Of a DNA stretch of 64,000 nt, positions 1 through 64,000 are shown piece by piece. This DNA is from Paraphysoderma sedebokerense (taxonomy: Eukaryota > Blastocladiomycota > Physodermatomycetes > Physodermatales > Physodermataceae): positions 62,001-126,000 of the forward strand of contig JAHLJZ010000029.1 in assembly GCA_025602915.1 (NCBI GenBank), given 5' to 3'. The position numbers and the translations under genes are program-made. The notes under the pieces are model-generated. The model saw only the letters and a list, made by a program, of their open reading frames with translations. It made no database searches and had not been told where the DNA came from. Numbering within the stretch: position 1 is the stretch's first letter; each line of letters opens with the position of its first letter.

Positions 1-26
1 AAAATAATGACTTATTAATTTAATAG

Positions 27-964
27 GACTGGGAGGCGACAAAACCAGGTGGTATGAAGGGTTGGAATACTTTTGAGCAGGAATTTGTGGTGCAAGCCGC
101 AGCAGAAGCAGACGTCTCGTTCAATAGAGTAGGGTTGCTACCTTTTCCAATAGAGTCAGTCCCTACTGGATTCAATTATAGAGATGACAGAGATACCACC
201 GAATTGGAATTGGACGTTTTTCGGTTGATTTTACGGAAGTTCCGCTCAGCAACAGAAGTTTGCAACTTCTGCCAAAGTTTCAGTAGTGCTCGCAAAAAGT
301 GTAAAATCATTTTTGACACCGCCGCTCATCCGCATAAGAAGACACTTTCTGACGTCAGCCTGCAGCAAATCTGCTCTATCGGAGCACTTGAATCTCGATT
401 GCACGAACTGACAGTGAAATATCAGGGCCTACCGCATTTCTACAAGGATCGACCCAAAATTCAAGATCATTGGCTTGAGGTAGAGCAGAAAAATTTAATG
501 GATCATGAAATTATTTGGACTCAAGAGATATTACTCGAACATGTAACAAAGTATTTGTCCGGATTACTTGATGAGGCCTCAAGTGCCATGGGACTGTTTT
601 TTGTTGAGCTCGGCCTTCCTCAGAAGCTTTTGGAAATGCGCGTAAACGGACGGCAGACAATCGCAGAGATCAATAGAGCCACCGAGAAGTTGATCGCGCT
701 ACCTTCAAAGGCTGAGTTTAAAGAAAAGTTGATGAAAAAGTTTTTTCACAAATATGAAAAACGCTTGGCATTACTTGGATTCAACAGTCCAGCAGGGTGA
801 GTGTATTTCTGCATATCTTAAATATAGCTTTCTTACCTGACACAGTAGATATCACTCATCGTAGGGCGGTTTCAATTATATTGAATGGCGAAGCGGTCAA
901 TTACGAAATTGAACCGGAATATACAAAATGGATTCAAGCCATAATGAGAGCGTGGGATTTATAG
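27..964 (+). CDS. Copy 1 of an unrecognised secreted-type protein family (3' part, cut by left edge)
   Basis: Two exons are visible, 27-796 and 865-964, in frame (290 codons including stop). An acceptor (TTTAATAG) precedes base 27, so the 5' exon lies off the window; by analogy with copy 3 it should encode a signal peptide. Family marks are CNFCQSF near residue 74, a block SLQQICSIGALE, KYQGLP, a C-terminal FFHKYEKRLALLGF, then a last exon ending EPEYTKWIQAIMRAWDL. The final intron (donor GTGAGT in phase 2 after a Pro/Ala-Gly codon) sits at the same place in copies 1, 3 and 4, which supports the exon model. This is the best-preserved copy, with no break in the visible part. I recognise no known domain. 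Secretion is inferred from copy 3 only. Confidence 0.6.
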
Positions 965-2771
965 CACTATGGGTCCCAGTATTTCTCGGCTAATGTTAAA
1001 ACTACCTTTGAAATAATATACTACAATTGTTATCAATGCTACTACAAATTGTATTATACTTTGAAATATGGTGAAAATTATTTCGCTAATAACAATACAT
1101 TCTTGGATCCACTCCTATGCATATATCGTGTTATCACTCATCGAGACGACTGCTTGGGTATCGAGTCTCGGGTAAGTCAGTTTATTGGTGGCATTTCGTC
1201 CATGGAAGTAGGTGACAGCGATCGGAAATACCGAGACCGAGTGATGAACAGCGGCGTGCAATTGAACCTCAATCCCTGATAGTATATCTGACTCTTTGTT
1301 CTTCTGTCTTGCAACAATACAAAATCAATTGGGTAGATTTGCTGTTATATTTTCCACTATACTTTTGACAGGAGTCGCAATAGCTTGTGGACGGTATTCG
1401 GTGATACGTAGGTTAAATTTAAATGAATATGCCGGATGTAATAATGCAATATAACGCAATCATAACGACTGCGCTACTTTACCTCAAATCTCATTTGCCT
1501 TCTCTGCATGTTAGGCTAATCCACTAATATGTATTTAATTAATTAGTGACCCAGTAACGTAAGCGATACGTCAGGATCTTATGATATAGAGAGAAGCAAA
1601 CACTAGAGGAAACGGCAGAAAAGATAATATAACTATTTACGACTTTTATACGGTGAAGAACAACAAGTTTTCGTTATTTCTTTTTTCAACAGAAATTCAG
1701 AACAGTTAGACAATATAGGTAGTAGTTGTAATCTGATATCTTTGGCTAGTAATACTAATGTTTAACGAGTGTTTAATTCCTTAGACGATATAGTTTTACA
1801 ATTAAAAAAGTGAATGTGTTTTTCCAATTTTATGGTTTTGCCTGCTACATCAGCTGTACAGATGGAACTACAGATGGAATTGGCAGATTAGTGAGTCTAA
1901 GAATTATGGTGGCTTTCATTATTTATTTTTTGTTGCAATAAGTTCTATATCATCCATTTTAAAATGGACTATCTTTTGGTATTTTCATCAGGCTATAGAA
2001 ACTTTCAGAACATTCCATAACTGTTGCTTTCAACATTATTGCAAGTTCGAGCACTACATTCTTAATGTGAGGAAACCATTTGCATGTGAAAAAGCTCTCT
2101 TCTAGATATTTATATTAGTTAATTTTCTAATTTGGCTGGGTGTATGTGTATACTTTGGATGGATATCTCTGATTATACATCTCACGTGGTGGTCACACTG
2201 AATTACATCGAATACATTGCGGCAGTGGCTGAAGAAAGTCAAGCTCATTTAAGCTTCCCCGCGAAATTCCCGACAAGAATTTTCTATTGTAGTAGTTTAA
2301 TTAATATTCAATAACTAACAATTCCACTACTTTTACTGACAATCGGTAATTCATGAATGCAATGTGTATTAGGGCTAGTGTAATTACGCTATAACGATGC
2401 CGACAGAACTGGAATATCCATTTTCTTAGAAAGAACGAAGATACATAAGGCTGAAATATTATTAACTTAAATGCAAGAATTTCTTACTCGTATAAGCTGC
2501 ATAATTTGAACGGCGCCATGGACATAAGTAGCCGCGGTGTACCTCAAAATGGCATGAAGTAATCAACTTAAAACATCCCTAGATCTAGTACAAATAAATA
2601 GAAAACGGTACAACTTAGACTTGTCTTAGAAGTTCTTAAATTCGATTACTATATCACACTTATGATCGACAGAATAATGACAATTTACCAACAGGAAGGC
2701 AGGGAGTTCTTGGCCATGTGCCAACTGGGTAAGATACCTTGAATTCATCTGTTTCATGCCAGAAACATATA
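965..2771. other. Gene-free stretch in accessory block
   Basis: About 1.8 kb between the first family copy and the ART-like gene. Open frames here are short (60-76 codons), several begin at non-ATG codons, and none shows splice-compatible neighbours or family resemblance. The DNA is AT-rich with stops in all frames. I see no repeat, terminator or RNA gene in it. Confidence 0.5.
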
Positions 2772-5422
2772 ATGACATTCTTCTTGTTAGCTCTATATGT
2801 AATCGCATTGGGTGCGATGGTTGATAGTGTTCTAACTCCCATGGGACACGCTGTTAATGCAGCGAATCCGCCAGGCAACCCTTCAGTCATGATCAGAGCG
2901 CCGGTGCAAGGGCAGAAAAACTTATTTTTCGAACAAGATGTCGCCCATAACGAGCCCCGTGTCCACAAATCCCCCTCGTTCGATAAAAATCCTGCATCCG
3001 GAACTGATAGGGTCAAAATTAACACTAAAGCGAGATTTTTAATCAGTGGTCCAGCTGCCCAATTGTTTGACGCCACCCAACCGGGTATTACTGTCAAGCA
3101 AGTGCCAGGCTGTAGAGATGAGAAAGCTCAAATGTCTATTATGTGTGATGCTGCAAATCAATCCGAATGCGACAAGCTTCAAACCCCGGGTACCATCATT
3201 CTGGTTCAATGCGAGCGCGATTGGTTACGGAAGATACGGGTTATGAGGGTATCAACTCCTCGAAATTCGAATGATGGAACTATAGCACTCGATTCAGATT
3301 TCAAACAATTAGGTAGCGTACCTAACGCACAGCCTATTGCAATAGCCATCGATCACGCAAACCATGATTCATTCTTCACAGCACCAGGACTGGCGGTTAC
3401 TAAAGATCAAGCAAACCTGGTTCAATTAATGACTGGTACCAAAAATGGATTCTTCAGCGACATTCGTGACAAATTCAAAAATTGGGTTGATTCGATCAGG
3501 AAAGTTGACGTTGACAAATCCTCAGCACAGGGTGGATGCTATAAAGGAAAGGCAACTGTTTTAGATAAAACTGTCGTTGCGGGAACATGTTCATCTTCTG
3601 GCGCGTCAGCCGCGGCTGCCAATCTCAAATTGACTGTTGATACTGACATCTGTCTCGATCTTGTTTTTGGTAATGATTTGACATTTCCCTCAATATTTTA
3701 TCCATGTCCTGGTGCACTGATGATTGTCGAACATCTCTTTTTTTTACTTCTAGGCGTCAAGATTGTCGGTACTCTGGTCCCTTTCGACATCAAAGAAGCG
3801 TACGTTTATGTTAAATCTGGTGGACATGCGGACTTATCGGCCGACCTCACGGCAAATCTCATGCTTCAAGCGACGAAGACAGTGCGAATACCGCCGATTG
3901 GCATCCCTGGATTTGGAGGTACGAAATTAATAGCTTTGTCTTCCTAAACTTCCTACTAACTCAAATTCCTTGTTCTGTCTTTGACATAGTGGAAGGAATA
4001 ATAAATATCGGACCAGAACTAGTAATCGATCTCCTCGCTGTCGCAGATCTCCAGGCTGTCGGAAATATACAAGCAGGCGTAACTATTCCACTTCCGAAGA
4101 AGGATTTTTATATTGCGATTGCTGGTGACAATGTCGACAAAAACGACAACAAAGCTACATCGGATCAACCAACATTGAAGACACAAATAACGAATACCTT
4201 GCTTGTTACTGGAGCAATTGGTTTTCATATTCGTCCTGCTATAGAGTTTGGGATTGACGCTCTACAGGGAAGATATAAAGCTACTGTTGGCATTAGGGTT
4301 GATGGCAGCGTCACTATCAACGGACAAGGAACTGCATCTAGTCAGGAAGCAAGCGCTTGTATTAGTGGGACTGCACGATTGACCGGGCAAGCTGTTGCCA
4401 CTTTGAACCAAAAGAACATGGCCACTGCGGAAATAGGCTCTGTTTCGAAAGAGCTCTTCAATACCTGCGATCCCAACAGTCTAATTGCACCTACTCCTAG
4501 CAAAATTGTTGCCTCTACGGCTCAAGACCTGAAGAGTAGTTCGTAAGTACAAAATTGATAGTTTATTCAATTTGGAATGTTCGACTAACTTTAATATTGT
4601 TGCTAATAGCGATAAGACAGGATGCTTGAGTCTGGGCTTCACAGTTCCTGCCAACCTTCCATTTTCCCAGCAATGGGGTTTTTTACACGGGGCAGGGTAT
4701 GAGCTGTTCGACTGGTGTTGGTACAAAGATGATAAGCAAGGCCCTTGTCCAAAGCAGCCAGCAAATCCAACACAGCCAACGCAAGATAATAGGGTGGGAT
4801 CATCTGTTAGCGACCTTGTTTGGTCGCTTGTGAAGTATCAGGCACTTGGTTTCCACGGAACTAGCCGGAAACGATTTAACCAGATAAAAGACGGGGGTGT
4901 GCAGTGCGGGGAACCTGTGGTTCTTGAGAGCAAGAAAAACGAGCAGTTTGGACCAGGTTGGTGAAACTTCCTTCAAATGGATAGGTCTTTCGGTAAATTA
5001 TTTAATATCTTTTAACTATAGGGTTCTACACTACTACTAACCGAGAGGCCGCCAAAATATACGCCGATAATTGGGCAGACAGAGATCAATCAGAAGCAGT
5101 CGTATCTGTCGTTTGGATTCCCACAATTAAGTCAATGAAAGGCAAGGTTTATCCTAAGGAAGGGTTAAAATACCAGGTGCCACACGCAAGCATAGAGATT
5201 GCGGATCCTAAATTGCCATGGTTTGGAGAAAAAAGAGACGATGCCGATTATCCCGAAGAGAGTGCAGAGTATGCCACGCAACTGGTTCAAAATTATGATT
5301 TCATCGCAGGCCCACTTAGTACTTTGAATTCCGTTCAAATTAAAGTGAATCCTAAGAATTGTAATTTGATTACTCTGACTGAAGCCGGTACTTTCAGACC
5401 TAGCTTCTTCAATGCCTGGTAA
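2772..5422 (+). CDS. Large secreted protein with C-terminal ADP-ribosyltransferase-like domain
   Basis: Five exons (2772-3669, 3754-3918, 3990-4542, 4610-4956, 5022-5422) join in frame to 787 aa. I chose the ATG at 2772 because it begins directly with a hydrophobic signal peptide (MTFFLLALYVIALGAM); an ATG 11 codons upstream is possible. Residues about 30-540 are cysteine-containing and rich in beta-type alternation, with no family I can name. The C-terminal 180 residues carry FHGTS (His about 621), then GFYTTTNREAAKIYA (Tyr about 657), and later YDFIAGPL. That order resembles ART-fold proteins of the DUF3990/PARP-like type. Catalytic activity is inference: the third catalytic residue could not be assigned. 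It looks whole. A secreted ART-like protein beside a secreted-type gene family suggests a host-interaction role, unproven. Confidence 0.7.
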
Positions 5423-6308
5423 TGTGACAGTACTTATACGAAATCAGTATATTTAGATGGGCCTTTAGGTGTGATATCATATCCATGTAGTCATCAAGCA
5501 TAAAACTATTCAATGTTTATACGTACCATGAGGTTAGCTGCAATAAACAATCAAGGTATTCCAATGTCATGAAGTTCAATTGTAAATATCTAGTACAGAC
5601 CTTTCCAGTCATTAATTTCTCTGGGGAAAAGCATTTAAACAACCGGCGACCAACGAAGAAAAACTTTACGGTTCTACAATTAAACAGATATCGCGATTAT
5701 AAAGTGAGTATGTGTAACAATTTAATACATTTACAACTGGTAATTTTGCCTGCTCAGTTTATGATAATGCTGACAAATTGGTGACATCTAAGACAACTTA
5801 ATTAACAGCAACGGCTATGTAGATTATTTGAATCAACGTTCGTTTGATATTCCCTGGTATTTACATTAACACTACTTCGACTCATCCAATATTTTAAATT
5901 TTCTTCCTATTAGAGCCAACATTATGGACATCGCACAATGATAAAGGTTTGTTTCACATTGACGACCAGGTCGGACATAGAAGGGCATGTCCATTGGAAT
6001 TAATTGAATCTGCCGTGCCATAATCCAATTCTTGAATGGTATTCTCGGCTGCGCCGGTAACAAGTCATTTCAGCATAAAAGGGAAGGAAACTAGCAGTAT
6101 TATTTTCCGATTTATATTTTCGATGTCCATCCTTTTCGGAATTCTTCGCCCAGTAACGATTATGATATTATATGATTTTGCAATCATCGTTTCATGATTG
6201 TTTCTGAAACGCACCGCCCGTAAGGTAGCGGTATATATTGGGTATATAAATGTTGAATTCGTTCTCTATGCAACTCTCTAAAATGTCTTCTTCAAAAAAA
6301 ATCTTGCT
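5423..6308. other. Gene-free stretch
   Basis: About 0.9 kb downstream of the ART-like gene. Only short chance open frames (up to 71 codons) are present, without splice partners or recognisable motifs. It probably holds the 3' untranslated region of the upstream gene at its left end. Confidence 0.45.
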
Positions 6309-6720
6309 GAAATTTCTAATCTTCAAACTGCTGTGGAGGCAGAAATTTACTTCGAAGGAGCGCCGCATCTTCTTCCACGGCTTAACGGTGAAACTGAATA
6401 ATTTGTCAATAATATCGACCATGGTGCTACAAGTATCGAGCTGGACACACTTTGTGCAATTCTAAGCAATCTCGATTCAGCTTCCGATGTATGCAACTTC
6501 TGTCTAAGCTCCAGAACCGTTCTCGATAATTGTAAATCTATGTTTGATACAACCAGTGAAAAACCAGCTTCTACTGTAAACCTACAGCAGCTCTGCTCTA
6601 TCGGATCGCTTGAAGTCAATCTACAGGAGTTAGGTGTGAAATATTTAGGGCTTCCAAACCCGGAAGAATCCGCCTACCGAAATTCATTTGGCTCCAGATT
6701 TGCCTCATTGGGTTACAAAA
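6309..6720 (+). pseudogene. Copy 2 of the secreted-type family, decayed fragment
   Basis: The frame around 6440-6710 matches the family core: an ELDTL stretch, CNFCLSS, NCKSMFDTT, NLQQLCSIGSLE, KYLGLPNPE and AYRNSF. Upstream, EISNLQTAVEAEIYF aligns with the FEQEF..QAAAEADVSF block of copy 1, but the frame is interrupted between them. Downstream of the AYRNSF block the match stops and the C-terminal half, including the last exon, is missing. No signal-peptide exon was found in the preceding few hundred bases. I read it as a truncated, non-functional relative of copies 1 and 3. Confidence 0.55.
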
Positions 6721-7339
6721 GGATATACGGATTGGTGTTATTTTTGATCTATAACTTTAGCACAGAAGTGAGTCCAGTCCGACCAAATGAAAATTTAAAT
6801 TATTCAACATCACCATGGGCTTGCGTGGTGCAATCAGTGGTATAATGAATAAGACTGGTACTTAAATGTTTAAAAAATGTTCTGCTACTTTATCTTGCAT
6901 GCATGGTGATACATCTGCGGTTGCGTGATTTTCGCCAAACAGTTTATCAATTTGCGTGGTTTCTGGTTGCAATTTTCGGTCCAAATCTACATATTCTCTA
7001 ATCAGGCGCAATCACATTCTCCACACAAATTTTTGTAATAATGAATATAGGCTTACTGTGTCTCCGTGCGAAATCATAGAAGTCAAAAAGGAATACGAGA
7101 GGAACACCGAATATTACCAATTGTCACGTGAACTGTTCGGTTCCGACTTGGGTCCGGCTCGGCGGCTCTTTTGGGGAGCACTACATTATTCGCAGTTATT
7201 GATAATATGAATTTATATGAATTTATATCATCTCATCAAAATTTGCAGGTGGTAGTAATTATTACAGTACTTAAAACTATCTTTCTATCTTTCTAAAGCC
7301 ATCTAATATATGATATAGTGTTATTGTCTATTATTTGCG
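6721..7339. other. Stretch without a supported gene
   Basis: About 0.6 kb between a decayed copy and copy 3. An open frame around 6956-7210 contains charged sequence (EVKKEYERNTEYYQL) but has no splice partner, no recognised family and no clear start context. It may be debris of a further gene. Confidence 0.35.
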
Positions 7340-8798
7340 CTAAAAGTCCCATGCCCTCATAATTCCTTGTACCCATTTTGTGTATTCCGGCTCATTTTCG
7401 GAATTCACATTCCGGTTTCTTGTTATAGTACCGACGGCCCTGCGGTCAAAGTCTTTTATTAGTTGGGCTGAGGGCGTATATCAATAAGAAAACAACCAAC
7501 TCACCCTAAAGGAGTGTGAAATCCAACCAGTGTCAGTCGATTGTGATATTTGTGAAAAAACATCTCCATTAGCTTGACTTTAAAAGAATACGTGGAGGGC
7601 AACTCTAACAGTTTATCGACTGCTCTCTTTATCTCAGAGAGGGTTTGAAGATGGAATGAAGGTATTTCCCTCATCTTATTAGTAAGGACAGGATCGTCAT
7701 AAAAGTACTCCATGCTCGTCGCGGCCTCGTCTAATACTCCTGAAAAGAAGTTCGTCGCCTCTTCAACCAGATTCGCACGAGTCCAGACCTCGTAGTCTTT
7801 CACATTTTCTCCACTCTCCCTTTGGATATCGGCAGTTAAATAGTTCCAAAGATTCCTATACGAAGCCTGCCAAGGCTGTGGTAAGCCTAAATATTTCACC
7901 ACCAATTCATGTAATTTTGATTCCAGGGTTCCTATTGAACAAAGTTGCTGGAGACTGACGGCAGAAATTGGGTTATTGCCAGTTGTGTCGAAAAGAGTTT
8001 TACAATTTTTGTGAGCATTCTTAAAACTTTGACAGAAACTGCAAACATCTGATGCGGAATGGAGTTTCCCTAGAATAGCGCGGAACGTATCGAGTTCCAT
8101 GTCGGCGGTTTCTTTCTCAGTTTCCTCGCCTGATTCCGTGGAACTTCCTTCTCAACGAGGTAGAGATTGCACTCTATTAAATGATATGTCGGCTTCTGCT
8201 GCGGCTTGTGCTAAAAATTCTTGTTCAAAAGAATTCCAAGTATCTAATATACCATTAGAAATATCCGATTCCTACAAGTTTTTCAGGTTAGTTTTCATAA
8301 TATTAAGATCACACAAAAGTAACAACTTAACCTGTATTTGCCGCATCAATGATAGAGTCAGCAAATACTTTCCACTATTCCAAAATATGGTGGCAGAAAG
8401 GTCGCTTCATATCTTGTGTTAGGTTTTATTTGGTATGTCCGCAAAATAAAGCCTTTAAACACGTTTTTTGGTATGTCAGACCCAGGTCTGTCCAATACTT
8501 GATGGGCGGCTAAATGCACATATTTGAAATTTTCAAATTTATCTGTTGTCTGGAATGAGAATGGGACCGGCTTGTTGAGTTGCCATCGGGGAGGGGTGAT
8601 TGTTACATCTTTGAAAAGATTAGTTTCCGTTATGCAATCAACTCCCGGTAGGCATGCTGGATCTTTGTTTGGTTCGGAAGCAACAGATAGATTGTCACCG
8701 TCGATAATTTTCACAGTAACTGCTTCTAGTTGGGATCCCACCGCGACGTGTTTTAACAGTGCAAGAAAAGCTATGAATATAATGGTTGTAGCAAGCAT
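7340..8798 (-). pseudogene. Copy 3 of the secreted-type family, near full length but interrupted
   Basis: Three exons on the minus strand (8798-8376, 8271-7505, 7439-7340) would give about 429 codons. Exon 1 starts at an ATG with a strong signal peptide (MLATTIIFIAFLALLKHV) and encodes an otherwise unrecognised 140-residue N-terminal region. Exon 2 carries the family core (WNSFEQEF, CSFCQSF, SLQQLCSIGTLE, KYLGLPQP, FFHKYHNRLTLVGF). Exon 3 ends EPEYTKWVQGIMRAWDF. One in-frame stop lies early in exon 2, so either this copy is recently inactivated or a shorter product starts at the downstream ATG (8100). The exon 1 donor (GTGGAA) is weak, so that junction is less certain. It is the only copy showing the family's N terminus. 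Confidence 0.55.
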
Positions 8799-9599
8799 CG
8801 TATAAATTTATCACCGTTAGCAAAACTTCAGCATTATATGTGATTGACTGAATAGGTGTCAATATATATTTTTAGTGTTTCACTTATGAGCTGATTCCAA
8901 ACTTCTCTGATGTCGAAAACAAACCAATTTAGCGAATGACGCGCATAAGCTTGACCAGAAACGCGCCAACATTGGTCCCATTGGAAGGGTCCCAGGTGCA
9001 TTGCAACTCCATCCGTAATGCATCAGATGCGATGCGATCATAAGAATAAGATACAGCAGACTTCAAGTTAAAGCAAGGACAAGGAAAAAATGATTCGATT
9101 CAAATTGGATCACTGAATCACTGAAACAAATCTTTTCAATGCACCCGTTGGAACTGTCAAATGGGGAAAACGTCCAACTAGACTACGGCATACGAGATCC
9201 TCCAGGGATACAGATTAAATGCGACATCAGCAGGAAGATGTTTCTTAATTCGGACAGACTCCTATAGTTTTTTGCAACATATCTGAATTTTGATAATGTA
9301 CAAAAAAAAATTGGATAATTGCAATATAGAATAATTCATCGTCACGAGCGCTAACAACACAATACATGTGGCACCTGCTATCATTTAATGCAATTAGATG
9401 GTACAGAAAATATTAAGTATCAGTGCCACCTTTTAAATAACAATATGGAGAAGAAAATTAAATAGCATGAACGAAATAGGATTCACTATTGACAATTTAT
9501 GACATTAAGGCAGTGGACGCAGTACAAGCGAAATAACTCGACATTACGCATGAAACCCAATTTGATAACAATCCTAAGTTCTACCAAATTTATTATCTA
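8799..9599. other. Gene-free stretch between inverted family copies
   Basis: About 0.8 kb upstream of copy 3, expected to contain its promoter. No open frame longer than chance and no recognisable repeat or RNA gene was seen. Confidence 0.45.
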
Positions 9600-10017
9600 A
9601 TCTTATCTATGAGTTTTAAAAATCCCACTTTGAGGGTTGACTTGTTCGTTCTTCAATAAAATAGCAACCGCACTGCGGGAAAAGGCTGTAGATAATCTAT
9701 ACTTGAGCGGATGGCTACACCCTTGAAGAATATGGACTTACCCTGACGGACTGCTAAATCCAAGAAGTCCGAGACGCCCTTCATATTTCTTAAAAAACTT
9801 ATCGACCAATTTTTTTTCAAAATGTGCTTTCGTTGGCAATTCTAACAAATGTTTGACTGCTCTGCTTATTTCAGATGGCGTCTTCAAGTGAAATTCGGTG
9901 TTTCGTTGATCATTGATTTAAGATTAGGATCATCGTAAAAGGACTTCATCGTCACTCCGGCTTCATCTAAAAGAGATGAAAAGAGTTCCGTAATGTGCTT
10001 CTTCATGAGTCCATGAA
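9600..10017 (-). pseudogene. Copy 4 of the secreted-type family, 3' fragment
   Basis: Minus-strand reading gives LLDEAG..MKSFYDDPNL, then after a frame break SEISRAVKHLLELP, FFKKYEGRLGLLGF and the conserved Gly-phase donor (GTAAGT). A last-exon remnant follows (GAVAILLKNEQVN, compare GAVSIILNGEAVN in copy 1), without the EPEYTKW ending. The 5' two thirds are missing. It is same-stranded with copy 3, consistent with tandem duplication followed by decay. Confidence 0.5.
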
Positions 10018-10534
10018 ACCTAAATTTCTTGTCTATCGCTACATCTGAAATCATGCGAGTCATATAGAAGATGTACGGATTCGAGACATTGATTTGTACG
10101 GGTTGTCAAAGACATCCTCTGATTTGGCTACATTTTAAACTTGACTTCGCACAAGGGCAGAAATCTTCAAATTCGGAAATTGGAGTTGCTTACAGTGAAA
10201 GATACCACACATGTATATTAATCTCAAACAGACCCCACCACCACCGTCTCACATATTCGGCCCGATTACGCGTTGCACCGCATCTGCGGGTTGTCAATGC
10301 ATTCTTTGGTCCGACGCGTTACATCGGAGCTTGAGAGACTCCTCCCTCCGATGGGATGAAACGATTTTGAAACTAATAATTCCATATGGATTGAACGATT
10401 AAAGATTAGCAACACCAATTTATTTGATTTATTATATCTTGAAACTCTCCGAAAGGGACCTTTTAAAATTGTATCTGACAACATGTTTAAATTCGACAGT
10501 GGCCTCCACTAGAAAATCTCCAGAAATATCGAAT
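10018..10534. other. Stretch without a supported gene
   Basis: About 0.5 kb upstream of the TTG-start gene. Short overlapping frames on both strands have no family resemblance or splice partners. It should hold the promoter of the downstream gene if that gene is expressed. Confidence 0.35.
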
Positions 10535-11223
10535 TTGAAAATTACATCTGCTCTCCTTCTACTCACTATTTCAACCCTCACTGTTGGGGTAAAAACTGAT
10601 GGCCCACAAGGATCGACTTTCGAAGATCGCTCCGCGAAAAGGCAACGAATTATAGAACCGCCGGAATTCCCCTCCACTGATGTATTCAACGACTTTGAGA
10701 ACGCCGATGAGCCACCACAAACCGCAGAACACCAACGGCCGAGTCTAATACCGATTGATGACATATTAGACGACTTCACTATTAATGGAGACCCAGTACC
10801 CTCAAACCCGACTGTAGATCGAGAACCAACCATACCGAAGATTGCTGCGCCAACATCACATGCTGAAGGAAATTCTGATGATGAATCTGCTTCGCCGCGA
10901 AGCATGGAAAGACGCTTTTTCGGTGAGTGATTTTGAGAGAAAACATTTGTGACGATCTCACAGTCTCTTGAACTGACCCATATCATTATTAAGAATTGGT
11001 CGGAGATGTCTGGTGTAAAGCAAAAGAGAAAATTGGGATTTATGACTACAACACCCCCATTTCAGGACCCGAAGAATGCGGACGGGATTCTTATTTTAAA
11101 AGCAGACACCGTCATATTAACTACTTCGGTCTTGCAGATAGCAAAGAAGATGCAGAGAATCCGGATCAGGTGTGACATGCTTTGTGCTTTTGATTTCAGT
11201 TCATTTTAAGAAACATAAGCTGA
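10535..11223 (+). CDS. Putative secreted acidic protein whose start codon reads TTG
   Basis: Exon 1 (10535-10922) begins, at a TTG, with a textbook signal peptide (KITSALLLLTISTLTVGV) and continues as an acidic, Pro/Ser-rich region (FNDFENADEPP, IDDILDDFTINGD) ending MERRFFG. Exon 2 (10994-11169) joins in phase and encodes a compact, cysteine-containing segment (ELVGDVWCKAKEKIGIYDYN, then PEECGRDSYF). A possible last intron of only 30 nt (11170-11199) would give a short tail ending at 11223; the real 3' end may differ. In-frame codons extend upstream of the TTG but contain no ATG and no hydrophobic start. The position where ATG is expected therefore looks mutated, or a non-AUG start is used. 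No family recognised. Confidence 0.4.
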
Positions 11224-12941
11224 TTACACATGTTATTATTGCATGTAGCCAATTTTTAGTCAAGCGTTTATGAACAGGTGAGCTTGATTTTTGTAATATG
11301 GCAAGTTATCCTGGTACAGCGAAACTAATACTTGATTCATCTTGAGTGCCTGGTCGAGAGCTAGGTGGGATTCCTCATTGACCCAACCCCGTGGGCTCAT
11401 CAAGAAGGCTTTAGAAGACACAAATAAACATGATGGCAGCACTTCGTCTGCGATCGTCTTAAGATTTGATCAAAGCAATGTATGTCACAATTCCTTATCT
11501 TGAAAGATGTCCTAAATTGTAACGTAGTATCTCCCTTCTGAGACAGGCTATATTGATGACAGGTAAAGTTGGGGATGCTGAGTACTTGATTGTTCGCAAC
11601 CAACAAGTAATTTACGAGTCAGCAAATGAAGCTTCTAGTCCAAATCCTGGGTTCGTTCATATGAAAATAACGTCCCACCAAACTCTTTAGTACTCACTTA
11701 AGTCTATCATCATTCCAATTCTTGATTATTACATGTTCTGATACATAGATTACACCTACTTGACCCTAATGTCGACATGGACGTAAATAGTGTATGCCAA
11801 ATTAACGAGCATAAATTAAGGGAAGGAGATAGTAATTATCATTTTCGGCCGACTTGATTGTTCAATGTTTGCATGCGGTTGACTTACTTTTCGTTTTTTG
11901 TCAGTCGTTATCGCTGGTACCGCAGGTTTCTTCGCTCATGTTCCGACTATTCAATTTCTTGAAGTATTGCAGCCCAATTACCGCAAAGCTAGAATGCCAG
12001 AGGCTAAAATATCAAAGGAGCTTAAACCCAAATACAACAAAGTGGTTGGTGGTTTGGCTAAAGTTTTAGTGAAAAAAGCAGAAGGAAATATTCTAAAGCT
12101 ACGAAAGCAAGGCACTGTCGTTCGAGGTTTGTCTAATTTAATTAAAAAATTTTCGATACGGATAGATTGACCGGTTCAAATCTTTTCTTTATTCAAAAGA
12201 TGACATCTCGGTGTTTGCATTTACCGTGATCCGTAATATCGCTCAAAAGCGGCCTCGTTCGTGATAATATTAATCGTGTAAAATTGAATGATTCATTTAT
12301 TCCTGCAGATGCATAATAAAATTTAGAATTTGAAACACCATTATCAAACGCATCTCTGTTGAAGTCATCCAAAATATAAGAGCCTGCCATGAGCGGGTCG
12401 ACTTCCGGTCTCAGAAATTTGGGGCCGAAGCCGGAGGTTAGCCGAAAATAAGCAGACCTACAGAAGGAAATAATTTAGAAGAAGGGCGTGAAGACACTGG
12501 CTTTTAAAGTAATTCTAGTGAATTGATTGAAGAGAAAGACCTGCAAGTCAGTTGACACCGATTTGGCTTGGTCAGCTCCAGCGTATGCGGAGCACTATGT
12601 GAATGGTTCGCCTAAGTTTTTCTATCACAGCATGCATGTCATTAAAATAATCTCACCCCTTCAGGCTCTTGCTGAAAGCTGTCGAGAGAACCCTTCGCTA
12701 CATCAAACGCAACTTCTCCGGTCGCGTTCGTGACTGAAGAATTGTATCACGAAGAGGGTCATCAATATAGTCCCAGTTCACTGAATACCGGGCCAGATAT
12801 CAATTCGAAAGACGGATCAGCAGGATATAAACCAGCAATAACGAGAGAATAGATAATGTAAAATTGATTAGATAACATGATCCCACTAATACGGTACACA
12901 ACGATATCTTTACGACAGCATCTAAATTTGTCTAGAGCGCC
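11224..12941. other. Mostly gene-free stretch with a possible exon at 11899-12170
   Basis: A frame following a good acceptor (TTTTTTGTCAG, about 11897) reads SVVIAGTAGFFAHVPTIQF and then a Lys-rich stretch (KVLVKKAEGNILKLRKQ) to about 12120. It could be an exon of the preceding secreted-type gene or a separate remnant; its phase does not fit the 11169 donor, so I do not join it. The remainder to 12,941 shows only short chance frames. This is the border between the sparse block and the gene-dense block. Confidence 0.35.
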
Positions 12942-13101
12942 ATGACGTCAGAACCGCCGACTTCAGCTCAATCCGTTCTTCAATCCATTCCATTTCGTAT
13001 TCGTGGGGTTTCGTTGACATCCTTCGACAACTATATTTTGTTGTGTCGACTCAATCGCTCATCCATCCGCCGCTATCGAATCCGTCGTACCTTCCTCATC
13101 T

Positions 13102-15772
13102 ATGTTTTCCCAATTGTCTAAACTTCATGAACAGACACCTAATCCGAAATCGCTAAGTAAACATTTGCCCAATTATTTCCAAGCTTTAGAACTATACCCC
13201 AATAACTCATTATCTGTTGAATATAATTATTTGCTCACTAATCATTGCCTGTCGTTCCTATTCATTTTAATCAACATGCAAACTGTGCATATCCATTCTC
13301 TTTGCTGCGCCTCACAAAGTCAAGTCACTTTACGATTCCCCCGCACTGATATCAAGACTAACAAGAACAGAAGTGCTAGATTCACATACCGGATGTGTTA
13401 ATGCGTTGTCGTAAGTATAAAAAGTTTGCATATGCATCTCTTGATGCTTTAAGCCTGTTCTCGTTTACTCCATGTCAACAAGGTATATGGCTCGATGCTA
13501 AATTCATTTTGCATATGTTTTAGCTGGTCAGAAAGCGGCGAGTTACTTGCAAGTTCAGGGGACGATACTGTAGTGTGTGTATGGAGGCCCTTTGAAGAGG
13601 TTTCAGATAAAGAAAAATTGGTCCTGAAGTTTCCCACTGGTTCGACTTGGCTTCACTTATTCTACAGCCTCTGATATGAATGCCCGCTCTAGCTTTACTC
13701 ACGCAAACTAACATGCCACATCAATTCATGCTATAGGTCATCGGGCGAATGTTTTCTCTATAAAGTTTATTCCATCTACTTGTGATACCCAAATTGCCAC
13801 ATGCTCGGGAGATTCCGAGGTGAGAGTCTTCAACATCGAATATCAGCGAAAAACGGGTTCTGGTATCAGACGTTACACTTGTCATACAGACAGGTATAAT
13901 TACAGTTTAATTTCTACCTTTTGTGGCACGAATCTGGTCTTTGACTCGCTGAAATTCCTACAGGGCCAAGAGATTAGCGACGGAGCCAAATAACCCTAAT
14001 CTGTTGATCTCTTGTTCGGAAGATGGTTTGTATTCTAATCCTCTTACAGCAAACCGTTTCATAAAATTAAATAGCAGTAATACAGGAACTGTGCGACAGT
14101 TTGACCTCCGGCTGGATCCGACGACAACTACATTCGCTTCGTCCTTGCTGATCCAGAGACAATTTGAATTAACTGGTAGGACTGACACAATGACTTTGAT
14201 ATTTAAAGTATTCTATGTACTGAGATGCTCCATCAACAGCGCTTTCGCTCAATCAAATTACTCCAAATTATCTTGCCATCGCGGGGTCATCTCCATTTAT
14301 CTACCTTTACGACAGGCGCATGCTGAATAATTCGACTATTTTGCCGTCTCCTCCACCAGTTGCTCGATTTCGTCCGTCTTGTGTTTCAGCTGACAAAGAA
14401 ACAGAGGAATCTAATGCCCGACGTCGTATAGCTCGTGTTACTCGTGACCACAATAGCGTAACTGCGGTTAAGTTTAGTGATTACAACCGACACGAATTGT
14501 TGGGTAGTTTTTCAAATGGATATGTGTACCTATTTAACATCAACACAGCTATCTCTGGTGACGGGGTTGATTCATGGTGTCATGCTTCCGACAGTTCCGT
14601 CGAAGCGACAGAAAGTAGATCAGCATCGGCCGGAATAAGCAATACACGCGAAACGAAGAAGTTGCGAAAATATGAAAGCGCCAAATCTGGTCAGTTTTCG
14701 AGTGAACATAGTATATTCGAATCCATTGCTGTTCCATCAACGTCATCGTCGCCACAATCGTCAGATTCAGTACCTTTGCAGCTGATTTCTGTGGCCGAAG
14801 ATGCGCTAGAACAGACGGAACAGTCGTCGTTCAACAAGAAACGACCGAGATCGGCATCATCCTTAAATGAGCTCATCGAGCAGGGATCCCAAGAGGTAAC
14901 AGAATCTAAGAACGGGGAAGTTGATTCCGAATTATGGGAAGATATTGATTCAGGCGAAGAGCAGAAACAGGAGGAGAGTCCGCTCGAAGAAATTGACACC
15001 GAATCCTCTGAAAGTGACCGTGAGTCGGATTCAGAGAAGGAAGAACAAAAAGTACCGATAATCATCGAAACTTTCGGGCCTTTCCAGGGGCATTGCAATG
15101 TGGAGGTTTGTGCAATTCAACTTCTCCATCCCTTCCTAAGAAGTCGTGCTGGTAATAACGAAAGTTGATTCCTCAGACGGTAAAGGATGTGAATTTCTTT
15201 GGCTTGAAATCTTCATATGTCGTCTCGGGTAGTGATGATGGAAATGTATTTATTTGGGATAAAATCACCGGATTGATACTTAATATTTTAATAGGTAATT
15301 GAACCTGCGTTTATCCTTCTGGCCCGAAATCCGAAATATTAACCTTGATTTTTCATACAACTTTCTTCATGCAGGTGATGATTCTGTAACCAACGTTATC
15401 GAACCGCACCCTATCCAACCATCGTTTGCATGTTCGGGAATCGATAGCACTGTAAAAATCTTTACTCCCACTCATCCATCCGACGCTTCCATAAAAAACG
15501 AGTTTTCGTTGTTAGATAGACAGGATCAAGTTGTTTCAGAAAACGAAAATAGGCGAAAAAGGGGAATAGGCAGTATAATGTTGAGTTCTAGAGTACTGAT
15601 GGCTTTACTAGGTCAGGGCGGATTAGAAAGCGGTGTCTTCGGAGTGGGAAGTGGAGGTGGAGTTACTATTGTAGGAGGCGCCCAAGGATCTGGCGAAGCA
15701 AGCGGAGATGGACAGGGAGAAAATGGAAGTGACGACGATGGAGAAATTGAAGGAGAATGTAGTGTCATGTGA
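13102..15772 (+). CDS. WD40 substrate receptor of the DCAF6/DCAF8 type (CUL4-DDB1 associated)
   Basis: WD40 repeat protein expected to act as a substrate receptor of CUL4-DDB1 ubiquitin ligases. Supported exons: up to 13410, 13522-13639, 13737-13893, 13964-14025, 14086-14175, 14240-15105, 15177-15294, 15375-15772. Diagnostic blocks are HTGCVNALSWSESGELL, GDDTVVCVW, TGHRANVFSIKF, CSEDGTVRQFDLR, YLYDRRML, then after a long acidic insert VKDVNFFG..YVVSGSDDGN, VFIWDK and SGIDSTVKIF, in the order seen in DCAF6/8. A Ser/Glu-rich disordered insert (about 230 residues) lies between repeats 5 and 6, as in DCAF6. The protein ends ECSVM, a possible CaaX prenylation box. The 5' end is unresolved: the frame is secure from about 13,290, and the start at 13102 is only a candidate (another ATG lies at 12942). 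Confidence 0.85.
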
Positions 15773-16286
15773 TGACCTTTCCCTTGAATCAGTGTATGTT
15801 AAATTGCAGATATAGCATGATATTTCGTCCCACTTGGTCTGTATATAAATGAATAGAGTTAAAAATGGCATCAGTCTTAGCGAAACCATGAAACCATTTT
15901 TAAATCTAAGGCTATTTTATTACATCATATCAGTTCTTGTTATGTACAGAAAAGGTGCACGTCGTGGGTATTACATGATTCCAGTTACAATATATTAATA
16001 CAATTTGACTCCTGAAATAAAGATGAGAGTATTTTAAGTCGTGATAAGAAACTGTATGCTCAAGGTTGTACAGATTACCGCATGGAAGAACAAATGCAAC
16101 GTTCTACAGTTTCTATTAGAGCAGCCAAAAAAAAATTTTCGTCTTTGGCATGATTCGTCTGATCAATGCCGCCGCCATTGTTGCTGTATAAATATCCTGG
16201 CAGGTAAAGCCGTGATTCTGCCATTTCCTAAGTTTTTGCTTGAACCATCGATTGTAAATCTAAACTTGATGATACGGGCATTTTGC
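15773..16286. other. Convergent 3' intergenic region
   Basis: Lies between the stop codons of the DCAF-type gene (+) and the RNF216-like gene (-). It is AT-rich with several AATAAA-like motifs, as expected for two facing polyadenylation regions. No gene seen. Confidence 0.5.
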
Positions 16287-19200
16287 TTACGTCCTTCTAC
16301 TGTTAGGACGGCCAACTGTTTCATTATTGTGACGAATTGAATTCATGTTGCCTTGCTGCTTAAGTGAATTAAAATGAGAATATAATTAACGGCTTGGATT
16401 TCAGACAATCAAGAAGTAACAGAAGTAAACATACCTGTGTTTGACGACGTGAAGTTCTTGCTGTTGGAAATGGGTCAATACACCGCTCAGGCCGATTCAT
16501 TTCTTGCGCACGGGGGTTACGAGTCGGTGGAGGCCTTGTATTGCGACTCTCTTGGGCACGTCGAATCCTTTCTTGTACACTTTGAGAAAATTCTTGTGGA
16601 TCCCTGAATGCATGGACCGGTTGCCGCGGTACGTACGGATTCGGAATATTGGGAGCAATATTAGGACGACCATGATATCCATCATTGACAAATCGCCGCA
16701 GTTGATCCAAATGTACATGAAAAGGAACTTGCTGATTATTAGTGGGAGCAGGAATATGTGCATTTTGAGGTTGAATCGGAGGAATTTCCCTTCCATCATT
16801 GACAAATCGCCGCAGTCGATCCAAATGTACATGCAAAGGAACTCGCTGATTATCAGTGGGAGCAGGAATATGTGCATTTTGAGGTTGAATCGGAGGATTA
16901 TCCCCACGATGGAGTCGTATGTCATTTCGATCAACTCCTGGCGCCGCGACCGCCGCATTGAGTCCATGGTTTGGACGCTGACGTCTGTGATTAGCAATTT
17001 GGGGTCGATTTCCAGCGTAGTAAGTCTAGTTCATTGCTATTGTTGAGATATGAAAATATTGGGCAAACATCGCAGAATATAACTACTCACATTGCCTTTT
17101 GTCGGTCCTTTCGGCGCATCCTTCTCAATGATTAATTCATCCGGCTTCAACTCAGGATTCTTTTCCACGATCTGCTGGATTGCAGCCTGCTGAGCTTCAT
17201 ACACTTCTTTTTCGTTCCGATGAACCGTATCGTCATATAAAGGACACCCACTGCCTAGAAATGTCACAATATGTAAGCTGACCGATCGCTTAATTTAATT
17301 GGTCTGTGACTTACGGTTTCCCTGGGCAAAATGATCATATCCTTTGACAACCTTTCGGCAAACGTAACACGACAGCGTTCCGCATGTACAAGTCATTTTG
17401 TTACACTGTTACGAAATATGGGTTGGTGCTGACATCATTCTAATATAATAATGAAATATGAAAGAACATACACCATCGACTTTGTAAAATTTCTTTTTAC
17501 AATTCGGACATTCTCTGAGGAGAGCTTCTGTCATCGCTTCTTCGATTATGTGTTTCTTCGACTCGGCGTTTTCTTTCTCGTATTCTGGACAGCAAAAATA
17601 GCAAACATTTCGCATAAATCCAGTCATTGCCAAAAATCATACAGCAACAATAATGAAAAATGGCTTACCGTCGCATGTCATTGGGATATGATTTTTCTTT
17701 CTACAATTGATGCAACTTACAAACATACATTCAGGATTCTGGCAGGCAAATATTTTTTCGGATTCGTCAACAACTGCACCAAAGTAGCATTGCGGACAGT
17801 CTTTATATCCTTCTAACCCGGCTGCCTTTATTTCATCTAAAAGTACAACGTGTCAGCTTCCGTTAACTTTCGTTTAAAAATGTCAAACAATTGAGAATTA
17901 CCTTCTTGAAGTATACGCATGTATCCCTGCAATAGTTTGGGTGGTAAAAATCGCTTTATCTCATTCATTGGAAAGCAAAAGCTGCAGTCGTCGCCACTCA
18001 TACACTTCAGTTTGGTTTTACGATACCCAATAATAGTTTCGGCGTTTCTTCGAGCACAATCAACACAAAACAAATGACCATCTTCACAGGCTACCATCTT
18101 GAAGATAATGTAAACGTCACGAAGTGTAGGCGAATCGTTGAACAAACATAGCAACACACCTTCTCAAAAAGATAGTCTGCAAAGCAACATCCACAATCAA
18201 TGGTCTCTCCTCTATCTCGAGCAGCTACGCGAGGCCAACTTATCGTCAGGATGACTTGTTTAAAATGCTTTCGGAATGCGGACTTCTTAATACCTTGTTC
18301 TCTTTTCTCGAGCTCTTCCTCTTTCCTTTTCTTTTCCTTCCACCTCTGCAACCAAGCTATCTCCAACTGAAGTTCGTTCGAAGAATTCTGCAGGATAGTG
18401 ACGATCCTCGGTTGTTTCATAGGTTTATAAGGCAGAGTGGATTGAGGTTTAGATTGTGACGAACTGATGTGTAAAAATGATGGAACGTATTGGAATTTAT
18501 GTCGCTTTAATACAATGTTGATATAGTGCAAAGGAACATTCGGAAAGTCGCAACTTAATTGATGTTTGCTGTCCCAAATAAAGAAAGTTAAACACTAAAA
18601 TTACCAGGTTGATTGAAACAGTGTATTGCAAAACAAACCATGCAGACGTATACTCAGCAGACTTCACTTCATTTTCATTAACCGCGGTCAAATCAGTATC
18701 ATCATCAATTATATCATCGGTTCTCTTCCGTTTCCCCAACTGAACCACGCTACGTTTGGGATAACTCGGGTTTTTCAGTAAGGCATCTGTCGCTTGTTCA
18801 AGTGATCCGCCACAAGATTTAATGATTTCACAAATAAATTCCGGAGCACAGTCGGGAAACATTTCTGATACATAATTTATTCCAAATTCGGTGGGATTTG
18901 GATCTGGGCGGGCCGATATCGACCTCCTGGAAGATTGACTCGAATTGCTCGCAACCGGTTTTGATATTGGCGAGTCGTTGTCGTCTCCGTCTAATATAAT
19001 AAGCGGTATTGAACAACTTTGCGCCGTTGAATCAGATGTTTGCAAAAGTGAAGATGATGATGAAGAAGGAGCCGGATGTTGTTTATCTCGTTGCAGTTTA
19101 TGCTTCTGCTTTTTCCTTGATGGAGTTCCAACAGGGCCAGTCCGAATGGCCACAATTTCGATATCGGAATCCGAATCTGGTCCTTCTTTGTGCTCAGTAT

Positions 19201-19429
19201 TATTGGTGGGCACATTCACATCGGTAATATTATTTCGAGGCGCAGGAGTCTGTTTCGGCTTGTCAGGATACATGCTAAGAAGTCGGACAACATCCTCCAC
19301 ATCTCCGTCTGTGAGAGCGAGGAGATCATTGAACAGCTCACGATTCAGATTAGGGAAGCGTCTTTCTAAGTATACGAGGTCTTCTTCATTCAGTGCGTCT
19401 ATATCATCGTAATCATCAAGAGGGTCCAT
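16287..19429 (-). CDS. RNF216: RNF216/TRIAD3-like RBR E3 ubiquitin ligase
   Basis: Nine exons (19429-18639, 18568-18160, 18097-17902, 17836-17669, 17584-17472, 17405-17315, 17254-17091, 17025-16435, 16358-16287) sum to an intact 864-aa frame. The N terminus is acidic with CUE-like helices (LERRFPNLNRELFNDLLALT and EMFPDCAPEFICEIIKSCGG). The RBR unit follows: RING1 CGCCFADYLFE..CEDGHLFCVDCARR; IBR CPQCYFG..CQNPECMFVSCINC; RING2 CPNCKKKFYKVDGCNKMTC, CGTLSCYVC and KGYDHFAQ. The catalytic Cys of the RING2 motif CNKMTC is present. RBR ligases load ubiquitin on that Cys as a thioester. The C-terminal region is Pro/Asn/Arg-rich and contains a 38-residue tandem duplication. Order and spacing match RNF216 rather than parkin or ARIH. 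Confidence 0.9.
16684..16911 (-). repeat. Two-unit 114-bp coding tandem repeat in the RNF216-like gene
   Basis: Two head-to-tail units of 114 bp (about 16684-16797 and 16798-16911) differ at only a few positions. They encode two 38-residue repeats, each containing PPIQPQNAHIPAPT then HVHLD(R/Q)LRRFVNDG. The unit length is a multiple of three, so the reading frame is kept. High identity suggests a recent duplication or ongoing homogenisation. Confidence 0.85.
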
Positions 19430-19875
19430 GCCGACAAAGCATATGTCGACTGACGGAAAGAGGAGCCTGGTTCCTTTTCTGGCACGAGCTTGGCTTGGAT
19501 TTTCGAGATAATGAAGTCACAATTCTGATGCCTCATTTAAAAACTTTGCTTCACATTTCTCTCTTCCATAAATCAATAAAGAATACTTTGGCAAAGGACT
19601 GTCTGTATATTGTCTTCTATGCAATCGACAAATGCATTGACAGATTATCTTTCAGCGCAGATTTGGAGTAGTGGGACATGTACATAATTCAAATATAACA
19701 AAATTCAGCCATTGAGCAACATAATCATAAGACGACTCAGAGCAAGAGATCAATCAAAAATCCATAAGAAGAATTTTCGCGGCACAAGTAGGTATTAACC
19801 TCAGAAAAGCAGGGGGCGGGGACAGTCAGTCATTTATTGGTTTCCGTTTCAGTTCCGTTTCAGTTCCAAGCATTC
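19430..19875. other. Intergenic region with a short direct repeat
   Basis: Separates the start of the RNF216-like gene from the end of CFAP300 (both minus), so it should hold the RNF216 promoter. Around 19840-19868 a short direct repeat (GTTTCCGTTTCAGTTCC-like, about 11-bp period) occurs. No gene seen. Confidence 0.45.
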
Positions 19876-21073
19876 TTATTGGTAATAAGAAGGGCTTGCA
19901 TGATACCATACGGACACATTCCGTCTAACTGGGTCAATCGATACATACATAAAGTTTTGAGTATGTTCCATAGGAAACAGTGGTGCAACCGAACTCTCTA
20001 AATTCTTAATCTGGTAAACGTGAGATGCGATCATCAGATTTGACGTAATCCGCTCTTTTTGGACTCTGTTTGATAAACATCAAAAGCAATAGGTGAATCT
20101 TCCAAACTATAATCACTTTTGGTCATTGTAAAATTAAAGACACGTACCGCACCAAATCTTTATAGATCAATTTAGTAGTCTCTAAATACTCGGTCCATTC
20201 ATCCTCAAATTGACAAATTGTTCCGCCCAGAACCAGCCTCTTAAAAATGTGAAAAATAAATTCATTCCGCTCTTCATCGTCAAACAATTCATAAGAATCG
20301 AAACATGGATCTAAAATCGTCTTGCGGAGTAAATCGGAAATAATAAAATCGCCGGGTTCATATTCATCGGATGGCGGTGAATAATATTCATCCAAGCACT
20401 TAGCAATCGAACCATTGGATCGAATGATACCTACAATATGGGTAATTAAAACAATCAAAGGAGTCGAGCATATATGCTTAGTGGCTGAATTCGCGAGTCT
20501 GGGCAATGTGGAGACGAGGACCGAACCGTTTTGTTGTAACTTATCAAAGAAATTCAAGGAAAGCACTGTTGATTTCAACTCTTGCCATTTTATACTATCC
20601 TTTGTTACAGATCCTAAAGAGCACCAGGTATCGCTACCTGAAATCACCTAAATAATAAATTCAGAGAAGATATTTCAGTGAGCAAATACATTGCTGAATA
20701 ATGACATTTGGACTGATGCGAGGATCGTATTACCTTCAGTTGAGCTAATACATTTGCATCACTGAAAAATGAATTCAAAAATGAGTGAACTTGATACGGC
20801 TGGAAGAATTGATCGTATGCGAATCTCTTCATATACATATGTCCAGTTGGTGCTAGGCCCCTGTGTCCGCATTAGTGATATTTGTTTCTTTCGTCCTGCC
20901 AACGGAGACGATTTCAATTACTCATACCACTTTACAAGCAATTCTTCTACTTCTTTCTTATGATACCCTGGGAACGAAGATTGGGCTTCGAGTGGTGTGA
21001 ACGTGAACTTCGGATCAGTATGTTTGGATTCTTTTGTATCGGTGAGAATGGTAACAGTATCGGTGGACAGCAT
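19876..21073 (-). CDS. CFAP300: Cilia- and flagella-associated protein 300
   Basis: Five exons (21073-20928, 20860-20734, 20647-20527, 20430-20148, 20065-19876) give an intact 288-aa frame, close to the 267 aa of the human protein. Matches are collinear: FAYDQFFQPYQVHSF, FFSDANVLAQLKVI, NGSIAKCLDEYY, DDEERNEFIFHIFKRLVLGG and YLETTKLIYKDLVRV (human has YLETTKLIYKDLV), ending with SIDPVRRNVSVWYHA. CFAP300 acts in the cytoplasm in preassembly of axonemal dynein arms. It is found in organisms with motile cilia and absent from non-flagellated fungi, so it implies that the source makes flagellated zoospores. Splice sites are canonical. Confidence 0.93.
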
Positions 21074-21321
21074 TTCTAATCTTCCAGAGTTGAGTTGAGA
21101 TTGAATACAATGAATGGTGATTTATGGATGTACGAATGTTGGAAAGTAACTCTAAACAGCATTCACAGAGATAAACTAAACGATCGTCAACAAAAATCGC
21201 GTTACCACACTCGCCAGCTCTCGTCCTTCGTGGGTTTCTTACATCAGAGTAAGTTTAAAGATTGTATTTGTTTTTATAATCATGTGAATCAAGTATTCTT
21301 AATACAGTTATAATAAGCTGG

Positions 21322-23190
21322 TTACGACACTTTTGCCCCAATGACATCTGCCAAAACGTCATCCTCCAGCAACCCACCATTCCCGAAGAGTTCTTGCTCC
21401 AAACTTGCGTTATCGTCGCCGTTCTTCTCTGCTGTCGTCTGTGTCGGAGTACTGGATTCTGTCTGCAGCACATTTGATGTAGAAGGTTGTTCGACAACGG
21501 GTGGCTCTGTATCAAAAGAATAAGGAGGCGGTGGCTCTATCGATTCCGGTTCCACGGGTGGCTCACCCTCTGCAGGTCCATTCTTAGCTATCTTCACGTC
21601 AGTCCTGTTCTCTCTCTCGTTTTCTTCTTTCTCCTCTATATCATCCCTGTTGACTTCGTCCTTCGCAGTGAAACGTAACCCGACTTCACCGACCCATTTC
21701 TCCATGAATTCCCAAATCTCCTCAACCCACCCTATCCTTCCTCCGTCTTCATTGCCATCTCCATCGTCTTCATCGTCATCATTTAATCCGCATCGTCTCA
21801 TCAAACTTTCTCTATCAATCCACTCCCTGGTTAACAGCCAATGTACCATCTTACCCCACTTCTCGTCAAGGCCGCCATACAATTTTAAACAACCGGGAAA
21901 ACTGGCATGCCCTAAACCGGAATTTGAGATTGGCGGAAGCGAAGGTCCAAATTTTCCCTTTGCTTTGAATTTATCGCTCTCAGGATCCTGCGAGGTGATC
22001 CTTAGCCCCATATGGGATACTGAATCTCCGGTTAGTTTGGTCAAACAGCGCACGGAATGATCCACATTGAGAAGTGATTCGAGAATAGAGAGCTTTCTCG
22101 TGCCCGGATCCGAGAGGGTTATTACCTGAATATCAGATTCTGTATTCATACTGTAATCAGTGACTAATTTTTCTATACATTCTAAGAAAGGATGAATAAA
22201 TGGAAGGACGATGACTGATTGAGCAATTATTGGTACAGGAGGGGTGGGAAAAGGTGATTTGACCGGGAACATTGATTGTATTTGTTTCGGAGAGAATGGC
22301 GTTGAAGAAGAGAATATTGTTTGAAGGGTATGCAGAAATGTAAAATACCGAGGAAACCTGGTCGTTACTGTTTCGCTCGTGTCGCGGGCACTGTATGTCG
22401 ACGGAGAGGATGGAGAGGGACCAAATATCTGAGACAACTCCAACATCGCCGAGGTGAGTTTTGTGGGAACGGATTTCCAAATCCCGGCAATCGAAATTAA
22501 CGGAGACGAAAGTGCATTCGTCAATGCGGAAAGCGAAAGCAGCGGTATAATTTGGTAACTCTTTGTTGATGATGACAGCCCGCTGGAAAAAGAAGAATCG
22601 GGGATATTGAAATATGTTCGATGGAGAAGAGTAAAAGCGACCTGTAGAAGTTTTGTAACGGTTGAAATCATTTTTTTATCGTCCATAATGACATCGGGCC
22701 CAGGTAATAGTACCGACATAAATAAATGAACCAGATAACGATGGTAATCCGTTAACCTCTGTAGACATATCCTGATTGATACATCTCTACTGTTGTGGTC
22801 TATATGTCCTTGATCATTCATGGATGTTGCGACAAACTTCACTAAATCATCCATTTTCAAATCTGTGATGGCAGACATCAATTCGATTTCTATTACCGCC
22901 ATTCCTTCGGCTAATAATTGTACATCCCACTGTTCGAATTCACGACACTGTGAATTCTTGATATACTTTTCAAGCTTTTGTACCTTGGATTCATACATCT
23001 GGGTGGTTTCTATGAGTCTTCGGAGGGTGGTGAGAGAATTCGAGGTAGAAGTGGATGGCGAGGTGGAAGAAGTTGCATATTGGGCTTTAAACACTGACAA
23101 TTTCTGTTGGGATAAAGTAAACAGTTTCGCTGTTTGTATCTGGTTGTATGTGAGAGGGGAGAGCGGTATAAATGGATATCGATTGATCAT
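21322..23190 (-). CDS. Uncharacterised 622-aa protein, single exon
   Basis: An uninterrupted 622-codon frame from an ATG at 23190, unusually long and intron-free for this window. The N-terminal half is alpha-helical in character (LIETTQMYESKVQKLEKYI, then WDVQLLAEGMAVIEIELMSAI), followed by Ser-rich linkers. A later conserved-looking stretch reads PGCLKLYGGLDEKWGKMVHW. The C-terminal 130 residues are very acidic and Pro/Thr-rich. I do not recognise a family. A faint likeness of the 110-150 region to the opening helix of RasGEF domains did not hold up beyond that helix. Both neighbours (CFAP300, Snf4) lie on the same strand; nothing in the context assigns a function. Confidence 0.75.
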   Translation of the reverse strand: MINRYPFIPLSPLTYNQIQTAKLFTLSQQKLSVFKAQYATSSTSPSTSTSNSLTTLRRLIETTQMYESKVQKLEKYIKNSQCREFEQWDVQLLAEGMAVIEIELMSAITDLKMDDLVKFVATSMNDQGHIDHNSRDVSIRICLQRLTDYHRYLVHLFMSVLLPGPDVIMDDKKMISTVTKLLQVAFTLLHRTYFNIPDSSFSSGLSSSTKSYQIIPLLSLSALTNALSSPLISIAGIWKSVPTKLTSAMLELSQIFGPSPSSPSTYSARDTSETVTTRFPRYFTFLHTLQTIFSSSTPFSPKQIQSMFPVKSPFPTPPVPIIAQSVIVLPFIHPFLECIEKLVTDYSMNTESDIQVITLSDPGTRKLSILESLLNVDHSVRCLTKLTGDSVSHMGLRITSQDPESDKFKAKGKFGPSLPPISNSGLGHASFPGCLKLYGGLDEKWGKMVHWLLTREWIDRESLMRRCGLNDDDEDDGDGNEDGGRIGWVEEIWEFMEKWVGEVGLRFTAKDEVNRDDIEEKEENERENRTDVKIAKNGPAEGEPPVEPESIEPPPPYSFDTEPPVVEQPSTSNVLQTESSTPTQTTAEKNGDDNASLEQELFGNGGLLEDDVLADVIGAKVS

Positions 23191-23434
23191 AGTTTGAACT
23201 CATAAAATGTGGATGGTTATAAGGTTTATTTGTACATTCCGCGGCTATCGCTGTTACCACTGTTCGGCGTCTGTCAACGTGCGACCCAAACTCCGACAAA
23301 CTCCAGAGACTGCCCATTGCAAGTCCATGATTCGATACGATCCCACAAATTGAATACATTGATATGAATATTAGGCTCCATAAATTTGAGTCCTTGTTGA
23401 GGCCGCTCTGCAAAGATGGCTTTCTCGCTCCTGC

Positions 23435-25026
23435 TTACTCCTCCACAAATTCCTGTCTCTCTGCAGACTCTTGTTCAAATATTACGGACACGATATCCGA
23501 CATCGAGATCTGAGCAATAAAAAATGACAATTTCGCCCAAAAGTATTTTGATATATTTATCAAAATTCAGATAAGTGGAGAGAAAAGTCAGTACATCTGC
23601 TAATTCAATTGGAATGGTTGAGGGTAAATGGAAGAGATAAGCTAAATTTAGGTAACGTACAACACCAGTGGGTACATCGTCTGAATCAACCACCCATACA
23701 TGGTGAATACAACTTGCCATCATCTGATATTCCGGTTAGGCGTTATTATCAAGGGGGAAGAAGAAATCCGTCAGCAGACAAAGAAATGTTAATAGAACAA
23801 TGACTATTTCGATGCGAAAGTAATTAAAATGAAGAAAAGTGATAGAGGTACTGCACCTTTAGCAATGCATCCTCGACGATCGAATCATCCAGAACTCGCA
23901 CTGGTGGAATATTCATTCCCACTACTTTATCAAGGTAGTTCCTATTTATCCGTATATGTTCCATGTTTATTTAATATTGCAAAAGAAAGCAGCGCATTGT
24001 TTGAAATTGCTACCCTCACCTAACTGGCGACATCAACTCTCCGATCGTGTCTTTTGTTAAAACCCTGAAATCGCTGATACTTAGGTTTTCCAAAAGCATC
24101 CCTGTTTCTTTCTCCGTAATTGCAACAGTACTGACGTCTTGTTCAAACATTTTTCGAAATGCCTCGAAGGCTGTGACATCTTCAGAAACACTCACAACGT
24201 TTGGTAAATCTTCCAATGATGCCTCAGCGGTATCATCTCTAAGGTCCGCGATATCCGGTTTCTCAACATAATTCGGCAAAGATTTCAATGCCGCGAATTT
24301 AACATCTCTATGTAAAAGAGAGAGTAAAGGCGAGAAGACGGAGCGATGAGTAGAAACATAAGCCATCAAATCGGTTTGCGAAACTATCGTTAAATTGAAT
24401 TCCGAAGATATATCGTTCACGGCTCTTTCATGGGTGATACTAGCAAGAGTCCCTCCTTCTGTTTCGAGTTCATCACTGTCTGCCACCACGACATGGTGAA
24501 GATTAGAGAGGGTCTTGAACAAGACAGATAGAGGTTGGGTAGAAGTCAAGATTATAGGGGTATCGGAGTAAGCAGTCTGACCCAAAAGTTGGCCGATCGG
24601 GATACTTAACTCTTCGACTGTCGGAAGCAATGATCGCAGGAAAGCGGTGTCATTGTAAGAATTAGGATCCATAGATTTGTTTGAAGATTGTAATTTCCTA
24701 TCTGTAAGAGTGCCCCAGTAAGATAATATATCGTTGAGCGTGAGTAACCCTATGTGGACTCTTGATCCTGAACTCAGGGTTTCGCCCCCGCCAATACTTT
24801 CATGGAGAGGCAAAACGTGAAGGTTGTAGCGGGTCATGAAATCTAAAGCAGAGAGAAGAGGGACATTGCGATCCAGTGAGATCATTTTTTGCGGAGGACG
24901 GAGAGGGGCAGATGAGATGGTATCGCGATGACGAAGGAATGAGTGAATGGTGACTTTTGAGAGATGGTTCGAAATTTCCGAGAAGGAGGTGGGTGTTACA
25001 GAAGACGACGTCGATGGTTGGGCCAT
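23435..25026 (-). CDS. SNF4: AMPK/Snf1 complex gamma subunit (Snf4-like, CBS domains)
   Basis: Regulatory, nucleotide-sensing gamma subunit of the Snf1/AMPK energy-sensor kinase. Four exons (25026-24020, 23941-23857, 23723-23661, 23509-23435) give an intact 409-aa frame. Four CBS-type motifs are readable: around VPLLSALDFMTRYNLHVLPL, around TPIILTSTQPLSVLFKTLSN, around VVSVSEDVTAFEAFRKMF, and NIPPVRVLDDSIVEDALLK with MMASCIHHVWVVDSDDVPTG. The linker NYLDKVVG fits the TYLE segment of AMPK gamma. The N terminus is short and Ser/Thr-rich. A palindromic CRE (TGACGTCA, 25164-25171) lies 138 bp upstream of the ATG. Confidence 0.85.
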
Positions 25027-25163
25027 TTTTTTTTCAAATACTTTTTACTAAAGAGAATATAGAGTGCAAAAGGAAAAAAAAAATAGTGGAGAGAGGAACG
25101 GACCGAGTCTTCAATTTAAACTTCTGATGCGCCAAGAGTACGCGAAACACGGCCCAAGGTCAA

Positions 25164-25171
25164 TGACGTCA
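25164..25171. promoter_or_regulatory. CRE-type palindrome (ATF/CREB/bZIP site)
   Basis: Perfect TGACGTCA in the 290-bp gap between the Sen2 stop and the Snf4 ATG, about 138 bp upstream of the latter. This is the classical binding site of ATF/CREB-type bZIP factors. Use as a promoter element of the Snf4-like gene is inference from position. Confidence 0.45.
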
Positions 25172-25315
25172 CAGCCTTGCTGGACGAGGGAGCATGGATC
25201 TGACTCGAGTTGACTGCATTACTTAGATTGCGATGTGGTCCATCAAGTTTTTTTAAAGTCATCTTTTACATTTGACATTACACTCGTCTGTCCCCAAGTA
25301 GCAGACAAGTTGAAA

Positions 25316-26933
25316 CTAATCTCTATTACGCCCAGCGACCCATCGCCTAATGACAACTTCCTTAATTCTATACTTTCTGATTACTTCAGGTGACATTAGC
25401 TCTACCGTAGTTAAATTAGGTGGTACAATTACATAACACAACAAAATTTTCTATTCGTTGGATCGATAAATGTAAGACGTCTGTTAGGAGGAACAACGTG
25501 CGGACAATGTTTGAATTGAAGAAATCGGAAACTATAGCTATTAAGCTTACCTTCTTAACCTGACTACAAACTCGATTCAACCCTAATAGCCATTGAAATG
25601 AATGTTGGTTCTCTCCATGTTCTTCTTGGCCTTCAAAAGTCGGAATCAGCAGGACTGCATACTCCGAGTGGGAATAGACGGGACCTTTATGATATAATAC
25701 TGTACAAAAGCGTCGTAAATAAAGCTGTTTGTATAGCGGAGCAAAGGGAAGACCATGGTTGAGAAAAAATAGAAGTGTGTATTACCGTAGTCGACTCCAT
25801 ATTTAAGTCCACTTTTGACTACCCATTTCTTGGATCGAAAGTAATGATACGCGACGTAGTCAATAATGAAAGGATTGAATCCTGTTATTTCTGGTTGAGA
25901 TGACGATTCAGGTGATGGACTTAGAGATAAATGAGACGGAGACGAAGACTGTTGCACAAAACGTTTCCACAACGTAAGAGGAAGAATCTTTTGCTAAATT
26001 CATGAGGCCGATGGAGTTATTTAAGGTAAGCTTCAGTGAGAAGGCATTTGTGTAACAGTACTTACTTTAGTCAAGGGATCAGACACGGTTAAACTTTTGA
26101 TAAAGTACACTAGGAAGAAGGCTTCGGAGGGAGTAAGCTGCAAATGTTCCAGGTTTTGTAGCGGTTCAGATTCGATTGGGTCGTCGTCATCCTTTGCTTC
26201 GGCATTATTCGCTTCCCCGGGGTTAGATTCTGGGTTAAATATGGATGAGTCTAATATTCCTTTCTTTTCGAGTTTCTTTTTGGCCCTTTGGCGGCGCCGT
26301 TGAATCAGGATTTCTTCCGAAAAGACTGGATGAAATTCAATTAAAACGAAGGAGTAAAAAAGTTAAAGATGAGATTAGACATTCAACTCTGGCTTGATTA
26401 TATAGATTTGCATTGTATCTGCTTCAAATGCCTATAAAATGGACCTCCTTTGAAAACGGCAAAAGAATACCTTCTCCACTTTCTCGGTGATTCGTTAGTC
26501 GTTTAAACCAAGTCGGCTCACTTCTACTCAGAACACCTTTGCCAAAGAAGCCATAATTCCACAGAGTATCGATGTCCTGCTGCTCGGTGACCCAAACAAC
26601 GCTCCCAACCAAATGGCCCTGGCAATGGCGAACGTGCAAAAGCTGCTGAAAGGTGGGTAAATTATCTTCGAGGAAATTCGACACTAAGGGAATGTTCGCG
26701 ATGACTCTGAACGGTTTTGAAATGAAGGATATGAATTGCTGAGGGATAAAAGGTAATAGATGACGGACAATATCTAAGGAAATCTGGATTTGCTTTGGGA
26801 CTATTGGGAGTAGATAGACTGGTGGATACGTTTTCCGTTTGCGACGAGGTTTCTTTGAAGGATCGTTATCCACATTGGATACCGCTGGCGATGCTGTTGC
26901 AGAGGGTGCGTTCGGGGGATGCTCTGCACTCAT
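25316..26933 (-). CDS. SEN2: tRNA-splicing endonuclease catalytic subunit Sen2
   Basis: Catalytic subunit cutting the 5' splice site of pre-tRNA introns within the Sen2-Sen34-Sen54-Sen15 complex. Five exons (26933-26471, 26325-26066, 25993-25786, 25699-25551, 25450-25316) give an intact 404-aa frame. The N-terminal part matches Sen2 (VWVTEQQDIDTLWNYGFFGKG, LSRSEPTWFKR). The nuclease fold is clear: YHYFRSKKWVVKSGLKYGVD, then VLYHKGPVYSHSEYAVLLIP, where the YGVD tyrosine and the SHSEY histidine are the expected catalytic residues. The C-terminal strand reads KILLCYVIVPP. Length is typical of fungal Sen2. Its start is 349 bp from the divergent Hfi1 start. Confidence 0.92.
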
Positions 26934-27282
26934 TCTTCCAAGATAGATGTATTTTTTGTGTATAATTATTTGTATTTAATGCGACCCGATAATAATACAA
27001 CGGCGAGGTGTTTTTGTTTTTTCGGCTTCCCTTGAACTCGGCCTCTCTTAAACCAATTCTTAAGTTTCGACATCCATCGCTACTTCATCGCATTTCAGTC
27101 GTACATCCACTTTCAATTCAACCATGGAACCATCGTATCTGTAATTCACTCGTCCTGAACTACAAATCTGTCTTTTTCCGCCAATTTTTTGATGCAGCAT
27201 CGCCGACAGTCTCTTTCACCAAAAATCGTTCCGTTCATCCCCACCTGGCTTCACACTTCCATCCGTTATCTCGTTTTATACC
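26934..27282. promoter_or_regulatory. Divergent promoter region between SEN2 and HFI1/ADA1
   Basis: 349 bp between the start codons of SEN2 (-) and HFI1 (+), with no intervening open gene. Both promoters must lie within it. I see no clear TATA box or repeated motif. Confidence 0.5.
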
Positions 27283-29558
27283 ATGTCAACTAAAGTAAAA
27301 TACCAATACAGTCATCCATCCACTAGCCCAACAACGAAATATCAATCAATTTCACTCACAGAACCTGTTGAAGAGAATATACCTCGGATCGACACCTTCG
27401 AGATAAAAAGTCAGTTGCGGCATGTGTTGGGTGATAATGGTGAATTTTACTGGACTGCCTTGTCAGATTTCTTGAAGGGAAAGATTGTGAGGCAGGAATT
27501 TGACACAATGGCTAAATTATATTTAAATGGTGACAGTGGTGTGTATTCATCCTTCCCTCTACATTAATGAATTTCACTCGGTATTCCTGCCACCAGTTCG
27601 TTCGTGTTGTCGAATCTTTACCAGATCAGTTCCCATTTTCGTCATTGCCAGACTTGTATTCAATTTCTTCTTTCGAAATATGCGGCAAATGCATATGGTT
27701 TATTGAATCTTTTCTCGCTACTTGCCATATGTTACGCTGTAACGGCAACGACTCATTGTGATCGTGTCGAGTCTTTTCTTTGTTAAGTGTTATGATCGAC
27801 GATTCTCTTCTTGGCATCCGGCTCTTTCATTCTATTATGAAGCTGCTTCACTGGTTTATTTAGTACCTTTGCACCTGATATGTTGAGATTGTTGCAATTG
27901 GCTCACTCCTATTGGTATCATTTTTATTTCGCCTCGTTTCAAGCGGTAGCGCTCCACAATCATCTCATATTCACAATACTGCGGAACACTCACTCAACCT
28001 CACCGAATCAACCTAATCATAACGGATGGAGTAACAACCCGACTGATTGTGTAATTCCGTTGAAGCGAAGGCCAAGAAGTACGGAAGACAAGAAGGTCAA
28101 AGTGCGGAAAATTGCGGATGGACTCCATAAAGACATCAAAGACCGTGTTAGAGTAGCAGTATTGAAGGTTGGTTATATTCTTATACACTCGGCATCATCA
28201 ATCCTCTTCTCATGACTGTACATTCCTCCCCGTCCTTTTTTGTGACATATGCTCAAACATTAACAGCAGGATGTCCCTAAAAAACCATCATCCATTATCC
28301 TTGATCCTCCGCTAGCAATGAAGTACCCGGCTCCAATTGTGCCGTCTCAGCGTAAGTATCTAATTTTGGTTAACTTGCGACCTCTCTCGTGGTCTCTTGA
28401 TTCACATGATTCATATCTCAACTCAGATGCCCAAGATTATAATCGTATATCACAAACCGCAACCTGTCTAACCCTTCGTGAACTGCCTGACAAACCGACG
28501 TTACGAGATCGAATGTTGACCATTGCTTATGAAAACGATATAACGACTGTGCATGAAGATGCTGTAGAGTACATGTCTGTCGCAGTGGAGGTACTTCTAC
28601 TTCTTTCTGATATAAGAATTCTGGAGTTCACGACTAACTTTGCTTTTGCCACATTATGGAATAGAATTACCTAAAATCACTGCTACACAGCTCCATTCAC
28701 AAACGCTTGCCTAAATATCCGACTTCACTCTTCAACATTACCGCACCATTCTTAAACCAGAGTCAGCCAAACGAAAATCTGTCATCATCAAACAACCACG
28801 TATCCAACGACTTAAACCCGTTTTCATTTGATGCCGCGTCAGTTAACTCCGATGAGTTGGACAAAGGAATTGATAGAAATGGTTACGAGAATGATTTTGA
28901 CGACGATGAGGTCATGATTAATGGATTGACTAACGGCAATGGCGTAGATCATAGTTCGGTAAGCTCAATGTCACCTGTTTTAGAACCCGCTGGACTCGGA
29001 CGATTGAAAACAAAGAGAGGATCAAACGGATATCCGAATAGTCAACCAATTTCAAATCCGACATCACGACCAACGCGAAATCCATCAAACCATTCACATT
29101 CCGCAAATACTAGCCCACATATATTTTCAACACCAGCTTCGAATTCTTTGTCAGCTTCAAATCAGCCGCAGCCGAACGGTCACTCCCATCCGTCTCATCA
29201 TACATTCAACCCACACTCCCAGTCTCCATTTTCTCCTGCTCCACCTCCTGACGCTTTCAACTCGCCATCAAATCATTCAAATGCGCAGAATCCAGATATC
29301 CCTGCAATTTTAACAGCTCGGGGTCCGATGACATTGTCTGATCTGGACTTTGCTATTGACATGGATCCTAGTATACTCGTGACATGGCCGGAATGTGTAA
29401 TAGAAGAGCTGAAAGGGAATTTGTGGCATGAGCTTTGTGAGGATTTGGAATCTGATGAAGAGGAAGCAGATGATGAAATGAGGAGGAGCAGTGGTAGTGG
29501 GAGTCGAATTGGAGATGACGGAGACAGGGCGATCGAAATAGATCAAGATGTGGTTTGA
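27283..29558 (+). CDS. HFI1: SAGA coactivator subunit Hfi1/Ada1 (TADA1)
   Basis: Core architectural subunit of the SAGA histone acetyltransferase coactivator; nuclear. Exons 27283-27538, 27944-28167, 28270-28351, 28427-28590 and 28665-29558 sum to an intact 539-aa frame. The N-terminal block fits SAGA-Tad1/Ada1: FEIKSQLRHVLGDNGEFYW, LSDFLKGKIVRQEFD, ALHNHLIFTILRNTH. A histone-fold-like segment follows: LPDKPTLRDRMLTIAYENDI, AVEYMSVAVENYLKSLL. The C-terminal half is Asn/Ser/Pro-rich and disordered, then SDLDFAIDMDPSIL and an acidic tail. The first intron (about 405 nt) is far longer than others here; a small additional exon inside it cannot be excluded, although the frame closes without one. 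Confidence 0.85.
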
Positions 29559-30060
29559 TGTCGTGTAGATAAACACAAGAAATATGAGAGTTAAATTCGT
29601 GGTGTCGACTGATGGGAAGCAAGAAAAATCATGTAGACATGTCAGGTTTATATGTGGGTTCATTTTTGGGGAGTTTCACATTCTTTTTATTTACCCCAAA
29701 TATATAGTTTCGATTTTACTGTTGTACTGTAGATTTCACCTGCTCAATTTCCGGTTGGTTTGTAATTTTGTTGTATATTATATATACAGTTCCAGTTGAT
29801 TTTATTTTTTGTAATTTCTTTGTATTGAGGGATAGATCAATAAGAATTTTGGAGTTGGGTTAATCCTGATGCTTTCTCTGAACACCATGCATGAAGTGGG
29901 TTACGGCCATCTGAAATCTGATTTTAAGTCATTACATCGAGATACACGGTTGAAGGTTGATTATACGAAACGACGAGTAAAAACGGCTGTAATCATTGAT
30001 AATTTATAATTCATTGAGTACAGCGATGTGAACATACGCCATAATCACTATTTCTTTTAA
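29559..30060. other. Convergent 3' intergenic region
   Basis: About 500 bp between the stop codons of HFI1 (+) and SEC8 (-). AT-rich, with several short open frames that lack support. No gene, repeat or RNA structure recognised. Confidence 0.5.
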
Positions 30061-33000
30061 TTAGGCGTCTCTACGACCTAGCAATTCTTTCAGTCTTCTA
30101 CAACAATTCAAATACTGTTTCTCCGTCCTCATTGCCGCACCACTAATACTAGGATCATCATGATGTTTATCCCCTTCCAATGCATTCACGTTAAAGACAA
30201 ATTCGAACATAGCAATGTACTCTTCATATGTGTAACTAGGACCATGATCCAAGATAGATCGGATAATACCGTCACCTTCCAGATAGTATAACTCATAATA
30301 ACGTTGTGCATGATCTAGCCTTGTTTCTTCTGATAATCCGATATTCGTCAAGTTTTGCTGCAGAGCACTTATGTTTCGGACCATTTTCGTAATACCATTT
30401 CGATTTAGTGCTTTAATGTATCTGACGTTGGCGACCAGAGAGTGTGTCATTAAAAGCGGAAGACCGTAGAAAACGAAACTGCAGAAGAGAGTGGGTTAAA
30501 TATGTCAGATATACGGGATAAACGGAGATTACAGCATGTGACTACGAACCGAGCTTCGTTTGCAGGGGCAGAGTTGACTACACTCTCCTCAAATGCGATC
30601 AAATCGTCGTTGAGCATCACCACATATGGATCTGGTTCAAATGCTTCGTCATCTAAAAAGTAACTTCCCTATTGAAGAGCAGGTGTGATGGAACATCAGA
30701 AAAGATCCAGGCTAAGTGAGCAGTAAACCAAGAAATCCAATTTACCTCTCGCATGGCTAAATCCAAATAATACATGCAATGAATTCTTAATTCGAGTCGT
30801 AACGTGAACAAACATATTTCGGATAACTTGTTGAACTGATCTATCAATCGATCAAATCGACTTGAAGGAAGGTAGAGTCAACAAAATGTTCCTTCTTGTC
30901 GACAATCAGGGGGAATGAGAAAAAGATTACATACATAACCATCTCACCACTCAGTGGGAGGACATCACTATCATTCTCTAGTAATACGACTGCATTCAAT
31001 TCAGCCTCGTCTCCAGCACGAGGTTCGTCGCCTCCAGTCGCACCTTGTTGTGTACTAACTATACTGCTCAATGATCCTCCACGATCCATGATTTTGCCGT
31101 TATTGCTTTTAGTTGGGTTACCATCGTCATCTATAGTGTTCAATCGAAGCTTCTGAATCTCTGCAATAAACCATTGCTGGATATAGATTTGGAGGAGGTT
31201 GGGAGGTAGCAATTGAGTATCAGTTAAATCTATCAATGTGAAAAGAAATAGGCAATCGAACAGTCTTACAATACTGAAGCGCAAATGACCCAGAAGTTGT
31301 AATTTTTTTCTATCAAAAATCATTTCACTTCTATGAATTGACCTATCCTTGGACAACTTGGACTCAAAAATGATTTCCCGAACGGATAACTTATCATTCA
31401 ATTCCACGTCTGGCGGCTGTGTGAGAAAAGAAAATAAGCAAATATAAAGAGACACATCGGACGCAATTCAAAAAAACCGTTTTCTGTACGTTACCTTATT
31501 CGTGAAAAACGTGTTGTCCCGTAGAAGGCGAGTTAGATCCTCATTTTGCGCCCACTGCCCACTAAGTGTTTCATAGAGAGAATTATCGGAGTTAAATACA
31601 TTCACATCGGCCGTTATAATTCCTATATTGATGTAAGAAGCACAAGGCGGATTAGTTCCAAATCACTTCAGTAATACAAGATGGTGAAACTGAAATTCAA
31701 TCAAGTAATCCTACCCTTGTATTTTGAATAACATTTCTCCAGATATTTCATCATTGTGTTTTCTATCATTCGAATATACTCATCTCGGTGGAATGGAACT
31801 TTACGAAGAGTAGCGCATAAAGATTGAATAAGTGAAATAAGTGATGGTGCACTCTGTAGGGCAGCGCCGTATAACAAGATTAGAATATGGTTATCGGAGA
31901 TAACACAGAAAAAATATATGTTACCTTGAGTAATGGACGTGCGGTCATCATAGAATTTTCGGTATCAACGACGAACGCCTCAGGTCCGGCGATATATCTA
32001 TGGACATACGATAGTACCTTCTCTTCAATTTGCGGAACGAAAACGTTTAAAACAAAGTCATCTAAGAAAGCGTGGAATTCATTTTCTTTGTCTTGAAATG
32101 CATCATACGTCGGTGATGTCGTACTGAATGTGCAAATATTAGTTAGCGTAAACGTGAAGATCACAATGTAAATGCTTGTGATTACTATTTACCTAAAGTC
32201 AATAAGAGACTGTTCAATTTTGTCTACTAACTTCAAAGTCGGAATAAACATAACATTCACATTCGCCGGTCCTGGAGGAACAATGGTTTTATGGCCTTGA
32301 AAGCTGCCGACATCAGCGAACTGATCGATTACAGCCGATTTAGTCAGAATGTCTGCAGTGACGTTGTTGTTCAACTGATTCGAAGACTGAGTGGAGCTAG
32401 CGATACCGGACTGAATGTTGAGATTATTGTAAAACTTCGTAATGTTTGGGGTGCAATCGGAATCGACAAATCTGAAGTAGGATTGGCGGGGTGTTGTTGT
32501 CTGTGAAACAATGTGAGCAGGCTACATGCGAATCGATGTAGAAACCCACTAATTGCGGATAATTACCTTATTTCGTTCTTTCATTTGCTGTTGACTCTTA
32601 AGAATCTCGTTCACTGATATTGAAGGACGATTGGAACGTTCTGTTTCACGTAAGTAATCCAAGAGTAACGACTTCATCTAAAGTCGCATCGTACATTAGA
32701 GATCAGGAAGTATTGTTCAATCAAACACAAAATCCGCACCTCTTGCTGTATCGACATCCAAACATCAGCGACGGTATAAACAGGAAGTAGGGCCGGATCT
32801 AGTTGGTATTCGTGAGCATGGTGGAAAAGTGAAGAATGAATTGTTTTAAGTGCCCATTTACCATTTCCGGATTGGACAAACAATCCTCTCTAATATCGGG
32901 AAACCAAATCAGTCAGTACCACCAACCACATAACATTGTGAGATAAGAAGTTTACTTACCTTTCCAAGGCCTCTAACTGCATTTTCAACAAATCGGTGTC

Positions 33001-34957
33001 CTTCAATAATTGTTTCAAACTTTGCATACAAAACTGTAATAAACTCTCTCAGAGCTTCCAATTGTGGTTCTTTTGACGCGTCACTGATGGAATGGGTATC
33101 CACTACTTTTGCGGTCCCCCAAAAGCCACCACGCGTTGTTGACCCGTTGAAAACCATATTCGATGCCCTTTGAAAATATTAAATGTGAGAATCTCTACAA
33201 CGAACCCAACATCGCTTAGCAACTCGGTACCTTTCTTCAAACTCGGCGATAGCACGCTCGACTAGGTGAAAGATTTCTAAGGGTAGTCGCTGTATAATCA
33301 ATTTTAAACCATCCGGCAACTGCCCAAGGAGCATTAATGATTCAAGCAGGATTCGTATATAATATAATGAATCCAATTCAGGATTGCTATCCATATCTTC
33401 AAACAACGTCTATTCCGGAAAAAACCGATTTGAGTTGAATATCCTTTCGGCTCTTGATAACGCAAAAGGAGAAAGGATAATTACGGATTCGTCGACGCCA
33501 CTATCAGATTTTCGGTGTCGATGTTTTGCAGAGGATGCAGCCGTACTCATTCTCCCCTGCGTTAAGTTTGCAATGGAGCCTGCTATTGGGAATTGTGATC
33601 TCTGATGGGCGGCGTCTGAGCTGAGCAGCAGAATTTGGTCTTGCTGTGCTGGAAGAAGAGCGGTCCAGCGGTCTTCGGTGTACGGGGATTTTAGGTAAAG
33701 ATGATTGTGCATTTCTTCAATAATGGCTTCATAGAGGGTCTATGTAGTGGAAGGTTCAGTTATAGCAATCGATAGGTGAATTTTAAATGCCACGGTATGC
33801 TTACGTCTTTCAGAGAGTCTAACTGTTTGCGGATTTCATCTAAGGCGGTGATTGATGTACATTCTCTGCCATTGATAGTTTTCAATGATTCCAGTAATTT
33901 TTTAGTAGCAGCAAGATAATATTTATTTTGCATGAGGGAGTCGATCTTTTGTGGTGCCCTCTTCAGGTCGTCGCTGGATGTCAGAAGAGTTGCATATTCG
34001 GTCAATTGAAGGATCCTACTGCCACAAAAATGGTATTTAAAAAACAAACATTATGTCAAACACTCGGAGCATTTCTTTGTATTGAATCGACTTGGACCAG
34101 AGATCAAACAAATCGACTTGTTTGAGCTGAAGCAAATCTTTCGACTTAAGGAGGTAATTACGCATGGCAGCCAATTTCGACCGAGAATCTTGAACGTGTA
34201 AATAAATTGAAAGATAAGACACAACTGTAGATTTTCTTATTAATTCAGACGAAAAGACTCACCGGTTATGTTATCAACAACTCCGCTGAACGCTTGAATG
34301 GCATTATTGAATCCTTGGTGGTGGCCTAAAACAACGAGTTATTTTGTGAATAAAACTACACAATATATCTGTAGAGCGTATAAGTCGTACCATTGACAAT
34401 TCCTTCAATTGCTCTGTCCAATCTTGATAAAATTGCCTCGAACGATCGAAAGTCCCGTCCCGAGTTTCCTTCGATTAAGGATAGCGCCAGCGGAACACTT
34501 TGAAACTATAAAAGCGGTTGTAAATATTGAGGGCCAAACTGCATGTACCATCATAGAGCAAATAATTACTTCTGGGTCGAGCATGAAATCCCATCCTCGT
34601 CTAATTTCATTCATAATCTGTGAATTAAACAGTACATAAATACGAATTCAAGTAGCATCGCGACGGATGTTAGGCCAAGTCAAAGGAGTGGAATGTTAGC
34701 TGTGTTCTTTATCAACTCTGATGCTGCAGTTATTCCAACCACAAATCATAACATTTCTTCATTCCATTTGAGCAATTTTCCCAAAAAGAGAACACCAGCT
34801 GACAAACCTCATCAACCTCGCGAGGTAATAAGCTGGAACCGTCGTCCCTCGAATCGTTTCTGGGATCTTGGTCGGCATATTGGTCCCTGTACTTGTCAAG
34901 GGAAGATTTCGATCTGTTGGCAGATTTGGGGGGTGGCTCTCGACGGAATAGCGGCAT
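30061..34957 (-). CDS. SEC8: Exocyst complex component Sec8 (EXOC4)
   Basis: Subunit of the exocyst, which tethers secretory vesicles to the plasma membrane. Nineteen exons on the minus strand (34957-34808 through 30478-30061) give an intact frame of about 1175 aa, all with GT..AG sites and matching phases. Recognisable blocks in order: RRGWDFMLDPEFQSVPLAL, NGHHQGFNNAIQAFSGVV, PELDSLYYIRILLESLMLLG, QRLPLEIFHLVERAIAEF, FDRLIDQFNKLSEICLFTLR, LELRIHCMYYLD and DPYVVMLNDDLIAFEE. These follow Sec8 from its N-terminal coiled coil to the C-terminal CATCHR helices. The sixteenth exon (31416-30935) includes a Ser/Gly/Asn-rich insert. It is the most intron-rich gene in the window. Confidence 0.93.
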
Positions 34958-35438
34958 CTTGAGTTGTATCCGAAGATGTGGAAACGCACCAAATCTGGTT
35001 GAATCCGAAGGGAACGATGACCTGTGACTCCAGACGAATTCTGTCCCAGGCGTACTTAATTTACTCTTTCAGTCATTTTCATTCAATTTTAATCTTTATA
35101 CTACAAATTGCAGTATTGTATTCATAATTATAGAGGCCCCAATCAAATGACAGTTTTCCTCCTAGGGACGGCGTGAAAAGAAGCTTTACGGTTGACATCG
35201 CGGTATCCCTTTGGATACTCAGCAAGAGTCGTAATATTAATTCCCGCATTTTTCTGCGTCAATATCTGTCCACAAGAGCGAATATCCACTTTAATAATAA
35301 AGTGCAAAGCGAACGGAGCGAACGCGAGAAGAGGAATCAACAAAAACAAAGAACAGGAATTCCTTCTCTCGTCGCTTCCGTTATCTTGAATTCAAATTAC
35401 AGCTCTTATCTTATACCAACCAGTAGAACACTCTCCAG
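34958..35438. promoter_or_regulatory. Divergent promoter region between SEC8 and the RanBP3-like gene
   Basis: About 480 bp between two oppositely oriented start codons. Short chance frames only. A pyrimidine/AT-rich stretch lies in the middle; no specific factor site is recognised. Confidence 0.45.
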
Positions 35439-36925
35439 ATGACCTCTAAAGTAATCCCAAAGAAGAGATCGCCCGAAAGAGAACCCTCTTTCTCTGATAA
35501 ATCACCAAAGAGACATACCGACGATTTGCCCAAATCTCCAACTCGTTCGGCCATAGAACCTACTCAAACAACAACTGTATCATCGACTACAAAGCCATCC
35601 GATTCAAATACGTTTTCAGTGCCTTCTTCGAAGATTGCCTCATCAATAACCGGATCCACGCCTTCGAAAGTAAAGTCCACATTGGCCAGTGCACCCGCTG
35701 TCCCTGATTCTCCGTTCGTGGGGGTGCGTCTCTTTCAATTATTTTCATTGAGCGGTTTGCCATAAATCAGGAACACTCTCTGTCTTTTCAGTTTGATTTG
35801 AAGGTTCAATAAAGCAGTGCATTAGAGTATGAATATGGCAAGCGGGACTGAACTTTCGGAATCGTGCTCGGCATTCAAGTGATAAGCAAACAACAGGAAG
35901 AAGTGACAGTTACTAATCTATACTTGTTTCGATTCTCTACTTGAATTAGTCTGCCTCCGCTGCCACTGCATCAGCAGCGAGCTCCACCCCAAAGAAGACC
36001 TTCGGATCCGCTTTTGCTGGCCCAACATTCGGCTCTCTCCTCTCTAAAACCGCATCAACAACTACTTCTATTTTCGCCCAACCATCTTCCTCATCTACTT
36101 CTGTATTCGGATCCAAGTCATCTACGTCATCTTCTATTTTTGGGAAATCGAATCAGGACGTGGAAGCGGAGGGAGAAGATAACAGTGGTTCATCCGCGCC
36201 ATCATCCCCTTCCGCTGAAGAGACAGCCGCGGCAGAATTTGGCACTACCAAACCATTGTATCCAGAATTGGAACCCCAAACTGTCATCACCGGTGAAGAA
36301 AACGAAACAACTGTCGCTAGTGGAAGGTGTAAACTATACTTTCTCGACGATAATAAGGTGTGGAAAGAACGTGGTATTGGAACTGTAAAAGTCAATGTTG
36401 AAAACGATGATTCGACATCAAGGGCCAAGAAAGTAAGAGCGAGGATAGTGATGAGATCTGATGCGGTCCATCATTTATTGCTAAACGCACCATTGTTTTA
36501 CGGAATGTCGTTGAACATTGATAAGAACAAATTCACTGTGCCTTGTATCGATGAAGACAGAAAGATCATCTTTTATGCGCTAAAGGTAAATTTTAGCGTT
36601 TGGTTATTCTTGTTCACCGGTATCGTTATACCTTAGTGCACACCTAACTGATCATTTATTATTTTACAAATTCTATACACTGTTTTGCCATGCTTTCACA
36701 ATTAAGTTTTCGAGTCCATTAACAGCAGCAGAAATATACGACGCAATCACATCTCATATTCCCACCACTCCACCCGCTCTGAAAGCTGAAGATAACACAG
36801 AACAGAAGGATAAAAAACGCAAGGACGCGGCTGAAAATACTAAGAAAGTGGGAAAAGAGGACAAGGATAAGAAAGCGGAAACAAATGAAGAAAAACCGGA
36901 GGCCAAGAAATTAAGGAGATCGTAG
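35439..36925 (+). CDS. Ran-binding protein of the RanBP3/Yrb2 type
   Basis: Nuclear Ran-GTP binding cofactor for Crm1-dependent export, by family. Three exons (35439-35723, 35950-36585, 36707-36925) sum to an intact 379-aa frame. The N-terminal half is disordered with a basic KKRSPERE segment and scattered FG motifs (TFGS, TSVFGS, SIFGK). A Ran-binding domain follows: TVITGEENETTVASGRCKLY, NKVWKERGIGTVKVN, RARIVMRSDAVHHLLLNAPL and FYGMSLNIDKNKFTVPCIDE. The TGEE..E..V....CKL opening is characteristic of RanBP3/Yrb2 rather than RanBP1. The C-terminal tail is strongly Lys/Glu-rich with a basic end (KKLRRS), a possible nuclear signal. Confidence 0.85.
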
Positions 36926-37361
36926 AATATTTGATGCGTCAGGACTTGTGTTAGAGCTTGGGCCTTGGTAGGTTGCAGGCTACTTCGACATACTATGAAC
37001 AAAGAGAATGTAATATATGATTGATTGTGTTTTGTATTGTTACATAAATTTGGGCGTAGAGATGTTGGTCTTCATCAGTTCAATGTCGCCAAAGAGAGGG
37101 TTAGATGCTGTGCAGGGCATGGACCAAATTGAGGGCAATCGACAAAAGAATATCAATAACCAGCATTGAATATAGCATTTTCAATATACAAAATCATTGT
37201 CAAATCCATGAAATGATAATCGCCTTTGTTTCTTCATCATGACAAGACGCTAGCAATGTTTATCTACACGTGTCAACTTTTTTAACGACCCAACAAAAAG
37301 TGCAAACTGCAAACCACTCTCTCGATCCGTCAAGTAGCAACATTGTCGACATTCATCAGGG
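36926..37361. other. Intergenic region
   Basis: About 435 bp between two plus-strand genes. An open frame covers part of its right end but begins at GTG and runs out of frame with the downstream zinc-motif gene, so I do not annotate it. Probably a 3' UTR plus a promoter. Confidence 0.4.
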
Positions 37362-38452
37362 ATGCCAGTATCTCAATCGCTGTCTTCTCCATGTCCGATC
37401 TGCTATTCCCCGTTGGAAACTCTTTGCATTAGTTTTTCGGAGCAACTCTTGTCTTGTCCTTCATCATCCGTAAGTGTTCCCTTCTCTGTCCCGCCTTCTA
37501 TATAAATTTTTGTCTGATTTATTTTCACCTTGGCATGGTTGACCATTGTTCATCTCCAACAACAGTGTATATATCCCTTCAATCAGTCATCGATTAGTCA
37601 ATTCATTCTTCAAGCCCCGTTATCCGAAAGACTGAAATCCTCGCTACCGTTGGATATTGTTTCACCTGCATCCGTTCCGAAGAAATGTATACACAGCAAT
37701 AAAGTTTTAAAAGTGAACAATCCTCTCAGATCAGTAGATGCGTCGGTAAAGGGTAAGATAGTTAAGGTATGTAACTTGAATTTCCAATTCTGAAATATTT
37801 TCATAGATCAATCCAGTCTTTGGAATCACTTCTTCTAGAAGGATCTCCTTTTTCTTTTGATCTTTGTTATTTCCAGTTTAGTTATCAGGGTTCAAGATAT
37901 ACCGTATTATAACACATTGCACAAATCCCCCATTGCGAAACCGAAAGGAGGGGGAAGTGTTCTCATTGCGGCAAGTATCTTTTTTAACCCTCACAGTGTA
38001 CACATTGGAGATATATCGTGATTTTTAGTTGATAGTTCAATCCTGAATTATGTGCGTCTGTGTTCTCACTCTATACACTATATATATAGCGTTCACCTCC
38101 TCGCTCCCGACCTACTGCTGTACCCTTCGGAGCCCCGCCAAGTCACTTACGTTCAAGGCGGGTACCACAATCTCAGACAAAAGTAATGACCACCCAATCT
38201 CAACCATCGTCTGTTATTGAAAACTTGAAATCTTACAATACCATGTCATCGTCAACGACAAGCAACTCATCTCAATCTCTTCTGGGTGGAAATTCTCAAA
38301 TTGACCAAGACTTTGATCTTGAGAAATTGCTTTTCGACTCGTCTGATTTGTTGCAATCTTCCAATTCACCGGCATTCGATGCGACTTTCGATTTGGATTT
38401 GCTAAAACCCCAAATTCTCACATATGACGGCGGTGCCGATTTGCAAATTTGA
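37362..38452 (+). CDS. Small protein with a USPL1 N-terminus-like zinc motif
   Basis: Four exons (37362-37469, 37566-37766, 37882-37974, 38090-38452), all phase 0, give 254 aa. The first exon junction creates CPICYSPLETLCISF then LLSCPSSSCIYPFN, a four-cysteine module close to the N terminus of vertebrate USPL1 (CPAC...FLCEDLQCIYPLG). A basic middle (KKCIHSNKV, PLRNRKEGEVF, RSRPTAVP) and a Ser-rich tail with FDLEKLLFDSSDLLQ and FDATFDLDLL follow; the acidic C terminus also recalls that of USPL1. The USPL1 peptidase domain is absent. Function is not assigned. The exon set is supported by phase and splice sites but not by homology outside the zinc module. Confidence 0.55.
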
Positions 38453-38836
38453 GTTGCCAAAACGAAATCATGTAAAATTTTAATGGATACCCTTTTTCCC
38501 TTTCAAGCTCAATCATCAAATTATACCACATAACTTAAAATTTTGCCGTTTGTATTCCAAGAAAACGAAATGGTTTTATTTATAAGTATTAATGAAGGCG
38601 AAAAGAAAATTTATCACTTAAGAAGAGTGTAGTATATGTCATTCATATCAAGATAATAAAAACGCATTCAATTCTAATTTTTGTCAGGTATATCAAAAGA
38701 AGCCATGTGATACTGTGTGATAGGAATTATATTTATTTTCAGTCCCCTCTATAATATACGTCTCTACAACCCCAACTGTATCCATATGAACCTCACTACA
38801 TTACGGACAAACTATTCGCACGATGGCTAACTCTAC
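38453..38836. other. Convergent 3' intergenic region
   Basis: About 380 bp between the zinc-motif gene stop (+) and the quinone oxidoreductase stop (-). AT-rich, no gene seen. Confidence 0.45.
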
Positions 38837-40590
38837 TTATTGAACTTTGAGCAACAACTTTCCGATTGCTCGTCGAGCTATTTAAACAATAGACGAAGGA
38901 ACCGATTAAGAAGTCAGTCACAGATCTCCTTATATCAAACCAAAAATCGCAATTGGTAGTAAAAAAAACGGAAACTTACCTTTCAAATCATCCAACGCTT
39001 GCTGTGCGTTTTCCATTTCGAATACCCGGAAGCGCACACGAATCGCTTTTTTGCGAAGAAGATCAAATAATTCTTCGCATACTGTATGAAAGAGTGAAAC
39101 AATATGGTGATAAACGAGGGAATTGTTAAAAGATGGGTCAAATGAGGTAGAATATATAATAACGCGTACATTTTACGAATCGATCACGGTTGATTAAGGC
39201 ATCAGCTAAAACCGGTCGAGTAATATAAATGCTTTTAGGAATTTGGGAGAAAGAAATTGGAGGTGCCTTACGGTTCAAAAAAAAGTCAGTCCAGTGAAGC
39301 GTAAGCAGTAAATCAAGACAATGTAAATTTACTTCGCCAGATGAATCGCCATAAGAAATGAAGTATCCTCTTTTCGTCAAGCATTTCAAAGATACTCCAA
39401 CTGTAGCTTTACCGACACCATCAAATACAGCATGCACGCCACGGTTCGACGTTATCTTGTTGACCGCTTCCACAACTGATTGGGTTGAATACACTATCAC
39501 ATGATCAGCTCCTAATGAATCAAAAAAGTTTAATTAAAATGCATTCAAGTATAACAGGATAAAAAAAGGAAGTAGAACCTAAGGCTTTGACGAATTCTGC
39601 TTTTGGCGGGTGTGACACAGTGGCGATGACATTAGCTCCAAACAATTTACACATTTGAACTAAAAATGATCCGGTATCGGAACCAGCGGCCTGAAGTAAA
39701 AAATAATTCATGTCAATTCATAGCAATCGGAATGAGCAGAATGAACAGCACTCAATTAACGAAGATCCGTCTACATACATGAATCAACACAAAATCGCCC
39801 TTTCGAATGGGATATGAAAATCTGCACATTGCAAGAGCCTTCAAACCCTGAAGCAAAGCTCCGCAACCGGTTTCGAAGGAAATATCTTGCGGCAAGAGAC
39901 ATGCCCTGTCTAAATAAAAATGTGAAAATAAAAGTGGTAAATAAATATTTTTCAAGTATAATCAAAATATTAAGCTATATTATAGTTGTCCCCGATGATA
40001 CGAGAGAAATCACAAAAATGTATGATGAACCTCTCTTACTTACTTTCAGAAACGACACTGTATTCTGCAAAAGTCCGTGGGGCAAGATACACCACTTTAT
40101 CACCAGTTCTGAATGCTTTCACCTAAAATGACGAACACAAATAGAATCGTAAGTCAATCTACGCAAGTCGAGGCCATACCAGCAGCGAAGAAGAGCCCCA
40201 TCTAAAGTACCTTTTCTCCAATGGCTTCAACAATACCGGCTCCTTCGCTAGAAATAGTAAGGAAGAAGTCACAGAAAACATGAGTAAAATTAACATCGCG
40301 AAGGGTTCATGCAAAATTAATTCAGGACTTACCCGCCCAAAATCCCGGAGGCGAGAAGATCATTTTCGTTCATTCCAGAGTACACGTTTTTTACCAAAAT
40401 TTCGTCTAACCAGATAAAGGTCCAGCAATTGATCAGTTAATACATCGGACATAAAATACCGAGAATTTACCAAAACTCAATATCATAGAAATTCCAAACC
40501 TTCTTTAATAGACACCATTTGTGTTTCAACCATCTCAATTTTTGATGATTTCTGATCAGAAGAAAAAGTGCGTTGTATGGCTCTCATCAT
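38837..40590 (-). CDS. NADPH:quinone oxidoreductase (zeta-crystallin/Zta1 type)
   Basis: Zinc-free medium-chain dehydrogenase/reductase that reduces quinones with NADPH. Nine exons (40590-40500, 40405-40333, 40247-40211, 40122-40044, 39909-39779, 39690-39579, 39511-39170, 39081-38980, 38877-38837) give an intact 335-aa frame. Family marks: EDEILVKNVYSGMNENDLLA, GEGAGIVEAIGEKVKAF, GDKVVYLAPRTFAEY, the nucleotide-binding stretch with AAGSDTGSFLVQMCKLFGA, NVIATVSHPPKAEFVKALG, VHAVFDGVGKATV and RGYFISYGDSSGEV, ending AIGKLLLKV. The Rossmann loop reads HAAGSDTGS where most family members have xAAAGGVG, so cofactor contacts may be slightly altered. The N-terminal Arg/Ser-rich stretch (MMRAIQRTFSS) could be a mitochondrial presequence. 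Confidence 0.88.
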
Positions 40591-41453
40591 GCTGAATTTA
40601 TTCTGAGGATGTAAAAGTAAAAGATTCTTTGTTTAAAGAAGAATTTGCAATTTCGGAGGAGGGAAACATGGGGTTTATAAAAACGCGGGTGGAGCTAAAT
40701 GAGGAAACGGTGAAAGCAGAACAGTTGACTGTTCTTGTAGCGGTACATCGCCAATTTCAATGGACATGGTGAGTAATGCGACTTGACTTCATTGTGGAGC
40801 ACCACCGTTAAATTCTGGTCTGCTCATTGCTTTATTGATTAAATTCATTGGTTGTGTTCTGTCATGGACAACTTCGCGGGCAAAATAAAGTACCCCAGGC
40901 CATCTCTGCAACAGGCTTTGTTTTCTGATATGTATTAACATCCCGCGATTCGACGTACACCGGACGACGTTATTCTAAATTTAGAAAATTTGCCAATGTT
41001 ATTCAATCAGTCAAGACACGCAGTGAATTAGGATTTATTACCTTAACGGCGGGGCACATTCTTCGCCACACATCGGATACGGTGCCAGACACTTTTGTAT
41101 TTTCTTTGATCTCCTTACATTGGCCTACGTGCTACATCATTGTCATCAATGGACGTGAAATTAAGTATAACTGTGTATTCTAGCGAACATCCTGATCAAG
41201 TTAATATATGTGATATACATTGTCCGAGCATGGTGTCCTTGATGAATCATTACTATGATTTACATAATTACTTGTACACAGAGAAATTCAAGTAACGAGA
41301 TTGCTATTATCACTGTAACTTCTACAAATTAGTCTTCGAGATCTATAGAATTATCACCAAAACTACAATTGATTTACAGGGACACACCGATCGAATCAAT
41401 ATTATAACAACTCTCATTTCTGGAATAATACCATGCTGATAACGGAAGCCGTT
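40591..41453. other. Intergenic region without a gene
   Basis: About 860 bp between the quinone oxidoreductase start (-) and the ZNF598/Hel2 stop (-). It should contain the oxidoreductase promoter near its left end. I see no open frame, RNA gene or repeat of note. Confidence 0.5.
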
Positions 41454-44346
41454 TTAACCAACATACATCAACACTTTCTTTGCCCTCTGTTTCTTCTTTC
41501 CCTTTCCTTTCGTGTTACCGTTCCAACTTTCATTCTCATTGTCACCGTTTTCTGCATCTTTTTCACTATCATTCCCATTCTCTCTGCCGCTGACTTGCAA
41601 GGCATTGAAACGGTCCACAGATACTGGGGATAACACAGATTGCTTGGGCTGCGCAGAGCTAACTGATTTCAGTGGTAACGAAGGATACTCTGCTTCGTTA
41701 ACATTACTTTTCTGTGGTTTACTTGTTGGCGGACGTTGAGCAATTGGTTGTTCAGTTTTGAATACTCGTATGTCGTTTTGGGAAGAGGATCGAGACAAAG
41801 ACAATGGTGTGACGGAAGCAGAGGAAGAAGAGGATGAGGATCGTGTTGCTAATGAGTCAGAAGAGGGAATTGATGCGGCGGCAGATAACGTTGGAAAATC
41901 ATGACTAGATGAGGCCCCGTTTGAAGAACCAGCCCATGAAGTTGAACTTTTTATGACAGGTTTTGAAACTTTAGGCCTCACAGGAGCTGAAGATGATGAT
42001 TGCAAGTTCCAGATCGTAGGTGCAGCCGGTCCTTTTGCTTTCGGAATTACTTTACCCCAGGCTGTTCGCAAATTGTTCTTTGAGCTGCCTGAAGTTCCTT
42101 TAATTACAAGTGTCTTCGGTTTACTTGCAGAGGATTCAGATGACGCGAAAAAGTCGGAATCATCGTCTCGAGTGTACTGCAATTGAGGTTTACATGTAAG
42201 CATAAAAAAGTATAGAACAAATAAACAAAAACGAGTACACACCTTGATTTTCAGATCCCTCCACGCCCTCAGTAGATCATTCTTTTTACTGTCCTGTGGA
42301 CAACTATCGACGAGAAGATTGACAACTCCACTTTTCTCTACATTTTTCAATCCATGCCTTTCATCCTTTATTCCAGCCTTCGAGTCACTAGCTAATCGAA
42401 CTAACGACTGCAAATACTCAGTAGATGTCAACATAAAGTTGATGTATGCGGAACTCAATGAGGTAAATTCTTCTAATTTGTGCCCATCCTGATTGAAGAG
42501 AGCGTACAATTTTGATAGAAGCGGGGAAGATTGGATCACATCCAGAGGAATGGTGGGCTGTCGCGATTGCTTTTGCGATGAAGTTGAAGACTGCGTGGTT
42601 ACATTGGAAGCTACGGAGTTTGATGAGGAGATATTATCGGCGGATTGCGATGTCGAACTTGGCGACTCTGATAATTCCGCCCCAAATCCAGGCGGCGGCC
42701 GTAACCCCCTTCGTTGCGCTGCGTCACCGGAATCGTCCGTTGATGGTATAACATTCTCATCTTGAGTTACACCATTCAAGTTGTCGGTATTTTCGGCACC
42801 GTGATTCCGCTGGTTGCGTCGATCCTGCTGCTGTGTTACAATCTCGTAAACGCGCTCTGACTATACTGTATAGCAGCAACAAACACATACCCTACCGCCA
42901 CGGCCTCGTCCGCGTCCTCTGCCCCTGCCTCTTCCCCTTTCGCCACCCCCAAACCTCCTTCGGTCTGTTTCATTTTCTCCACCGTAATTTAAATCAATGT
43001 CCAACCGTCGGGACGCATGCTGTAATGACCTTTGCATCTTTCCAGCATGTAATTCCAAGACATGGGCTTTTAAATCAATGTCGGAATCAAATACAACAAA
43101 TTTCTTTTCAAGACATTCGGGGTGGTGACAGGGATGATGTTCGTCGTTGAAGTGTTGTTCCTATTCATGTGATGCGACGGACGGGTATACCGTTGAGATA
43201 CAAGCCGATAATGAGTCGTAAAAAAATAGACAAGGCACTCACCAGCTGATTGTAATCCTTCCAATAAACATTCCGTACTCCCCGCCTTTGGCATAGAAAA
43301 CATTCTTCGTGTTTCTTGCGACAATGTTCATATAACCCATCATCATCATAAAACCTGGTACCACAATATCCACACATCGGGTGGCCTCTAAAGACCACAA
43401 ATTTTTGACCTGGGATGATAACACCAGCGTTGTCGCGGATCAATCCTGTGTCTCCATTCTCCTGATGTTTCGATAATGTGTTGCCAGGATATAATGAATG
43501 CTCAAACGAGAAAACCCGCTTGAATTTGATACATATATCACTAACCAAACCAAATCTCGAAGTCAGTATCAATCTAGGATTCAAATTCGATATCGGCATC
43601 TCTGGATAAAAGTAACAGTGAAATTACCACATGGAACAATTATGTTCTTTCTTCACATGCTTTTTGACTTCTTTCCATCCACCGCTAACGAACGTTTCAC
43701 CACAGCTCGGTAGTGGACAACGAAAACTCAGCATCTCCATTGTTTCTTGATAAATATCATCATTTTCAAAATATATAGACGTGGCTTTGTCGAAGAAGGG
43801 CAATCGTTTCAACGGTTGAAATGATTCAAAGGGAGTTTTAGGGGATTTGGTGAAAACTACAAAGTCATTTGTAGTCTATCGGCACCGAAAGATATACAAA
43901 TCAATGTCAAGGATCAAGGCGTTCGTAAACGAAGTGGTAAATATTAAATTGAGTGGATCGAGCAAAAGGACAGAGAGAAAAGAAAATGAGCGCTTGATCC
44001 AGTAATATAGCGAACATTATGAGCGAAAATGTGACAACCCTACCTTGCAAATTGAACAGTGTTTAACCTTATACAAGGCCCGCATTCGTAAATCACAGAC
44101 ATGACAAACTCTATTAACGGACAAAAGAAAATTCCAGTTAGTTTAATCCAAGAAATTAAAGTTAGCGCACTCAGAGAGATTTAGGGCAAATTTTTTATAC
44201 CGATGGTTGCATCCGCCGACGCTGTAGTACTTTATCTCTTCTGTACAAATGACACAGTGCTTTTCATCTTTGTCATGGTGGCCGGCGTCATTTGCCGATG
44301 CAGTGGCGGGCACGACGGGTGGCTGTTGTGCTTTCTTAGATGCCAT
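41454..44346 (-). CDS. HEL2: Ribosome-collision E3 ubiquitin ligase ZNF598/Hel2
   Basis: RING ligase that ubiquitinates 40S proteins on collided ribosomes and starts ribosome-associated quality control. Seven exons (44346-44201, 44110-44044, 43875-43628, 43540-43243, 43160-42891, 42830-42243, 42176-41454) give an intact 779-aa frame. The RING is CVICTEEIKYYSVGGCNHRV, CHVC..MR, CSIC. Zinc fingers follow: CPLPSCGETF..KHVKKEH; CDICIKFKRVF; HPMCGYCGTRFYDDDGLYEH; CFLC; EQHFNDEHHPCHHPECLE, then an LKAHVLELH segment. An Arg-Gly repeat tract precedes a Ser-rich C-terminal half with RPPPGFG, and the end is Lys-rich. I chose the ATG at 44346 because the frame upstream offers only a TTG. Confidence 0.92.
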
Positions 44347-44459
44347 CAAAGGGCTTTTCAATACGATTGATTAAGTTTGATTGCTTTTGGATGTAACTTG
44401 TAGGAACGCTTGCGATGGACACCAGAGGTCTTTAAGTCAAATTTTTTCCATTATAAAGT

Positions 44460-44497
44460 CACGTGACCTTTACGATTCATCCCCCGACAGTCACGTG
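44460..44497. promoter_or_regulatory. Pair of CACGTG (E-box) sites in a divergent promoter
   Basis: Two CACGTG hexamers at 44460-44465 and 44492-44497, centres 32 bp apart (about three helical turns), in the 284-bp gap between the Hel2 and ETFRF1 start codons. The first is extended to the palindrome GTCACGTGAC. In fungi CACGTG is bound by Cbf1/USF-type bHLH factors, which commonly serve respiratory and sulfur genes. Shared control of the two genes is inference. Confidence 0.5.
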
Positions 44498-44630
44498 CTT
44501 TGCCCAGAAGGTTCTGGCGGCGCTCCAGCAGCTCGGCCAGCCCGGCGGAAACAAATTGTAATTTCAGTGAGTCAGTCAATTCCATCTTCCAATACTTGAT
44601 TCCTTAATAAATCTTCTAAAACTTTGCTGA

Positions 44631-45134
44631 ATGACATCTTCGTCGTACAGACCCAAAGTGATATCCCTGTACAAACATGTAATTCCGGTCTCGCCTAACT
44701 CTGCCCCTGCGTAATCTTTCAATAACATTTGTCTATACACTTAAATGTAGCTCTTACTCTTGGGCAAAGAATATCCACAAGGCTATTCGTATTTCAGAGA
44801 TCGTGTCAAGAAGGGTACGCAACCTCATTATGTCCGATAAATCTAGACTTAAATTTGGTAACGTCCAATCTAATTTCGTCTGTGTCTTCACATTTTCAAA
44901 TTAGGATTTCTGAAAAATAGACATCTGACGAATTCGGATGATATTGAAAAGGCTATCAAGCATGGAGAGTATATAGTCAAAGAAGTAGAAACGTTTGTCT
45001 TTCGCCTCTTCTGCGTCTGATTTCAGATTCGTCTTGTTATGAATAAAATCTAACTTGTGACTTTGCTGGCTGACTTCAGCTTGTATTACCTCAAAAAATA
45101 CCGAGAAATGAAACGTCGATATGAGGAGTTGTAG
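44631..45134 (+). CDS. ETFRF1: Electron transfer flavoprotein regulatory factor 1 (LYRM5)
   Basis: Small LYR-motif mitochondrial protein; in mammals it binds the electron transfer flavoprotein and removes its FAD. Four exons (44631-44678, 44751-44814, 44905-44992, 45080-45134) sum to 84 aa in frame, near the human length. The match is end to end: VISLYKHLLLLGKEYPQGY, YFRDRVKKGFLKN, DDIEKAIKHGEYIVKEVE and LYYLKKYREMKRRYEEL. The gene is too split to show as a long open frame. It shares a divergent promoter with Hel2. Confidence 0.92.
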
Positions 45135-45486
45135 ATCCCATAATGTAATGTAATTATCTTCTTGTAAATAGATGGAGTAACTTTAATCTGTCCTGATGTG
45201 GTACCCATAATGTCAGTCGGAGAGAGCTTAACACGTCCACTTTGAGGCAGACTCTTCCGTCTGTCGCTGCTAAAACCAGTTTATGTGCAAGGGTCAACCC
45301 AATCCTCTCTCCTAATGACAGCCTGAACATATTAGCCGAAGAACCATTAAATATTGATTGAAATCATGTATCTACAATTCATTTTTCGACTGCCGATTCG
45401 TCTTAATACAAGTCATCTGGTCAAGGGGCGGATCCAAACTGATCCCTAGAATTATGTAGTAAATTCATTAAGTACATCGAAGAATT
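45135..45486. other. Convergent 3' intergenic region
   Basis: About 350 bp between the ETFRF1 stop (+) and the ASF1 stop (-). Nothing recognisable beyond AT-rich flanks. Confidence 0.45.
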
Positions 45487-46588
45487 TCACATCACCATTC
45501 CACCATTTCCCATAGCCATAGCAGCGTCGATTCCATACCGTTGAGGATCCTGCGATGGCACTAGCATGTTATTTGTGTGATTCACTACTTCAGCTTTTGT
45601 TTCACCGGATGAAGAGGCGGAAGGGTCAACTGGAATATCAGAAAATTCCGATTGGAGTGGGTTTTCCCTGTTCATAGTAAATTATAGATTGTTGAAGACA
45701 GAAGCAAGCACAAAAAAATCAAATATGCGAATATCAATTGATATGATAAATAAACCAAGTAAGTCTGAAAGGTAGCAAGTACGAAACGACTAAAGGAAAG
45801 CGCGATTGACAAACCATTTGAATGGAAATCTAGTAACTCGAGGCTTCTCGGCCAAAATATTTCTACTTAATTTTTCATAAATAGGTTGAGTTGGGGGATT
45901 CTCACGCAACTCCTCTTCGGTATACTCTATGTTGACGTAATATCCGACACGAACAAACTCTTTTGACATATAGGAAACTTTTAGCAGGACGACTGTAACT
46001 CCAAGAAGATCGGCGGGTGGAATTTTCGATGGATCAGGTGGAGGTGCCTAAATCAATTTGTCGTTAAAGATAACCAAGAATTAATACGGAAGAGAGTATG
46101 ATAAGCCTGAGAAATATAAACACGGCTGCGTTGACTCTCAGAGTCTCAACGGTCGTGGATAAGAATTGAAGAATACCGAAAGCAAACAATAAAACTGGAA
46201 AGCAGAGAACATCAGAAATACAAACAAACCTCCAGCATAAACTTATTCACTCCAATCGGCACAGGACCCACCGAAATATCCTCCAAAATCTGGTCACACT
46301 GCTCAGTCTGGGCCGAACCGACATAAACGATGCTAAAGTCTATGTCTATGTGGGATAAACCGTATCATAAATTAATGAAATGCAATTTTCAGTATCAATC
46401 ACATGAGCTTTAAGAGTGATGGCATAGCATATAGAGTTTCACGATAACGTATCTATGAGAGGTCAGTGTGCAAGCAACATACCATCCTGCAGCTCCATGT
46501 TACATTCGAATGTGATTTCAAACTGGAATGGATCCAGAAACCGAGAGGGATTGTTGTGGATAACGATATTGGTGAGAGAGACAGCCAT
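45487..46588 (-). CDS. ASF1: Histone H3-H4 chaperone ASF1
   Basis: Nuclear chaperone handing H3-H4 dimers to CAF-1 and HIRA during replication-coupled and independent nucleosome assembly. Four exons (46588-46483, 46345-46230, 46047-45815, 45667-45487) give an intact 211-aa frame. The conserved immunoglobulin-like core is complete: [119 protein letters not shown], and [13 protein letters not shown]. The last 50 residues are a variable, acidic to Met/Gly-rich tail, as in other fungi. Upstream in-frame codons exist, but the ATG at 46588 matches the family start. Confidence 0.95.
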
Positions 46589-46672
46589 TTCGATTGCAGA
46601 GTCGAATTTGTCTGTTGAAGCGAGTCGAGCGCAAGAGAGGGAATCGGGCGGCTTCATTCCCACAGCAACGGT

Positions 46673-46678
46673 CACGTG
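46673..46678. promoter_or_regulatory. CACGTG (E-box) site upstream of ASF1
   Basis: CACGTG in the context GGTCACGTGCGC, 85 bp upstream of the ASF1 ATG in a divergent promoter of 430 bp. It resembles the pair between Hel2 and ETFRF1, including the TCACGTG flank. Binding by a Cbf1-like factor is inference. Confidence 0.4.
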
Positions 46679-47018
46679 CGCAATGTAATTAAGCTTCTGT
46701 TCTTTTATGACAGCCAATAACATATCAAACAGCACTCCCTGTCCTCAATTACCCAATGTCCGGTATACTTTTGTAACTGAATACTGCATATCGGACATTC
46801 AATCTCACCCCCCTCTGGTATGTGTCTGTGTTGCTATGTCAACTGAAATGTCGCTGTACTATGTATTCTAAATGTATTCTAACTCTCCTGTCCAGTTCTC
46901 TTCAACTCCAATCCACCCATCCCTCCCGTTTCTCCCCCTCTTTCTCAAGCAACCAAAAGCGTCTCTAATACCTCATTCTTCTTGGTTCAAGTTAAGTCCG
47001 TCTATATAAGATACAACC

Positions 47019-48387
47019 ATGGGTAAATGGGCCGAGAAAAGCTATGACGATGAGTTGGTTCGAAAAATAAAAGTAATCTTTAATGGCATCGAAAAGAAGT
47101 TGGAAAAAGATAATGTAAGACGATTTCCGCAATTATTCCTTACTTTCTACTCATGTGGCTGAAGCAGTGAATTTCAACGGCAACTCTCCATTTAGCCCAA
47201 TTCGACATTTGGTTTTGAAAATTTTGTAGAAACATTTGATGTAAACGACAAGTTTGTGCAGCGAATGTTTGAATTTCTAGTAAAGGTATGGAGAAACAAA
47301 TCGGTTCTTACTTTAATGTATTGGAAAAATGATTTAATCGTCTCTTGTGTAATAGGAAACTGCGCAATCTCACCGACGAGAAAGATTTAATTCAACACTA
47401 TCTCAACCGGGCGGTCCGTTATACTCTAACTCAGAATCATCTTCATCATCGAGGTCATCGAGATCAGCAAACCGTCGTTACTCATCGATTGGCCAGCTCC
47501 CTTTATTTCAGACATTGAGTGACGCAGGATTCTTCGACAATGACGACGAAGAGGGTGCGAGTGCCAATAACGGTGGTGCCAATAGGGAATTGAGAGATTG
47601 GAGCTTCGTCACTGCCGATTACTGGGACAGGGAAAGGGAAAGGGCGAGAGAAGGATTCAGGGAACGGGATCGAACTCAAAGAGAGCTTGCGGAAAGTGGT
47701 AGACTCGGGCTAGACAATCTCTTCAGCTTTGGGGATAGGAGAAATGAAGCAAGTATCGGGGACGACGCAAATGGGACAGCTGAAAGTGGGGCGCGGAGTC
47801 TGCTTCATATGTCCCGGGCAGAACGGCCGCCACCTACCATCCTATTTACTCGACCGCCGATTTCACCCTCGACTAACGGATTTCTTGCCTCAATAATGAA
47901 TGTAAATCCAGAATTGGGATCATCCCTGTTACCCTCTGACCATTCGTCATCGGCATCTGCCAGAAGATATATTGGGTCTTCAAACTTGCATCTTGCACCA
48001 GCAACAGGCTCTTCTGTCAATTCTCATGTTTCAGAGAGTTCTGCGACATCTTCATCTTCGACAATACCCACAGACGTCCCACCTTCCAACTCGACAAACA
48101 ACCTGACCAACAGACGAAGTCGCCGAGTTTCACTTCTGGATGCGCTTGCCGCTACTGTTGTGCGTCCCCGCTCCCCGCGGTCCCCACGAAGTCCTAACAT
48201 TCCGCTTTCTCCTGGGATGCCCTCTAGCTCTTTACCACGAAATCTTATACCCATCCCTCCACCTTCCACCACAGTTCAGAGACGATCAGTATCGGCTTCT
48301 ATTCGCGCGAACCCAGAATTGGAGGTTCTGCCGACTTCGTTAGCGTTGACGTCTGCTGCAGGCAATCCCTCCAGTCAGCTTCGATAA
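47019..48387 (+). CDS. Uncharacterised 405-aa Ser/Arg-rich protein
   Basis: Three exons (47019-47114, 47196-47285, 47356-48387), all phase 0, give 405 aa. The first 62 residues look folded and helical (MGKWAEKSYDDELVRKIKVI, then FGFENFVETFDVNDKFVQRM). The rest is low-complexity: Ser-rich, an Arg/Glu-rich stretch around WDRERERAREGFRERDRTQR, and a C-terminal region with repeated RSPRSPRSPNIPLSP and other SP/SLPR sites. No family recognised. The SP-rich, basic tail suggests a phosphorylated nuclear or cytoskeletal protein, a guess from composition only. It shares a divergent promoter with ASF1. Confidence 0.7.
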
Positions 48388-48849
48388 GGCTTTGATTATA
48401 ATCCGTATCGATTTTTGTTCGCCCATAAATGTATCTTTAAAATTTAAAATGAGAAATTCACTGTAGTTTCATTCGTGTCGGCTATTGTACATAAGAAGAA
48501 TTTGAAGTTTCGATCTGTTTTAAGTAATATTGTATTTTGGGGTTGGCTGGAAGCGGCAGCCACTACTTCATTCAAGATTAAAAATTCAAACAAATTAAGC
48601 TAAAGATTCATGGTCATTGTAAAGTCCTGTATTATTACTTGTAATTGTTCTGATATATGTATGCTGGATGTTCTGTATGGAGATCTTGCCACATTTTGTT
48701 CCTAATACAATCAAAATAGAAATTCAATATCATTCCAATTCCAATGTCGATAATTGATAAACTACTGTGGCGCGAAGTCCCCAAGGCCTCTTCCGTCTTC
48801 GTTTACCGTGAATTCCAACAGAAAGTTGTCAGAACTTTAACTCAATATA
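48388..48849. other. Intergenic region
   Basis: About 460 bp between the Ser-rich orphan and the HDAC gene. AT-rich with AATAAA-like motifs near the left side. No gene seen. Confidence 0.45.
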
Positions 48850-50900
48850 ATGCTTTCATCAACGAGTGCCCAAGAATTGCAGATTTCACAACTCTCCTCT
48901 CTTTCCGAAAAACCTTCAACTGAGACTAAAAAACGGACAGTCGCTTATCTCAACTCACCCCAATACACCACGGTATGCGATCTTCTACCCTCCAATAAAG
49001 GTCGCGCAAGTTTAGTCAACGGATTGATCGAGGCGTATGGTTTGACAAAGGATATGAAGTATGTGTATCATTGTCATTCTGTTTTGAGCGGTACAACAAT
49101 CGACGATCAACAAGACCGTAACATGCAACGGCTAACCTATGTGTTTTATCTGTATGATAGAATGATATCACCGTTGTTGGCATCGAAGAGCCATATATGC
49201 AGTTACCACGATGAAGAATTTATTGGTTTGTTCCGACTTGTTTCAACCTTTTGGTTTATCTACGATTCTACAGTGGCTCGCGATATGGTCTATTCGGGGA
49301 GGATCCAACTGATGGTGTCTCTTCTACGATTGAACAGACTTTATGTTATATGCTGAAAAGAAGCTATTGGGCGACAAGAATTTGAAAAATATGAAGCAAG
49401 AATATGATGACGAGGATTTTGAAGAGCTGAAGGAAGAGTTCGGATTGGTTGATGTGAGTTCTCCCTTTGTCCTTACTATTGATTTCTTTCCCAGCCGTCC
49501 GTTCATTCGTTATGTTTATTCCGCCATGTCATTACACTGTCACACCGGACTCATATTCATTGATAACTGTAATTTCAGGATTGCCCGATCTTTATCGGTT
49601 TATCAAAGTATATTCAATATGTTGCTGGCGCTTCAATTATGGCGGCCCGGACATTAATGAATGGGAATGCTCAAGTGGCGATCAATTGGAACGGCGGCAG
49701 GTTAGTTATATTGAATCTTCGGTAGCCAATGTCTGCTGCTCTCCCCATTTGATGCTGATATTTGGCTTTGTATTGCTGTAGACACCATGGTAAAAAGTGA
49801 GCTTCTCTGGGTTTACAGAGACGTGTAACTTCCATTTGAGAACTAATGGTATCTTCCATAGAGCACAGGCATCCGGTTACTGCTACATTAACGATATAGT
49901 TCTTGCAATCACGGAATTGCTGAAGAGGTTTAGTAGAGTGATGTATATTGACATGGACCTGCATCATGGTGACGGTAGGTTATTTCTCCGTGGCTGCCAG
50001 GGCAGCGTCCCCTTTTCGTGTTCTTTTCTTCGTTTTTGGGTTAGCAGTGAAGCTTACCCGAATATCGAATTGTAGGGGTTGAAGAAGCTTTTCTGTTTAG
50101 CAATAAAGTTCTGACAATGTCATTTCATCGATTCGGAGTTGGATTTTTCCCTGGTAGTTTTCTCTTATTTTCCTGTCCGTCCATTTCTTTTAATTGTTGT
50201 GAAATGGTATTAAAGTCGTATCAATTGAAATACAGGAACGGGATCGGAAACTTCAACTGGATCAGGGAAAGGGAAAAATTATTCTATCAACATTCCGCTT
50301 CAACCTGGATTGTCAGGCGGTACTTTAAAACAGATATTCCACGATATTGTAACCCCCGCCAGAATGAATTTCAAACCTCAGGCTGTAGTGGTACAATGTG
50401 GTGCTGACGGTACGAATTGACACTCATTTTACTAATATGAATTTTTTAAGTGAATGTCAAATGGAAGATGATCTAACTTCTGATCAAAACCTGTAGGTTT
50501 AGCTGGGGATCCTAATAAAGAATGGAATTTGGACATTGAAAACTTTGGCTCCTGCTTGAGAACCGTCTTGGATTGGAACACTCCTACTCTGTTGCTAGGC
50601 GGCGGTTAGTTCCTTTTTTCTGCTCTTGTCTTACGCGAATCACCGCCTTTTCTAAAAGTTCTTGTTGCAGGCGGATACGATCATCCGAACACGGCTAGAC
50701 TGTGGACGTACCTGACTTCACTAGCACTGAACGTTTCAATACCGACCACCATACCGGAACATCCATCCTTCGGAAAATATGGACCTGATTTCGAGCTGAT
50801 GATTGACGCGGGTAACCGGAGAGATGAAAATACAAGTGATAAGGTCAAGGATCTCGTTGCCACAGGCATAAGTCTAGCTGAAATGGTTTATGCTGTCTAA
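48850..50900 (+). CDS. Class I histone deacetylase, HDAC8-like
   Basis: Zinc-dependent lysine deacetylase. Nine exons (48850-49225, 49338-49453, 49579-49700, 49782-49796, 49862-49974, 50076-50153, 50236-50409, 50497-50604, 50671-50900) sum to 443 aa in frame. The fourth exon is only 15 nt and encodes part of the active-site HHGKK. Further marks: [33 protein letters not shown] (zinc Asp/His), [29 protein letters not shown] (zinc Asp), [17 protein letters not shown] with the catalytic Tyr. The N-terminal [20 protein letters not shown] and [11 protein letters not shown], plus the short acidic loop, resemble HDAC8 more than Rpd3/Hos2. Most fungi lack a clear HDAC8. A class I identity is secure; the subclass is less so. 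Confidence 0.88.
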
Positions 50901-51282
50901 TGACTGTTGACATTATGATACTTTCTCAAAAAGATGGCTTGGTCCTTCGGATCGCGTGGAAGCAGAACTGACGGCAGCTAGGAGACGTACAGAGCTCTAT
51001 TGATAAAGATAGACATATTTTATTAGATCGAGATGGAACATGTAGATTTGTTGTATATTAATGTATTATTATTATAAACTGATTTTTTGCAAAAAATGGA
51101 AAGCAGTTTTTGGTCATTGTCACCTCACTGACACAATTCCTTTAAGTGGCTGAATGCGGAAGTGTTTCCTCATCCTGGTGACATTCATGACTAAAGAATC
51201 AATCGCTTAAACTGTTCTCGGACATATTACAATACTCTTTCTCTGCTATATTTAAATTCCTTTCATACTATTTGTCTGAGTA
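50901..51282. other. Intergenic region
   Basis: About 380 bp between the HDAC stop and the CHIP start, both plus strand. AT-rich, no gene recognised. Confidence 0.45.
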
Positions 51283-52604
51283 ATGGACGCAGAGCAGCAC
51301 AAAAACCGGGGGAATAACTTCTTTTCCGATCAAGACTACGAAAGCGCAATAGGCGAATACACAAAAGCCATAATCAAAAACCCTAATAATTCAGTCTACT
51401 TTACAAATAGAGCAGTATGCTACAGAAAATTAGAGAAATGGGAGGAAGTTGTAAATGATGCTAGAAAGGTATGTATCTCAACGAATATTTTAACTTAACG
51501 AGTTCTTGTTAGATCTGGTGTCGATATCAAGAAACATTCTGCGACCGCTTTCCAAACGTATTTCCCCGGGCATGAAACTAAACTGAATAAACTATTTGCT
51601 TTGATTCCTTTTCCTTCCTTTGGAGTGCAGGCGATCGAAATTGACGAGTTATCAGGTGTCCTATCTCAGTTCCTTGCAAACTTAAAATCTCGAAAGACTT
51701 GAATCACTGATGAAGGTTTTGCATTTTATTGTTCCTTCTTTCTATACGACAGTGAAGGGGTACTATTTTTATGGTCTCGCATTGACGGAATTGAAACGGA
51801 GATTGCCAGAAGCTGTAGAAAACTTACAAAAGGGTATGGAAAATACTCTCGAATACCGTCAAGTCGTTTAGCGATATCACGGTTGACAGTTGGTTGCGCC
51901 AATGCATTCATTTACGAATATCTTAGGATACAGACTCTCTCTATCTAGCACAAAGAAAACTGATATCACGATATCCGATGAAATCCGACAAACATTAATC
52001 AAGGCACAGAAACTGAGGTGGCAAAAAGATCGAAGTAAAATGATTGAAGAAAAACATGAGCTCGCGAATTATTTGAGGAATTTAATTGATGCTGATAGAG
52101 CAAGACAATTGAATTCTGCGACGACAGATGTGGAAACTGAAGATATCAATTGGCACCTTGTACGTTTAAAGGATTATCTGATGTGGAAGTGACCCCTCAA
52201 CTCATGAAATCTTTACTTCTATATATAGGACGAACGTTTAAGTCAAGTGACCCAGGTATTCACCCAGTTAGATGATTTAATGTACGGGAAGCAAGAAGTT
52301 CCTGATTGTCTACTTGATAAGGTAACCTTGTGGCTTTCAGTTTTTCATTTTGTCCTTTCAGATCATTTATTCAAATGAACTCTTCATCTATCGACAGATA
52401 TCGTTTGAACTCATTCAGGACCCTGTCATTACCCCCAATGGTATCACTTATGACAGGCGTGAAATATTGAGGCATCTCAAATCAGTTGGCGAATTTGATC
52501 CTTTCACACGGGAACCTTTAAAGGAGAAAGACTTAATTCCGAATCTGCTGATGAAAGAAGTCATCGATAATTTCTTGAAGGACAATGGATGGGCCGCAGA
52601 ATGA
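51283..52604 (+). CDS. STUB1: CHIP/STUB1 co-chaperone U-box ubiquitin ligase
   Basis: Binds the C-terminal EEVD of Hsp70/Hsp90 through TPRs and ubiquitinates clients through a U-box. Six exons (51283-51468, 51631-51655, 51753-51833, 51927-52159, 52229-52321, 52398-52604) give an intact 274-aa frame. TPR region: [40 protein letters not shown], then [20 protein letters not shown], with carboxylate-clamp Lys and Asn in place. The helical hairpin reads [21 protein letters not shown]-box: [40 protein letters not shown] and [13 protein letters not shown]. Human CHIP is 303 aa with the same order. Exon 2 is only 25 nt. CHIP is absent from yeasts, so its retention here is notable. Confidence 0.93.
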
Positions 52605-52907
52605 TAATAGAATTTTTGATATGTCTTCCATGAGCTAGCTCTATGGCACAGGAGAGTCCTTGCGAATGCACGATAAACTGAACAATAAAAACGATAACTT
52701 ATTAATTTATTCACTATGACAGTCTGTATCTGTGGAGATATCTCAACACAATCAAAATTTACTGCGATTTTGACAACGAAAGGCATTCTATGCTGCCTGA
52801 TGTTACAATAACATTTCAATAACTGATTAACAAACTAAGGAACGTCTCTTGCTTCGACGCTGAGCAAACAGCGGACACAATAAACTAAAAGCTACAATGA
52901 CCTTATC
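52605..52907. other. Convergent 3' intergenic region
   Basis: About 300 bp between the CHIP stop (+) and the kinase stop (-). A minus-strand frame here overlaps the CHIP coding exon and is a shadow of it. Nothing else seen. Confidence 0.45.
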
Positions 52908-55274
52908 CTATAGCTTCAGAGCCAGATGAATACCATTTCCAAGCAAATCTGATTCCATTTGGTAGTTGCTAAAAATCTGAATATCAATATACCGTTTAAC
53001 AAGTGAGCCAGTATATATCCATATCCAAATCCCCAGTATCAGTTTGACAACGACAAGGGCAATAACTGCCAACCAAGGGGCGGCAAACATATTAGAGTCT
53101 ATTAATGACGCAATATACCACCCAAATGTCGAAAGGAAGACAAAGACGAGAGGATGTTTTGTACTTCGGATGTGATCTTTGACGAAGGCGCGAACATTGA
53201 CAATTCCACGCGATGTTGAGTTACGATTAAACACTACTGCTGCTGTTTCGAGATAGTCGCATGAGGTGATGTAGTTAGATGATTCCGTACTTGTTATAAC
53301 ATGATTAGAGCCGGTAACGTAATTTGAAGAGTAAGTAGCTGTCCTAAGACAAATGCTGTCGGGGACATTATTAGAGTATTCTATGGGATATGTCGCGCAG
53401 GTTAAAAATAACGCTTCCTCACTACTCGCAGACGAAAGACATGTGTCAAGGGAGCGATCAAGTTCTTCACTGGTTGGTTGAATCGAAATCGGTTCGTTGG
53501 AAAATATATCGCGCATTAAAGTTTTTAAGAGCATGGCTTCAACAGGTCTCTCCTGGCTGACAGATGGTCGATGGGCAGCGGGTTTGTCTTGAACGACCAA
53601 GGGAGGAGACTTTTGACTGATTCGTTGAGTTTTATCAACTTTGTTAGGAGCAGACGGTTGATGAGGGGATAATGCACTCCCGTTTTGACCCGAAGCTTCA
53701 TGAGATGCGGACTTTGAAGGTACAATCGGCTTTGAAAGAGTGTGAGGAATTCCGGTCTCTCCGGATATCCTCTTCCGTGAGATTTGATGTCGGAAAATGT
53801 CGATAGGAACCCCCGGCACAGCTTTTCGGGGTTTTGGGCGCACCAATATAGGTTGAGAAGGTGTATGGCTGTGTTCGACTGGGAGGGGAATGTCCTGCGA
53901 CATGTGCGGTTGGATATTCAATTGTATTTGGATCGAATCAGGATCTGCTATCCCTTCCAAAGCTAGGCGTTCGTCCTTTGTTTGATGTGGAGGGGAGAGA
54001 GTAACGGATTGTCAAAATCAGATAATAAAGAAATCGAGAATATTAAACGATACCTTTGTATCGTATTCTTCCCACTCAAATAAACCACTGTCTTGTTCAC
54101 CGATCTCGTCTAAAGCATCGTCTAACAATTGCAGTATCAAGTTCTGTGAAGGCATGGCACCAAACGGGAGGTAGTCCAAATAACGCAGAACTGAGACCAA
54201 GGCAACTGCACGATGAAGTAGGAGCAGTCAGTCAGTGAGACAACGAGTTTTCTGCATATGAAAGAATCCGAATTTCATACCAGGGATGTCCGGATAGAAA
54301 GCTTTGATGGTGTCAGTATTTTTTAAATAGGCAATTTTTGAATGATAATCTGGGTCTTTGGGATTCGTGGAGTCCATGAAATGAGACCACGGGAGTTCAT
54401 CCCAATGCAGATCAAATGCACTATAGATAAGTGCTGTAAGATCAGATGCAAAATCTTGCTCTAAAATATCATGTCAAACATTTGAACTCATAATACTTTT
54501 GCAGTATTCAGCTTACCTCTTCGCAAATGAGCTTTTTGACAAGCGAATACTGTGGTGCCGAGAAAATATTCCTCTTTTCTTGGAGTCTGCATAAATTGGG
54601 CCGCGAAACGGGCTAGACCATAGTCATTTATAACTATTTCATTGCTTTTTAGATTTATCAATACGTTGGCAGGTTTTGGGTCGCGATGAATCACTCCAAC
54701 GCTGTGGATTTCTGAAAAGGCATAGATCTGCGCGAGTCGAAAGGGTTAGCAAAATCGATGTGTTGAAGTTGATATGGATGGAAATATTTTACCATCTTCT
54801 TAAGCAATCTTAGCATGGTTTTCATTGAGAAAGGTCCAAACCTGTCTCTTAGGCAATTCAACGAACATGAAAATTTCTCCATGACAATGAAGTGCACATC
54901 TGTGGTAGTTCCAGCAGCATACAACATCGGGGAGCAACCTAAAGAATTGATCAAAGAGATTTCATTAGGTAAGTGTTGTTTCTCAGATACTGGTCGACAA
55001 AGATCAGATCTATTGCTTGCTATTGAAAAGAACCTGGGATATTATGAAAATGAGAAGAGAACACAGTTCCTCAAAACGTACCTGTAATCTTGGCGTTTAA
55101 ATAAGTCAATATATCATACTCTGTTCTTAGTGCAGGATATCCATTATGTCCGGTTATCTTCACGGCAACTTCCTTGCCACTTCTTAATTCAATCGCGGAG
55201 AAGACTTCACCTTGGCCGCCGCGACCAAGTTTTGCCACCACTTTGTAGTTCGGTATGTGAGGGAGCTCGTTCAT
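52908..55274 (-). CDS. CK1-like protein kinase with C-terminal membrane segments
   Basis: Six exons (55274-55082, 54938-54793, 54727-54517, 54460-54281, 54205-54054, 53975-52908) give an intact 649-aa frame. The kinase domain spans about residues 9-290: YKVVAKLGRGGQGEVFSAIE (Gly loop), EVAVKI (Lys), VHFIVMEKFSCSLNCL, GVIHRDPKPANVLI (catalytic loop), INDYGLARF (DYG in place of DFG) and LPWSHF. These suggest a CK1/TTBK-related but divergent kinase. Pro/Ser/His-rich sequence follows, then two hydrophobic spans near the C terminus (around VFVFLSTFGWYIASLI and WLAVIALVVVKLILGIWIWI). It would be a membrane-anchored kinase facing the cytosol. No signal peptide. Substrate unknown. Confidence 0.75.
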
Positions 55275-56866
55275 CTTTAACCGTCAAACTATAAGATTAG
55301 AATGAGGGGGATGAGGGGATGAAGAGATGTCTCAACAATAGGCGGGAAGAATCGAATCGAGAGTCCGAAAATCTTTGCACGAGAGTAGGCACTAAGTGGG
55401 CCTAATTTTTCTTCGCTCGCATTTACGCAGAGATGCAGAGCGAAGAATCAGAAGAACCACACTTCTGCCCGCCGAATATGTATAATAAGTCAAAAACGAA
55501 TAATAAATTTTTGATATTGCAATCCTTCTATCATTGCTGTATTGCAGATGCGCTATAAGCAATACGTGGCTCTCCATAAATGCTGCCATATTAATCTGAA
55601 TCTATCTAGATGAACTCTGGCTCGTGCTGCATCTAAACAAGACCTGCGATGATCAAGAACTAATCAAATAACTTCGCCGTGCATTGTATATCAGGCAATA
55701 ATCCAACACTCGACCACTTACTAAATCAGCTATGGCACATATATTTTCACTAACTTCTCAAAGTAGACACATGTCATTTCGACCACTTAAAATTCACAAA
55801 TCAATATCTAAATTGGTTTATTCCAAAAAGGGGGAACAGTGGTTGCAGAATGATTGTCTCCCCTAATCTTAGTCATAATTTTCCGTTAGTTGGTTACCTC
55901 TTCCAAGCTGAAGCAAATACGAATAGAAAGTGATAAGCTCCTAGCACAGAAAAAAATCAAATATTTACGGAATAGTGACTTAAAATTGTCGGACTAACAG
56001 CCCATGTAGGGACCATTCACACCCTTTTATTACCTAGCAATTAAAAAGCTAAAAGACCGCCCCTCAATTTTTTTGAAATGAAATCGGGTGTCAAATACTT
56101 CAAGCATCAATTTTCAGAAAAGTAACTTCTCCAAACTCTTTTACAATATCAGCCATTAATGAAGTATACTCAAGTCCAGGATTTTTATTTTTGAGCCTGC
56201 CGCCTGGGTTCAACAGACCAAAAAAAAAAAGACTACGAAGACATGCCGAATTGAGGCAAATTGGTATTGAATTGATTACGGAAGCACCCGACTGATAATA
56301 ACCACGGGGAATATAATTTTTATAATATCCCTACAAGGCTCATTATTTTGGGAAAGTAAAATTCGACAGTGCCGCTCCGCTCGGTTGTTTATCAAGACTT
56401 GTGCGGAAGGGTGAAATCTGCGCGGGAAAGTGATAGAGGGGTCTTCGGAGCTGAACATTTCAGAGGATGGCGGCCTTTAAGTGTCTGTTATTACTGTATT
56501 GTTAATTCTCATGGCTTAGAGTTTTCGATGTTTTTGAGTTTGTGACCACGTTTCTATTTGACTGCGAAAACGCTTTTGACCAGTCTGCCGTGCGTGTAAT
56601 TGGCTGCATTATTGATTCTTGGCGGGCAAAACTGGCTTTTGAAGACGTAAAAGGGTTATCAATTTAGATGGTCCTGCTTTATCAGGTCCATTAGTCTCCT
56701 CTTTGACAACTGCGGGATAAACATGTATTATATTTTTAATCAAGCCAGGGCTTACATGCTGCCCTATTTTAAATTCTAAATTCAGCTCATTCTTAACCTT
56801 AATACTGCAGCACCATCACCCAATTATCGTACAGCACATTGAATTGATTATCTTTTGTTTCGATGT
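55275..56866. other. Largest gene-free gap in the core region
   Basis: About 1.6 kb between the kinase start (-) and the dynein stop (-). Only short frames in all six readings, no splice-linked exons, no tRNA-like or repeated structure. The part next to 55,275 should hold the kinase promoter. It could carry a non-coding RNA, but nothing in the bases shows one. Confidence 0.5.
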
Positions 56867-59586
56867 CTACTTTCCTACCCTTCCATCTTCATTCTGCCTC
56901 TCCAACTCTTGCAATTTCCTCTGCAGCAAGAACCAATCATCCGCCACTGGCACGGCGACATCATTGTGAACTTCATACACATAAACTGTTCCATCGTTTC
57001 CACCGACCGATATCTTCTTGCCTTCAGTATCCCATGCCACTTTATTTAGTGCTTTCGGCGAGGGAGTATGCGATGCCGTCGGAGACTATGGCATTAAGGT
57101 AAGAGGTTCAACAGTTCAGAGAGTGGGGCAAGGAAGAGGAACGCTCGGTCAATAACCGCCAGGAGTGCAAGCATTGAGTATTGAAGTAAAATAATAAATG
57201 ACACGTACCTCGGTATCAGTGTTCAGATTCCACAGATCTACTCTGCCTGTGCCATCGACTGAGGCAAATAAGGCCGGATGCACAGGCGACCATTTTGCGT
57301 CGTTCACATAATCGTCTGCTTCCTCAAACGAGTGCACTGGAGAATGCGTCGTCAACGTAGTCGCCGGTTTGGTTAAGGACTAAGTGTTGGTTGCAATAGA
57401 GAGCGCTTTGTAAGTGACGCGGAGGAGAAGAAACTCTTACGAGAACCAAAAAATCAATACCTTGGCCCTCCATAATCGCACAGTCCAATCCACGCTTGAA
57501 CTCAATATTAAATCTGAGAAATCGATGGGACCATTTGCAGGATGGAAATGCACACTAGTAACCATTCCGTTGTGACCTTTATACACATCAAAAACGTTAA
57601 GACCCGCTTTACTGTTGTCCAAGAAATGTCAGTTAGCACAAAGCTATCACATTCTGTTACAGACAATGGATGAAAAACCTTCCAGCGCGATCGTATCTGA
57701 AACCTTGATAAAGATTTCCTTCCTCTGTGCCAATCCAAAAAGTGGTTGTCTCGTTTCCAGGAAAATCGAGAGTTGTTATACTAACTTCCTCGGTCCTTGG
57801 ATGCGTGGGATGAATCAATTCAATCGACTCCTGTAACAACAAGTCAGTTTCCATTCTATCAATCAACGCCGTATTTTGTAATCAACACAAACTGCCGCAG
57901 CACCCAACATATCTAATTGCCAACCACACACTGCGCCATCCGTACTGCCTGTCACCAACGTTCCCGCATTTTTGGTTCCGACGTATTTCATTCCGTAAAT
58001 CGGATGCGTATGACCTAACACTGATAATGGTGTCTTGAGAGACGGCAAAGTCGAAAGTGAACGGGTGTCGTAAATGAGAATTTGGCCGGTGTAAGTTGCC
58101 GATATGATTAGGTGGGGATTGAATGGGTGAAATATGGAGGAGAGGATATCAGACTAGAGAAATTCAAACGTGCAGAGGTTAGTCAAAATCGTAAGGAAAG
58201 GAAAATAGACTAAAGATATGCAAGGCCGTACTTGAGAGTTAAATACAAATTCGGGGCTTGATTCCACATGAGCATTCCAAACGCATATGAGCCCGTCAGG
58301 GTCTGTTTGACTACCGAGAGATGTTGATCGATTATAACTGGCAAGATGCAACTCGGGATGCTACAAGCAATTAAATGACACAACTTATGTTGAGTATCGT
58401 GGGATGTCCGGCATGAAACTTTGTCAAAAAGTTAGACTTACGATTGGACTCCAATCTAGAGCTGTAACGGCTCTACCTCTACACAATTTTTCGTCGTAAA
58501 ACTTTCCCAGAGGCTTCAACTTCTGATTTTTGTTTTCGTCTCTACGTATTCAATTCATACAAAGCAAGCAAGGTAGAAGTTGTATCTTGAGTGAGAATCG
58601 TCATCAGAGCAATACAATCAGAGCACTGCGTACTTTGAAATCGCAAAATCAGTGGTGTAATCTTTCATCCAATCATAATCTTGCTTCTCTTCCAAACTGA
58701 GTACCCTTTCCAGAACTTTTGTGGAAGATTCTAAGAAGTGTTTAAACGAGTCGGATTGAATGATAGACTGTCGCTCTGTTTCGCTGATCTCTACATAAAT
58801 CGTCCAATAAATCAGTACCGATGGCCATAGAGGGCACAAGCGATTGATTGCAAAACCAAACCTACCTGGAACTTCAACTTTATCCTGTTCTTCCTCCTCA
58901 TTCTTGGAAATCTCAGGCTCTGGAGTTGGTGATGACTCTACAGCCTGATCAACTCCTTTCTGTTTTTCAGGTGACGGCGGTTCTTCCAGATCTACAGTCT
59001 GTATTTCCTTATTGTAGAATACTTTTTCTTTTGGCGGTAGATCTAGGATGAGGATATCTTGTATTGTGAGGTTTGGCTTCGGTCTATATTACGCACCATT
59101 ACATTGAGTTTTACATAGAGTCAGGGTTAACTGCTGCAAGTATACAGAACTCATAATCGATGGAGCAGAGACAAACCTAGCGGGCTCTGGAGGGGCCGGC
59201 GGTTCTTCCAGCGAGTCAGATCGCCTAATTCCGACATCACTCGCTCCTGGAGTTGGTTTGTCGGAGTCTGGTATTGATGATGTTTGCGACGGTGTTTTTT
59301 CGGTGGTATCACCGACCAATGAGTTTACTAGTTCGTCGATATTTTGTCGTGCGGACTGTACAAGGTGTTGAAGAATGGTAGAGGTCGAGTGAATAAAGTG
59401 AAAAGATGCACATATCCAAATGCCAAGAAGGCATTTTTCATTGATTCCTACCTTTTCTTTAGCACTTGGACTACCTGGAGGAGAACCTTTTTGTCTTTCC
59501 AATTGTAGTTTTCGTTCTTCCCTCTGCCTTCTCAGTTCCGCTAGCTTCTGGCGTTTCTTTTCGAGTTCCTCCTTGCGTTTATCCAT
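56867..59586 (-). CDS. Cytoplasmic dynein 1 intermediate chain
   Basis: Scaffold of the cytoplasmic dynein motor, linking heavy chains to light chains and to dynactin. About eleven exons on the minus strand; the first (59586-59452) encodes the classic N-terminal helix [20 protein letters not shown] that binds p150Glued/NudE. A Ser/Thr-Pro linker and [28 protein letters not shown] (light-chain binding region) follow, then [20 protein letters not shown]. The WD40 domain includes [78 protein letters not shown] and the end [20 protein letters not shown]. This is the cytoplasmic, not axonemal, type. The start is 233 bp from the divergent GET3 start. Confidence 0.9.
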
Positions 59587-59819
59587 TTGAGGAGAAGTGG
59601 TGGTGGGTTGATGACAATGGAGAGGAATTCAGAAGAAAAGAGAATGCAGAAGGAACAAAGGTGTCTCCAATCTAATTTCCAGTTCAATTATGATTTGTAT
59701 CTGTGGTTCTGTTGTGCAATGTTTTTTGTTTGCTCGTGTTGTTCCCTCTCCGATTCCCTTCCTCAAAACATTCCCTCTCTCTTTCCATATCTATTAAACA
59801 ACAACAACAACAGCAAACC
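59587..59819. promoter_or_regulatory. Divergent promoter region between dynein intermediate chain and GET3
   Basis: 233 bp between two start codons, the shortest head-to-head gap in the window. It ends with a CAA-repeat 5' leader just before the GET3 ATG (around 59797-59816). No specific factor motif recognised. Confidence 0.5.
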
Positions 59820-61589
59820 ATGTCCGACTACGATGAAGAACCCTTAGAGCCTTCCCTCCGCAACATCATTGACCAGAAATCCCTCCACTGGATTTTCGTC
59901 GGCGGTAAAGGGGGCGTCGGTAAGACAACAAACAGGTAAATATTTATTACATCAGAGAACCTTTTGTAAATTCGTTATTATGCATATCATTCTCTTCACA
60001 TTCGCTCCATCCGCTATCTTCTGCTCGTTTCTTAACAATTAGCCATCGTTATTAGTTGCTCCCTCGCTGTTCAACTCTCAAAAGCCCGCGAGTCCGTTCT
60101 CCTCATTTCCACTGATCCCGCTCACAATCTTTCGGACGCTTTCGGTCAAAAATTCGGTAAGAATCCGACGCTGATCAATGGATTCAAAAACTTATATGCT
60201 ATGGTTTGTATATTCATTCGAGATTTTCGCAGTGGAAATTCAAAAAGACACTCCACAACACACGTATATTCCGTGGCTTCAACTCGGTGCATGACGAGGT
60301 CATCAGGATGGGATGAAATTCAGACAAAAGTATCAACAGGTCATTTTAAGCTGACATTGAGCTCCTGCTTGTTTTTGATTGACAGGAAATCGACCCGGTT
60401 GCGTCCATTCAAGAAATGATGGAACAAAGTACGAGTTATATTATGTTCTATTGGTTTCCATTGTGCTCACAGGGATTCCATGGTTTCTTCTTTCACTAAA
60501 TCAATTTATTTACATAATATTCTTTCTTCTTTAGATCCAGAAGAAGGCGGTGCTATGAATGGTTTGATGCAAGATTTAGCATTTGCTATTCCCGGTGTGG
60601 ATGAAGCTATGGGTTTCGCTGAAGTCATGAAGTAAGTCTATACGCTTCACCTGTTTCATTTAAGACTGTTTTTCTTCCTTCATTCTGCATACTTTTAAGA
60701 TTTCCAAGGAAAGCTTTGCTAAAAATTGTGCCTTTCGTCATTGTTTCGGCAAACAACCATCACAGACTTGTCAAGTCCATGGATTACTCTGTGATCGTTT
60801 TTGATACCGCTCCCACCGGACATACCCTTCGTTTCTTGTCTTTCCCCACCGTTCTTGAAAAGGCGCTGGCAAAAATTTCGCAATTCTCTGGCAGATTCGC
60901 TCCACTGTTGTCCCAGGTTTGTATTCTTTCTACTGACTACATCGGGAATGTAACTTTTTAGTAAATATCGACTTACATGTGTATTGATCCTTGCGCCGTT
61001 TAGATGTCGGGTATGATGGGAATGAACAGTAACCAAGAAGACATGTTCGCCAAACTCGAAAGTATGAGAGAAATCATTCAGGAAGTCAACTCTCAATTTC
61101 AAGATCCGGTATGTGTCTTCGCTTTTCCAAAAGAGATCGTAGGTAGAATGTATTTCGTTTTTATTGACAGTTCTCACTGCCCTTTATCAGGAAAAAACCA
61201 CATTTGTCTGTGTTTGTATTTCCGAGTTCTTGTCGTTGTACGAAACGGAAAGAATGATTCAAGAATTGACATCATACAAAATCGACACTCACAACATTAT
61301 TGTTAACCAGTTGCTGTTCCCCAAGAAAGGTGACTTGCATGGAGTTAATAGTTTTTTTTTATGCCTGAATGCTTAATTAACCCGATTTTCTGCGACATCA
61401 GGGTCCAATTGTGAACATTGTAATGTTCGTAACAAAATGCAACAAAAGTATTTAGATCAAATTCACGATTTGTACGAAGATTTCCATGTTGTCAAGTTGC
61501 CCTTGTTGACTAAAGAAGTGCGAGGCGTTGAAGATATTGAAAGTTTTTCGAAGATGTTGGTAGAACCCTATGTTCCCCCATCCAACTAG
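59820..61589 (+). CDS. GET3: GET3 ATPase for tail-anchored protein insertion
   Basis: Cytosolic ATPase that shields tail-anchored proteins and delivers them to the ER Get1/2 receptor. Exons 59820-59935, 60056-60203, 60386-60428, 60535-60631, 60766-60916, 61004-61108, 61191-61329 and 61402-61589 sum to 328 aa in frame. Marks: P-loop [12 protein letters not shown], switch [13 protein letters not shown], switch [15 protein letters not shown], a Met-rich helical client-binding part (MSGMMGMNS), the TRC40 insert with [27 protein letters not shown], and the zinc-coordinating CEHC that holds the dimer. Length is typical. Every domain is complete. Confidence 0.96.
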
Positions 61590-62045
61590 AGCTTACTGGA
61601 TGTAAAAGTGAAGGCAATTGAGATATGCTATTTTTCCTTCGATTGAGAAATGACGATGTAACACTGGAAGCTTGGAAGGCAGATAATTGGAATAATTAAA
61701 CAATAATAAATCAACATTGTGCTGATATTACTGGCTTTTGTGTGCATTCAATCATGGTAGTGGCAATGTATAAGTGAATTGGATATAAAAGTGGAAATAT
61801 TGCCGCAACATGAAATAGAATCAAAAAGGAGAATGGAACGTGGAACGGGCAGAGTTCCGCTTTGGACGTTCCCTCTCTCGCATCAACACCACCAACAATC
61901 ACATCCCATCGACATCTTTGGTCGATTCCCCCTCTGAACCCCGCCCTCTCTCTCTTCAGACAACCCCTCGACACAGCACATGCCTCCCGCCCCCTCCTCG
62001 GATCGGATATCCCACCTTCAGAACGGATTCTCGCAAAATCTCACT
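61590..62045. other. Intergenic region
   Basis: About 455 bp between the GET3 stop and the ATG of the bromodomain gene. Open frames at 61840-62040 overlap the likely promoter/5' leader and have no support. Confidence 0.4.
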
Positions 62046-64000
62046 ATGACCGTACCAAACCCATCCGCCAACTCAAATCCCGCCAACCACAAGAAGCAAC
62101 TAAATGATTTACTCAACGATCTGATATTTGTGTTGGAATGGTAGGTCAAACGCTATGGATCTAACTTTTCAGTCGAGAATTCCCTCGCTTCTGCATTTGT
62201 TTTTTTTCATGCATCCGAGAATTGTTTGTTCAGACCCGACTTGTTAAAATCCTTTCAATCCAAGTGTACCTGGGTTTTGGTGCTCTCCAGCGAAATATAT
62301 TTTATTCTTTTTGTGTATTTATCTGTATTTGGACCATTATTACTGCTTTTGTATATATTCAAACCACCTTCCATCGATTTGTTTGCAATCGATGGCTTTT
62401 ATAAAAGTATCTTTATACTGATCTGTTCTGTCATCTTTATTTCGCCACACCTCAAACCATCACAATTATTAGGTATCAACCTCACCCTGACTCAGAAACG
62501 AGTGCAGGTTGGAATGACATTAAGCAGAAAGTACAAATTGGAGGTTATACTTGTTTACAAGAATTTCAGGTTTGTTCGGTCCTCCTTTTATTTGATTGAT
62601 GTAGGGCCTCATGTCGCTGTTGATTTCGCTAATATGTATTTATGTTTAAATTTTCTGACCAAATTTCCTGTTTTCCTTTATTTATGTTTTATTGTCATCT
62701 TTCGAAAATTGGACACAAATGAAAAATAGGAAGAATTCAATTTGTTATGTTACTCCCACCTTAGCCTATTCAATCCGCAATCAAATCAAAAAGAGTACCA
62801 GGAGATCAACGCTTTTTGGAAATACGCCAGCAAACTCATCAACAGGGAATACGAAAATTTGAGTGAACACGAAAGAGTACGAAGTAGCAGTGTAGGGGAT
62901 GCAGTTGACATGGTTGGAACTGAAAACGACGAGGGGAGTCAGAATGTTAACGAATCGGAAAATCAAGAAACTGAAGCAGGAAGTGAAGGTGTAGTAATTA
63001 AGAAGAAAAGAGGGAGGAAATCTAAAAAAGAGAAGGAAATGCTGGAAAAATTGAAGGAGAAGGAGAAGACGGAAGATGAAGGTTTGTTTAATTGTAGGAT
63101 GTATGGTGTCTGATACAGTTTTAACTCATTCATTCGCTTGGTTCATGTGTTAATTTAGAAGGTGATTCCGAAAAAATACCTCCTCGACCGTGGCAGCCGA
63201 AAATTGCTTTGGTGAAACGAAATGTGGATGGATCTTTCTTTTTTTCCAGTTCGCCAGTAGTACCGTTGACAGAGAAATTCGAGTTAGGTAAATATCAACT
63301 GTTGTGCTCTTTTTACATGCCTAAAACTGCAAACTTAACAGCTTGCTTGAATACTGCTTTCACAGAGGGAGATGTGCAGACCGTTTCAGTTATGCCGACG
63401 CTGACGGATATCGAAAACATACCACCATTATCATCCTTGGTTCAGAGTATAATTAAACCCTCACGACCGAAACAAACAAAAAGTGATCATGAAACTCCGG
63501 GTAATTTTTGGCCCATTATGCTTGTATTGATTCTCGACTCATTTACATATTCTGTTCCTTTGTGGATATAGTCGATTTTTTGGATTATGGCCCTTATGCA
63601 TCCTTCGCCCCTGCATACGATACTTCAAATGCATCCATGTCTTATAACCTTTGCTCCTATCTGTACGGTTCCCGATTTGAAAATGGCGATATTCCGACGC
63701 AAAGTATTGAAGCAGGTGAATCTCCTGAGGCCGAAATAGACGAAATGGATGTCGACGTTGGGGGAGATAAAATGAATAATGGACTCGACGGTGTTCCAGT
63801 TGACCAAAGTATACTGAACGGCGAATTTGATGATGAATTGACGAAACTGCTGCAAGACAATGGTGTGAATGTTGGATCTCTAAAGAAAATGTTGTCGGGT
63901 CAACAGAGTCAAGTGAAAGGCGTTCACGAAATTCAAGTTTTGGCGATAGATAGCGTCGAAAAGGCCGAAGAGTTACTGAAAGAAAATGAAAAGTTATTGA
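62046..64000 (+). CDS. BRD7/BRD9-like bromodomain protein (partial, runs off the right edge)
   Basis: Acetyl-lysine reader; BRD7/BRD9 are subunits of SWI/SNF-class remodellers. The second half of the bromodomain is clear: HPDSETSAGWNDIKQKVQIG, GYTCLQEF, an intron 62569-62729, then EEFNLLCYSHLSLFNPQSNQ, FWKYASKLI. The first half (exon 1 from 62046, MTVPNPSANSNPANHKKQLN, and a candidate ZA loop FKPPSIDLFAIDGFYK near 62360) is spread over introns I could not join with certain phase. Downstream come an acidic region, a basic KKKRGRKSKKEKE patch, and the family-specific DUF3512-like part: PRPWQPKIALVKRNVDGSFF, VDFLDYGPYASFAPAYDT, FDDELTKLLQDNGVNVGSLK. The C terminus lies beyond 64,000. Confidence 0.75.

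What the first reader, a model, noticed from the sequence alone, without database searches (positions are those of the whole stretch)
2772..5422. 787-aa secreted protein with a C-terminal ADP-ribosyltransferase-like domain
A five-exon gene starts with a clear signal peptide and ends with FHGTS...GFYTTTNREAAKIYA...YDFIAGPL, the order seen in ART-fold families such as DUF3990. The 500-residue middle part is unrecognised. Eukaryotic introns show it is domesticated, while the closest-looking domain type is mostly bacterial, so an old transfer is possible.
Basis: partly seen in the sequence, partly recalled or inferred. Interest (0 to 1): 0.75.

Follow-up and report, generated by a model that had tools for sequence, protein, structure and literature searches.

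The report
Toxin-like enzyme in an alga-killing fungus
A fungus that parasitises green microalgae carries a gene for a probably secreted protein ending in an enzyme-like domain of the kind used by bacterial toxins, and the same domain is built into several differently assembled proteins of this fungus.

Summary
The gene is real. The window lies in the alga parasite Paraphysoderma sedebokerense. Five exons at 2772-5422 give 787 aa; NCBI holds the gene as a 789-aa hypothetical protein. A sixth, upstream exon (2677-2728) is likely. The middle holds Pfam DUF7223, just over its cutoff.

The ART occurs in three architectures in this genome, with one shared intron position. Best reading: a secreted toxin or effector whose ART came from a bacterial toxin tip. 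Activity, target and direction of transfer are not shown. Fungal uptake of such ARTs is in print (PMC3482391), so this is a new variant.

The parts
2677..2728 (+). probable missed first exon (or from 2662), start of a leader matching the paralog P0002
   Evidence: phase-1 GT-AG junction 2729-2790, protein similarity to P0002 and to the C145 locus; inferred, no transcript of this copy seen
3754..3918 (+). exon 2: start of the DUF7223 region
3990..4542 (+). exon 3: rest of the DUF7223 region (protein 324-514)
   Evidence: 27.1 bits, cutoff 27
4610..4956 (+). exon 4: cysteine-pair stretch (C575, C585) and first part of the ART domain
4854..4856 (+). His621, first strand of the ART fold
   Evidence: invariant in 13 rows; (no motif filter): at least 90% of 40 rows; 93 of 93 rows, but rows without the motif had been dropped
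4957..5021 (+). intron inside the Gly codon before Phe-Tyr, phase 1; same place in the C2 and C153 genes
   Evidence: exon lengths
5022..5422 (+). exon 5: rest of the ART domain and stop codon
5027..5029 (+). Tyr657 in GFY, second strand
5297..5299 (+). Asp747 in the YD..GP motif
   Evidence: 90 of 93 rows; invariant in 13
5336..5338 (+). Gln760 on the fifth long strand, presumed third active-site position
   Evidence: 87 of 93 rows; invariant in 13; strand order

Best explanation
A secreted, modular toxin or effector. A leader takes the protein out of the fungal cell (inferred from sequence). The N-terminal plus DUF7223 module would hold it at a surface or help it into a target cell (inferred, no direct evidence). 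The C-terminal ART domain (fold and conserved residues shown), of the His-Tyr-(Glu/Asp/Gln) type and closest in fold to the exotoxin A and cholix catalytic domains, would bind NAD+ and move ADP-ribose onto a target in another cell, most likely the algal host (inferred). The ART most likely entered the lineage once from the tip of a bacterial RHS/HINT polymorphic toxin, gained an intron, and was then copied onto different carriers (one entry and copying supported; direction inferred).
For: ART fold. Sequence match of the 13-row profile to cholix 1.3e-8, exotoxin 1.6e-5 and diphtheria toxin 2.2e-5, against 0.5 for PARP16. Database hits down to 2.9e-9; 85 of 95 listed carry DUF3990 and 2 of 95 PT-HINT. 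An RHS core (3.1e-20) followed by this ART in one bacterial frame, L020. Own-genome copies in three architectures: C29 and C145; C2 with an extra tail; short C153, C63, C72. One intron position and phase in C29, C2 and C153. A spliced-length contig for the C145 type: 812 aa on 2565 bp, while the C145 locus spans about 2770 bp. dN below dS in each of five pieces of C29 against C145; ART exon 5 dN 0.335, dS 1.84.
Against: The presumed third residue is Gln, not the Glu of exotoxin A-type enzymes, so activity or chemistry may differ. Profiles of the fungal rows alone match cholix only at 0.7, and the window's C-terminal part alone finds no ART in the PDB by sequence. No HINT, RHS or known translocation domain was found in the fungal proteins. 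No signal-peptide prediction, no expression data for this copy, no biochemistry. The N-terminal module has no confident model and no solved relative. The C145 copy has an in-frame stop in this assembly. A host target is a guess from lifestyle.
Confidence: 0.6

Rival explanations
1. It is a weapon against bacteria or competing microbes, not a host effector: a fungal version of interbacterial ART toxins.
For: Bacterial relatives occur in RHS and HINT proteins. The host's bacteria are reported to be needed for infection (start of the abstract of PMC11797010 in the listing), so the parasite lives among bacteria. One frame of the gene family that flanks the ART gene (7501-8148, -) has a sub-cutoff hit to Imm33-like (E 0.028, 14.7 bits, cutoff 27), which may be chance.
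Against: No immunity family above cutoff among the 10 window frames scanned, only 2 of them next to the gene. The fold is nearest to toxins that act on eukaryotic cells, though a shared fold shows no target.
Confidence: 0.27
2. The ART domain is inactive or only binds NAD+ or another ligand; it serves as a recognition or structural domain of a cell-wall or surface protein.
For: Gln in place of the usual Glu at the presumed third position; between C29 and C145 the ART exon changes about twice as fast in protein as most of the rest (dN 0.335 against 0.065-0.192).
Against: His, Tyr, Asp747 and Gln760 are kept across fungal and bacterial rows; the H-Y-[EDQ] clade includes Gln (passage in PMC7955679); dN stays below dS (dS near saturation).
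Confidence: 0.2
3. The domain was inherited vertically from an early eukaryotic DUF3990-type protein, with no transfer from bacteria into this lineage.
For: Versions of Tox-ART-HYD2 are reported in several eukaryotes (PMC3482391 passages); this genome has a second, separate DUF3990 gene on C116. Deep support between the two halves of the tree is 54/4 (93/89), and the root is arbitrary.
Against: The C29, C145, C2 and C153 domains group with RHS/HINT-linked rows and not with C116. Whole-length searches returned only P0001 and P0002, but they score only proteins that share short words, and fungal genomes were sampled only through that database.
Confidence: 0.12
4. Bacterial contamination or a mis-assembled contig.
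For: The nearest relatives of the ART include bacterial toxins.
Against: Four GT-AG introns; ART copies also on C145, C2, C153, C63 and C72; a 254-kb contig whose window has RanBP1, CUE, CBS and ZNF598-type domains over cutoff.
Confidence: 0.01

Closest known systems
Tox-ART-HYD2 / Pfam DUF3990 (PF13151); that the two are one family is my reading of the motifs
   Same: ART clan, His and GFY motifs, a W at the aligned place, bacterial toxin contexts with HINT and RHS, earlier reported transfer to fungi (PMC3482391 passages)
   Different: Below the Pfam cutoff (23.5 of 32.2 bits); the D of the DFG motif is Gln651 and the aligned R is Glu734; groups with a separate RHS/HINT-linked set
Exotoxin A, cholix and diphtheria toxin catalytic domains
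   Same: Best fold matches and significant matches of the 13-row profile; His and Tyr kept; exotoxin A-like toxins also carry the catalytic domain at the C-terminus (PMC11897225 passages)
   Different: Gln at the presumed Glu position; no receptor or translocation domain of those toxins found; eEF2 as target untested
RHS/PT-HINT polymorphic toxin tips (L020, P0008, P0016)
   Same: Belong to the closest sequence group of the ART domain
   Different: The fungal carrier is a leader plus DUF7223 module with introns; no RHS, HINT or immunity family above cutoff
Diphtheria-toxin-like and enterotoxin-like ARTs predicted in Beauveria bassiana (PMC12099005, passages)
   Same: Secreted fungal proteins of ART-toxin-like fold
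   Different: Different fungus and lifestyle; sequence relation to this protein not tested here
CCTX2, a fungal AB-toxin-like chimerolectin (PMC13324453, abstract and passages)
   Same: Multi-domain fungal toxin with a C-terminal effector domain and a KR site
   Different: Its effector domain is described as a new fold, not an ART; no sequence relation tested

Membership tests
ART fold superfamily | predicted fold matching solved ARTs | tested here: met
H-Y-[EDQ] ART clade | active site of His, Tyr and Glu/Asp/Gln | tested here: met
   His621, Tyr657, Gln760 by conservation and strand order in the model; clade definition from PMC7955679 passages; the third position is inferred, no residue-level overlay was made
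Pfam DUF3990 (PF13151) | score over the curated cutoff of 32.2 bits | tested here: not met
   23.5 bits for the window protein, 12.3 for P0002, 16.8 for C2; the precomputed annotation lists PF13151 for P0001
Tox-ART-HYD2 | conserved H, D, GFY, W, R (table of PMC3482391) | tested here: not met
   H, GFY and W present; D is Gln651 and the aligned R position is Glu734
Exotoxin A / diphtheria toxin group | sequence and fold similarity of the catalytic domain | tested here: met
   not by the fungal rows alone
Exotoxin A / diphtheria toxin group | H-Y-E active site | tested here: not met
   Gln760 at the presumed Glu place, invariant in 13 of 13 family rows
Exotoxin A / diphtheria toxin group | ADP-ribosylation of diphthamide on eEF2 | not testable with these tools
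   needs biochemistry
Bacterial polymorphic toxin system | RHS, HINT or similar carrier upstream of the tip | tested here: not met
   none in the fungal proteins; present in the relatives P0008, P0016 and L020
Bacterial polymorphic toxin system | adjacent immunity gene | tested here: inconclusive
   10 window frames scanned against Pfam, none an immunity family above cutoff; one flanking frame has a sub-cutoff Imm33-like hit, E 0.028
Pfam DUF7223 (PF23865) | score over the curated cutoff of 27 bits | tested here: met
   27.1 bits, residues 324-514; paralogs P0002 26.9 and C2 13.5 are under it
Secreted proteins | cleavable signal peptide | tested here: inconclusive
   hydrophobic leader in both start models; no predictor run

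The most novel reading that the evidence does not exclude
An early-diverging fungus has built its own polymorphic-toxin-like arsenal: one ART tip of bacterial origin, with a Gln active site and an exotoxin A-like fold, is shuffled by the fungus onto several secreted carriers (DUF7223 module, DUF7223 module plus a possibly lectin-like tail, or a short leader form), and is used to modify a target inside algal cells.
Probability: 0.35. Interest if true: 0.8.

Novelty: new variant of a known kind. Interest (0 to 1): 0.62.

Why it matters
Paraphysoderma sedebokerense destroys cultures of Haematococcus grown for astaxanthin, and the two literature searches that named it showed no title about its toxins or effectors (listing of 25 of 26 papers; 0 papers with secretome and effector). 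This names a small, testable set of candidates. It also shows how a bacterial-type toxin tip can be re-used in several protein designs by a eukaryote outside the insect-killing and plant-infecting fungi, and it offers an ART set with Gln at the presumed third position whose chemistry is open.

Tried and rejected
Considered and rejected: contamination (introns, copies on several contigs, eukaryotic neighbours). Structure prediction from two rows failed (mean pLDDT 28.5) and was not used. Foldseek rows to gasdermin, CsgG and actin-capping protein (E 0.06 or worse, probability 0.35 or less) are not taken as evidence. The N-terminal and DUF7223 module found no solved relative. The C2 tail found no Pfam family; a weak match to chains of mannose-binding type (4oit, E 0.0014, no stretch passing on its own; 4pdt, 0.33) is only a hint, and calling it lectin-like rests also on a motif that I recall. 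Searching the own genome with the DUF7223 model gave nothing, and nothing in the 14 controls either, so it says nothing. Whole-length searches returned only P0001 and P0002 at E up to 10, but only 7995 candidates sharing short words were scored, so absence elsewhere is not shown. The viral scan confirmed 1 of 19 pattern matches, a long phage-contig frame with several ART-like stretches by eye; not followed.

Literature: nine searches were made. DUF3990: 4 papers; DUF7223: 0; Tox-ART-HYD2: 3. In what I saw (listings for all nine, passages of seven papers and abstract plus passages of an eighth) there was no description of this protein; only openly licensed papers were searched, and the 2015 ART review (PMC6126934) was not held.

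Counts: 9 of the 95 hits were dropped because they lacked the His motif (6 are N-terminally cut, 2 have another residue at the His place, 1 has an unrelated start; seen). So the His count there is by construction and the 2 rows with another residue count against full conservation; the Gln and Asp counts are not filtered. The hits themselves were found through shared words, which favours the GPGFY stretch. For the trees, near-identical rows were removed, leaving 41 and 42. The alignment for folding used 40 of the 97 proteins P0001-P0097.

Full report
What the sequence is. The window is part of a 27.3-Mb genome in 195 contigs (G000:C29:62001-126000). The gene's best database match, with 783 of 789 alignment columns identical, is a hypothetical protein of Paraphysoderma sedebokerense, a blastocladialean fungus that parasitises Haematococcus and other microalgae (titles and abstracts in the listing). 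The five-exon model is open and has GT-AG introns.

A missed exon. P0002 (812 aa) is held on a contig of 2565 bases. Its clean pieces match the C145 locus at 96-100% identity; one piece that tblastn ran across introns matches at 64%. From first to last matched codon that locus spans about 2770 bases, so a 2565-base contig cannot hold all the introns: P0002 most likely comes from spliced RNA. P0002 begins with an extra exon. Just upstream of the window gene there is a matching open stretch ending at 2728, followed by a GT-AG intron 2729-2790 in the same phase, and the joined protein resembles the start of P0002. I take the six-exon form (798 or 803 aa) as more likely. Residue numbers here follow the 787-aa model; P0001 numbers are two higher in the ART.

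Domains. Pfam finds DUF7223 at 324-514 (27.1 bits, cutoff 27) and DUF3990 at 639-684 (23.5 bits, cutoff 32.2). The paralogs give weak hits to several ART families on the same stretch: PARP 0.039 for P0002, ART-PolyVal 0.022 for C2, PARP 0.026 and exotoxin A catalytic 0.082 for C153. None passes its cutoff, but they agree. NCBIfam has no hit for P0001 or P0002.

Active site. His621, Tyr657, Asp747 and Gln760 are invariant in the 13-row set (Asp and Gln included) and invariant or at 90% or more in the 40-row set. In the model His and Tyr lie on the first and second strands and Gln on the fifth, if three 3-residue strands in the poorly modelled loop are not counted; Asp lies at the start of the fourth. 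That Gln holds the third active-site position is an inference from this; no residue overlay with a toxin was made. Gln is an accepted state of the H-Y-[EDQ] clade (PMC7955679, passages).

Relatives. A search with three fungal ART rows listed 95 proteins at E up to 10, of which 6 are at 1e-3 or better; 85 of 95 carry DUF3990 and 2 carry PT-HINT. In genome contigs, 2 of 19 pattern matches encode relatives: a Chimaeribacter frame with an RHS core (3.1e-20) followed by this ART, and an Anaerolineales cassette near RHS-like sequence (the latter RHS by eye). One Burkholderia plasmid record has a short form (28% identity). Trees of 41 and 42 rows put the fungal domains with the RHS/HINT-linked rows (93/89; 91/82 for the set without P0007), and a single origin of the four fungal rows is not rejected (p 0.54). 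The branch between the two halves is weak (54/4), several rows are long, and the root is arbitrary, so transfer from bacteria is the likeliest but unproven direction.

A modular family. In the own genome the carrier module occurs on C29, C145, C2 and, cut by the contig start and lacking part of the module, on C120. C2 adds a Thr-rich linker and a tail, and has KR pairs before its ART by eye. A short form on C153, with copies on C63 and C72 at 87-93% identity, has a leader, a similar cysteine-pair stretch and the ART, without the module. The C2 tail recurs at 66-70% on C89 and C145 in frames where no ART was seen. The intron inside the Gly codon before Phe-Tyr is at the same place and phase in the C29, C2 and C153 genes (exon lengths), which argues for one entry into the fungus before the copies spread. 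Between C29 and C145 pieces, ART exon 5 has dN 0.335 against 0.065-0.192 in the other four exons, with dS 1.3-2.2, near saturation: constrained, but changing faster than the carrier. The C145 copy has an in-frame stop in this assembly, while an intact variant exists as P0002.

What is known. Zhang and colleagues (PMC3482391, passages) defined Tox-ART-HYD2, reported HINT and RHS contexts, and noted transfer to fungi such as Puccinia. DUF3990 is noted in Rhs proteins of Serratia and Enterobacter (PMC4524185, PMC10763514, passages). An RNA-modifying Rhs ART, RhsP2, is R-Y-E (PMC12340436, passages), a reminder that relatives of this fold need not modify proteins. Diphtheria-toxin-like ARTs are predicted in Beauveria (PMC12099005, passages). 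So the kind is known; the Gln site, the exotoxin A-like closeness, the DUF7223 carrier and the multi-architecture family in a blastocladialean alga parasite are what I found no account of in the nine searches listed under Tried and rejected.

Verdict. Observation confirmed, ART reading supported, the exact family corrected, function inferred.

Noticed in passing
window 27-800 (+), 6402-6845 (+), 7501-8151 (-): Copies of an unknown gene family flank the ART gene; the own genome gives 17 matching pieces at E 0.001 or better, 8 on C29 and 4 on C172. No Pfam family above cutoff for the two frames scanned; one has a sub-cutoff Imm33-like hit.
   Followed up: partly
L003 1318-2334 (-), G000:C116: A separate 338-aa open frame with a DUF3990 domain over the cutoff (40.3 bits), grouping away from the window's ART.
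   Followed up: partly
L031 1781-3004 (+) and L030 2194-3387 (+): Two frames on C145 and C89, 97% identical over most of their length, share the C2 tail; their other, hydrophobic part has weaker matches on C2 and C17.
   Followed up: partly
L004, G000:C145 end: Short stretches like the P0002 C-terminus lie near the contig end, suggesting a further partial copy cut by the assembly.
   Followed up: no
L019 3889-6789 (+): Anaerolineales locus with two frames that share about their first 30 residues but differ after, with small frames between, as in orphan toxin cassettes (by eye).
   Followed up: no
L017 2141-5428 (+), G000:C2: The intact C2 gene's protein did not appear in the protein database search although its sequence was in the query profile.
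   Followed up: no
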